Source: a virus
Direction: 5' to 3' (one strand)
Virus record (IMG/VR): IMGVR_UViG_3300044996_000210
Span: 1-40,941 of that record
Length of the DNA: 40,941 nt
The position numbers and the translations under genes were made by a program. Below the pieces are notes generated by a model. The model ran no database searches and was not told the DNA's origin. It saw only the letters and a program-made list of their open reading frames with translations. Position 1 is the first letter of the stretch; each line of letters starts with the position of its first letter. Of this stretch, positions 1 to 40,941 are shown in pieces.

Positions 1-72
1 CACTTTATAAATATAGAGTGCTAATGTATCTCACATCTACATCAATGGGTGTGGCTCATTAATAATTTAAGA
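1..72 (+). promoter_or_regulatory. Structured leader upstream of the scaffold gene
   Basis: Bases 1-20 fold into a hairpin whose arms begin CACTTTAT and end AGAGTG. A second stem pairs CACATC (33-38) with GGTGTG (48-53), enclosed by TAATG (23-27) and CATTA (57-61). There is no T-run, so it is not a classical terminator. It fills the gap between the 82-residue protein ending at 40810 and the scaffold start at 82. A role in mRNA processing or translation of the capsid genes is inferred only. Confidence 0.35.
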
Positions 73-131
73 AAGGACTGTATGGATAATACAGATACGG
101 CGTTAAATCAAAACGTTGGGGAAGAAGCCAA
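1..131. repeat. Terminal direct overlap (5' copy) of a circular genome
   Basis: The first 131 bases recur at 40811-40941 with one difference, G at 127 against A at 40937. The junction lies just after a stop codon (40808-40810) and the scaffold gene reads normally across it, so this is an assembly overlap of a circular or terminally redundant genome rather than a biological tandem repeat. Genome length is therefore about 40,810 bp. Confidence 0.92.
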
Positions 132-825
132 TGTTTCAACTACGCCGGTTGAAGAACCAAAAGCGCCTGTAGAGGAAACCAAACCTGAAGGGGAAGTTGC
201 AACTGAACCAAAGGAGAAGGAATCCAAAGAGGAAGTTCCTGCAAAAAAAGGAGCTGAAGCAAGAATCAGGGAGCTTAATTCCAGAGCTAAATCAGCAGAG
301 GAAAAAGTACAATCCTTGAGTGAACAACTTGAGAACTACACAAGGGGAGTTGCCCCTCAAGGCAGTCAGTCTTACACACCTCAAGTGACACCAGGAAGTG
401 AAATTTCCCCTGAACAATACCAGAATGATGTTTTAAGAACTGCGGATGGTTTGGTCCAAATAAGACTAAACCAATTCAAGGTTGTTGAAAACATAAATCG
501 GGAAGCTAATTTAGCCATTAAGGATCACCCTGAACTTGACCCCGACAGCGAACATTTTGATAAGGAACTTAACGATTCTATTACGGAAGCGACTCTTGCT
601 TATGCAAGATCAAATCCAACAGGATCAGTCAGGAAGTTTGTAGATAAACTTATGAAGCCCTACAAACGGTCTTTGACGAAGGAAGTGGCGAAAGAATCAG
701 AAATCATAGCTAAGCAGGTTTCACAGACAGCCCTACGCCCTACACCTTCCAAAAACACAGAGAAATCATATGCAGATATGACAGAGAAAGAACTCGAAAA
801 AATGTTAGGGGTTGTCCAATCTTAA
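82..825 (+). CDS. Probable capsid scaffolding protein
   Basis: This 247-residue protein is the likely internal scaffold for procapsid assembly. The first 65 residues are very rich in Glu, Pro and Lys, followed by a coiled-coil-like stretch (about residues 65-90) and a helical, charged C-terminal half, which is the usual composition of scaffold or head-assembly proteins. It sits directly before the major capsid gene, the standard position. The ATG at 82 is preferred over an upstream GTG at 49 because AAAGGA lies just before it. The identification rests on composition and position, not on a recognised motif. Confidence 0.65.
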   Translation: MDNTDTALNQNVGEEANVSTTPVEEPKAPVEETKPEGEVATEPKEKESKEEVPAKKGAEARIRELNSRAKSAEEKVQSLSEQLENYTRGVAPQGSQSYTPQVTPGSEISPEQYQNDVLRTADGLVQIRLNQFKVVENINREANLAIKDHPELDPDSEHFDKELNDSITEATLAYARSNPTGSVRKFVDKLMKPYKRSLTKEVAKESEIIAKQVSQTALRPTPSKNTEKSYADMTEKELEKMLGVVQS

Positions 826-855
826 TTTTAGCTTAGAGAAGGTGGTGAGTATATT

Positions 856-1782
856 ATGGCAGATTTAACAAACACAACAATATTGACTCCAGCAGTTAGT
901 ACTTACTATGAGAAAGTGTTTCTTAAAAGGGCAGAATACCCTTTGATACTTGAACAGGGAGCGCAAAAAAGAAGCCATGTTCAAAACGAAGGTAAAACTA
1001 TCAATTTTACAAGATTTGATAAGTTGGCATTAAGTACTACGGCTGTTACTGAAGGTTGTAATCCAGGTATATCGGCTCTTGCAGCTTCAACTGTTGCAGT
1101 TACTTTGGCTGAATACGGTCAATCAGTACAAGTATCTAAGTTTGCTACTTTAGTATCCATTGATAAAAACATGGCAGAAATGATTGGTGTTGTAGGACAG
1201 CAAATGGGAGAAACCTTAAACAGATTAGTAATGAACCAGCTCATGTCAGGAACATCAAAATATGGAAACGGTCATGCAATAGATACTCTTGCAGCAGGAG
1301 ATACTTTGGATGCTTGTGATGTAAGACTGATGGTACAGCAACTCGAATTAAATAACGCTATAGCATACCCGGATGGTTTTTTCTTGGGTAAAGTTACACC
1401 GTTATCAAAGATAAATCTTTTGGCAGATTCTACATGGGTAAGTGCAAAAGCTTACTCTGATGTAAAGGATTTGTACAAAGGAGAAATGGGTGAACTGTAT
1501 CAGGTTAGATTCCTTCAGAATAATGATACATCCGCTTGTGGAACTGAAGCAGCTTCTTTGGCAGCTTCAACTGTTGCAAGGGATTATTCATTCTTTCATG
1601 GAGCAGAAGCTTTTGGCGTTTATGACCTTTCAGGTGATAAGCCTAAATTAACCATTCTTCCGAATGCAGTTGATTCAGCATCACCGGCAGGTAGAAGGTC
1701 TTATATTTCGTGGGCGGGTTCTTATGCAGTTAAAATACTCAATTCTACTTGGGTATATAGACTTGCTAATTCACTCACTTAA
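856..1782 (+). CDS. Major capsid protein, N4-gp56 family
   Basis: This 308-residue protein forms the icosahedral shell. Family marks seen are YYEKVFLKRAEYPLIL near residue 17, GKTINFTRFDKLALSTT (about 46-62), a TEGCNPG segment, the AEYGQSVQVSKFATL strand region and the QMGETLNRLV helix, all typical of N4-gp56/HK97-fold major capsid proteins. Length fits the family (roughly 290-400 residues). AAGGTGGTGAG just upstream is the ribosome binding site. It follows the scaffold gene by 30 bases and precedes small head-completion genes. Confidence 0.9.
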   Translation: MADLTNTTILTPAVSTYYEKVFLKRAEYPLILEQGAQKRSHVQNEGKTINFTRFDKLALSTTAVTEGCNPGISALAASTVAVTLAEYGQSVQVSKFATLVSIDKNMAEMIGVVGQQMGETLNRLVMNQLMSGTSKYGNGHAIDTLAAGDTLDACDVRLMVQQLELNNAIAYPDGFFLGKVTPLSKINLLADSTWVSAKAYSDVKDLYKGEMGELYQVRFLQNNDTSACGTEAASLAASTVARDYSFFHGAEAFGVYDLSGDKPKLTILPNAVDSASPAGRRSYISWAGSYAVKILNSTWVYRLANSLT

Positions 1783-1788
1783 TATTGT

Positions 1789-1826
1789 TTGGCTCTATTA
1801 TTTTAGTGATAGAGCCAACACTAAAA
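1789..1826 (+). promoter_or_regulatory. Two crossing inverted repeats after the capsid gene
   Basis: TTGGCTCTAT (1789-1798) is a perfect complement of ATAGAGCCAA (1809-1818). TTTTAGTG (1801-1808) is a perfect complement of CACTAAAA (1819-1826). The arms interleave in the order A, B, A', B' with almost no spacers, so full-length stems cannot form together; they compete or form a partial pseudoknot. No T-run follows, so a plain terminator is unlikely. The element fills the gap between the capsid gene stop (1782) and the next start (1836) and may cap or stabilise capsid mRNA. Confidence 0.6.
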
Positions 1827-1835
1827 AAACAATAT

Positions 1836-2066
1836 ATGAATACAAGACAAAATGATTTAAATGAATTAGGAAGAATGTGGAGTAATGCTAAATCTTATGG
1901 CGAAAGACAGATGATAGAAAAAACAGCACAGAAAATAAGCAGGGAATCCGGTGAAGTCAAATCCATGAGGGAGGCATTATTTAAAGCACACAGGCAAGGT
2001 AATATAGGCAATATAAAAGATATACACGATATAGTTAGTAAAAAATCAAAATACCAAAATGAATGA
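1836..2066 (+). CDS. Small basic helical protein, function unknown
   Basis: This 76-residue protein is highly charged and helical (many Lys, Arg, Glu) with no recognised domain. The ATG at 1836 is chosen over an upstream start at 1785 because the latter would translate the inverted-repeat element. It lies between the capsid gene and other small head-region genes and overlaps the next gene by 8 bases, so it is probably co-translated with it. A head decoration or assembly role is possible from position only. Confidence 0.6.
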   Translation: MNTRQNDLNELGRMWSNAKSYGERQMIEKTAQKISRESGEVKSMREALFKAHRQGNIGNIKDIHDIVSKKSKYQNE

Positions 2067-2487
2067 TGGTGTTTTTAGGTCAAGATCAGAACCAGAAAGT
2101 GATACACAAAGTGAACTCAAAGCGGATATACAACCACATACTTTTGAATCGGATGAAGAAGTACCCTTTACTGATTACCAGAAACAACATCATCATCCCT
2201 TCCTCGTTGACCACTTCAACTTGGGTGATTCATGGGCGGATAAGTTTGGGGGATTTAAGGATGAGATTGACACTATTGAGGGATATTTTAAATCAATGAT
2301 TGAAAAAGGTGAAATGAAAAACGAAGTCGATGCAGTAAAGGAGAAATTTAAAGAGATATACAAATTGTGCAAAATAGATAAAACAGAAAGAATAACAATG
2401 CAGATAGAAAAGTTAGCAGCATACATCAGATTCTTAATTGAAACGGATGATATTAAGTTAAACCATAATAAATATGCCTATTCCTAG
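2059..2487 (+). CDS. Acidic head-region protein, function unknown
   Basis: This 142-residue acidic protein has a disordered Ser/Glu-rich N-terminus (residues 1-45, including a QKQHHHP run) and a helical C-terminal half (about 65-140) with coiled-coil character. No family was recognised. It overlaps its neighbours on both sides (8 and 14 bases), which supports expression as part of the capsid operon. Confidence 0.6.
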   Translation: MNDGVFRSRSEPESDTQSELKADIQPHTFESDEEVPFTDYQKQHHHPFLVDHFNLGDSWADKFGGFKDEIDTIEGYFKSMIEKGEMKNEVDAVKEKFKEIYKLCKIDKTERITMQIEKLAAYIRFLIETDDIKLNHNKYAYS

Positions 2488-2779
2488 TACACCAGCAGCA
2501 CAGAATAAATATAGCGAACAATATATTCTAAATAAGTCGTATGATGAGTCGTATCATACGCTTGTTTTTCAACTGTTAAGTACCCCGATGAATATAAAGA
2601 TAACTACAAGCGGTAACTATACCTATGTAGCAAAAGCTCCAGTAGGTACAGCACAAGCAAGTGCATCATGGCAGGCGTTCCGTATTGATGAAACAACAGG
2701 AATGATTATTTTATATGCAGATGCAAATGGAAATTACGATAATATAGCAACAGACCTCACCGCATTATCATATTCTTGA
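2474..2779 (+). CDS. Small beta-rich virion protein
   Basis: This 101-residue protein resembles a small beta-rich protein often seen downstream of capsid genes in metagenomic phages: an N-terminal YILNKSYDESYHTLVF segment, then NYTYVAKAPVGTAQASASWQAFRIDE (split by family as two strands around residues 46-72), and a C-terminal ATDLTALSYS. The resemblance is from memory of such proteins and no function is established. It may be a head or tail-spike accessory. It overlaps the previous gene and is followed by a strong AAAGGAG site for the next. Confidence 0.6.
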   Translation: MPIPSTPAAQNKYSEQYILNKSYDESYHTLVFQLLSTPMNIKITTSGNYTYVAKAPVGTAQASASWQAFRIDETTGMIILYADANGNYDNIATDLTALSYS

Positions 2780-2791
2780 AAGGAGTTTATT

Positions 2792-3025
2792 ATGGCTGGT
2801 CAATGGAAAGCAAAAACAACGGAAATATCACAAGTAGATTCAAGCGGATCAATAACTGCCAGATTTGATGTGAAAAAAGGGGCAAATGTTATTTTTCCCA
2901 ACTTAATAATAAACACTACTCCTGCAACTTATCAAGACGATATTAAGAGGAAGGCACTGGACTTAGTAAATAGTTACAACCAGCAACAAGCTATTCCTCA
3001 ATCAGAAGTTATTGATTTAGACTAA
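2792..3025 (+). CDS. Small structural-region protein, function unknown
   Basis: This 77-residue protein has a beta-rich first half (residues 1-45) and a short helical C-terminus (KRKALDLVNSYNQQQ). AAAGGAG lies 8 bases before the ATG. The next gene starts one base after its stop. No family was recognised; position suggests a virion or tail accessory protein. Confidence 0.6.
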   Translation: MAGQWKAKTTEISQVDSSGSITARFDVKKGANVIFPNLIINTTPATYQDDIKRKALDLVNSYNQQQAIPQSEVIDLD

Positions 3026-3026
3026 T

Positions 3027-3398
3027 ATGGCAACTATACCGATACAATCACAGTTTACGTATAACGGATCAGTATCAACCGGACTTACTCCGCTTATTTA
3101 TATTTATAATCTTTCTGACAATTCGGTTATCGTAAACGGTGCGAGCATGACTCATGTTGCTAACGGAATATATAAATATAGTTTTACTAGTTATGACTAC
3201 ACTATAGACTATGCGATATTTATAGATGCAAATACAAACAATGTGGATGTCCGATACTGGTATTCAAGTAATGAAAATGAGCCATGGGATGCGGCAACAC
3301 GGACACTTGCTTCAAGCGGTTCCGATAATGCGTTAGTTGTTGATGTTATGTATTCTGATACAACCCATGATTATTTAAGGGTGAAAGGGAGAGTATGA
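3027..3398 (+). CDS. Beta-rich fibre-associated protein
   Basis: This 123-residue protein is rich in Tyr, Thr, Ser and Asn in a strand-turn pattern. Its first 70 residues (FTYNGSVSTGLTPLIYIYNL onward) look like a small immunoglobulin-like beta-sandwich of the kind attached to phage fibres. It overlaps the next gene by 4 bases (ATGA type). No specific family was recognised. Confidence 0.55.
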   Translation: MATIPIQSQFTYNGSVSTGLTPLIYIYNLSDNSVIVNGASMTHVANGIYKYSFTSYDYTIDYAIFIDANTNNVDVRYWYSSNENEPWDAATRTLASSGSDNALVVDVMYSDTTHDYLRVKGRV

Positions 3399-3940
3399 TA
3401 CAAACACTAGTAGGTATAGGAAATGTCAAAAAAGATTCTGCTACAGGAGCAGTCGTTAATATTGATTATCCCCATAATGAACTACATGACGGAACACATT
3501 TTTTCTATACGGATTATGATTCTGATGTAGACACTGCTGCTCCAAAGTATTATAGAATTACTACACCAAATACTACAAAATGGGCACATATGACATTTAC
3601 GTTGTATTCTGAAGGTATTGGTACGTGGCAATTATTTGAAAATCCAACAGTAGATGCAGCAGGAACAACTGCAACGGTTTATAACAATGATAGAAATTCT
3701 GCAACTACAGCGACTCTTGTTGTTGCATATGATCCAACATCAACAGCAGATGGAACCCTCATAAAAACATGGAGAACAGGATCAGGAACAACAAATCCTA
3801 CCAGAGTAGGTAGTGAAAGCAGAAATGATACGGAAATGATTTTAAAACAGAATGAAGATTATTTTCTTAAATTCACTCCTGATTCAGATAACGCAAAAAC
3901 AAAAATAGAATTGGAATGGTACGAACATACTAATTTATAA
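3395..3940 (+). CDS. Beta-rich virion protein, function unknown
   Basis: This 181-residue protein is strand-rich throughout (for example WAHMTFTLYSEGIGTWQLFE and a C-terminal DYFLKFTPDSDNAKTKIELEW). The pattern resembles domains found in tail or head-fibre proteins. Its start overlaps the previous stop and the tailspike begins 5 bases after its end, so all three are likely translated together and may assemble on the same appendage. Confidence 0.55.
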   Translation: MIQTLVGIGNVKKDSATGAVVNIDYPHNELHDGTHFFYTDYDSDVDTAAPKYYRITTPNTTKWAHMTFTLYSEGIGTWQLFENPTVDAAGTTATVYNNDRNSATTATLVVAYDPTSTADGTLIKTWRTGSGTTNPTRVGSESRNDTEMILKQNEDYFLKFTPDSDNAKTKIELEWYEHTNL

Positions 3941-3945
3941 AATAT

Positions 3946-6666
3946 ATGGCTGTTTTAATTTCTCGTGCAAATAATAACCTTACTGCAAGTGCCACATGGG
4001 CATTGGTAGATAGTACGTCACTTTTGGATTCGGAAGCGGGAAGTGATACTTTAACAACTGCCTATTCAGGAACAAGGACTGCTGCTTTCACTCCTGGGGC
4101 GATTGTAGTTGATGGAATTGCTGTAAAACCTTACAGTGTAGCTGCTTCACCTTCTGGTACAATAAGTGTACATATTGCATTAAATTCAGACCATTCTGAG
4201 GTTGCAGGAACTGAAGTAACTATAAATGTTGCCGATCTTCCTACTATAGCTACACCAGGTACAACAAATGAGGGAGGATGGGTTTTATTCAAGTTAGCAT
4301 CTCCTGTTACTTTATTAGCAGCTACCGCATATGAATTAGAAGCTAAAACTTCTGTTGCTTCTCAAGTTGCTCTAAATAGAAACGCAACAACTGATAATTT
4401 CTCAAGACTTCTTCGTACCACCACAACCCAAGCTCCTGTAGCTACAGATGTCATGCACGTTATGGGTGAACACACAGGAGCAGGAACGGGAAATGATATC
4501 ACGGTAACTATGGATCAGACTGCAAGTACAGATTATGGAGCAGGAACGGATAGCGTTGTTGCTTTAACAGTAAACAAACGTGGAAATTTGAATTATGCTT
4601 ATGCAGCTTCTACTAATTATTATTTAAAACTTTCAGGAGATGCGATTGTTTATAACGGTGGTACATTCACTATTGGTACAGTTGCTAATCCCATACCTAG
4701 AACTGGAACTGCTGTTTTGGAATTTGATCCTGTTGCTGATGGGGGTATGGGACTTATTGCAAGGAATGGGTCAACTTTAACCATTCAAGGACTTTCACGG
4801 ACAAGTGGAAAGAATGTAATCGCTTGTAAATTAAATACGGATGAAGCTGCTAATTCTACGTCTTTAGGAGTAGATACGGATACAGGATGGTTGGATAATG
4901 ATGTAATTGTAGCGGGAAAAACGCAAAGAAGTGGCACTAATCAAATTGAAAGTGGAACTATGAATGGTGCTGCAACTGCTGACACTTTAACTGTTGACGG
5001 ATTTGCAGGGACAGGAGGCGGTATTCAATATGCAAAATCAGGAACGTCCCCAACTCAATGTCATATTGGGCTTATTACTCGTAATGTCATGTTTAGATCA
5101 GCTACTTCAACCCTAATGACTTATTTGAATGTAAAAGCTACATCAACAGTTGATATTGACTGGTGTGATTTTAGGTATATAGGCGAAAATGCAACAGGTA
5201 AAAAAGGAATTGAAGTTGAAACAACAACTGGCTCATTTAATATGCAATACTCAACTATTAGAGATACTGAAGATCAATGTTTTATAACTACTGGAACAAC
5301 AACAAATAATATTACAGTATCCAATAATGTCTGGTATAACGTAAATAATATAAAAACTGCCGGTATATATCCTTTTGTTATTGCTGCAACTTCAGGTACA
5401 AGTTGGACTGTAACATATAATTACTTCTTTGGATGCAGTATTGATGGAACAAGTAGGGCAGTTGTTCAACTAAATGATGTAGGAGGAAATTTCTCTTATA
5501 ATGTTTTCACAGGAACAATAAGTGGAAACAGTATTTCAACAAATGAAGGGGCAACTATTGGGACTTTTTCTAATAATGAGATATATGGTGAAGGATCAGG
5601 ATATGGAATAATAATTAGTGCTAATGGATTATCAGGAACAATGACGAATAATAAATCATGGAGAAATTGGTTGGCTGGGTTTAACATTAATGCAGTTGGA
5701 GCAAATTTAAATGTTAACAATTTTACTGTATTTGGAAATCAAACTCAGAATATATATGTTGCAACAGCAGGGTCAATTACTTTTAATAATTTAGCAACAA
5801 ATGGAGATTCAAGTGCTGCTACTACAAGTGGAGTCAATGTTCCAAGTAATGCTGCTTTTGGTAAATTAACTTTTGTAAACTGTAATTTTAGTCAAACATC
5901 GGGAATTTTAACTGCTCATACTAATGATCTTAGAATACAAGGTTCAAGTTGTGGTCTAGATATACTTTTTGATAATTGTCTTTTTGGCGCCTCTACTTTA
6001 GTAAATGGATATAGTAATTTGATTAATAATACAGGAATCATAAAATTTAATAAATATAATCAAACTACTAATAAACACTTATGGTATGGAGCTTATGGTA
6101 TCGCTCAAGCCACAGGCACAGGACTTACAGATACTAATGTTAGAACTGCCTCATCTCTTGCTCTACGGATAGCTCCCGAAAATTCATCAACTGGCTTCTC
6201 ATGGTCATTTAAAATACTCGCAAGAGCTTCAACGTATGTTGGGGTTGGAGGATATATTCAAAAAAATGCAGCTTTTGGGACTGATCTTTGTACTGTTGAC
6301 TTATATCTTCCAGGTTCAACAACACCAGACGCTACCTACACGATGCCGAATGATACGAATTGGAATGTATTTAATTTAGCAGCTAATTATACTGGTACGG
6401 TAGATTTATATGCCACAGTAACTATAACAGCTAAATCAGCAACTGCCAGTGCATATATCTATGTAGATGATATTTATAATGGTACAAATAAAATAACTGC
6501 ATTGGATGTATGGGATCAAGGGCAACCATCGCCAATAATGTATGAAGAATTAGGTGATGCTGCGGGAGTGTGGGCAGTACTTCAAAGTACTCAAACAACA
6601 GCAGGTACGATGGGTAATAGATTAAAGAGTGCATTAACAACACCTCTTTTTATTGCATTGAAGTGA
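3946..6666 (+). CDS. Large tailspike/fibre with beta-helix repeats
   Basis: This 906-residue protein is probably the tailspike or adhesin that binds or cleaves host surface glycan. The N-terminal 200 residues are a Ser/Thr/Ala-rich beta region. Residues about 370-640 show repeated short Asn-rich strands (NNITVSNNVWYN, GTFSNNEIYG, GTMTNNKSWRN) typical of a right-handed parallel beta-helix. A carbohydrate-binding-like beta-sandwich region follows. No catalytic residues could be assigned. It is the last gene before the glycan island, so the two may be functionally linked. Confidence 0.75.
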   Translation: MAVLISRANNNLTASATWALVDSTSLLDSEAGSDTLTTAYSGTRTAAFTPGAIVVDGIAVKPYSVAASPSGTISVHIALNSDHSEVAGTEVTINVADLPTIATPGTTNEGGWVLFKLASPVTLLAATAYELEAKTSVASQVALNRNATTDNFSRLLRTTTTQAPVATDVMHVMGEHTGAGTGNDITVTMDQTASTDYGAGTDSVVALTVNKRGNLNYAYAASTNYYLKLSGDAIVYNGGTFTIGTVANPIPRTGTAVLEFDPVADGGMGLIARNGSTLTIQGLSRTSGKNVIACKLNTDEAANSTSLGVDTDTGWLDNDVIVAGKTQRSGTNQIESGTMNGAATADTLTVDGFAGTGGGIQYAKSGTSPTQCHIGLITRNVMFRSATSTLMTYLNVKATSTVDIDWCDFRYIGENATGKKGIEVETTTGSFNMQYSTIRDTEDQCFITTGTTTNNITVSNNVWYNVNNIKTAGIYPFVIAATSGTSWTVTYNYFFGCSIDGTSRAVVQLNDVGGNFSYNVFTGTISGNSISTNEGATIGTFSNNEIYGEGSGYGIIISANGLSGTMTNNKSWRNWLAGFNINAVGANLNVNNFTVFGNQTQNIYVATAGSITFNNLATNGDSSAATTSGVNVPSNAAFGKLTFVNCNFSQTSGILTAHTNDLRIQGSSCGLDILFDNCLFGASTLVNGYSNLINNTGIIKFNKYNQTTNKHLWYGAYGIAQATGTGLTDTNVRTASSLALRIAPENSSTGFSWSFKILARASTYVGVGGYIQKNAAFGTDLCTVDLYLPGSTTPDATYTMPNDTNWNVFNLAANYTGTVDLYATVTITAKSATASAYIYVDDIYNGTNKITALDVWDQGQPSPIMYEELGDAAGVWAVLQSTQTTAGTMGNRLKSALTTPLFIALK

Positions 6667-6667
6667 G

Positions 6668-6696
6668 TTGACAAAAATTAATTAAATTGTAAAAAT
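6668..6696 (+). promoter_or_regulatory. Probable sigma70 promoter for the glycan island
   Basis: TTGACA at 6668-6673 is followed after 17 bases by AAAAAT (6691-6696). The -35 is perfect but the -10 is weak. It lies just after the tailspike stop and points into the small zinc-finger gene and the glycan operon, so it could give the island its own transcription. Confidence 0.45.
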
Positions 6697-6707
6697 ATCT
6701 TTAGATT

Positions 6708-6860
6708 ATGAAGAAGAAAGAAGAAGTCATACCTCAATATATCCCCATGAAATGTCCTGTATGTTCGGGTCATGGAACAGTAAATTACGGACAACAAGTT
6801 TGCAAGTCTTGTAATGGATTAGGATACATAAAAGTACCCGTGAAGGAGGAAAATGACTAG
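6708..6860 (+). CDS. DnaJ-type zinc-finger small protein
   Basis: This 50-residue protein carries two CxxCxGxG-like knuckles (CPVCSGHG at 16-23 and CKSCNGLG at 32-39), the pattern of the DnaJ central zinc-finger domain, without any J domain. It probably binds zinc and may act as a small folding or binding adaptor. Its stop overlaps the epimerase start by 8 bases, making it the first gene of the glycan operon. Confidence 0.75.
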   Translation: MKKKEEVIPQYIPMKCPVCSGHGTVNYGQQVCKSCNGLGYIKVPVKEEND

Positions 6861-7638
6861 TTACATTTTCGGTTCTTCAGGTTTCATAGGCAGACATCTT
6901 GTGAAAAGGCTTCTTAAAGAAGAACACAAAGTAATAGAGATTCATCATAATCAGCAATATCAAATAAAAAAAGCAGACTATATCTTTTATCTTTCTTCTT
7001 ATGGAAATCACTATTATCAGACAGATAAACATGAAATAATTAAAGCAAACCTTGTAGATTATTATGACCTTTTAAAGAAAACTAAAAAAGTAGATTATAA
7101 AAACCTTATTTATTTTTCTTCATCTTCAGTAAATTTACCAGTACAGACTTTATATTCAGAATCTAAATTAATAGGTGAACTTATGGGTAGTGTATATGCT
7201 GAAAAATACAGTAAAAATATATCATCTATAAGACCTTATTCGGTTTATGGTGAGGGTGAAGCTACATTCAGATTCATTCCTAAGGTCATACAATGCCTTA
7301 AAAACGGTTTAACTTTAAATTTAAGCAACGGATGGCATGACTGGATATATATAGATGATTTTATTGATGCTTTAATGGAAGTTTTATATTCAAAAATAAC
7401 ATTTGCAGATAATCCTATTAATATAGGAACAGGAATAACTACATCAAATCAAGAAGTGGTTGAACTTCTAAAAGAAATAAGCAGAAAAGACTTAAAAATA
7501 TCTAAAGATAACAAAAACAAAAGAATATATGATACTAAGAACTGGAAAGCGGAAAAACACATGGAGTATTGGTTTGACTGGAAACCAAAATATTCACTAA
7601 AGGAAGGACTAACAAAATTATGGATACAGTCTTTGTAA
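6853..7638 (+). CDS. NAD-dependent nucleotide-sugar epimerase/dehydratase
   Basis: This 261-residue extended short-chain dehydrogenase probably acts on a nucleotide sugar (epimerase, dehydratase or reductase) in making an activated sugar for the island's transferases. The dinucleotide motif GSSGFIG is at residues 7-13, Ser 90-92 and the catalytic YSESK (Tyr101, Lys105) are present, and a substrate-domain YSVYGEGE segment follows. It is shorter than typical family members (about 300-330). Its substrate cannot be told from sequence. It overlaps the next gene by 19 bases. Confidence 0.88.
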   Translation: MTSYIFGSSGFIGRHLVKRLLKEEHKVIEIHHNQQYQIKKADYIFYLSSYGNHYYQTDKHEIIKANLVDYYDLLKKTKKVDYKNLIYFSSSSVNLPVQTLYSESKLIGELMGSVYAEKYSKNISSIRPYSVYGEGEATFRFIPKVIQCLKNGLTLNLSNGWHDWIYIDDFIDALMEVLYSKITFADNPINIGTGITTSNQEVVELLKEISRKDLKISKDNKNKRIYDTKNWKAEKHMEYWFDWKPKYSLKEGLTKLWIQSL

Positions 7639-8363
7639 CAGCAGCAAACGCAACATTTCAAAACATGGCTAATGGTTTAATGAACTCAATTAAGAAGTTT
7701 TATCCTGACATGCCGGTATTCTGTCATCCATATAACGACACGATAGGAACAGCAGATAGAGGAACACATTATGATTTTAATTATGATTCAGGAAGATCAT
7801 ATGATTACCTTTTGCCTTATTTTGAAAAGTATAAAAGGGTAATTGATGTAAATGCAGATTATGTAATGACCAATTACTGTCCTGAATTATTTGAAGATTA
7901 TGAATACCAGATGCCTTATAACAATATAGATTTTTATTGTGATAAGAGTTTTGATCCTCCTAGGAAATACATTCAAAACAGTCTGATAGTTTGTACCAAT
8001 CCTGAAATATTTAAGACTTTAACGGAAATGAATAAAAAGGAAAGGGCAACTACTAATCATCCTCACTATGATATGAATACATCCAATGATTTATTTTATT
8101 CCGGAAAATACAAAACAAGGGCTTTATCTTTTCCTGACAAATCATACGGGATAGAAGAAATGCACGTTTACCATACTATGTATACTTCAGGTGATGATTT
8201 ATATGTAACGGACCATGTAAACAACCAACACATTACTAAAAAGGTTTGCATGATGCACTTTTCAGGAGTACAACCCTGGAAAATACCATCAGAAGGTAAA
8301 ATATTGTTTGATAATATCTTAAATGAAGCGGCAAGAAACAGAATAAAGGAATTAATACAATGA
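7620..8363 (+). CDS. Putative GT-A glycosyltransferase (GT8-like)
   Basis: This 247-residue protein resembles GT8-type nucleotide-sugar transferases: an N-terminal VFVTAAN strand, a VIDVNAD segment at about 74-80 in place of the DxD metal site, and a late MHFSG motif (residues near 217-221) that resembles the second metal-binding His of the family. The NAD variant of the DxD motif makes activity less certain. It overlaps the epimerase and abuts the transketolase subunit gene, so it is part of the island operon. Confidence 0.65.
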   Translation: MDTVFVTAANATFQNMANGLMNSIKKFYPDMPVFCHPYNDTIGTADRGTHYDFNYDSGRSYDYLLPYFEKYKRVIDVNADYVMTNYCPELFEDYEYQMPYNNIDFYCDKSFDPPRKYIQNSLIVCTNPEIFKTLTEMNKKERATTNHPHYDMNTSNDLFYSGKYKTRALSFPDKSYGIEEMHVYHTMYTSGDDLYVTDHVNNQHITKKVCMMHFSGVQPWKIPSEGKILFDNILNEAARNRIKELIQ

Positions 8364-8980
8364 AAAACGAACTTATTTTAAGGGTACTTGAAATATCACA
8401 TAAATATAAACTATCCCATATTTCTTCTTGTTTAACTGCACTAGGAATAATAGAAAAGATATACGATACAAAAAGGCATGATGAACCTTTTGTATTATCA
8501 AGCGGTCATGCGGCAATAGCTTTATATGTGATGATAGAAAAATACTACTTCAAAGATGCGGAGGCTTTATATTTAAAACATGGAGTACACCCCAATAGAA
8601 ATTTAGACGATAAAATATATGCTTCAAGCGGTAGTTTAGGTCATGGAATAGGAATAGCAGTAGGTATGGCTATTGCTGATAAAACAAGAAATGTATATGT
8701 ACTTCTAAGTGATGGTGAATGTATGGAAGGGAGTGTATGGGAAGCGTTAAGAATAGCGGGGGAACTTAAACTGGAAAATCTGAGGGTAGCTATAAATGCA
8801 AATGGAATGGGAGCTTATTCAGTAATAGATGCGGATTTGTTGGATACAAGGATACAGATGTTTTACCCCTCTTTGATGATAAAAACCAATTTAAACCAAT
8901 TTCCGGCATACCTCAATGGTATTGAAGGACATTATCACATATTAACAGATGAGGAATACGAAGAATGCAAATCGGCTTAA
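8360..8980 (+). CDS. Compact transketolase N-terminal subunit (TPP-binding)
   Basis: This 206-residue protein matches the pyrophosphate-binding half of transketolase. Visible marks are LSSGH (46-50), the family hallmark [16 protein letters not shown] (91-106) and the TPP motif [13 protein letters not shown] (117-129) followed by N146 and N148. Gly of the usual GDG is Ser here. It is shorter than normal N-terminal subunits (about 270). The matching pyrimidine-domain half is at 9458-9934, with an acetyltransferase gene between. Together they would transfer two-carbon ketol units to make an unusual sugar. Confidence 0.88.
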
Positions 8981-9465
8981 ATAGTTATCTTATTAACAAA
9001 ATAGATGTTTCTAAAAAACTAGATGTCACTATTGGAAATTATTCTCAAATAGCTGAACAAGTTTATTTTCATTGTAATTTAGATCATCCTTCAGTTCTAG
9101 ACAGAAGATTAGTTGCAAATTATCCTTTTAATGAGAAGTTAGGAAGTAAAGATTATCCTACTTGTGGAGGTTCACAAAAAATAATAATAGGAAATGATGT
9201 ATGGATTGGTAGGGAAGTAAAAATACTAGATGGTATAAATATAGGAGATGGTGCAATAATAGCCGCTTATAGTGTAGTAACAAAAGATGTTCCTTCATAT
9301 TCAATGGTAGCAGGTAATCCAGCTAGAATTAAATATTATAGATTTAAAAAAAATGTAATCGAAAAACTATTAAAAATTAAATGGTGGGATTGGGATAAAA
9401 AAACAATTATAGAAAGAATAGAAGATTTTAAAGATATTAATAAATTTGTTGAGAAATATGCGTAA
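8965..9465 (+). CDS. Hexapeptide-repeat O-/N-acetyltransferase
   Basis: This 166-residue left-handed beta-helix acyltransferase (CatB/LbH family) probably acetylates a sugar. The hexapeptide region runs from about residue 70 to 120 ([35 protein letters not shown] in two parts) and ends in the family's VAGNPAR motif, followed by a helical C-terminus. It sits between the two transketolase halves, overlapping the first by 16 and the second by 8 bases, so translation of all three is coupled. Confidence 0.9.
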
Positions 9466-9934
9466 AGTATTTTTTGAAGAATTATATAAACAGATGAAAG
9501 CAAATAATAATATTTATGCTTTGACTGGAGACTTAGGTTTCATAGGTTTCGACAAAATTAAAAAAGATTTTATTAATAGATTTATTAATTGTGGAGCTTC
9601 GGAACAAAGCATGTTAGATATAGCAGTAGGACTGGCGTATTCAGGTAAAATACCTGTAGTTTATTCAATAACTCCTTTTTTGATTTACCGGGGATTTGAA
9701 ACCATAAAACTGTATATAAACCATGAAAAGTTACCAGTAATTCTTGTAGGAAGTGGTAGAAATAAGGATTATAAAACAGACGGACCATCACATGACGCTA
9801 CGGATATTCCAGCTATTTTAAAGGCATTACAGAGCCTCAAAACATACTTCCCTAAGTCAAGTGAGGAAATACCAGAATTGCTTGATAAGGTTATTAAGGA
9901 ACAATTACCAACATTCATAAGTTTAATTAGATGA
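9458..9934 (+). CDS. Compact transketolase pyrimidine-domain subunit
   Basis: This 158-residue protein corresponds to the pyrimidine-binding domain of transketolase. GDLGF (24-28), the GASEQ motif containing the catalytic Glu49 and a [17 protein letters not shown] stretch (58-74) are conserved, as is the SHDATDIPA segment (111-119). The usual C-terminal third domain (about 120 residues) is absent. The ATG at 9458 is chosen because it overlaps the previous stop. Partner of the 8360-8980 subunit. Confidence 0.86.
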
Positions 9935-10341
9935 AAAGAGATACTTCAGGAAAAACAGTAGCTTTTACCCATAATGAGGATGTATTTACGCTTGATAAAT
10001 ACGATTTATTTGATTTGAAAGATGAAGCGGAAAAAGAAGGTAAAGCAAGGATACTACTTCACAAGGACAGGAAAGAGAAGGTACAGGAAATGATAATAGC
10101 CATGAAAAGAGGTTATAGTGTACCTTTGCACTCCCATAATAAAACGGAATCCTACCATGTGATTGAAGGTGTAATGGAAGTCGAAACACAAAAAGACAAT
10201 GTATTTTCAAAAACTATGTTAGGTGATTTTGATAGTGGATTGCCTTTCGTAATTAGATTACAACCTAATATACCGCATTGTAATAGAGCAATTACACCGA
10301 TAGTCGTATTTTATGAAGTATTGGAAGGACCTTTTATTTAA
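9931..10341 (+). CDS. wbuC: WbuC-family cupin metalloprotein
   Basis: This 136-residue cupin carries the WbuC-type signature: ARILLHKD (39-46), VQEMIIAMKRG (51-61), PLHSHNKTESYHVIEG (65-80; His67, His69, Glu73, His76 as likely metal ligands), a later His116 and the C-terminal FYEVLEGPF. WbuC proteins occur in O-antigen and capsule clusters, but their reaction is not established. It overlaps the transketolase subunit by 4 bases. Confidence 0.82.
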   Translation: MKRDTSGKTVAFTHNEDVFTLDKYDLFDLKDEAEKEGKARILLHKDRKEKVQEMIIAMKRGYSVPLHSHNKTESYHVIEGVMEVETQKDNVFSKTMLGDFDSGLPFVIRLQPNIPHCNRAITPIVVFYEVLEGPFI

Positions 10342-10357
10342 TTTATAAGGAGAAACT

Positions 10358-11017
10358 ATGGCTCTTAATGCTTTATTCTATCCAAAAGGAACGGATGAAA
10401 AACCGATAGACTTTGACAGTCTATATATTCCTTATATTTACAAAGAAATTTACTTAGAGGGAATATATGTAGATATATTCAATACACAGAAGGACTTAGT
10501 CATTATGGATGTTGGGGCAAATTTGGGTATAGTTACACAATACATGAGGAAGTACGCAAAACAGATTTATGCTCTGGAACCTTCTAAAGATCATTTTGAA
10601 GCTCTTTCAAAGAATATAGAATTTAACAAATGGGATAATGTAAAAGCCTTTAATATGGCTATTGCTGATAAAGACGGTGAAATGACATTAAACAATAACA
10701 ATAGTAATAGGACTTGCCATTCACTTACTCTAAATTACAATCAAGGTGGGGAACAGGTAAAAACTATAAGGTTTGATACCTTCTTAAAGGAAAACAACAT
10801 AGAACAAGTGGACTTCTGCAAGTTTGATGTGGAAGGTGCGGAGGATATGATACTTTACCACGAGGGATTTATTTCAGTTGCTCCTAAAATCAAATCAATA
10901 ATGATTGAATTTCATCATCCTACATGGCAGAAATTAGTGGAACATTTAATGAGATTGGGTTATGAAGCACGAAGATATAACTCAAGTGCTATAGTCGTAT
11001 TATTTACAAGAAAATGA
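10358..11017 (+). CDS. FkbM-family SAM-dependent methyltransferase
   Basis: This 219-residue enzyme probably methylates a hydroxyl on a sugar or glycan. The SAM-binding motif I is MDVGANLGIVT (50-60), ALEPSKDHFEAL provides motif II, and the FkbM-specific KFDVEGAE segment is present, followed by MIEFHHP. AAGGAGAAACT precedes the ATG, one of the few strong Shine-Dalgarno sites inside the island. It overlaps the following glycosyltransferase by 4 bases. Confidence 0.9.
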   Translation: MALNALFYPKGTDEKPIDFDSLYIPYIYKEIYLEGIYVDIFNTQKDLVIMDVGANLGIVTQYMRKYAKQIYALEPSKDHFEALSKNIEFNKWDNVKAFNMAIADKDGEMTLNNNNSNRTCHSLTLNYNQGGEQVKTIRFDTFLKENNIEQVDFCKFDVEGAEDMILYHEGFISVAPKIKSIMIEFHHPTWQKLVEHLMRLGYEARRYNSSAIVVLFTRK

Positions 11018-11757
11018 AAGTAGCTTTTTTTACCATCGCATCAGATAGTCACTATTATGGGTGCGGTACACCTGTTCTTATCAATTCTTTCAAACGATAC
11101 CATCCTGATATAGATTTAATTGTATTCCGTCAAGATATGATAGATAAGGTATTCAAGGAAAAGAACATAAACTTCTATACTGCTAAACCAACATTCGCTA
11201 AATTACTTATCGATAAATATGATTTAGTCGTAAATATAGATGCGGATACTATTATTCTTGATAGATTAGAAAAGATATTGCAAGGTGATTATGATGTAGC
11301 TTGTCCAAGTAACAAAAACGATTATGAGAATATGAGTATTGATAACGTACGGGAAGATATGTTTTTACAGGCTGGTTTAGTAGCATCTACTAATAAACGC
11401 TTTTGGGATATATGGGAAGAAGCAAATAAGGATGCCATGAAGTATGTAGCACAGGAAAATACAGTCATGAATCTTATCTGGTATAACAATTCGGAAGTAC
11501 AAAAGATGAATAAAATAATACTTGATAAAGATAAGGACTATTGGGGGTGTAAAAGTCTAAATCGTGAAGGTGAGTTTTATATTTCAGATAATAAAGTTAT
11601 GTGCCGGGGTGAACAAGTATTTGTATATCATCATGCAAAGGGAGCAAATGCTATGCCGAAGTTGCAATTTCAATATATGGGTTTTCGACAGGAAGTAGTT
11701 GAATATCTTATTAAAATAGGACATGAAGGGATAAGTGTATGCGTAAGCCATATATAA
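11014..11757 (+). CDS. GT-A glycosyltransferase (GT8-like)
   Basis: This 247-residue transferase has a clear GT-A layout: N-terminal strand FFTIASDSHYYG, the DxD metal site in NIDADTII (D76, D78), and a C-terminal HHAKG motif that would bind the metal. It likely transfers a sugar from a nucleotide donor to the island's glycan. It is related in fold and length to the 7620-8363 protein, but keeps the canonical DxD. It overlaps the next gene by 19 bases. Confidence 0.8.
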   Translation: MKVAFFTIASDSHYYGCGTPVLINSFKRYHPDIDLIVFRQDMIDKVFKEKNINFYTAKPTFAKLLIDKYDLVVNIDADTIILDRLEKILQGDYDVACPSNKNDYENMSIDNVREDMFLQAGLVASTNKRFWDIWEEANKDAMKYVAQENTVMNLIWYNNSEVQKMNKIILDKDKDYWGCKSLNREGEFYISDNKVMCRGEQVFVYHHAKGANAMPKLQFQYMGFRQEVVEYLIKIGHEGISVCVSHI

Positions 11758-12464
11758 TAGCAACTCCTCAATTTGAAATCAGTTCAGGCGGAATCCGGGT
11801 AATGTGGGGACTTTATGGATGGTTGCTTTCAAAAGGTGAGGAAGTTTATGTTAATTGCAGGTTAGAGAATCGAGAAAGTATAGCAATTTATCCGGAGATA
11901 TTTCATGGAAATCCGGCAGAAGGTACAACAATAGTAAGGTATATATTAAATAAACCGGGAGTAATGGGAAGTTATGGAGTACCGGGACCTACACAGTTTG
12001 ATCCAAACGATAAACTGTATTACTTTTCAAGGATATTTGCCCCTGATGATAACTGTAAGATACTGTTTCTTCCTATATGTAATTTAAATTTATTCAAGGA
12101 CCAGAAGAAAAACAGGACAAAAACCTGTTATCTTGTAGGCAAAGGACAAAATACATTCAAACACCCACAGGATGCAATACTTATAGATAGAAGATTCTCA
12201 AACGACCAACAGGCATTAGCAGATGTACTTAATGAGTGCCATACTTTCTATTCATATGATTCAGTAACAGCTATGTTTGAAATAGCAAGATTATGCGGTT
12301 GCAAGGTAGTAAGGTTTGATACTTCGGTTGACCTTTCAAAGTATGAACCGGGATTAAATGGAATTGATAGTGAACTTGATACGAACAAGTTTAGGGAACA
12401 CTATATTGAAATGGTAAAGCTATTTGACAAGGAGATTGACAACTTCATATGCCAGACACAATAA
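11739..12464 (+). CDS. Putative GT-B-like glycosyltransferase
   Basis: This 241-residue protein starts with SSGGIRVMWGL (15-25), the glycine-rich donor or acceptor loop found at the start of several GT-B glycosyltransferases, and later has a CYLVGKGQNTFKH segment and a YDSVTAMFEIARLCGC stretch resembling the donor-binding EAxxxG region. It is short for a two-domain GT-B enzyme. Its place between two other glycosyltransferases supports the call; the acceptor is unknown. Confidence 0.65.
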   Translation: MRKPYIIATPQFEISSGGIRVMWGLYGWLLSKGEEVYVNCRLENRESIAIYPEIFHGNPAEGTTIVRYILNKPGVMGSYGVPGPTQFDPNDKLYYFSRIFAPDDNCKILFLPICNLNLFKDQKKNRTKTCYLVGKGQNTFKHPQDAILIDRRFSNDQQALADVLNECHTFYSYDSVTAMFEIARLCGCKVVRFDTSVDLSKYEPGLNGIDSELDTNKFREHYIEMVKLFDKEIDNFICQTQ

Positions 12465-13525
12465 GTATTTACGGATTTCCTTCCCATACAACTAAAGACA
12501 GGATATCAGGTGTGGATTTTGCAAGGATAATCCAGCCAATCCAACACTTAAAGAAAGTGGAAGGATTCAAAACTGAATTATATGATCCTAACGAGGAGGA
12601 ACCTTCCGTATGGACTGAAATAATACCTAGAACGGATATTATCTACTTCAATTACCTTACAATGGATTTCGGGTATGCGGTAATGGGTATGTTAGCAAGA
12701 CAACATTATTGTAAACTGGTAATGGATATAGATGATAATTTATGGAGTATTTTACCTGATAATTCGGCTTATAATGTACTTAAAAAAGGCTCATCAGGAT
12801 TAAGTATAATCACTATGATATTAAATGATGTAGATTATGTAACTTGTACCAATAACTATCTAAGAAATGCAATCATAAACAATTCATATAAAAGATACGA
12901 CCAGGTTAAGGTATTCCCAAACTATATTGACTTAAACCTTTATAAAACAAGACTTCCTTTTAAGGATACCCACGAAATAGTAATTGGACACTTCGGAAGT
13001 TCAACCCACTATACATCACTTGGAAATGAGGACTTTGTAATGGCTATGGATAAACTCATGCACGAATACCCGAATATAAAATTTATAACAATAGGTTCTT
13101 TCTTCGGAGCTTACAAGGAAAAATGGGGACAAAGATATGAGTATAGTTTTGGTGATATGGATGTAATTAAATGGATAGAGAAAATGCCTGATATGTTAAG
13201 TGATATTGATATATTGGTAGCACCTCTTAATGTAAATATTTATAATAGGGCAAAATCCAGTATTAAGTTTCTTGAAAATTCAAGCTATAAAAAACCTGGT
13301 TGTTGGACCAAAATCAGGCAGTATGAGGAAATAGTAAATGATGGAGTAAACGGTTTTCTATGTGGAAATAGTGAAGAATGGTACACAAACTTAAAAAAAC
13401 TGATAGATGATAAAGAGTTAAGAAAAAAGATGGGTGAGGAAGCATTTAAAACAACAGAACAATGGACTATAGATGGACATATAAACGAATATGCTGACTT
13501 TTTCAGGGGAATACTTGACAAATAA
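12449..13525 (+). CDS. GT4-like glycosyltransferase
   Basis: This 358-residue GT-B enzyme has an N-terminal domain with GVDFARIIQP, a MDIDDNLW segment typical of GT1/GT4 relatives in capsule loci, a domain-linking VFPNYIDLNLY, and a C-terminal donor domain with HFGSS, SDIDILVAPL and the SSIKFLE motif carrying the conserved Glu. NDGVNGFLC then matches the usual nucleotide-binding loop. It is the last gene of the island; its end contains the -35 box of the next operon's promoter. Confidence 0.85.
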   Translation: MPDTISIYGFPSHTTKDRISGVDFARIIQPIQHLKKVEGFKTELYDPNEEEPSVWTEIIPRTDIIYFNYLTMDFGYAVMGMLARQHYCKLVMDIDDNLWSILPDNSAYNVLKKGSSGLSIITMILNDVDYVTCTNNYLRNAIINNSYKRYDQVKVFPNYIDLNLYKTRLPFKDTHEIVIGHFGSSTHYTSLGNEDFVMAMDKLMHEYPNIKFITIGSFFGAYKEKWGQRYEYSFGDMDVIKWIEKMPDMLSDIDILVAPLNVNIYNRAKSSIKFLENSSYKKPGCWTKIRQYEEIVNDGVNGFLCGNSEEWYTNLKKLIDDKELRKKMGEEAFKTTEQWTIDGHINEYADFFRGILDK

Positions 13526-13543
13526 GTGAAAAATCTTTATAAG
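13515..13543 (+). promoter_or_regulatory. Strong sigma70 promoter for internal-virion operon
   Basis: TTGACA (13515-13520) is followed after 17 bases by TATAAG (13538-13543). The stretch TATAAGTAAA then (C/T)TG is shared with the portal promoter at 38348. It overlaps the stop of the last glycosyltransferase. Transcription should begin near 13550 and meet a terminator 25 bases later. Confidence 0.75.
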
Positions 13544-13574
13544 TAAATTGCTAATACTAACATTGAATTAGAGA

Positions 13575-13601
13575 GGCACGAATAATATTCGTGTCTTTTT
13601 T
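13575..13601 (+). terminator. Intrinsic terminator inside the leader
   Basis: GGCACGAAT (13575-13583) pairs with ATTCGTGTC (13587-13595) in a 9-pair stem with one G-T pair and a 3-base loop, followed by TTTTTTT. It would stop both read-through from the glycan island and most new starts from the promoter at 13515, unless antiterminated. Confidence 0.8.
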
Positions 13602-13608
13602 ATTAAAT

Positions 13609-13722
13609 ATGCCTTTTAAGAGTTTAAAGCAAAGAAAATGGATGTGGGCGAACAAACCTGAAATGGCTCGTAAATGGACTAAAAAATACGGTTCAAAGAT
13701 TAAAAGAAAGAAAGGAAAGTAA
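13609..13722 (+). CDS. Small conserved basic phage protein
   Basis: This 37-residue basic protein begins MPFKSLKQRKWMWANKPEMA and ends in a Lys/Arg tail. The MPFKSxKQRxWxxANxPEMA pattern is a common small phage protein found near structural genes; its role is unknown. It has no clear Shine-Dalgarno site and lies just after the terminator. The next gene begins 1 base after its stop. Confidence 0.72.
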   Translation: MPFKSLKQRKWMWANKPEMARKWTKKYGSKIKRKKGK

Positions 13723-13723
13723 T

Positions 13724-15013
13724 ATGGCTGATTTACCAGGTTTATCATCTGGAGGATATTGGGAAAATCCCGAACAAACTAATGCACGTTTAGGAATTTC
13801 ACCAATGTCAGACGTTCAAAGAAAGGCTTTGGATGATTATACTGCTAATTTGGATCAACAAATTAACAATGACTCTTTTAATCAAAAAATACAGCAATTA
13901 AATCAACAGCAAAATGAAAATCAGCAACAAGGCCTTAATTATTATTCAAATATTAAACCAGGTACTTATGAGTATAATTATTTTGCTGCTACTGATAAAC
14001 AAAGAGGATTACCAGAAGGGACATCTTTACGAGAAGTAATAAATTATTATAGAAATCAGCAACCAAATATAGCAACGCCATTATTAGATCAATCTACACA
14101 AGTAGCCAATCCTTCGGCACAACTTACAACCAATTATTCATTCGATACTCAAAGAAACGTACAAAAAAGCATGCCTTCTAATTATACGGGATATATAGGC
14201 AGTACTCCTTATCTTGAAGGAAAAGCACAAACATCAGGAGGCGGATATTATACTGATCCTAATACAGGAAAAGTAGTTTATAGCGCAGGTTATCGTGGAG
14301 GCGGTGGAGGATGGTATGAAGATAGGGGACAATGGGGAACAGGAATGAATATGGGACCTATTGTCAATGGAACTGTCCAAACAGGCGGAGGAGGATTTAC
14401 TCCTGATGGAAGTTATAGCGCAGGTTATCACGGAAGTGGAGAACATCCTGAAATAACAGGAGAATCAACACCGGGTGATTTTAAAAGCGGTTCATTCGGA
14501 CCAGTTGCAAAACCAGACTTTTCAAACGGAATAAAAGTTGAAAAATATTTAAGATATCTTCAAGGATTAGGATATAACGTAGATAAATACTTCAATGGAA
14601 ATGAGGGTTTGAGATTAAGACAGGGTTTAGAAGCTGAATATAACAGAAATGGTGGTTATTACGATTCAGAAAAACTTGTAAGGACTCTTACTAATCCCAA
14701 TCCTAAAAAGACAGATTTACTATTTTCAGTAAATGCACAGACTCCATTAAAGGATATACAGTCAATACTTGGTGCTAACTTTGAAAAATTGTATCAGACG
14801 CCTGAACAATATAATAAATATTTAAATACCCAATTAGGAATCAATCAGGCAGGTACAACAACAGCAAACACACTAAGAGATATAGCACCAGCAATAGAAA
14901 ATACTTATGTAAACCCTTATACAGGACAAACAACTGATTTGTTAGAAGATTATTATAAACCAACTTTTTCCTACTATTCCTTGGGAATGGGGAAATCAAG
15001 AGCTAAAAAGTAA
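13724..15013 (+). CDS. Gln/Gly-rich virion protein, probably internal
   Basis: This 429-residue protein is low-complexity and repetitive. Residues 45-75 are Gln/Asn-rich. A Gly/Tyr-rich middle has two copies of a unit ending YSAGY (about residues 166-190 and 215-242). The C-terminal 130 residues are more globular. It starts the operon of three large proteins that probably leave the capsid with the DNA, as in podoviruses. No family was recognised. Confidence 0.6.
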   Translation: MADLPGLSSGGYWENPEQTNARLGISPMSDVQRKALDDYTANLDQQINNDSFNQKIQQLNQQQNENQQQGLNYYSNIKPGTYEYNYFAATDKQRGLPEGTSLREVINYYRNQQPNIATPLLDQSTQVANPSAQLTTNYSFDTQRNVQKSMPSNYTGYIGSTPYLEGKAQTSGGGYYTDPNTGKVVYSAGYRGGGGGWYEDRGQWGTGMNMGPIVNGTVQTGGGGFTPDGSYSAGYHGSGEHPEITGESTPGDFKSGSFGPVAKPDFSNGIKVEKYLRYLQGLGYNVDKYFNGNEGLRLRQGLEAEYNRNGGYYDSEKLVRTLTNPNPKKTDLLFSVNAQTPLKDIQSILGANFEKLYQTPEQYNKYLNTQLGINQAGTTTANTLRDIAPAIENTYVNPYTGQTTDLLEDYYKPTFSYYSLGMGKSRAKK

Positions 15014-15023
15014 AGGAGAATAT

Positions 15024-16148
15024 ATGGATAATACTATGTGGGATTTAACAAACTGGGTCGCTCAACAGAATCAGATGCAAAATGCCAGCCCTTATCAATC
15101 AACAGTTATTGGTAATCAGGTATATACTCCACAAATAGGTAATCAAACACCATCATTAACTAATTTACCTGGTACTACAAATCAGAATTATAATCAGCCT
15201 TTTACTTCTCAAACGATACCACCTATGGGAAGGATGCCTGGTGATAATGGACCACAGTCAGGACCTTCACCGGAAGAAATAAGAGCAGAAATTGAAAGAC
15301 AAAGGACAATAAATGCCATAAATTCAGGATATGATACATATAATAGGGAACTTGAAAATATGTCAAATACTTGGCTCCCTCAACAGAAAGCAGCACAAGA
15401 AGGAATAATAAATTCACAACTTCAATCAGGACTTGCTGATTTACAGGGACAAAAGGCGGAACAATCAGCACTTCTTGATACACAGATGAGAAAGAATGAA
15501 GCGGGAAGGGCAAGATCATTGAAGGATATAGGTTCTAATATAAATAATTTAATGCAGGCAGGTAATGTTTATTTAGGCGCAAGAGGGGCGGGGGATAGCT
15601 CAGCAGCCAATATGTATTCATATGCCCTTACAAAACAGGGGAATAAAATGAGGGGAGATGTGAATACTAATTTTGCAGCCTTACAATCTGATATAGATGA
15701 TAGAAGATTCAAATTGAATAACATATTCAATACTGAAACTACCAAAATTAATAATTGGGCTAAAGAGCAGATAAATCAGGTAGCTTTACAGTTTGCCCAA
15801 CTTCAACAGCAGATAAGAGATAGAGTAGGACAATTAGGACAACTTAAAGGAACTGATATAGCAAATCTTTCAAAAAATGCTTTGGATATAGCAAACCAAA
15901 GGCTAATGGACATTCAGACACAAGCAAATAATAACATGAATATGCTTAAACAATGGGCAACTGCAAAAGCAACAGATTTAAACAGTCTGATGGCACAATT
16001 CCAGCAGATTTCAAGCGGAATGGGTAGTATACAGCAACCACCTAATCTATCCATGCAAGGTTTATTCCAAGGACAAACAGGAAGAACTTATTATCCAGGA
16101 GTCGGCTATATAACTGACGAGGAAAAAAGAAGATTAGGATTAGCATAA
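15024..16148 (+). CDS. Gln/Asn-rich helical internal virion protein
   Basis: This 374-residue protein has a disordered Gln/Asn/Pro N-terminus (1-85), then a long helical, heptad-rich region (about 90-330) with many Gln residues. The same plan (disordered head, long alpha-helical body) is common among podovirus internal or ejection proteins. AAAGGAG precedes the ATG. It lies between two other probable internal proteins. Confidence 0.6.
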   Translation: MDNTMWDLTNWVAQQNQMQNASPYQSTVIGNQVYTPQIGNQTPSLTNLPGTTNQNYNQPFTSQTIPPMGRMPGDNGPQSGPSPEEIRAEIERQRTINAINSGYDTYNRELENMSNTWLPQQKAAQEGIINSQLQSGLADLQGQKAEQSALLDTQMRKNEAGRARSLKDIGSNINNLMQAGNVYLGARGAGDSSAANMYSYALTKQGNKMRGDVNTNFAALQSDIDDRRFKLNNIFNTETTKINNWAKEQINQVALQFAQLQQQIRDRVGQLGQLKGTDIANLSKNALDIANQRLMDIQTQANNNMNMLKQWATAKATDLNSLMAQFQQISSGMGSIQQPPNLSMQGLFQGQTGRTYYPGVGYITDEEKRRLGLA

Positions 16149-16158
16149 AGGAAACTAC

Positions 16159-19100
16159 ATGAATTTAAATGATATTGGAAATGAAATTTCCAAACTATTC
16201 TCTAATACTACCAATTATTTTAATCCAACTTCAAATCAAGGAAATAACTTTTGGAGAACTCCTGTAGCACAGGGAATGGCTAATATTCAAAAAACAGTTC
16301 AGAATGTTCCACAGTATTTTTCTCCTATAGGTAATCAGGGAAATAACATATGGAGAAGTCAACCTGTACAAACAATGGCAAAAATACAGAATATTGTACA
16401 ACCACCGTTACAACAGTTTTCAAATAAATATATATACAATCCTGAAACAAAAAGAATATTGCCAAATTCTCCTTTGTATGATCCAGAGGCATTTACTTTA
16501 AAAGGATTTCGACAAGGATTACAACGAAGTTCACAAAATCCTACAGATCTAAGCAATCAATATAGTCCGTTATCAATGGCCATAATGTTTAGTGGTGGAA
16601 TGTTAAAAAAAGCTCCTATAGGACCATTTTCCAAAGATATGGTTAATACCGTAAGGAATAGCTTTTCACAGGAAGTCAGGAATTTGATAGGTAAATTTGC
16701 TCAAAAAGTAGAATCTAATCCTAATGCAAATAGAGCAAATATGGGTGCATTGGGAGAATATATAAATAGTGTTGCTGAAACAGTATTTGGCAAAAATGCA
16801 GCAAACATGACTAACAGGCAGTTAAAAAATGCCTTTGATGTAATAATGCAACAGGCTTTTGAAAAGAATGTACCTAAGTCTTATTCAATAGGTTTAAGAA
16901 CCCAAAATGTGAGAGAACCCCTCAAGATAAAAGGGGAGGGGGTTATAGGGGAGATGAATTTGGGTCAAAAATTACCCGAACAGGTAAAGACATCCAATAT
17001 AAAAATAAAATCCCAAGAGCCAATAAAATTAACGCAGAAATCAGTGGGTGATGTGTTATCCAGTGGTCAACAAAATCCTTCATTACCGCCTATTATACCA
17101 CCTGGAAACAAAATACCAGAAGTTGATCCAGTACAAAAGATAATTACTGCTTTAAAAGAAGCAAAACCAATACGAGGACAACAAGAAGCAATTTATTCTA
17201 AGATAAGATCACAACAAGCAGGTGCATTATCAGGAATAGGTGAAGGATTAAAAGGTGAAGCAGGCTATTATCAGAAATTAGGACAGTTAAAAGGTGAAAT
17301 GCCAAAAGTCCAGTTTGAAAGTATAAAAAAACAATTTACACAACCAGAACTTGATGGATTATTCAATAAAATAGAAAGTAGTAATTTAGGAGTGTTTGAA
17401 AAAGTAAATGCACAGACTGGACTTAAAAAACTACTAGGTGCGGAAGGTGGAACAATCCCTACACAAGGAGAATTACAGCTTTTAAATGAAGTCTTTCCTC
17501 CTGAATTTATTCAAGCAGTCTTAGATAATAGATCAATTATTCAAAAATTATTCTCATTAGGTGAAAACGTTTTAAATCTTCCTCGAGCTATGATGGCAAC
17601 TGCTGATCTTTCAGCGCCATTAAGGCAAGGTGTATTTCTTATAGGTAAACCTAAAACATGGTTGCCAGCTTTTAGAGATATGTTTAAATATGCTTTCTCA
17701 GAAAACTCATATAAGGGGTTACAGGAAAATATAAAATCAAGACCAACGTATAATCTAATGCGTGAAAATAAACTAGCAATAACGGATATGTCGCCTGTTC
17801 TTTCAAGTAGAGAAGAAGCATTTATGTCAAACCTTTCCGAGCAAATACCAATATTTGGAAAACTGGCAAAAGCATCAAATAGAGCTTATTCAGGATTTCT
17901 AAATAAACTAAGAGCTGATACTTTTGATGATTTAGTCAAATCAGCAAGTAAACAAGGATTAAATGTTGACGAAATTGCTCCTAGTATTGCGAATTTCGTA
18001 AACACAGCAACAGGGAGAGGGAATTTACCGGGAGGTATTCAAAGAGCATCAACGATATTAAATGCAGCTTTCTTTTCTCCAAGACTAATGGCTTCAAGAT
18101 TAAACCTTCTTAATCCTATATATTATGCAAGACTTAATCCTTTTGTAAGAAAAGAGGCTTTAAAATCCCTTTTCACTTTTGCAGGTACGGCAGGAACTAT
18201 ATTAGCTTTGTCTAAATTAGGTGGTGCAGATGTAGGTACTGATCCAAGAAGTGCTGACTTTGGAAAAATTAAGATCGGCAATACGAGATATGATCCTTGG
18301 GGTGGATTTCAACAATATATAGTTGCAGTAGCAAGGCTTTTATCAGGTGAAATGGTAAGTTCAACTACTGGTAAAGAATTTAAATTAGGAGAAGGATATA
18401 AACCTACAACACGTTTCGATATAGTTCAAAGATTTCTTGAATCTAAGGAATCTCCTGTACTTTCTTTTATTACTTCACTTCTTAAAGGACAAACTACTAT
18501 GGGTGAAAAAGTAAATATTCCAGTTGAGATAGCCGATAGGTTTATTCCAATGGTATGGCAGGATATGTATGACTTAGTAAGAGAGAAAGGAATAATAGGT
18601 ATACCAATGGCAATTCCTGGAATATTTGGTGTTGGTTCGCAAACTTATACTGATCGAATACCAATGACAGGTAAAACTGCAACAGGAAAACCAAACGTAC
18701 AATGGAGGCAAGCACCAGGTTTAGGTGAAACAATACTTAATAAAATTACAGGAAATCAAATTTCAGATATTCCTAAAGATCAATGGCAACCTTTAGTAGA
18801 ACAGAAAAAGAAAGAAGCTTTGTGGAATATAAATTATAGTGCTATAAAAAGTAAAGTATTGGAAACAGGCGAATCGCAGACTATTCAAAATCCTATCAAT
18901 GGAAAAACAATAAATGTTTATCTTGATAATGGAGTTGTTAAAACTAAGGAAATAAAAGTAAAAGATAATAAATCAACAAAATCTACTAAAACTAAAACAA
19001 CTAAACCCAAGAAGATAACTATTAAATCAATGCCTAAACCTAAGAAGATAAGAACAATCAAAATAAAATCAGCTAAAATGCCTAAATTCAAACTGAAGAA

Positions 19101-19179
19101 ACTAAAAGCAATAAAAGCACCTAAGACAAAAACTATCAAGTTGACTAATCCGGAGAAAAAGAATATAAAGATACTGTAA
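16159..19179 (+). CDS. Very large internal virion / DNA-ejection protein
   Basis: This 1006-residue protein is the largest in the genome. It opens with two related NQGNNxWR repeats (residues 27-60), has a long Lys/Gln-rich middle, and a conserved-looking core (about 470-690) with DLSAPLRQG, FFSPRLMASRL and a short hydrophobic segment (FTFAGTAGTILALSKLGG). The last 85 residues are a Lys/Thr repeat tail (KxKKIxxIK type), suited to binding DNA. The core resembles large polyvalent proteins of many phages. Role in DNA ejection is inferred. Confidence 0.65.
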   Translation: MNLNDIGNEISKLFSNTTNYFNPTSNQGNNFWRTPVAQGMANIQKTVQNVPQYFSPIGNQGNNIWRSQPVQTMAKIQNIVQPPLQQFSNKYIYNPETKRILPNSPLYDPEAFTLKGFRQGLQRSSQNPTDLSNQYSPLSMAIMFSGGMLKKAPIGPFSKDMVNTVRNSFSQEVRNLIGKFAQKVESNPNANRANMGALGEYINSVAETVFGKNAANMTNRQLKNAFDVIMQQAFEKNVPKSYSIGLRTQNVREPLKIKGEGVIGEMNLGQKLPEQVKTSNIKIKSQEPIKLTQKSVGDVLSSGQQNPSLPPIIPPGNKIPEVDPVQKIITALKEAKPIRGQQEAIYSKIRSQQAGALSGIGEGLKGEAGYYQKLGQLKGEMPKVQFESIKKQFTQPELDGLFNKIESSNLGVFEKVNAQTGLKKLLGAEGGTIPTQGELQLLNEVFPPEFIQAVLDNRSIIQKLFSLGENVLNLPRAMMATADLSAPLRQGVFLIGKPKTWLPAFRDMFKYAFSENSYKGLQENIKSRPTYNLMRENKLAITDMSPVLSSREEAFMSNLSEQIPIFGKLAKASNRAYSGFLNKLRADTFDDLVKSASKQGLNVDEIAPSIANFVNTATGRGNLPGGIQRASTILNAAFFSPRLMASRLNLLNPIYYARLNPFVRKEALKSLFTFAGTAGTILALSKLGGADVGTDPRSADFGKIKIGNTRYDPWGGFQQYIVAVARLLSGEMVSSTTGKEFKLGEGYKPTTRFDIVQRFLESKESPVLSFITSLLKGQTTMGEKVNIPVEIADRFIPMVWQDMYDLVREKGIIGIPMAIPGIFGVGSQTYTDRIPMTGKTATGKPNVQWRQAPGLGETILNKITGNQISDIPKDQWQPLVEQKKKEALWNINYSAIKSKVLETGESQTIQNPINGKTINVYLDNGVVKTKEIKVKDNKSTKSTKTKTTKPKKITIKSMPKPKKIRTIKIKSAKMPKFKLKKLKAIKAPKTKTIKLTNPEKKNIKIL

Positions 19180-19181
19180 CT

Positions 19182-19247
19182 CTTACTTATATAATTAGTA
19201 AGTGGAGCATGAAACCAATAAGGTGGATTGCTCCTTTTTTTAAGGAG
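19182..19247 (+). terminator. Terminator whose 3' arm also masks the next RBS
   Basis: A small hairpin CTTACT/AGTAAG (19182-19202) is followed by GGAGCA (19204-19209) paired with TGCTCC (19229-19234) and a run of seven T. The 3' arm plus two T, CTCCTT (19231-19236), is an exact complement of AAGGAG (19242-19247), the Shine-Dalgarno site of the following gene. The two pairings exclude each other, so the element can act on both transcription and translation. Confidence 0.7.
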
Positions 19248-19253
19248 TAAATT

Positions 19254-19949
19254 ATGGCACAAACAGAGAATGATATTTTAGATCATGTTTACGCAGATTA
19301 CGAAGGTGATGATGACGGATGGGAAGCAACTGATGACGAATATTTAGCAGGAAGAAAATATGCAAATCAGGGTATCTCAATGTGGGAAAACTACGATAAT
19401 ACAAAATGGAGAGAATTGTTTGCAAAACATTCAAATACCGCTTCAACCGTAACAAAAACAATTACAGCAGGGACTTATACATATACCTGTTCTACAGACT
19501 TTAGGGAGCCGGTAAGTTATGTACGGACTGTAAGAAGTGGAGTATCTACTTACTATACCGTCTTTCCAGTTGAAACAATCCCGGTGTTTGATGATGAATC
19601 CTCTCTTTGGGTATATTTTACAGGTTCACCAAAAGACGGATATACTTTAAATTTCAATCCTGAACTTACACTTAGTACAGGAGATACAATCCAATACGAA
19701 TACTATAAAAGTGCTACTACCTTTACTGCTACAACTTCAACTACAGAAATGAGAAATCCATTCTTTCTTGTTCATTACATTTTATGGAGAATGTACAAAA
19801 ATGACGGTGAGGATGGTAAAGCAAGAGAGGAATTTCAGGTAGCACAACAGATATTGGAACAGATGAGGACAGATAATATGCAGGGATTATGGAATCAGTC
19901 ATTTAATATAAGTGAAAATGCAGATTTGGGTGATGGATTTGGAGTTTAA
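19254..19949 (+). CDS. Head-tail adaptor/tail protein
   Basis: This 231-residue protein has an acidic helical N-terminus (DDDGWEATDDEYLAGRKYANQ), a central beta region, and a helical C-terminus (NPFFLVHYILWRMYKNDGED onward). This is the plan of adaptor or tail-tubular A-like proteins of short-tailed phages. It directly precedes the large propeller-like tail protein, the usual gene order. AAGGAG lies 7 bases before the ATG. Confidence 0.6.
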   Translation: MAQTENDILDHVYADYEGDDDGWEATDDEYLAGRKYANQGISMWENYDNTKWRELFAKHSNTASTVTKTITAGTYTYTCSTDFREPVSYVRTVRSGVSTYYTVFPVETIPVFDDESSLWVYFTGSPKDGYTLNFNPELTLSTGDTIQYEYYKSATTFTATTSTTEMRNPFFLVHYILWRMYKNDGEDGKAREEFQVAQQILEQMRTDNMQGLWNQSFNISENADLGDGFGV

Positions 19950-19950
19950 T

Positions 19951-21954
19951 ATGTTTAATATTTCAGGAAATACAGCAACAAAATCAAGAGAACTAAATTT
20001 AGAAATAAAAGACTTTCGGGGAGGAAGCAATACTCTTTTAGATGAGGCAAGAATAGCTCCTAACGAAGCAACTACCGCAACTAATTTAATCCAGGTGCAG
20101 GATGGTTTGTGGAAGCCAAGATGGGGTACTCAATATTACGGAGCAACTCACGATGCAAACATAGACGGAGCTTATGAGTATGTAAAATCAGATGGAACTA
20201 CCGAACTTATTACTATCGCAGGAGGCAAAGCATACAAATCAACAGATGGTGGAAGTTTAACAGAACTTACGGGAGCAACTTTTACAGCAGGGACTCAATG
20301 TTACTTTATACAGATTGCAGGATGGGATAATTCAACAGGGGAGTATAAATCATATCTTTATATTACAAATGGTACTGATAATTTAGCAAGGTATAACGGA
20401 ACTTCTTTATCCACATATACACAAATTAGTACACCAACAGGACTTACTGGCTCAAGGGTAGCTTCAGGACTATCTTCAGGAGTATATACTTATTATGCGG
20501 AAGTTACAGCATTAAATAGTATAGGTGAAACTACACCGGCAGCAGAGGCTTCAATAACAGTAAACAAAATCAGGGATAATTGGGTGGTGGCAACAGACAA
20601 AGGAATAGCATGGAGTTGGAATGCAGTAGCAGGAGCTGACCGGTATCAACTCTATATTTCAGATGAGTCCGGGGATGAGGTTTTACTTGCTTCAACAACT
20701 GCTACTTCTTTTACTGATGATGGATCACTTGATCCTAATCCTTATATAGAACCTTCACTTTCCAATACTACGACAGGTCCAAAGGTAAAAAGCATGTGTG
20801 TTTCAGGAAACAGGATATGGGCAACTTATGATACTACTGCTCCTTATATTGTTTATTTTTCAGGTTCAGGCAAATATATAGGAGCTTTTTCTGACTTCTA
20901 TGGCGGTGGATGGATAGCTCTTGAAAGAGGTGGAAGGGAAATGCCAACTAAGGTAGTCCATTACCAAACAGGACAGGGAGAAGGAAGATTAACTGTACTT
21001 TGCAGAACTCCTGAAGGAAAAGGTGCGGTGTGGCAAATAGCTATAGAACCTCTTACTGTTGGAGATACTATATTTTCAATTCCAAGTGCAATAAAAGTAG
21101 TTGGTTCTTTTGGTACGGATTCAATCAATGGAGTAGTGCAAACCAACAATGATGTACTGTTTCCAAACAGAAGGGGTATGTATTCACTAGGACCTGAAAA
21201 GAATTATTACGGTATTTTAAGAACTAACGAATTAACAACCAGAATAAGACCTTACTGGACTTCACTTGCAGGTTCAAAACTTGCTGATATAGCAGGTTAT
21301 TTCTTTGATTCAAAAGTATTTATTTCAGTACCAACCAATACGACAGGCAATACCAAAACCATAATTTACGATACTGAAAGGGTAAATTGGGTGGTAGATT
21401 GGAGCATAGCCGGTAAACAATGGTTAGAATATACGGATTCCTTAAAGATAAATCACTTACTTTATGTACCTGTAGGTGGAACAAAGTTAATTGAAGTATC
21501 CGAAGGATTCCAGGGAGATTTGGGGGCAGCTTTTACAACTGATTATACTAGCGGTAGGATGCCACTTCAAAAACTATGGAAAGACTTTGTTAAGGTAGAT
21601 AAAGTCTATCTTAAACTGGGCAATCCAAGAGGAAGTATAAACTTTGAAATATCAGGTACGACTAAAAATGCTCCTTTTACCTCATTGGGTACCGCTTCAA
21701 TAACTTCAACAACTTCAAATACTGGCATGGGATGGGACTTGATGGGTGCAGTAAAAATGGGTACAACTACAGGTACTCCTTCAACCTTTTCGGATTCTTC
21801 CGATCCAAGATACATAAAAGTAAGAAAGAAACTAAGGGATATACAGCTTAGAGTAACAACAAATAGTACAGATGCAGATTATATTTTACAGGGATTTATT
21901 ATTAACGGTAATGCTCTAAGGGTTAAAGCACCTGCGAGCTGGAAAGCAAGTTAA
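19951..21954 (+). CDS. Large beta-propeller-like tail hub protein
   Basis: This 667-residue protein begins with FRGGSNTLLDEARIAPNEAT, the opening pattern of phage tail nozzle/stopper proteins with beta-propeller folds, and continues in long strand-rich blocks. A fibronectin-III-like insert lies about residues 155-245 (TPTGLTGSRVASGLSSGVYT, then VAGADRYQLYISDESG). Later repeats give the propeller blades. The ATG at 19951 follows the previous stop directly; an earlier start at 19912 would overlap it. Confidence 0.68.
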   Translation: MFNISGNTATKSRELNLEIKDFRGGSNTLLDEARIAPNEATTATNLIQVQDGLWKPRWGTQYYGATHDANIDGAYEYVKSDGTTELITIAGGKAYKSTDGGSLTELTGATFTAGTQCYFIQIAGWDNSTGEYKSYLYITNGTDNLARYNGTSLSTYTQISTPTGLTGSRVASGLSSGVYTYYAEVTALNSIGETTPAAEASITVNKIRDNWVVATDKGIAWSWNAVAGADRYQLYISDESGDEVLLASTTATSFTDDGSLDPNPYIEPSLSNTTTGPKVKSMCVSGNRIWATYDTTAPYIVYFSGSGKYIGAFSDFYGGGWIALERGGREMPTKVVHYQTGQGEGRLTVLCRTPEGKGAVWQIAIEPLTVGDTIFSIPSAIKVVGSFGTDSINGVVQTNNDVLFPNRRGMYSLGPEKNYYGILRTNELTTRIRPYWTSLAGSKLADIAGYFFDSKVFISVPTNTTGNTKTIIYDTERVNWVVDWSIAGKQWLEYTDSLKINHLLYVPVGGTKLIEVSEGFQGDLGAAFTTDYTSGRMPLQKLWKDFVKVDKVYLKLGNPRGSINFEISGTTKNAPFTSLGTASITSTTSNTGMGWDLMGAVKMGTTTGTPSTFSDSSDPRYIKVRKKLRDIQLRVTTNSTDADYILQGFIINGNALRVKAPASWKAS

Positions 21955-21963
21955 GGAGGATTT

Positions 21964-22767
21964 ATGGCAGACTACTTACGGAAATATAAAAGTAATTACA
22001 GTTCAACTAGTAATTCTTTTTCAACTGGTTCAGGAGAAACGATAACGCCTAATAGCGTATCGGGATTACCAACAGATACGGAGATAACTCTAACCTTTGA
22101 TAGGGTAGATAGTGGAGGTACAGCTACACCTACTAAAATGGAAAGGGTGATAGGTACTATATTAGGCGGTAATTTTGTAACAAGAACATCACCTGCTTCA
22201 GGAAGGGGAGCAGATAGCTCAACAGAACAGGCTCATACTTCCCCGGTAGTAGAAATGATATGGAACGCTAAAGACTGGAATGATTTGATAGACTGTATAT
22301 TAGTACAACATACTCAAGCAGGAGCACATAAAGCTATAACTACATCACAAATAACAGCGTCTTATGTAGTGGCTTCACAGGTATCAGCTTCAAGCATAAC
22401 TGCTTCAAGGGTTACAGCGTGTCAAATAACAGGTCCATCTAGATTTGTACAGGCTATAGGAATGTATGATAATGGAGATTCTGGAAGTGCCATAACAATA
22501 GATTGGTTAAATGGAGATAGACAGAAAGTAGCTATTACAGCTTCAACAACCATTTCATTTAGCAATCCAGCAGACGGACAGATACTGACTTTGCTTTGTA
22601 AAAATGCAGCAAGTGGAGTATTCAGTACAACCTTGCCGACTATGAAATGGACAGCTTCAACAGCTACTACTTTAGGGACTACAAGCGGATGTATTAACAC
22701 TATTACAGCTTTGTATGATGCAACAGCAAGTGCTTATTACGCACAAGCTGGAGCAAGTTACGGATAA
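21964..22767 (+). CDS. Tail fibre/spike protein with repeat stalk
   Basis: This 267-residue protein has a charged beta N-terminus, a central five-residue repeat region (about 121-157: ITASYVVASQVSASS, then ITASRVTACQITG) that should form a narrow beta stalk, and a C-terminal beta domain (ISFSNPADGQILTLLCKN) typical of fibre heads. It is probably a trimeric fibre attached to the tail hub encoded just upstream. AAGGAGG precedes the ATG. Confidence 0.68.
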   Translation: MADYLRKYKSNYSSTSNSFSTGSGETITPNSVSGLPTDTEITLTFDRVDSGGTATPTKMERVIGTILGGNFVTRTSPASGRGADSSTEQAHTSPVVEMIWNAKDWNDLIDCILVQHTQAGAHKAITTSQITASYVVASQVSASSITASRVTACQITGPSRFVQAIGMYDNGDSGSAITIDWLNGDRQKVAITASTTISFSNPADGQILTLLCKNAASGVFSTTLPTMKWTASTATTLGTTSGCINTITALYDATASAYYAQAGASYG

Positions 22768-22777
22768 GGAGTAAATT

Positions 22778-23524
22778 ATGGCAGCTATTGAATTATATAC
22801 ATCAACACTTTTTGATGATTCAAATTTAAAAGCATATTATCGTTTTGAAGAAACAAGTGGGACAACTGTAAATGACTCATCTTTAGGGGCACATAATGGA
22901 ACTGCTTCAAGAACAAATATCTTAAATAACGCTTCAGGTAAATTTGGTTATAAGGCGGTTTTTGCGTCAGCTTCCTCAGATAAGATTACACTTTCCGATC
23001 ATGCTGATTTTAAACCTACAGGGAATTTCAGTTTTGGTTGCTGGCTTCTTACTTCAGCAAGTGCATTACAGGGTGTTTTCCAGTCATTTAGTAATGCTGG
23101 AAGCAAGGAGGCGGGAATACAGATTTATCTTGAGTCAACAGGTCAGGTAAGCATGGAGTCAGGTAAAAACACAGGAACAGTAAATGGGACAGATTTTAAG
23201 ACTATAACCTCAACAGGAACGGTAAATGATGGAAATTGGCATTTTGTTGTTCTTACGTGGGATGGGTCAAAACTTCATTGTTATATAGATGGCTCAGAAG
23301 ATGGATCAGGTGTAACATGGGCAAATGCTCCGGCATATCAAGCTACTAACTATGTAAGAATTGGATGCACAGATAATTCAGGGACAGAGGCTGGTTTTTT
23401 TAATGGTTCTATTGATGATGCATTTTTTTATAATGGTAAAGCCTTGTCATTAAGTGATGTACAGGGATTATATAATGGGACTTCACTTAAATCTACAGGT
23501 TCATTATTTTTCGCACAACTATGA
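22778..23524 (+). CDS. LamG/concanavalin-like receptor-binding protein
   Basis: This 248-residue protein is one Laminin-G-like (LamG 3) lectin domain: LKAYYRFEETSGTTVNDSS near residues 18-36, FSFGCWLLTS, DGNWHFVVLTWDGSKLHCYI (about 150-169) and a DNSGTEAGFFNGSIDDAFFY end are all hallmarks. Such domains bind glycans and act as fibre tips. It follows the fibre gene with an AAGGAG site, fitting a receptor-binding component. Confidence 0.82.
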   Translation: MAAIELYTSTLFDDSNLKAYYRFEETSGTTVNDSSLGAHNGTASRTNILNNASGKFGYKAVFASASSDKITLSDHADFKPTGNFSFGCWLLTSASALQGVFQSFSNAGSKEAGIQIYLESTGQVSMESGKNTGTVNGTDFKTITSTGTVNDGNWHFVVLTWDGSKLHCYIDGSEDGSGVTWANAPAYQATNYVRIGCTDNSGTEAGFFNGSIDDAFFYNGKALSLSDVQGLYNGTSLKSTGSLFFAQL

Positions 23525-23562
23525 AAAAACAATTTTCAGACTTTGATTTTGGAAAACTATGA
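23521..23562 (+). CDS. Possible 13-residue micro-ORF
   Basis: An ATG overlapping the LamG stop (ATGA) opens a 13-codon frame that itself ends in an ATGA overlap with the next gene. The frame encodes MKKQFSDFDFGKL. It may simply couple translation of the two flanking genes. Evidence is limited to the double overlap. Confidence 0.3.
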   Translation: MKKQFSDFDFGKL

Positions 23563-23819
23563 AAGATAAAAATAATACATTAACTTGGCTACAAATCAAT
23601 AATCTTCTTCCTATTATTACTTCCGTTATTTTAATTGCATTATCATGGGGTGCTTTAAATACCAGATTAGCAGTATTGGAAAACAAAATGGACAATATGA
23701 TTACTCTTTTAAAATCACATGAAGAACAGCAACTGAGATTGATAACTGACTTAAATCAAGTACATAAGGAATTAATAGCTTTACAAACTGCTCATCCCAA
23801 TAACCAACATTCAAAATGA
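23559..23819 (+). CDS. Small membrane protein, possible holin/lysis protein
   Basis: This 86-residue protein has one membrane segment (about residues 13-31, LLPIITSVILIALSWGALN) followed by a coiled-coil-forming cytoplasmic or periplasmic tail (33-75). It lies before the peptidase gene. One-membrane proteins of this shape include holin-like and hemolysin-XhlA-like lysis proteins. The exact role is uncertain. Confidence 0.55.
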   Translation: MKDKNNTLTWLQINNLLPIITSVILIALSWGALNTRLAVLENKMDNMITLLKSHEEQQLRLITDLNQVHKELIALQTAHPNNQHSK

Positions 23820-23859
23820 AACTAAAAATAACTAATATTTATTCACAAAGAGATAATTA

Positions 23860-23868
23860 TGATATAAT
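23860..23868 (+). promoter_or_regulatory. Extended -10 promoter of the HNH gene
   Basis: TGATATAAT is a perfect extended -10 (TGn plus TATAAT); no good -35 is seen. The start codon at 23877 is only 8 bases past the -10, so the transcript would be leaderless or nearly so. It gives the HNH gene its own expression. Confidence 0.6.
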
Positions 23869-23876
23869 ATGCTTAT

Positions 23877-24527
23877 ATGGCAAATTATATCTGTCAAAAA
23901 TGTGGATTAAAGTTTTATAGAGTAGGTAATAAACAATATATTTACTGTTCTAGAAAATGTTTTGGAATAGTTAGAACATTAAAAAGACAAAAATATAAAT
24001 GTTTATTTTGTAATAAACTTTTTTTATCACATAAAAAAGGAAAAATTGGATGTCAAAAATATTGTTCAAGAGAATGTGTAGGTAAATCAAAAAGAGGACA
24101 AATAAGTAAATTTAAAGGAAGTGGATATAAGAAACAAAAAATATGTCCTATTTGTAAAAAGAAATTTATAGTTTTTACTAAATTAAAAGCAAAATTACAG
24201 AAATATTGTTCTCAGAAATGTTTTTATAAAAGAACAGAGGGGATACCTAAAGAATATAATTGGAGTAAATATATAAGAGTCTATAAAAATGGTAAAAAAA
24301 ATTGGGAACATAGATTGATAATGGAACAACATTTAGGAAGGAAATTAGAAAGTTGGGAACAAGTACATCATATAAATGGAGATGGAAAAGATAATAGGAT
24401 AGAAAATTTAATGTTAGTTAAACCTAGAGAGCATAATATATATACAAGGATGCAAAAAATTATAAAAGCATTAAGAGAGGAAAATTATGCGCTTAAAAAT
24501 AAATCCAATATTTTCACAAAGGGATAG
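23877..24527 (+). CDS. HNH homing-type endonuclease with zinc knuckles
   Basis: This 216-residue protein has three CxxC...CxxxC zinc knuckles (C6/C9/C24/C28, then about 43-68 and 91-116) followed by a typical HNH_3 nuclease: [26 protein letters not shown] and DNRIENLML at about 145-180. Such free-standing HNH genes are selfish elements that cut unoccupied relatives. It is AT-richer than its neighbours, has its own promoter, and overlaps the following peptidase gene by 41 bases, consistent with a mobile insertion. Confidence 0.88.
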
Positions 24528-25575
24528 CCAATGGTCCTCAATTCTCCTTGGTAATAATAAAAATCAGCCTTACAATATCGGTAATTATGGTTGTCTAATA
24601 AGTTGTTATGCTATGTTTTTATCTTCTATCGGAAAACCTGAAACTCCCAAGACAGTAAATGAAAAATTGAAACCAGAAGGATTTACAAAAGATAGCGGAG
24701 AACTTATTTGGTCTGCTCCATGTAATGAATGGGGAATTACTAACGATTATATTTCTCCTACTTATGACGGGCCTGTAACTAATTTCGGAGTAAACAAAAT
24801 GAAGGCTTTACTTGATGAAGGAAAGCCCCTTATATGCCATGTAGACTTTGATCCTCAAGATATAGATGATGATATGCACTGGGTATTGGTTTACGGATAT
24901 GAACCTAATACGGAAACATTTTATATATGTGATCCCTGGACAGGAAGATCTGATCTTACATTAGATGTTTATGGTGGAACAAGAAGGGCAGTTATACAAT
25001 TTAGGACATACACACAAACAGTACCTAAACAGGATCAACCTACTTCTTCACAGGATCAAGCATTACAAGAGTGTCAAATTAATCTTCAAAAAGAAATTCA
25101 AACTAAAAACGAAACATACCAGGAACTTCAGGAATGGAAGTTTAAATATGAAGAAGAAATAGAAGCACATAAAAAAACACAGGAAAACACGGATAATGTT
25201 TTAAATCAACAGATATCTATTGTTGATCCTACAGGAGCCTTGCAGATAAAAACCTTCGCTAACGTAAATGCCCAAATTAAGACACTTTTATTAAAAGAAG
25301 ATACATTACGCCAGTTGGAAGCAAAGCATACAGAATGTGTCACTACACTAACTGTAGTACAGCAAAAACAGGCGGAGCTTGAGGAAGCGAACAAAGGGCT
25401 TACTTTAACAAACACCCAACAATCAGAACATGCAAAACAGGATGAAGAAACTATAAATTCACTAAAAAAGGAAAATGATGAATTGCAAAATATTCTAAAA
25501 GATACAACAACTCATGAAAGTTTATTTAAGATAGGAAAATTAAGCATTTGTAAGGTAGGTGATAAAAATGGCTAA
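24487..25575 (+). CDS. C39-like cysteine peptidase with coiled-coil tail
   Basis: This 362-residue protein has a C39-like papain-fold domain at residues 1-175. Likely active-site residues are Gln11, Cys36 (in [11 protein letters not shown]), His131 ([10 protein letters not shown]) and Asp149 (ICDPWTG). Residues 190-345 are a long coiled coil. Similar proteins occur in phage lysis or tail modules and may cleave peptide crosslinks of the cell wall. It lies between two small membrane proteins, fitting an endolysin role, though the coiled coil could instead point to a virion protein. Confidence 0.72.
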
Positions 25576-25798
25576 ACTAAATTTACAAGACTTGGCTAAA
25601 AATGAAGCAGTAAAAGAGCTTTTCAGAGTTATTGCTATTGCGGTAATTCCAGTTGTCATAGACTCACTACAGCAAGGAAAAGTTGACTATAGAACTTTGT
25701 TAGTGGTTGCGGTAATTGCCGGACTTAAAAGTATAGATAAATATTTACACAAAATTGACAGTGATAACTTAGTTACTAATCTTTTGAAATTTGAGTGA
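25568..25798 (+). CDS. Putative holin
   Basis: This 76-residue protein has two hydrophobic segments (about residues 19-33, RVIAIAVIPVVIDSL, and 42-53, RTLLVVAVIAGL) separated by a short charged turn, matching small two-membrane phage holins. Charged ends flank the segments. The ATG at 25568 is preferred over GTG 25559 because AAGGTAGGTG precedes it. It directly follows the C39-like peptidase. Confidence 0.62.
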   Translation: MAKLNLQDLAKNEAVKELFRVIAIAVIPVVIDSLQQGKVDYRTLLVVAVIAGLKSIDKYLHKIDSDNLVTNLLKFE

Positions 25799-26099
25799 AG
25801 AAAGAATTTACTGACGAGTTTGGGCATCACTGGACATTTACTAAATGGCGAATAGAGCCACCTGGACATATACTTCCATCTGGAAGATTTATTCCTCCAG
25901 AGGCTTTATTTACTAATGAAGAAGGATTAACAATAGGTTTTCATCCAGAAGGGCCTGATGTTAGAGATGATGTTAGAGATAGTCGTGGAAAAAAAAATCA
26001 AAAATTGAATCCATTGGGATAAATCCGTGGATCGAGGCGATAATAGAAGTTGCAGGGCCAATATGGGATAAACAATTAAAAGATATTAGAAGATATTAA
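25795..26099 (+). CDS. Small protein split by a -1 shift at an A9 run
   Basis: The zero frame (25795-26022, GTG start overlapping the previous stop) gives 75 residues. A run of nine A at 25989-25997 allows a -1 shift; the new frame continues with sense-looking protein (KSKIESIGINPWIEAIIEVA, then GPIWDKQLKDIRRY) to a TAA at 26097-26099 that abuts the next ATG at 26100. The combined product would be about 101 residues. Either programmed slippage or a homopolymer sequencing error explains it. Function unknown. Confidence 0.6.
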
Positions 26100-26288
26100 A
26101 TGAATTCAAAAGAAAAATCTAAGAGAGAACAGAAAGAAGCGGAAATGTATGGAGGAAGTGAAGTGGAAGAATTATACATAAGACGTGAAGAACCTAATTA
26201 TTGCGACAAAGGCGGGCATATGGAAAGAAGCATATTTAATAACCCGAAGCATCTAGAGCATTGGAAAAAGATAAATATAGCCACTTGA
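26100..26288 (+). CDS. Small charged protein, function unknown
   Basis: This 62-residue protein is very rich in Glu and Lys in its first half and has a CDKGGHMERSIFNN segment with one Cys and one His. No family was recognised. It begins directly after the frame-shifted upstream product and its stop overlaps the -35 of the promoter at 26285. Confidence 0.5.
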   Translation: MNSKEKSKREQKEAEMYGGSEVEELYIRREEPNYCDKGGHMERSIFNNPKHLEHWKKINIAT

Positions 26289-26313
26289 CAAAGTGTTTTA
26301 AAAGGAATAAATT
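26285..26313 (+). promoter_or_regulatory. Sigma70 promoter for a structured RNA/HNH gene
   Basis: TTGACA (26285-26290), a 17-base spacer and TAAATT (26308-26313) form a good promoter. Transcription would begin near 26320, just before the folded element at 26330-26406. A second TTGACA at 26318 has no good -10. Confidence 0.65.
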
Positions 26314-26329
26314 ATTTTTGACATAGGAA

Positions 26330-26406
26330 CAAGTGTTCGTAAACTGTATTCTTGGCTCAAGTTTTCGAGCGAACACTTGGGCTTGAGTCGAGAATACAGT
26401 TTTTTT
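26330..26406 (+). ncRNA. Pseudoknotted leader RNA ending in a terminator
   Basis: AAACTGTATTCT (26341-26352) pairs with AGAATACAGTTT (26391-26402), and inside it GGCTCAAG (26354-26361) pairs with CTTGAGTC (26382-26389); seven T end the stem at 26400-26406. CAAGTGTTCG (26330-26339), upstream of the stem, is a perfect 10-base complement of CGAACACTTG (26370-26379) in the terminator's loop. The order A-B-C-A'-C'-B' is a pseudoknot, or a switch that could influence termination just before the HNH start codon at 26407. Confidence 0.68.
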
Positions 26407-26787
26407 ATGAACTACAATTTATATCTTCAAACAAAACATTGGAAACAAACAAGAGCAGAACGATTAGAAGGAGAATCAGGACATTGTTATATATGTTTAA
26501 CTACTAAAAATATTCAAGTACATCATACTAAATATGACTTATTCCAAGAAAAAAGAAAGAATTTATTACCTCTTTGCAACTCATGTCATAAACTTTTACA
26601 TAAATATTATGGGCATGGAAGAATAAATAAACACTATATTATAAAGTCTAAAAGACTTATTAAATATGGTGTCAAAAAAAAGTGGGCTTTTATTTTATCT
26701 CAATATAAAAATAATGAAGTTTTTGTTAGTTTATGGCCAAAAATTAGAAGAAAGTGTTATGATGAAATTGATAAATTAATTAATTGA
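26407..26787 (+). CDS. HNH endonuclease
   Basis: This 126-residue protein is a small HNH nuclease: CYICLTTKNIQVHHTKYDLF (about residues 28-47) with the catalytic HH, then NLLPLCNSCHKLLHK as the second zinc pair and helix. The C-terminal 55 residues are basic and probably bind DNA. The ATG at 26407 directly follows a terminator T-run and has no Shine-Dalgarno; an upstream TTG at 26377 would start inside the stem-loop. It may be a selfish or packaging-associated HNH. Confidence 0.82.
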   Translation: MNYNLYLQTKHWKQTRAERLEGESGHCYICLTTKNIQVHHTKYDLFQEKRKNLLPLCNSCHKLLHKYYGHGRINKHYIIKSKRLIKYGVKKKWAFILSQYKNNEVFVSLWPKIRRKCYDEIDKLIN

Positions 26788-26800
26788 GAGCCGTTTTTTT

Positions 26801-27670
26801 ATGGATATACAAATACAAACACAAGATTGGTATAAAGAGTTAGTAGATGAGTGTAAAGCGATAATTACTGAGGCGGTATTCACAAGCAGATGGGCGTTGG
26901 TTGAAGGTTATTGGAACTTAGGTAAGAGGATAAGGGATGACTTGAATTGGAGTAAAGGACAACAAAATAGCCTATATAATTCGCAAGACCTTGCGAAATC
27001 TATAGGACTATCGGAAAGAACTTTAAACTATGCTTGTGCTACTTACGATAAATACCCCGATATTCAAACACTCCCTGAAGGAAAAAATATAACTTGGAAT
27101 AAGCTAATAACTAAATATCTACCGCAATCTAAACAAGAAGAACCTATCCCTTTACCAGATGGAAAATATCAAGTAATTTATGCTGATCCCCCTTGGCCTT
27201 ATGAGGAACATGGAGTAAGTGTATCTCAAAACTATGGGAACGTGGAACGACACTATCAAGATATGACTATTGAAGAAATAAAACAATTACCAGTAAAAGA
27301 CTTAGCTTTAGAAAATTCAGTCTTATTTATTTGGGTTACTTCTCCTAAATTGAATGAGGTTTGGGATATTATAACTGCTTGGGGCTTTGAATATAAAACT
27401 TCTTTTGTTTGGGATAAAGTAAAACACAATTATGGTTATTATAACAGTGTACGACATGAATTATTACTCGTTTGCGGTAGAGGAAAATCAACACCAGATA
27501 ATTCTAAACTTTATGATAGCGTACAGACAATAGAACGCTCAGAAATTCACTCACAAAAACCGGAAGAATTTTATAAAATTATTGAGGACTTATATTACGG
27601 GCCTAAAATAGAGCTTTTTGCCAGGAATAAAAGGCAAGGATGGGAGGTTTGGGGAAATGAAGTTAAATGA
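26801..27670 (+). CDS. MT-A70 family adenine methyltransferase
   Basis: This 289-residue protein joins an N-terminal helical domain (1-105; RWALVEGYWNLGKRI resembles DUF1016-like or recognition domains) with a C-terminal MT-A70 methyltransferase. The catalytic DPPW is at 129-132 (IYADPPWPY), followed by FIWVTSPKLNEV and ELLLVCGRGK. It likely makes N6-methyladenine in DNA, for protection or regulation. The next gene overlaps by 14 bases and encodes a nuclease-like protein. Confidence 0.9.
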   Translation: MDIQIQTQDWYKELVDECKAIITEAVFTSRWALVEGYWNLGKRIRDDLNWSKGQQNSLYNSQDLAKSIGLSERTLNYACATYDKYPDIQTLPEGKNITWNKLITKYLPQSKQEEPIPLPDGKYQVIYADPPWPYEEHGVSVSQNYGNVERHYQDMTIEEIKQLPVKDLALENSVLFIWVTSPKLNEVWDIITAWGFEYKTSFVWDKVKHNYGYYNSVRHELLLVCGRGKSTPDNSKLYDSVQTIERSEIHSQKPEEFYKIIEDLYYGPKIELFARNKRQGWEVWGNEVK

Positions 27671-28115
27671 AGAATTTGACCTAGAAAAAAAAGCAAGAAA
27701 ATTCTTAACAGAATTTTATAAAGAAAAAGGGGCTTATGAAATAATAGAGGCTCCTTATCAACCTTTCGATGATTGGGACAGAACAGTTAAGTTTAAAAAC
27801 ATTACTTATAAAATAGAAGAAAAGGCAAGAATTGGTATTTGGGATGATATTTTAATCGAATTATTGGAAGATGTAACAACTGGGGATTTGGGTTGGTACT
27901 ATCAAACAAAAGCTGACAAACTTATTTATTGTATGTTTTTAGATAGAGATAAAGAAATACCAAGTAGAGTCTATTCTATTGCTTTACTAGATATAAAAAA
28001 ATATATATCAGAAAATTCTTCAGTTTTTGAACATCCAAAATTATCATACAAAGGATATGGTTTAACTTTGAATATATTTGTACCTTTAGATATTGCACAA
28101 CAGATATATCCATGA
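27657..28115 (+). CDS. PD-(D/E)XK nuclease-like protein
   Basis: This 152-residue protein shows a restriction-endonuclease-like layout: an acidic DDWDRTV segment (38-44), then YKIEEKAR (51-58; E54/E55 and K56 as possible E-x-K residues), WDDILIELL and a QTKADKLIYCMFL strand. The ATG at 27657 overlaps the methyltransferase stop. The pair could be a compact restriction-modification unit or DNA-processing pair; the catalytic assignment is inferred. Confidence 0.55.
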   Translation: MKLNEEFDLEKKARKFLTEFYKEKGAYEIIEAPYQPFDDWDRTVKFKNITYKIEEKARIGIWDDILIELLEDVTTGDLGWYYQTKADKLIYCMFLDRDKEIPSRVYSIALLDIKKYISENSSVFEHPKLSYKGYGLTLNIFVPLDIAQQIYP

Positions 28116-28346
28116 GATAGCAGACCGCTTTCCGGCCGAATTTTTCTATCTTTTGATAGTTTGCGAATAAAAAACTACTAGGAAAGCCGACTAAACCGAC
28201 CGATATACTGAACGACAAAATAACTGCTTTGACTAAGACAAGATTCTTAGGCAGGGGCTAAGGTTGATTCAGGTTGAGGGAGGGGAGTTCGGAGAATAGG
28301 GAGGAGAGGGGGTTTTAGGGGGTGATATAGTTAAGTCCATAAAAGT
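28116..28346 (+). other. Non-coding structured and G-rich region
   Basis: No gene is seen in these 231 bases. GCTTTCC (28127-28133) pairs with GGAAAGC (28181-28187), enclosing CTATC/GATAG (28146-28159). Then CTAAG, CTTAG and CTAAG at 28233-28262 can pair in alternative ways. Bases 28277-28322 are G-rich with runs GGG, GGGG, GGG, GGGGG and GGGGG, a candidate G-quadruplex on the + strand. Confidence 0.5.
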
Positions 28347-28484
28347 ATGATTAATATACAAGAAGTAAAAGAAAAATTAGAAAAACTAAGAGAGAAATAC
28401 AAAAACGAGCCGTCAAAAAGAAAAATAATTATTCGGCAAGCTAGACTACTTCAGTATATCCTTGAAAGAAATAACGCCTCTTGA
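28347..28484 (+). CDS. Small helical protein, function unknown
   Basis: This 45-residue protein is Lys/Glu-rich and predicted as one long helix (MINIQEVKEKLEKLREKYKN). No family was recognised. Its stop codon lies inside the -35 box of the next promoter. No clear Shine-Dalgarno is seen upstream. Confidence 0.45.
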   Translation: MINIQEVKEKLEKLREKYKNEPSKRKIIIRQARLLQYILERNNAS

Positions 28485-28517
28485 CAAATAAAAGATAATA
28501 TGTTATCATAGTAACAT
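28481..28517 (+). promoter_or_regulatory. Promoter with palindromic operator, leaderless gene
   Basis: TTGACA (28481-28486), a 17-base spacer and TATCAT (28504-28509) make a strong promoter. Arms ATATGTTA (28498-28505) and TAACATAT (28512-28519) form a perfect 8-base inverted repeat with a 6-base centre that covers the -10. The ATG at 28518 is about where transcription should start. A repressor probably binds here. Confidence 0.72.
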
Positions 28518-28670
28518 ATGAAGCTAATTAACCCAGTACAAGTTTGTAACCGTTGCGGAAACAACTGGTGGAAAAGAATTCCGGGAACTCCAAAACGCTG
28601 TCCTGTATGTAAAAGTCCATACTGGAATAAAAAAAGAATAAGAAAGGTGGTGAAAAAGCATGAAAAATAA
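28518..28670 (+). CDS. Small zinc-ribbon protein
   Basis: This 50-residue protein has a CxxC...CxxC zinc ribbon (CNRCGNNWWKRIPGTPKRCP, C10/C13 and C28/C31) and a basic tail (KKRIRKVVKKHEK). It probably binds nucleic acid. It is the first gene after the operator-controlled promoter and may be translated from a leaderless mRNA. Its end overlaps the next gene by 11 bases. Confidence 0.68.
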   Translation: MKLINPVQVCNRCGNNWWKRIPGTPKRCPVCKSPYWNKKRIRKVVKKHEK

Positions 28671-28872
28671 ACTTTTTCTTTTAAAGAATAAAATAGCCAA
28701 TATCACTATATGGCAAGCTATAAAGTGGATATTTATAATAATAGTAGTAGTTTATTCATCAAGAGCTATAGGCGAGAGGTTATTTTTAGACGTTACGGGT
28801 ACAAGATTAAATTTCAATATAAGTTTTTATCATGAGTCAGACGGATTACTTAAACCGGTGTTAGCAAAATAA
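28660..28872 (+). CDS. Small single-pass membrane protein
   Basis: This 70-residue protein has one membrane segment (about residues 19-33, IKWIFIIIVVVYSSR) and a basic N-terminus, so the N-terminus is probably inside. The remaining 37 residues would be outside. AAGGTGG lies upstream of the ATG. Function unknown; superinfection exclusion or membrane signalling are possibilities only. Confidence 0.6.
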   Translation: MKNKLFLLKNKIANITIWQAIKWIFIIIVVVYSSRAIGERLFLDVTGTRLNFNISFYHESDGLLKPVLAK

Positions 28873-28901
28873 AAAGCGGGCCTTTGAGGGGACACGCTTT
28901 T
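28872..28901 (+). promoter_or_regulatory. Hairpin between two small genes
   Basis: AAAAGCG (28872-28878) pairs with CGCTTTT (28895-28901). The loop's CCTTT can also pair with AAAGG of the next gene's ribosome binding site. The short T-run makes it a weak terminator at most; a translational control role is equally possible. Confidence 0.45.
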
Positions 28902-28921
28902 ATGTAAGAAAGGATACAACT

Positions 28922-29149
28922 ATGAACACACAAAGTCAAGTCATGGAACCATTTGAAAAATTAGTGAGTAAAGCCAAAGAAAGAATAGATAAGTTAAACG
29001 AAAAAAGGAGTCTTTATTCAAAGTATATGACAGCCATGGATAGATATATAGTTTGTGAAGGATGCGGAAACGCATATGGAAACGAGTATCTTCTAGTTGG
29101 AAAGTGGGAAACAGTTGATGAATGTTTAATTTGCGAAGGAAACGTATGA
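28922..29149 (+). CDS. Small zinc-ribbon protein with helical start
   Basis: This 75-residue protein has a helical N-terminal half (1-42) and a C-terminal zinc ribbon with CEGCGNAYGNEYLL and CLICEGN. GAAAGGA precedes the ATG. Its stop overlaps the next start (ATGA). Probably a small nucleic-acid or protein-binding adaptor. Confidence 0.62.
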   Translation: MNTQSQVMEPFEKLVSKAKERIDKLNEKRSLYSKYMTAMDRYIVCEGCGNAYGNEYLLVGKWETVDECLICEGNV

Positions 29150-29580
29150 ATAAGGAAATAGACGAAATATTAGAAGAAGCATCAGTAAAGTCGGTAGGAA
29201 GTGAAACTGATAATTTACCGGAAAGCCCGAATAGCGCAAACATAAAAGTCTGGATAAGAGGCTTTGGGGTACAGTTTACTATGAGGGATAACCAGATGAT
29301 AAACGTAATACAAAAGATAGAAAAGTTAATTCAACTTGCTGAAGAGAAGAAATGGCAGCCGACTTGGGAAGTTAAAGTGCTTCCTAAACAAGATCCGACA
29401 ATGGAGATACCAACACAACTTCCTAAAATAGCTCCCAAGTGTTCTATTCATGGGATAGACATGGTATGGAGAGCTGGAATAAGCAAGAAAACTGGTAAAC
29501 CTTATGGATTTTGGGCATGTAGTCAAAAACTAGCAAATGGTGATTATTGTAACGGAAAACCAATGGAGGGCAATGTATGA
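29146..29580 (+). CDS. Protein with C-terminal zinc-finger-like domain
   Basis: This 144-residue protein has an acidic N-terminus, a central amphipathic region (VWIRGFGVQFTMRDNQMINV, about 38-57) and a C-terminal CxxH...C...C module (PKCSIHG, then GFWACSQKLANGDYC) similar to topoisomerase-type or other DNA-binding zinc fingers. The ATG at 29146 overlaps the previous stop. Possible single-stranded DNA or repair role; not established. Confidence 0.55.
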   Translation: MNKEIDEILEEASVKSVGSETDNLPESPNSANIKVWIRGFGVQFTMRDNQMINVIQKIEKLIQLAEEKKWQPTWEVKVLPKQDPTMEIPTQLPKIAPKCSIHGIDMVWRAGISKKTGKPYGFWACSQKLANGDYCNGKPMEGNV

Positions 29581-29735
29581 AATATGGTGTTTATACACAT
29601 GGAATGAAACTTATTAAAGAATTTAAACAAGAGTCAGGACTTGCTTATTTTGCAAGGATGGCAAATGACAAAAAAGGTGCTTCTTTAGTTGAAAAGTTAG
29701 AAAAGAAATTGACTAGCGGGATAGCAAAGACATAG
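29577..29735 (+). CDS. Small basic protein, function unknown
   Basis: This 52-residue basic protein (MKYGVYTHGMKLIKEFKQES start) has no recognised family. It begins in an ATGA overlap and its last codons lie inside the first hairpin of the structured element that follows, so ribosomes finishing it would disturb that fold. Confidence 0.55.
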   Translation: MKYGVYTHGMKLIKEFKQESGLAYFARMANDKKGASLVEKLEKKLTSGIAKT

Positions 29736-29784
29736 TTCTTTGCTAAGCTTGCCATGGTCAACCGCTATCGGAAACTATGGCAAG
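29714..29784 (+). promoter_or_regulatory. Interlocked hairpins before the transglycosylase RBS
   Basis: Hairpin 1 is TAGCAAAG/CTTTGCTA (29722-29729, 29738-29745). Hairpin 2 is CTTGCCATGGT/ACTATGGCAAG (29748-29758, 29774-29784). The loop of hairpin 1 (ATAGTT, 29732-29737) is complementary to AACTAT (29773-29778) in hairpin 2, and TAGCGG (29714-29719) to CCGCTA (29762-29767) in loop 2. AGGAGGGAG follows directly. A translational switch for the transglycosylase is inferred. Confidence 0.58.
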
Positions 29785-29798
29785 ATTAGGAGGGAGCT

Positions 29799-30284
29799 AT
29801 GAAACACATAATACTAATTACAATATTAATTTTAGGAGGGTACTATGGTTTTACACACTCACAAATACCAGTCATGGTTAAACCACGAATGGCAGTCTTG
29901 GCCGCTGAACCTAAAACTGGAAGTGTCACCATCACTTCTTCAAAGGATAACCCGAGTGTACAAGAAGTTATTAACGAGATTAGTACTGTATTTAACAAGG
30001 AACCGGCTAGGGTAATTGCTAAAATGATTTATGTCATTTCATTGGAATCAGGATTTAAACCAAATGCTATGAACTGGAACTGTCGTTATGGAAATAGGTC
30101 AATGGTGTGTAAAAAGGGCGATTTAGATAAGGCATGGTCAGTTGATTGCGGAATAATGCAACTTAACTATCCCGGTAAATATTGTCCGGGTAATATTATG
30201 GACTGGAAAACAAATATAAGACTGGGTTATGAAAAGTTTAAAAGACAAGGCATGAAAGCGTGGGTTGCTTCATGGAATTTATGA
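29799..30284 (+). CDS. Secreted lytic transglycosylase (SLT-like)
   Basis: This 161-residue enzyme probably cuts the glycan strands of peptidoglycan. An N-terminal signal or anchor (residues 3-18) is followed by a lysozyme-fold domain with the catalytic Glu83 in SLESGF and the family's CGIMQLN segment (about 125-131). AGGAGGGAGCT precedes the ATG. It lies away from the C39-peptidase lysis cluster and under a structured leader, so it may help DNA entry or be separately timed. Confidence 0.85.
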   Translation: MKHIILITILILGGYYGFTHSQIPVMVKPRMAVLAAEPKTGSVTITSSKDNPSVQEVINEISTVFNKEPARVIAKMIYVISLESGFKPNAMNWNCRYGNRSMVCKKGDLDKAWSVDCGIMQLNYPGKYCPGNIMDWKTNIRLGYEKFKRQGMKAWVASWNL

Positions 30285-30670
30285 AATATCCAAAAGTAAT
30301 TAAACACAAAAGAAAGATAAGAAAAGTGGAACTTAGAAAAGGCTATTGGAAACGAATGGCAGACCAACTTCAAAGCAAAATAGTAAGAAAAATAGGTAAG
30401 TGTGAATGGTGCGGAAGCGGAAAGAATTTACAAGCCTGTCATGTGGTTTCAAGGGCTAATTTAAGACTTAGGTATTCAATGGAAAATTTAATGTGTTTAT
30501 GTGCTGCTTGTCATTTGAAATGGCATCACGACCCTTTAGAGTCAATGCTTTGGTTTAACGAGATGTGGCCGGAAAGAGTTGATTATTTAAGAGTACACAA
30601 ACAAGAAATAACAAAAATGACAATAGATGATTACAAGAAATTAATAGCTGATTTGGAAAATTATATTTAA
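30281..30670 (+). CDS. HNH nuclease-like protein
   Basis: This 129-residue protein has a basic N-terminus and an HNH-type zinc domain: CEWCGSGKNLQACHVVSRAN (about 44-63), then NLMCLCAACHLKWHH with the second Cys pair. The plan resembles HNH and NinG/Rap-like recombination nucleases. The ATG at 30281 overlaps the previous stop (ATGA); an in-frame ATG lies 9 bases earlier. Likely a DNA-processing nuclease. Confidence 0.75.
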   Translation: MKYPKVIKHKRKIRKVELRKGYWKRMADQLQSKIVRKIGKCEWCGSGKNLQACHVVSRANLRLRYSMENLMCLCAACHLKWHHDPLESMLWFNEMWPERVDYLRVHKQEITKMTIDDYKKLIADLENYI

Positions 30671-30756
30671 TGGGCGGTGTTGAATATATGGGCAGAAATT
30701 ATATTTTGAAACTACTTTTCAAGGACAACAAGCCTTGCACCGCCCAACAAAATATA
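30671..30756 (+). promoter_or_regulatory. Pseudoknot covering a start codon
   Basis: TGGGCGGTG (30671-30679) pairs with CACCGCCCA (30738-30746). TATATTTTG (30700-30708) pairs with CAAAATATA (30748-30756). The order A-B-A'-B' is an H-type pseudoknot with a small inner hairpin CAAGG/CCTTG (30720-30737). The last base of B' is the A of the next gene's ATG, and no Shine-Dalgarno is present, so folding should control translation. Confidence 0.68.
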
Positions 30757-30911
30757 TGAAATACGATTACGTTAAATATAGGGCAGAAAATGGAAGATTT
30801 ATACAAATTAGAGAATATAGATTTTCTGAAAAAGTATTTCTAATACTCACTTTTATATGTTTGGTACTTGAGTTTATTTGTTTATTAATTATTTATTCAA
30901 AAGGACTATGA
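30756..30911 (+). CDS. Small single-pass membrane protein
   Basis: This 51-residue protein has a charged N-terminal half and one membrane segment near the C-terminus (about residues 27-47, KVFLILTFICLVLEFICLLI). Translation starts at the edge of the pseudoknot and its stop overlaps the next start (ATGA). Function unknown. Confidence 0.55.
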   Translation: MKYDYVKYRAENGRFIQIREYRFSEKVFLILTFICLVLEFICLLIIYSKGL

Positions 30912-31114
30912 AAATACTAAAAAGAAAAGTAGGAAGGCCAAGAAAACTATTAATAGAAAAGAAAATAGAAGAATATTTACAAGAACCAAAAGTTAAAAAA
31001 GTAACATGCTTAGACTTACAAATAAGAAAAATAGATCATATTGCGTATATTATTTATGCAACTTTAATAGCAATAATTATAGAAACTATCGTAATAGGAC
31101 AAATTACAAAATAA
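30908..31114 (+). CDS. Small basic membrane protein
   Basis: This 68-residue protein starts with a basic KRKVGRPRKLLIEKK segment (AT-hook-like GRPRK) and ends with a membrane segment (about 45-64). The ATG at 30908 is chosen because it overlaps the previous stop. A membrane-tethered DNA-binding role is possible but unproven. Confidence 0.55.
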   Translation: MKILKRKVGRPRKLLIEKKIEEYLQEPKVKKVTCLDLQIRKIDHIAYIIYATLIAIIIETIVIGQITK

Positions 31115-31115
31115 T

Positions 31116-31358
31116 ATGAAAAAACACAATAAAAGAAAACCAAAAAGAATAGAAGTAGAAATTAGTGCAGTTTTTTGGGAAAAATTAATTAATTATGATA
31201 AACGCATATCAACCCTTGAAAAAGAAATAAAAGAGTGGCAAAGAGTATTTTATATAGTAAATACAAATATGCAGATGATGGATGAACAATATAAGACAAG
31301 AATAGAAACCCTAGAAAAACAGGTTAAGGAGTTAAGGGGAGCGTTAATTAAATCATGA
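31116..31358 (+). CDS. Small coiled-coil protein
   Basis: This 80-residue protein begins with a basic stretch (KKHNKRKPKRIEVE) and continues as an amphipathic coiled coil (about 20-75) with heptad Leu/Ile. It begins one base after the previous stop and overlaps the next by 4 bases. No family was recognised. Confidence 0.55.
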   Translation: MKKHNKRKPKRIEVEISAVFWEKLINYDKRISTLEKEIKEWQRVFYIVNTNMQMMDEQYKTRIETLEKQVKELRGALIKS

Positions 31359-31534
31359 AAATAAATAAAATAATAAATTCAGTAGCATTTCAAGGAATGT
31401 TATCGGCAACAGAACATTTAGGTCCATTTCATCTAAACCCTAAGATAGATAAGGTTTATAGAATTTTAAGAATATTAGGATTATCAGAAAAAGATACAAA
31501 AGAATTGTTAAATCAAGAAATTCATTGGAGTTAA
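31355..31534 (+). CDS. Small protein, function unknown
   Basis: This 59-residue protein (MKINKIINSVAFQGMLSATE start) looks helical, with a C-terminal RILRILGLSEKDTKELL segment that could be a small helix-turn-helix-like pair. Start overlaps the previous stop. No family was recognised. Confidence 0.5.
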   Translation: MKINKIINSVAFQGMLSATEHLGPFHLNPKIDKVYRILRILGLSEKDTKELLNQEIHWS

Positions 31535-31538
31535 TAGA

Positions 31539-31688
31539 ATGGGAGCATCCTTGAAAGGAACTATGAGGAAGAAAATAAATAATAGAGATTTTTATGGTAT
31601 TTCAGATGCAGAAAGGCTTATTAAAAGAATTAAAATAGAAAATTATCTATTTAATAAATATCTTAATAGAATAAAGAAAAGATTATGA
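31539..31688 (+). CDS. Small basic protein, function unknown
   Basis: This 49-residue protein is Lys/Arg-rich (MGASLKGTMRKKINNRDFYG start, KKRL end). It overlaps the next gene's start (ATGA). A nucleic-acid-binding role is possible by charge only. Confidence 0.45.
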   Translation: MGASLKGTMRKKINNRDFYGISDAERLIKRIKIENYLFNKYLNRIKKRL

Positions 31689-32089
31689 ACCCACAAATTA
31701 AAAAAGCTATTGAGGAATTAAAAGAAGAATTAAAAACAAGTATTACTGTGGGATATTTTATTCATTGTAAGCCAAAAGATAGACCTGATTTTAAAACTGC
31801 AGATCAAGCACAAAATTGGTATAAAGAACAAAATTTTATAGCTGAAAAAGTTATTGGTAATTGGGTTGATAATACTATGGTAATTATTGAATCCTTCCTC
31901 ATTACCCAGTTGGAGGAGATGGAAAGGGAAACAATAAAAGAATGTATTAAAAAAATAGATAAAATGAGAGCATATCCAGAATATCGAAATGGACGAGTTG
32001 GCGACTTGATAATAAAAAGAGATACTTTACTTGCTGTTAAAAATATTTTGGAAGGGACTCTCTTATCCCAATCAAATAACAAAAAATAA
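31685..32089 (+). CDS. Helical protein, function unknown
   Basis: This 134-residue charged protein is mostly helical, with a KTADQAQNWYKEQNFIAEKV segment and a C-terminal LLAVKNILEG helix. No recognised domain. Its stop is followed by the long structured gap at 32092-32304. Confidence 0.55.
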   Translation: MNPQIKKAIEELKEELKTSITVGYFIHCKPKDRPDFKTADQAQNWYKEQNFIAEKVIGNWVDNTMVIIESFLITQLEEMERETIKECIKKIDKMRAYPEYRNGRVGDLIIKRDTLLAVKNILEGTLLSQSNNKK

Positions 32090-32091
32090 TA

Positions 32092-32304
32092 TGTAGGTGG
32101 GATGTATTCCTTAAATGCGTGTGGGTTTCTTGTCCGAATGACCAGCCTACAGAATAGCTCTTTTCCATCTTGTATCGGGTAGTGGCGGGCAGAGAACCGT
32201 ATGCAATCCAAAACGAGGACATGGGCTAAAGTGAGGATTGCAAAACTAGCCCATATAAAAATAAAGCTGCGAGTCTAACCTCGCCTACCCGATAGAGGAT
32301 GGAA
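32092..32304 (+). ncRNA. Large structured RNA with pseudoknot
   Basis: A first hairpin closes with TGTAGG/CCTACA (32092-32097, 32146-32151). A second domain is closed by TTCCATC/GATGGAA (32163-32169, 32298-32304) and TATCGGGTAG/CTACCCGATA (32173-32182, 32285-32294). Inside, TGCAATCC (32202-32209) pairs with GGATTGCA (32235-32242) and ATGGGCTA (32221-32228) pairs with TAGCCCAT (32247-32254), an H-type pseudoknot. CGAGG/CCTCG (32214-32218, 32279-32283) encloses the second stem. No gene fits this 259-base gap, while neighbouring genes overlap. Confidence 0.72.
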
Positions 32305-32348
32305 GAAAAATGTGATAAAGAAAGCACATGGAAAGGAGGAATGAGGGT

Positions 32349-32564
32349 ATGAAAAGTATTACTGAATATTTAGTAGAAAAAGGATTTTTCAAATATAAAA
32401 CGATTAGTTGGTGGTGTCCTATTTGTGGAAACATATTTTCTACTGAAGGTCCAAGTAAAGTAGGTTGTTCCGAATGTGGTCAAATGCAAGTAATGGGTTA
32501 TCATCCAAATATCATGGGAGAAAGTTTTTATAAGACTAAATATAAAAATTATATTAAAAAATGA
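32349..32564 (+). CDS. Small zinc-ribbon protein
   Basis: This 71-residue protein has a zinc ribbon: CPICGNIF (about 23-30) and CSECGQMQ (about 43-50). AAAGGAGG lies 9 bases before the ATG at 32349, one of the strongest ribosome binding sites here, directly after the structured RNA. Its stop overlaps the next start. Confidence 0.65.
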   Translation: MKSITEYLVEKGFFKYKTISWWCPICGNIFSTEGPSKVGCSECGQMQVMGYHPNIMGESFYKTKYKNYIKK

Positions 32565-32716
32565 CTTCTACAGACGAAACCATAATTAAATACATAGGGA
32601 GGGCAAAGGAAATATTTCAATCTTTCTATGGATTTGAACCAACAAAAGAAGAATTTTTCATATTATCTGAAATTATAAAAATGATCCAACAAGAGGAAAA
32701 GGAGAAGGAGAAATGA
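32561..32716 (+). CDS. Small acidic helical protein
   Basis: This 51-residue protein (YIGRAKEIFQSFYGFEPTKE core) ends in a Glu/Lys tail. ATGA overlaps on both sides place it in the small-gene chain. No family was recognised. Confidence 0.5.
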   Translation: MTSTDETIIKYIGRAKEIFQSFYGFEPTKEEFFILSEIIKMIQQEEKEKEK

Positions 32717-32895
32717 AAATAAAAAAAACACCTTTTAGCTTAGAAATAGATTTCACACCTGAAGAAATAGAACAAATGTATTATAGAATGCCACTTGCAG
32801 CAAGAGTAGGTCTTATAATCTGGATTAAAAATAAATTTGGATTAAATTTAGCAACATGTGAAAAAAATTTAACTTCCAATAACAAAAAGATATGA
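32713..32895 (+). CDS. Small protein, function unknown
   Basis: This 60-residue protein has a FTPEEIEQMYYRMPLAARVG helix and a short hydrophobic VGLIIWIKNKFGL patch. ATGA overlaps on both sides. No family was recognised. Confidence 0.5.
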   Translation: MKIKKTPFSLEIDFTPEEIEQMYYRMPLAARVGLIIWIKNKFGLNLATCEKNLTSNNKKI

Positions 32896-33014
32896 CTAAA
32901 TACACAAAACAAGAAATAATTGAAATGATACGAGAACAATATGAAAAAGACTTGGAAAGTCTTATTGCATTTCTTGAGAGAGTATTACCTGAAGAGGAAA
33001 AGGAGGGGAAATGA
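32892..33014 (+). CDS. Small helical protein
   Basis: This 40-residue protein (MTKYTKQEIIEMIREQYEKD start) is predicted as one long helix. It ends with AGGAGGGGAAATGA, so its last codons are the next gene's ribosome binding site. No family was recognised. Confidence 0.45.
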   Translation: MTKYTKQEIIEMIREQYEKDLESLIAFLERVLPEEEKEGK

Positions 33015-33202
33015 AAAATAAAACAGATAAAAATAAAGACTTAATAGAAAAAATATTTTGTTTAGAAATGGAAAAGCAAGTTAGATGTGGAAGTGGAAAT
33101 GGTAGACAGATAAATCATTCATTAAATTGTAGATGTCAGTTTATTAATAAAGAAATTAAAGAGTTAAGGATTCTTTATGAGAACAAAATGATTATAATAT
33201 AG
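33011..33202 (+). CDS. Small Cys-containing protein
   Basis: This 63-residue protein has CGSGNGRQINHSLNCRC (about 26-42), a possible metal-binding loop in a helical frame. Its first 17 bases are almost the same as the start of the genes at 33414 and 33655. Function unknown. Confidence 0.52.
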   Translation: MKNKTDKNKDLIEKIFCLEMEKQVRCGSGNGRQINHSLNCRCQFINKEIKELRILYENKMIII

Positions 33203-33204
33203 TT

Positions 33205-33417
33205 ATGAAAAATAAAAAGAGGAAAGAACTATTTACCATATGTTTTAAATGTGGAAATAAACTTGGAAAATTAAAAGAAGGTGCAATTGGTGCATGGGTA
33301 GGTACTTGTGATAACTGCGGGGAGGAAGGTGTATCCTGTGCTTCAGCACAACACGATTTTGGAATATACAATAATGAAGAAGAAAAGAAAGCGGATAAAA
33401 TTCAAAGGATGATATGA
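33205..33417 (+). CDS. Zinc-ribbon protein
   Basis: This 70-residue protein has a zinc ribbon, CFKCGNKLG (about 11-19) and CDNCGEEGVSC (about 37-47), followed by a helical tail. It begins MKNKKRKELF, close to its neighbours' starts. Probably a nucleic-acid-binding adaptor. Confidence 0.6.
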   Translation: MKNKKRKELFTICFKCGNKLGKLKEGAIGAWVGTCDNCGEEGVSCASAQHDFGIYNNEEEKKADKIQRMI

Positions 33418-33665
33418 AAACTAAAACAGATAAATGTAAATGCGGTTGCTGGAATTGTCCTCACGATTATAATTTAGATCATAGTTGTGCTGAATCTTGG
33501 AGGAATATGAAAAAAATACTTGAATTAAGAGAATTTGACCCTACTGATGAAATAGAAAGAGAACTATATGAATGGTTTAAAAAAGAGAAAATAATTGATG
33601 AAGAAGGAGTTACGGTTGGTAATGTTAAATTAATTGTAGAAATTATAAAAGAATATGAAAAATAA
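33414..33665 (+). CDS. Small protein with Cys/His motif
   Basis: This 83-residue protein has a CKCGCWNCPHDYNLDHSC segment (8-25), a compact Cys/His-rich knuckle probably binding zinc, followed by an acidic helical tail. ATGA overlap before, 11-base overlap after. Start sequence matches the 33011 and 33655 genes. Confidence 0.55.
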   Translation: MKTKTDKCKCGCWNCPHDYNLDHSCAESWRNMKKILELREFDPTDEIERELYEWFKKEKIIDEEGVTVGNVKLIVEIIKEYEK

Positions 33666-33930
33666 AACAGACTATACAAAAAAGCATAAGTTTGAATATT
33701 ATATAACTGCTAAAAGAGATAAAGAAATATGTATTTGTGGACTTCCTGAAGATGACCAGTTACATGGAGAAAAACCAATGAAAAACAAATGCTTTTGGCA
33801 TGGTTCAAATACTCTTTGTACATACTGTGATCAAATGGTAGAATCTGAAACTCTGGAAGAACGCTTGGAAAAACTTGAAAAAGAACTGAAAGAACACAAA
33901 AAGAATCATACCATGATTATGGAGGATTAA
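33655..33930 (+). CDS. Small protein with Cys pairs and coiled tail
   Basis: This 91-residue protein contains CICGLPEDDQLHGEKP (22-37) and later CFWHGSNTLCTYC (45-57), two probable metal-binding loops, then a Glu/Lys coiled coil. It begins with the same short sequence as two upstream genes. Function unknown. Confidence 0.55.
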   Translation: MKNKTDYTKKHKFEYYITAKRDKEICICGLPEDDQLHGEKPMKNKCFWHGSNTLCTYCDQMVESETLEERLEKLEKELKEHKKNHTMIMED

Positions 33931-33933
33931 CTT

Positions 33934-34104
33934 ATGAGTTTTATAACTTCAGTCTTACAATGTCAAAAATGTAAAGAGAAAATCAACGTAGCATTTGGAA
34001 TTGTTGGATCAACTAAAATAGCAGATTGGCCGTCAAAATGTCCATATTGTCAAAGTCCAAGATTAAAGGAAATAAAGGGAGGAAAAACAATTCGAAAACC
34101 ATGA
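33934..34104 (+). CDS. Small zinc-ribbon protein
   Basis: This 56-residue protein has a zinc ribbon of CQKCKEKINV (10-19) and CPYCQSPRLKE (36-46). GGAGG precedes the ATG at 33934. It overlaps the next gene by 4 bases. Likely nucleic-acid binding. Confidence 0.62.
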   Translation: MSFITSVLQCQKCKEKINVAFGIVGSTKIADWPSKCPYCQSPRLKEIKGGKTIRKP

Positions 34105-34298
34105 AAACTTGTTCTAAATATGGATTAACGGATGATAAAGGGCCGTATTATAAAAAAGAAGATAAAACACACTATTGCCAAAACTCATTCTGTAAAAATA
34201 GGTTTAATAAGTTTGAACTTAAAGATATGATAAGGGAAAATAGGTTTTTATTCTGTTCAAAGGAATGTGTGAAAAAATTTAAGCTTAATAATTTATGA
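34101..34298 (+). CDS. Small Cys-rich protein
   Basis: This 65-residue protein carries CQNSFCKNRF (28-37) and FCSKECVKKF (52-61), a TRASH/MYM-like zinc pattern. The ATG at 34101 overlaps the previous stop; an upstream start at 34026 would duplicate the previous frame's region. It directly precedes the terminase genes by overlap. Confidence 0.58.
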   Translation: MKTCSKYGLTDDKGPYYKKEDKTHYCQNSFCKNRFNKFELKDMIRENRFLFCSKECVKKFKLNNL

Positions 34299-34672
34299 CA
34301 ACTAAACAACAAATAGCAATAGAAAAGGTCGTGGAAAATCATGGAAATGTTTCACGAGCTATGTTGGAGGCTGGTTATGATCCAACAACTGCTAAAAATC
34401 CTTCAAACTTAACTAAATCTAAAGCATGGAAACAACTACTTGAAGAACATCTACCTGATGGTAAATTACTAAAGACACATTCTGAGGCATTAGACGCAAC
34501 CAAATGGAATGATTTTACTGGGGAACGGGAACCAGATCATCAAACAAGAATAAAGGCTGTAGATTTAGGTTACAAGTTAAAAGGTAAATTAAGAGATAAT
34601 CCAATATTTGCTATTAATGAAATGAAAATGGAGATAATAGATACAAATGGTACACAAGTTGATATTAAATGA
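34295..34672 (+). CDS. terS: Terminase small subunit
   Basis: This 125-residue protein is the DNA-recognition subunit of the packaging motor. Its N-terminal helix-turn-helix-like region (QQIAIEKVVENHGNVSRAML, then EAGYDPTTAKNPSNLTKSKAW) is typical of small terminases, followed by a helical oligomerisation region. It overlaps the large subunit gene by 26 bases, the common arrangement. ATGA overlap with the previous gene. Confidence 0.85.
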   Translation: MTTKQQIAIEKVVENHGNVSRAMLEAGYDPTTAKNPSNLTKSKAWKQLLEEHLPDGKLLKTHSEALDATKWNDFTGEREPDHQTRIKAVDLGYKLKGKLRDNPIFAINEMKMEIIDTNGTQVDIK

Positions 34673-35972
34673 TTGGCAAAAAGAAGTAGCAATAGATAGC
34701 CATAGGTTTAGAATAGTCTGTGCAGGAAGAAGAAGCGGGAAGTCGGTATTATCAAGGCTTATTGTTTTAAATTGGGCTTTAAAGAACATTGGGACTTATT
34801 GGATAGTAAGCCCAAACTATAAACAAAGCAAGATGATTCATTGGCGAGAGTTACAAAAAGAGATTCCGTTTCAATGGATACTTAAAAAGAATGAAGTCGA
34901 ACTTTCTATCACACTTAAAAACGGAAGTATTATTGAACTTAAAGGAGCAGAAAATCCGGATGCTTTACGGGGTGTCAAACTACGTGGGTTGGTTATTGAC
35001 GAAATCGCTAGCATCAGAAATTGGGATTGGTTATGGTTGGAAGTATTACGCCCGACACTCACGGATTATCAGGCACCTGTACTCTTTATTTCCACGCCTA
35101 AAGGATACAACCACTTTCACGAGCTATATAACACTGGGCAAACCGGGAATAACATTGGAGATTACAAAAGTTGGCGGTTTACAAGCTACGAAAACCCCTA
35201 CATCGCTAAGGAGGAAATAGACAATGCTAAAAAAGAACTTACGGAAGATACCTTTTATCAGGAATATATGGCTGACTTTCGGAAATATACGGGGTTGGTT
35301 TACAAGGAATTCCAAAGGGAAGTCCATGTCATCGAACCATTTAATATATCTGAAGGATGGAATAGGTATCGTGGATTTGATTTCGGAAGCACTAACCCCA
35401 CTGTCTGCCTGTGGATTGCGGTTGACCAAGACGAAAACTGGTATATCTATGACGAACACTACCAAACAGGTCAGACGATTGATTACCACGCAGGGGTGGT
35501 TAATTCTAAGACCAGGGGAAACATACAAGCTACATACGGAGATCCTTCTGGTGCGCAATGGATTTCTGAGTTTGCTTCCAGAGGAATTTACATCACTCCC
35601 GCAACAAAAGAAATCGGGACAAACTTCAATAGTTGGGTGCGATTTGGAATTGAGAAAGTGTCAGAGAAGCTTAAAGTCGTTCCAGGACATAACGTCCAAA
35701 CCGGGGAAGAAAATAGATCATTTATGGCAGGGGGAATGCCCAGTTTGTTTATCTTCAATAATTGTGTCAATACCATCCGAGAATTTGAAACCTACCGATG
35801 GAAAGAAAAAAGCGTATCACAAGCACAAGACTTGAACGAGCCGGATGTGCCAGAGAAGGCCAATGATCACGCTATGGATGCACTAAGATATTTTGCAGTA
35901 AGTTACAAAAAGCCTATAGATGACATTGATGAACTACCAGACGATACAAAGAGGTTAAAAGGATGGTATTAA
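34647..35972 (+). CDS. terL: Terminase large subunit
   Basis: This 441-residue packaging ATPase-nuclease has Walker A AGRRSGKS (26-33), Walker B GLVIDE (about 113-118), the coupling motif ISTPKGYNHFHELY, and RNase-H-like nuclease acids in GFDFGSTNP, TYGDPSG and NDHAMDALRYF. All key residues are present. The start could also be TTG at 34658. It is followed not by the portal but by an accessory block. Confidence 0.95.
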   Translation: MVHKLILNDWQKEVAIDSHRFRIVCAGRRSGKSVLSRLIVLNWALKNIGTYWIVSPNYKQSKMIHWRELQKEIPFQWILKKNEVELSITLKNGSIIELKGAENPDALRGVKLRGLVIDEIASIRNWDWLWLEVLRPTLTDYQAPVLFISTPKGYNHFHELYNTGQTGNNIGDYKSWRFTSYENPYIAKEEIDNAKKELTEDTFYQEYMADFRKYTGLVYKEFQREVHVIEPFNISEGWNRYRGFDFGSTNPTVCLWIAVDQDENWYIYDEHYQTGQTIDYHAGVVNSKTRGNIQATYGDPSGAQWISEFASRGIYITPATKEIGTNFNSWVRFGIEKVSEKLKVVPGHNVQTGEENRSFMAGGMPSLFIFNNCVNTIREFETYRWKEKSVSQAQDLNEPDVPEKANDHAMDALRYFAVSYKKPIDDIDELPDDTKRLKGWY

Positions 35973-36015
35973 ATTATGACTTAAAAATTATTAGTTAAAT
36001 TATTAAAAATAAAAT

Positions 36016-36717
36016 ATGAATCTAAATATACAAGGTAAAAAAGCACTAGTTACAGGTGGAAGGCAGGGTATAGGCAAAGCAATAGCAGATGGTTTGCGTG
36101 ATGAAGGGGTGGAAGTATTTACCACTTCAAGGAAGGATGGTTTTGACTTAATGGATGAAAACGGACCAAACAAAGTATTTCAAACCTTCAAAGATATAGA
36201 TATTTTAGTAAACAATGCCGGATCAACCTTTGAAATAAGCGATCCTTATTGTCCAATATCAGACTGGCGTAAATTATTAAGACTTAATCTGGAAGTACCG
36301 ATTGAACTTAGTAATTTATATCTTCCTTGTATGAAACAAAAAGGATGGGGAAGGATAGTAAACATATCATCAGTAGCAGGAAAAGAAAATAATGGACCTG
36401 TTCCTTTTTGTACTTCAAAAGCAGCACTAGTAGCTTATACACATTGTATGGGTAGAGTACTAGCAACGGAAGGAGAAAATATAATAATGACAGCAGTATT
36501 GCCTGGAGTTATTTTAACAGATGAAGGACATTGGAAGAATCTACTTGAAACAGATCCAAACAGAGTAAACCAATACATAAAAGAAAGAGTACCGCTTGGA
36601 AGATTGGGTACTCCTGATGAAATAGCACCAACAGTTGTTTATTTATGTAGCCAACAGGCTAAATTCTCACACGGAGGTATATTTCCGGCTGATGCAGGAG
36701 TTATGAAACAATTTTAA
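36016..36717 (+). CDS. Short-chain dehydrogenase (SDR), catalytic Tyr replaced
   Basis: This 233-residue classical SDR has the cofactor motif TGGRQGIG (13-20), NNAG (66-69), Ser118/119 in NISSVAG and the active-site helix. The usual YxxxK is FCTSK here, with Phe131 in place of the catalytic Tyr and Lys135 kept. It resembles 3-oxoacyl-ACP reductase-like enzymes, but activity is doubtful. It lies between terminase and portal, outside the glycan island, and could still act on a sugar or be a non-catalytic partner. Confidence 0.85.
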   Translation: MNLNIQGKKALVTGGRQGIGKAIADGLRDEGVEVFTTSRKDGFDLMDENGPNKVFQTFKDIDILVNNAGSTFEISDPYCPISDWRKLLRLNLEVPIELSNLYLPCMKQKGWGRIVNISSVAGKENNGPVPFCTSKAALVAYTHCMGRVLATEGENIIMTAVLPGVILTDEGHWKNLLETDPNRVNQYIKERVPLGRLGTPDEIAPTVVYLCSQQAKFSHGGIFPADAGVMKQF

Positions 36718-36742
36718 CTATGAAGAAGAAGGAGGTGATTTT

Positions 36743-37003
36743 ATGAAAGATAGTCAATATTTACAAAAAGCATTTATTGAAGCCTGTAAACAGGCAGAAG
36801 ATTGGGTGAGAGTGGGTGTTCCATCAAATGATAAAGACCATGCGAGAGTAGCTATGGGTGTAATTGGTTCTTATACAAGATTAAAAGCTGTTGAAAATAA
36901 TGAACAGATGATAAAAGTATCCATAGCCCGTTCAATGGCAAATAATTCAGATGAAATGAAAGAAGCACTTAAGAAAAGTTTACCAGAGTATGTAAATAAT
37001 TAA
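36743..37003 (+). CDS. Small helical protein, function unknown
   Basis: This 86-residue protein is helical (QYLQKAFIEACKQAEDWVRV, then VGVPSNDKDHARVAMGVIGS). AGGAGGTGAT precedes the ATG, the best Shine-Dalgarno site of the window. It directly precedes the first G/T-rich array. No family was recognised. Confidence 0.6.
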   Translation: MKDSQYLQKAFIEACKQAEDWVRVGVPSNDKDHARVAMGVIGSYTRLKAVENNEQMIKVSIARSMANNSDEMKEALKKSLPEYVNN

Positions 37004-37009
37004 GATTTA

Positions 37010-37164
37010 GATTTAATGGTGCGGTGCGTTGTGGTGAAATGAGGTTTGGTGAGGTAAGGTGGGGTGTTGTAAGGCGGGATAGGGTAATGTAAGGAATTAG
37101 TTGTGATGTTGGGTGTTGTATTGTTTGGTGAAGTAGGAAAGGGTACTGTAAGGTGATGTTTGGT
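37010..37164 (+). repeat. G/T-rich pentanucleotide array 1
   Basis: After GATTTAATGGT (37010-37020), the + strand runs in five-base units with consensus RNGGT (for example GAGGT, AAGGT, GGGGT, GTTGT) for about 28 units, with one base phase shift after 37093. Only four C occur in about 149 bases. There is no gene. The bias is strictly on one strand. It ends 32 bases before the RAMP-like gene. Confidence 0.85.
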
Positions 37165-37196
37165 TTTTAATAATCATTTAATACAAGGAGTAAGGT

Positions 37197-37733
37197 ATGC
37201 TTAAGTTTAATGTTCATGTAAAAGGGATTGCTCCCTTATTATTTAACAGATTTCCTGATGAAGATCCCGTAAATAACGAAGGTACAAAAAAGAAAAAAGC
37301 AGTGCTTTCCAAAGAAGAACAGGTGGAAATATCCTTATATAGGGATAGTAAAGGAAAAATATATCAACCTGCTGAACATTTTGTAGGAGCTATGATAAAA
37401 GCAGGGATAAATTTCAAACTTGAGGGTAAGAAAACTTATAAGGATGTTATGAAGGGAGGACTATTTATTGATCCAATGAAGATAGAACATTTAAGCCAGA
37501 AATATGTAACAGATTGGAGATCAGTAGTCATACCTTCTACACATGGTAGAGTAATGAAAGGTAGAGCAAGGATGGATAATTGGGAGCTTAAATTTACCAT
37601 TACTTGTCTTGATGAAAGAGCAACTGCACAAGATATAAAAGATATTCTTATGTATGCAGGAAACTACATAGGTGTTGGTGATTACAGACCTAGATATGGA
37701 AGATTTGAGGTAAGTAAGTTTAATAAGGTTTGA
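37197..37733 (+). CDS. RAMP/Cas7-like fold candidate protein
   Basis: This 178-residue protein begins VHVKGIAPLLFNRF (7-20) and has QPAEHFVGAMIKAG (about 57-70), and ends with a glycine/arginine loop GVGDYRPRYGRF (159-170). This layout, a beta-strand start, a helix with a small-residue pattern and a G-rich C-terminal loop, is like RAMP-superfamily (Cas7/Cas5/Cas6) RNA-binding folds. Similar proteins occur in other phages without known function. It is bracketed by the two G/T arrays. AAGGAGTAAGGT precedes the ATG. Nucleic-acid binding is inferred. Confidence 0.6.
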   Translation: MLKFNVHVKGIAPLLFNRFPDEDPVNNEGTKKKKAVLSKEEQVEISLYRDSKGKIYQPAEHFVGAMIKAGINFKLEGKKTYKDVMKGGLFIDPMKIEHLSQKYVTDWRSVVIPSTHGRVMKGRARMDNWELKFTITCLDERATAQDIKDILMYAGNYIGVGDYRPRYGRFEVSKFNKV

Positions 37734-37746
37734 ATTAAATAAACAT

Positions 37747-37988
37747 ACTGTTGGGTGATGTTGGGTTGGGTGGGATTTGGTGATGTGAGTTAAGGTACGG
37801 TATGGTAGGGTAATGTAAGGTCTGGATTTAATGGTACGGTACGGTGATGTATGGTGAGATGGGGTATGGTGAGGTAGGGTGATGTTTGGATTTAATGGTA
37901 AGGATTTAGTGGTGATGGTGATTAGGTTATGTTTTGTGATGTTTTGTTAGGTGGGGTCAGGCAGGGTGAGGTAATGTGTGGATTTAAT
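37747..37988 (+). repeat. G/T-rich pentanucleotide array 2 with punctuation
   Basis: The unit RNGGT recurs about 40 times with several phase resets. Three copies of GGATTTAAT occur (37824, 37888, 37980), the first two extended to GGATTTAATGGTA, and a related GATTTAATGGT begins array 1. C is very rare on this strand. No gene is present in this 268-base gap between 37734 and 38001. Confidence 0.85.
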
Positions 37989-38001
37989 AATTCTTACCTT
38001 T

Positions 38002-38202
38002 ATGTCGTCTTTTATAACAACACAACTAACCTATACTACAGTAATAGTACCAAAGTATTTTAAGCATAACTCTATTGTCTATGATAAGTTATTACAGGAG
38101 ATAAAAAAGATAAACAACGGATTACTAACGTTTGATATCAAAGTAAGCGATAAGTGTATTACTGATTTAGTAATACGTGATAATGGAAAATTTAAAACCT
38201 GA
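38002..38202 (+). CDS. Small protein with hydrophobic start
   Basis: This 66-residue protein (MSSFITTQLTYTTVIVPKYF start) has a weak membrane-like N-terminal segment (4-20). The ATG at 38002 is chosen because an upstream GTG at 37978 lies in the array. It overlaps the next gene by 20 bases. No family was recognised. Confidence 0.45.
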   Translation: MSSFITTQLTYTTVIVPKYFKHNSIVYDKLLQEIKKINNGLLTFDIKVSDKCITDLVIRDNGKFKT

Positions 38203-38356
38203 AGATAAACTGCTCTTAATAATTCACAAAGAGGTAACCGATATAGAATACGGTATGATTTCAGTAAGTATAATAGTAAGAAACAACATACCAATACTTA
38301 ATTCACTCAATATCCATAGGGCAAAACGTATTAAATTTCCATTGAACTTGACATAA
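38183..38356 (+). CDS. Small protein before the portal promoter
   Basis: This 57-residue protein (MENLKPEDKLLLIIHKEVTD start) has a C-terminal basic region (RAKRIKFPLNLT). Its last codons contain the -35 box of the portal promoter. No family was recognised. Confidence 0.45.
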   Translation: MENLKPEDKLLLIIHKEVTDIEYGMISVSIIVRNNIPILNSLNIHRAKRIKFPLNLT

Positions 38357-38376
38357 TAGTTTATAAAGTGTTATAA
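38348..38376 (+). promoter_or_regulatory. Strong sigma70 promoter for portal/head genes
   Basis: TTGACA (38348-38353), a 17-base spacer and TTATAA (38371-38376). Downstream it shares TATAAGTAAA then (C/T)TG with the promoter at 13515. Initiation near 38383 would meet the terminator at 38404. Confidence 0.78.
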
Positions 38377-38403
38377 GTAAACTGTCTTACAGTAAATTAT
38401 TGT

Positions 38404-38432
38404 GGACTGGCCAAAACACCAGTCCTTTTTTT
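38404..38432 (+). terminator. Intrinsic terminator directly before portal ATG
   Basis: GGACTGG (38404-38410) pairs with CCAGTCC (38419-38425), followed by TTTTTTT (38426-38432). The portal ATG comes at once at 38433 with no Shine-Dalgarno. A small ACTGT/ACAGT hairpin precedes it. The portal must be expressed by read-through, so antitermination is likely. Confidence 0.8.
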
Positions 38433-40292
38433 ATGGCTGATTATCTTGAACTCAAAGACCAAATAAACTCCAGATACGGCAATTCCGACACTTATTTATC
38501 AACCAAACGTGAAATGTGGGACGAATATGAATATATTTTTCACAACACATTAAATGACAACATATCAGATAAAACAAAGTCCCAAACTTTTGATCCAAAA
38601 CTAGCAACATACACTTTAGAGAGAGAATATAGGGTCATGGCTCAACTTCCTACAGGCAAGGTAAGGGGAATATCCAAAAACGACAAGGGATCAAGTAAGT
38701 TAATGAACCTTATTCTTGATAAATATATCCTTCCTAATGCCAATGCAGGATGGGATTTTCTTACAAAATGCAGAATGGTTGACAGGTACTCCAATATTTA
38801 CGGTAACTTCTTTGTAATGGTAGATTTGGATGTCAAACAAAATGGTTACAAGGGACCTGATATGTGGCTGATTCCAATAAGGGATGTATTCCCACAGGTA
38901 GGAGCAGTAAGCCTTGATGATTCAGAATACATAATAATTCAAACTTGGAGGAATTTATCTTTCTTTAAGGACTTATCTAAAAGGGAAGGATTTAAAAACG
39001 TAAACAAGATAGTTGATAAACTAAAAGAAGTGGCAGGAGATAAGGAAGAAAAGGATACTACGGAAATGTCAATTCGGGAACAGGACCACTTTGAGAATAC
39101 AAGTACACAAAAAGGAAAAGGATTCTACAAGGTTCTTTCAATGTATGAAAGAGATAGATGGGTGGATTATGTACCGGCAGCAGATGAAATCATGAGGGAC
39201 AGCAAAAACCCGCATGATAATGGTGAATTGCCTGTAGTAAACAAATTCTCAATACCTCTAGTTGATGACGTTATAGGAATGGGAGATTTTGAAAGAGGAG
39301 CTTCCATGCAAAAGACTCTAAATAGTACATGGAATTTATATTTGGATGCAGTAAAGATGTCAATATTTCCTCCAGTACTTGTAAACAAAGATAATATCGC
39401 TTCCATGTCATCCATACAATTTGGACCAGCAGCTAAATGGTTAGTAAGAGGTAACGTAGGGAATGTTGCACAAACTTTAAACTTGACTCCTCAAGGAATA
39501 AATACTTTCAATAACACAAACCAGAATGTAAATGCTTCAATACAAAATCTTTTTGGTACTTCGGATACTTCAATTACTTCATCTACAGAACCGGGTTACG
39601 GAAAGACTCCTGAAGCCCTTAAAATGCAGGCAGCAAGACAAAATTCAAGGGATGTAACCGACAGATTTTACATGGAACAGTTTTTAACCAAAGTAATAAA
39701 CAAATTTGTTAATTTAATGTCAAAAAGCAAAAGCAAAAGTGTAGCAATAAGGATGTTTGAGGATGAAATAAAGGAATTAACCAAACAGTATCCTGAAATG
39801 GAAGAAATGTATGATGAAAATGACGGCAAATTAACTATAAACAAAGGCAAGATGGGTTCAATGCTCTATGATTATGAAATTATTTCAGGTTCGACCTACA
39901 GAATAGATGAAGAATCCCAAAACCAAAACCTGATACAGTTGTTTCAAATCCTGACTAAAGACATGCAGATGGGACAACAGGGAATTACCTCCCCAATTAT
40001 TGAAGCCTTAAAGGCAGAAGGCAAGAAAACCAACTTAGGTGAGTTAATTACAAGGCTGTTTGCAAATTCCGGATTGCAGGATTTCGATAAAATCATAACA
40101 GAAGAAGGCGAAGAAGAAAAAAATGACAACATATTAAATGAACACAAAGCACAACTTCAAAATACAATAAATCAAATCTTGGGTACTGGTACGCCAGAAC
40201 AAATGATGAATCCGAATGAAATACCGGCACAACCCAATATGCAACAGATGACACCACAAGCACCAGGTCAAGGGGGTGTTAATTTTGGGTAA
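38433..40292 (+). CDS. Portal protein
   Basis: This 619-residue protein is the probable dodecameric portal at the packaging vertex. It has the usual plan of an N-terminal stem/wing region with REYRVMAQLPTGKVRG and DRYSNIYGNFFVMVDLD, a central strand-helix body with FGPAAKWLVRG, a region before GTSDTSITSSTEPGYGKTPE, and a helical C-terminal crown rich in Gln/Pro at the end. Length and place (before scaffold and capsid) fit. The ATG at 38433 is preferred because it follows the terminator T-run directly. Confidence 0.78.
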   Translation: MADYLELKDQINSRYGNSDTYLSTKREMWDEYEYIFHNTLNDNISDKTKSQTFDPKLATYTLEREYRVMAQLPTGKVRGISKNDKGSSKLMNLILDKYILPNANAGWDFLTKCRMVDRYSNIYGNFFVMVDLDVKQNGYKGPDMWLIPIRDVFPQVGAVSLDDSEYIIIQTWRNLSFFKDLSKREGFKNVNKIVDKLKEVAGDKEEKDTTEMSIREQDHFENTSTQKGKGFYKVLSMYERDRWVDYVPAADEIMRDSKNPHDNGELPVVNKFSIPLVDDVIGMGDFERGASMQKTLNSTWNLYLDAVKMSIFPPVLVNKDNIASMSSIQFGPAAKWLVRGNVGNVAQTLNLTPQGINTFNNTNQNVNASIQNLFGTSDTSITSSTEPGYGKTPEALKMQAARQNSRDVTDRFYMEQFLTKVINKFVNLMSKSKSKSVAIRMFEDEIKELTKQYPEMEEMYDENDGKLTINKGKMGSMLYDYEIISGSTYRIDEESQNQNLIQLFQILTKDMQMGQQGITSPIIEALKAEGKKTNLGELITRLFANSGLQDFDKIITEEGEEEKNDNILNEHKAQLQNTINQILGTGTPEQMMNPNEIPAQPNMQQMTPQAPGQGGVNFG

Positions 40293-40608
40293 GGCAATAA
40301 GACCAAACTATCTAAAAGAAATACGGGAACTTGGCTCTTTAAAAACTGAAAAAAAAGACGATCAAGACATACATCTTTATAATTTATCAAACCATAAGGG
40401 GTGGAAAATCCTGAATAAGTTTATAAACAACTTGAAAGACAATTTGGATAACATAAACAAGTTAAAAATAGAAAATGGAGCATCTTTTGAGGAAGTGGGA
40501 CAAAACTCAATAGTAATTACTTTAACCAAGGAATATTTAACATTGGTCCAAAACAAGGTAAATGACGCAAGATCAGAAATTGAACCAGACGGAGGAAATA
40601 TTACCTGA
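40276..40608 (+). CDS. Helical head-region protein, function unknown
   Basis: This 110-residue protein is charged and mostly helical (GWKILNKFINNLKDNLDNIN core). It overlaps the portal gene by 17 bases; the start could be GTG 40276 or TTG 40285, with no clear choice. It lies between portal and scaffold. No family was recognised. Confidence 0.55.
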   Translation: MLILGKAIRPNYLKEIRELGSLKTEKKDDQDIHLYNLSNHKGWKILNKFINNLKDNLDNINKLKIENGASFEEVGQNSIVITLTKEYLTLVQNKVNDARSEIEPDGGNIT

Positions 40609-40810
40609 AAGTGAAATACTTGATTTTACAAAACCTAGTTTCAAATTCAGTCCTTCAAATAATTGTGACTGGATACAAAGAGGGTACAACTTAGTTTGCA
40701 GGTCATGTGAGTTGGAACATGGAGTTTTTATAGGACCTGATAAATTGATGGTTGGAAAAGATAAAAACGGACCTATTTTAAAAAGCAGGAAAGATTTGGG
40801 ATTTGTTTAG
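40562..40810 (+). CDS. Small Cys-containing protein before scaffold
   Basis: This 82-residue protein has an acidic N-terminus and a CDWIQRGYNLVCRSCELEHG segment (about 35-54) with three Cys and one His, possibly zinc-binding, then GPDKLMVGKDKNGPIL. It overlaps the previous gene by 47 bases. Its stop ends at the contig junction. Confidence 0.58.
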   Translation: MTQDQKLNQTEEILPESEILDFTKPSFKFSPSNNCDWIQRGYNLVCRSCELEHGVFIGPDKLMVGKDKNGPILKSRKDLGFV

Positions 40811-40941
40811 CACTTTATAAATATAGAGTGCTAATGTATCTCACATCTACATCAATGGGTGTGGCTCATTAATAATTTAAGAAAGGACTGTATGGATAAT
40901 ACAGATACGGCGTTAAATCAAAACGTTGGGGAAGAAACCAA
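40811..40941. repeat. Terminal direct overlap (3' copy)
   Basis: Repeats bases 1-131. The only mismatch, A at 40937 for G at 127, changes an Ala codon to Thr near the scaffold N-terminus and most likely reflects strain variation in the sample or a sequencing error. Confidence 0.92.

Follow-up and report, generated by a model that had tools for sequence, protein, structure and literature searches.

A divergent VIPR locus in a tailed phage

The locus described here, within a 40,941-bp stretch of viral DNA from an IMG/VR record (hereafter, the window), is a divergent new VIPR, a kind of system that is itself already published. Read as a whole, it is very probably the VIPR locus of a tailed phage, in which arrays of five-base units are genes for guide RNAs (vrRNAs), and the guides, coated by the protein Vipr, block the transcription of competitors. 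VIPR (Viral Interference Programmable Repeat), reported for the first time in a preprint of April 2026 (PMC13142463, bioRxiv 2026.04.26.720920), is presented there as a form of RNA-guided DNA recognition that phages employ against rival phages. According to this account, the vrRNAs consist of 9-16 alternating GGY/NN units bound by Vipr; it is the NN pairs that recognize double-stranded DNA, skipping one base for every two read; the skipped base, namely, every third one, usually falls on the codon wobble position; and, as published for SUSP1, genes of competing phages are repressed upon binding (PMC13142463). The preliminary description of the window, which knew of no established description for the pairing of such arrays with a RAMP-like gene, is superseded in this respect by the preprint. 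The results obtained here directly concern the assignment of Vipr to its family and fold, the arrays with their register, and the association of same-strand arrays with vipr throughout the family.

The five-base arrays

Two stretches of the window, one upstream (positions 37004-37175) and the other downstream (37745-37989) of vipr, follow a five-base period, with lag-5 identities of 0.49 (z = 4.8) and 0.52 (z = 6.3), respectively, and strong harmonics at lags 10 and 15. None of 2000 dinucleotide-preserving shuffles matched the values at these lags, with mononucleotide shuffles concordant, and the two stretches give the highest lag-5 signal anywhere in the window; no lag-5 periodicity was detected in the vipr gene or the neighboring ORF. 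The five-base G/T arrays noticed in the preliminary description are thus real, their coordinates and lengths having been right within a few bases, and the same holds for the runs of up to 15 units, the longest in register, and for the scarcity of C on the + strand (6 of 182 bases in the upstream array and 8 of 250 in the downstream one).

On the + strand, which is also the strand of vipr, the register comprises 65 units of the form [G/T]GT-NN. Position 1 is G in 44 of the 65 units, T in 19 and A in 2; position 2 is G in 57, A in 6 and T in 2; position 3 is T in 62; positions 4 and 5 are variable, with an entropy of 1.7-1.8 bits. The original suggestion that selection for spacing maintains the period despite base drift is incomplete, given that, under the VIPR rule, the variable bases would be target information rather than drift. 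Exact GGY units number 37 of the 65 (57%; 60% in the automatic parse), compared to 93% in L139, the closest relative, and a VIPR family median of 76%, whereas the TGY share, 22% versus a median of 3% in the automatic parse, is the highest among the 81 loci that have 20 or more units. The change at position 1 is nearly always from G to T, and position 2 is rarely altered, a pattern more suggestive of tolerance than of random decay. The preprint permits "a related consensus" to GGY/NN in other types (PMC13142463). It is conceivable, although we hold this only tentatively, that the window represents a distinct VIPR variant, with a KGT-relaxed scaffold that admits T but not A or C, a Vipr that reads this scaffold differently, minimal A/T-rich separators in place of a folded tail, and a new accessory gene in the form of the 86-aa ORF located upstream. 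Among other candidates for the identity of the arrays, coding sequence was rejected, with no long ORF spanning them, as was a known structured RNA, with zero Rfam matches; no tRNA was found.

The Vipr protein

The vipr gene (37197-37733, + strand) encodes a 178-aa single-RRM RAMP protein of the ancestral Cas7-like kind, with the G-loop GVGDYRPRYGRF. This loop is the signature of the family, GxGDxRPxxGRF, in which G155, G159, R164, G168 and F170 are invariant across 20 Vipr homologues, and the window Vipr retains every family-invariant residue. In a phmmer search against PDB chains, the only good hit was 36pp, "SUSP1 Vipr protein" (E = 2e-10), to which the window protein is about 29% identical, and a family profile built from 19 homologues, with SUSP1 left out, recovered SUSP1 Vipr at 1e-35. 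The window Vipr also matches PHROG 4652 (function unknown; 4e-22) and, in a viral library, a "Cas system-associated RAMP superfamily protein"; PADLOC and NCBIfam gave zero matches.

The AF2 model of the window Vipr (pLDDT 90.4, pTM 0.84) was compared with the PDB using Foldseek, and the best matches were type VII Cas7 and type III Csm subunits, with E values from 4e-7 to 1e-6. The predicted fold is that of a RAMP protein (Cas7/Csm3), and the RAMP character suggested in the preliminary description is right.

Anatomy of the predicted guide RNAs

Parsing by register divides the arrays into predicted vrRNAs on the + strand, of which U1 and U2 lie between the 86-aa ORF and vipr, and D1, D2 and D3 lie downstream of vipr. 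U1 (37018-37101) consists of 15 pentamer units (37018-37092) followed by GGAATTAGT, and its variable pairs read GC GC GT GA GA TT GA AA GG GT AA GG AG (AA AA). U2 (37102-37171), with 12 units (37102-37161) followed by GGTTTTTAAT and the pairs GA TG GT AT TT GA AG AG AC AA (GA TT), is the weakest of the arrays and includes one GAAAG unit. Downstream, D1 (37749-37832) contains 15 units (37749-37823), with the pairs TG GA TG TG GG TT GA GA AA AC AT AG (AA AA CT); D2 (37833-37896) contains 11 units (37833-37887), with AC AC GA AT GA GG AT GA AG (GA TT); and D3 (37920-37988), preceded by a segment where the register is broken (37897-37919), contains 12 units (37920-37979), with TA TA TT GA TT TA GG CA AG GA (AA GT).

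The separators are short and A/T-rich: GGATTTAAT closes D1, D2 and D3 alike, and variants close U1 and U2. Counted from separator to separator, each predicted vrRNA has 11-15 units, within the VIPR range of 9-16. The final two units before the separators are alike among the arrays, GGT-RA-TGT-NN in most, and may be part of a constant tail; no stable or significant fold was predicted at the vrRNA tails.

Linkage of arrays and vipr across relatives

The association of arrays with vipr was approached from both sides. A search with the array pattern only fetched 120 viral loci, some of them short pieces, and 26 of the 120 encode a Vipr relative (tblastn E < 1e-3), with the arrays close by and, in almost all cases, on the same strand as the gene. 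Conversely, a search with the protein only yielded 80 viral and 38 genome loci, for 79 and 38 of which linkage was counted, an array being called when at least 7 of 10 units were GGY in register no more than 1.2 kb from vipr. Same-strand arrays were found near vipr in 73 of the 79 viral and 31 of the 38 genome loci, that is, in 104 of 117 altogether, compared to 0 of 117 for arrays on the opposite strand and 3 of 117 for distant control flanks. The homologues consistently have arrays in their flanks. Of the outcomes named in the preliminary description as refuting it, namely, homologues devoid of arrays, a missing lag-5 signal and a fold foreign to RAMP proteins, none was obtained. In the relatives, arrays occur on either side of vipr, and this combination of strict strand agreement with freedom of side fits transcribed RNA.

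Genomic context

The locus is situated between the terminase and portal genes of a record that also encodes a major head protein. The region 34647-40292 has zero nucleotide relatives in the phage collection searched. Directly upstream of the arrays and vipr is the 86-aa ORF (36743-37003, + strand), which has zero matches in Pfam, PHROGs and the phage collection. Weak homologues were detected by tblastn in L139 (1512-1793, E = 4e-8), directly upstream of vipr, and in L027 (2364-2684 on the minus strand, E = 4e-5), before an array and vipr. This ORF may be an accessory gene of vipr or, alternatively, belong to the small core genes of the phage. The window locus yielded no clear accessory gene, and no nuclease or helicase is adjacent. 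In another relative, L140, a small nuclease-like ORF with the motif VEVDGHASHF, recognized by eye, lies between vipr (4001-4534) and the next array and is likely a nuclease-type accessory gene.

Several other genes of the window deserve mention. A FabG-like short-chain dehydrogenase (36016-36717; Pfam adh_short, 4e-31) is encoded between the terminase and the VIPR locus, and an MT-A70 type DNA methyltransferase (Pfam, 2e-24) at 26801-27670. A sugar and cell-surface cluster (6853-13525) includes a nucleotide-sugar epimerase, a hexapeptide transferase, an FkbM methyltransferase and a glycosyltransferase, along with split transketolase halves (8360-8980 and 9446-9934).

Targets and the one-base-skip rule

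The variable NN pairs most likely represent the target sequence read with one base skipped. The first variable base is a purine in 49 of the 65 window units, an excess resembling that at first codon positions, such that NN may correspond to codon positions 1 and 2 of the coding strand. When 9-unit NNx cores of the window guides were compared with 2.9 million viral contigs, no convincing target emerged: the cores matched 6 contigs for U1, 9 for D2, 1 for D3, and 0 for U2 and D1, and all of these hits look like chance. Beyond the core, the U1 and D3 matches are at chance level, and those of D2 fall in unrelated proteins (dUTPase-like, coiled-coil and others). A search tolerating 3 mismatches, for U1 in 50 related virus records and for D1 and D3 in 27, likewise found nothing, and self-targets and targets in the collected loci were not above shuffled guides, save for loci that had been chosen with the same pattern in the first place. 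As negative evidence, this is weak, because an uncultivated phage may have rivals that the collection does not contain.

Among the 333 automatically decoded guides of related loci, one from another branch of the family provides a positive case. When one base is skipped, guide L166:3694 fits two related viruses, with 21 of 22 positions matching at L173:3184 and 19 of 22 at L171:3538, and in the same search, neither skip-0, nor skip-2, nor shuffled guides produced anything at this level. The site belongs to the gene immediately preceding vipr, and its register follows the reading frame, so that each skipped base is a wobble base; the copy of this gene in L166 itself, 60% identical, matches at 16 of 22 positions only. 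Such matches are expected by chance roughly 0.006 times, assuming uniform base composition, about 4.5 million positions and 333 guides, a value that A/T-rich composition would raise somewhat. At the level of sequence, this case supports a scenario of VIPR against VIPR, with discrimination between self and non-self, and so appears to lend independent support both to the published one-base-skip rule and to the existence of conflict between VIPR-carrying viruses.

Alternative explanations

Could the locus be a relic, with Vipr still intact but the arrays degrading and no longer guiding? The lower share of exact GGY units than in L139 or the family at large, the register break at 37897-37919, the GAAAG unit in U2 and the lack of found targets for the window guides would all fit such decay. 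However, the departures from GGY are position-specific (19 T and 2 A at position 1, 6 A and 2 T at position 2, with T in 62 of 65 units at position 3), whereas random loss should strike both G positions equally and favor G-to-A changes; moreover, the register persists for 15 units, and the family-invariant residues of Vipr are all in place. We therefore regard decay as unlikely.

Still less plausible, indeed highly improbable, is the possibility that the arrays are protein-binding DNA repeats, such as iterons, a replication origin or a packaging site, with Vipr acting on single-stranded or double-stranded DNA. The G/T-rich composition of one strand and the position between the terminase and portal genes are compatible with this explanation, but the GC skew climbs steadily across the window without a switch at the site, aside from the G excess of the arrays themselves, and the replication origin entertained in the preliminary description finds no support. 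Furthermore, the arrays of the relatives are on the vipr strand on whichever side of the gene they lie, the variable dinucleotides differ from array to array, and published VIPR relatives express the arrays as RNA (PMC13142463). Finally, given their low complexity and near lack of C on the + strand, the arrays might be imagined as a low-complexity expansion next to which the RAMP gene lies by coincidence; this explanation is refuted by the linkage test (104 of 117 loci versus 3 of 117 control flanks), in which array and protein occur together, strictly on one strand, in about 100 divergent loci, with the control flanks almost empty, and its probability is negligible.

Proposed mechanism

Under the preferred reading, that of a functional VIPR locus, what we infer for the window is expression, ribonucleoprotein assembly, targets and biological role. 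The arrays and vipr would be transcribed together, giving rise to about five vrRNAs, each with 11-15 pentamer units, and short A/T-rich elements, such as GGATTTAAT, would punctuate the series. Each vrRNA would be covered by copies of the RAMP protein Vipr, of about 20 kDa, presumably with one copy for every five-base unit; the protein would grip the conserved GGT/TGT triplets, and the two variable bases of each unit would pair with DNA, with every third base, usually the codon wobble, skipped under the published rule. Binding would then block gene transcription in competing phages or satellites, by extrapolation from SUSP1. The assembly of the RAMP protein on the array as RNA, proposed in the preliminary description, agrees with the VIPR ribonucleoprotein as the preprint describes it (PMC13142463) and was correct in essence, so that most of the concept had been grasped from the sequence itself.

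Comparison with known systems

Seven VIPR types, I-VII, are listed in the preprint (PMC13142463). In a midpoint-rooted tree of 98 Vipr proteins, which samples part of the family, the window Vipr pairs with that of L139 (support 100/99), and SUSP1 and Pseudomonas prophages belong to a 27-row clade (100/100) that does not include it. By this placement, the window Vipr falls outside type II (SUSP1/Pseudomonas).

With type II VIPR, as found in Escherichia phage SUSP1 and a Pseudomonas fulva prophage, the window locus shares the small RAMP protein Vipr, same-strand GGY/NN pentamer arrays, at least one vrRNA upstream and several downstream of the gene, encoding by a phage, and a minimal locus. It differs in that the motif admits either G or T at position 1, in the short, A/T-rich separators in place of a folded pseudoknot tail, in the lack of a SUSP1-like vap1 after vipr, and in the location within the packaging module. 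The closest relative, L139 (IMGVR_UViG_3300012001_000060), is an uncultivated phage with a Vipr 62-63% identical to that of the window and with the same order, terminase - small ORF - vipr - arrays - portal, as well as the same GGATTTAAT punctuation. The arrays of L139, however, are downstream only, consist of near-perfect GGT/GGC units and carry other guide sequences, whereas the window has an additional pair of arrays upstream, between the small ORF and vipr, two genes that overlap at the vipr start in L139. The window locus, found independently from raw sequence, thus adds a VIPR lineage well apart from the characterized SUSP1 type, and it comes with this close sister and about 100 more loci in which the array accompanies vipr in the same orientation.

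VIPR has been proposed as the precursor of CRISPR. Class 1 CRISPR-Cas itself was rejected for the window, where there are no CRISPR direct repeats and no Cas domains in the approximately 30 proteins scanned, a subset of the ORFs. The resemblance to the RAMP subunits of class 1 systems (Cas7/Csm3 and type VII Cas7) consists in a RAMP fold that coats a guide RNA at a fixed base period. This period is six bases in class 1 CRISPR, compared to five in the window, and the CRISPR spacer is continuous, whereas in the window, the guide information is interleaved with the repeat.
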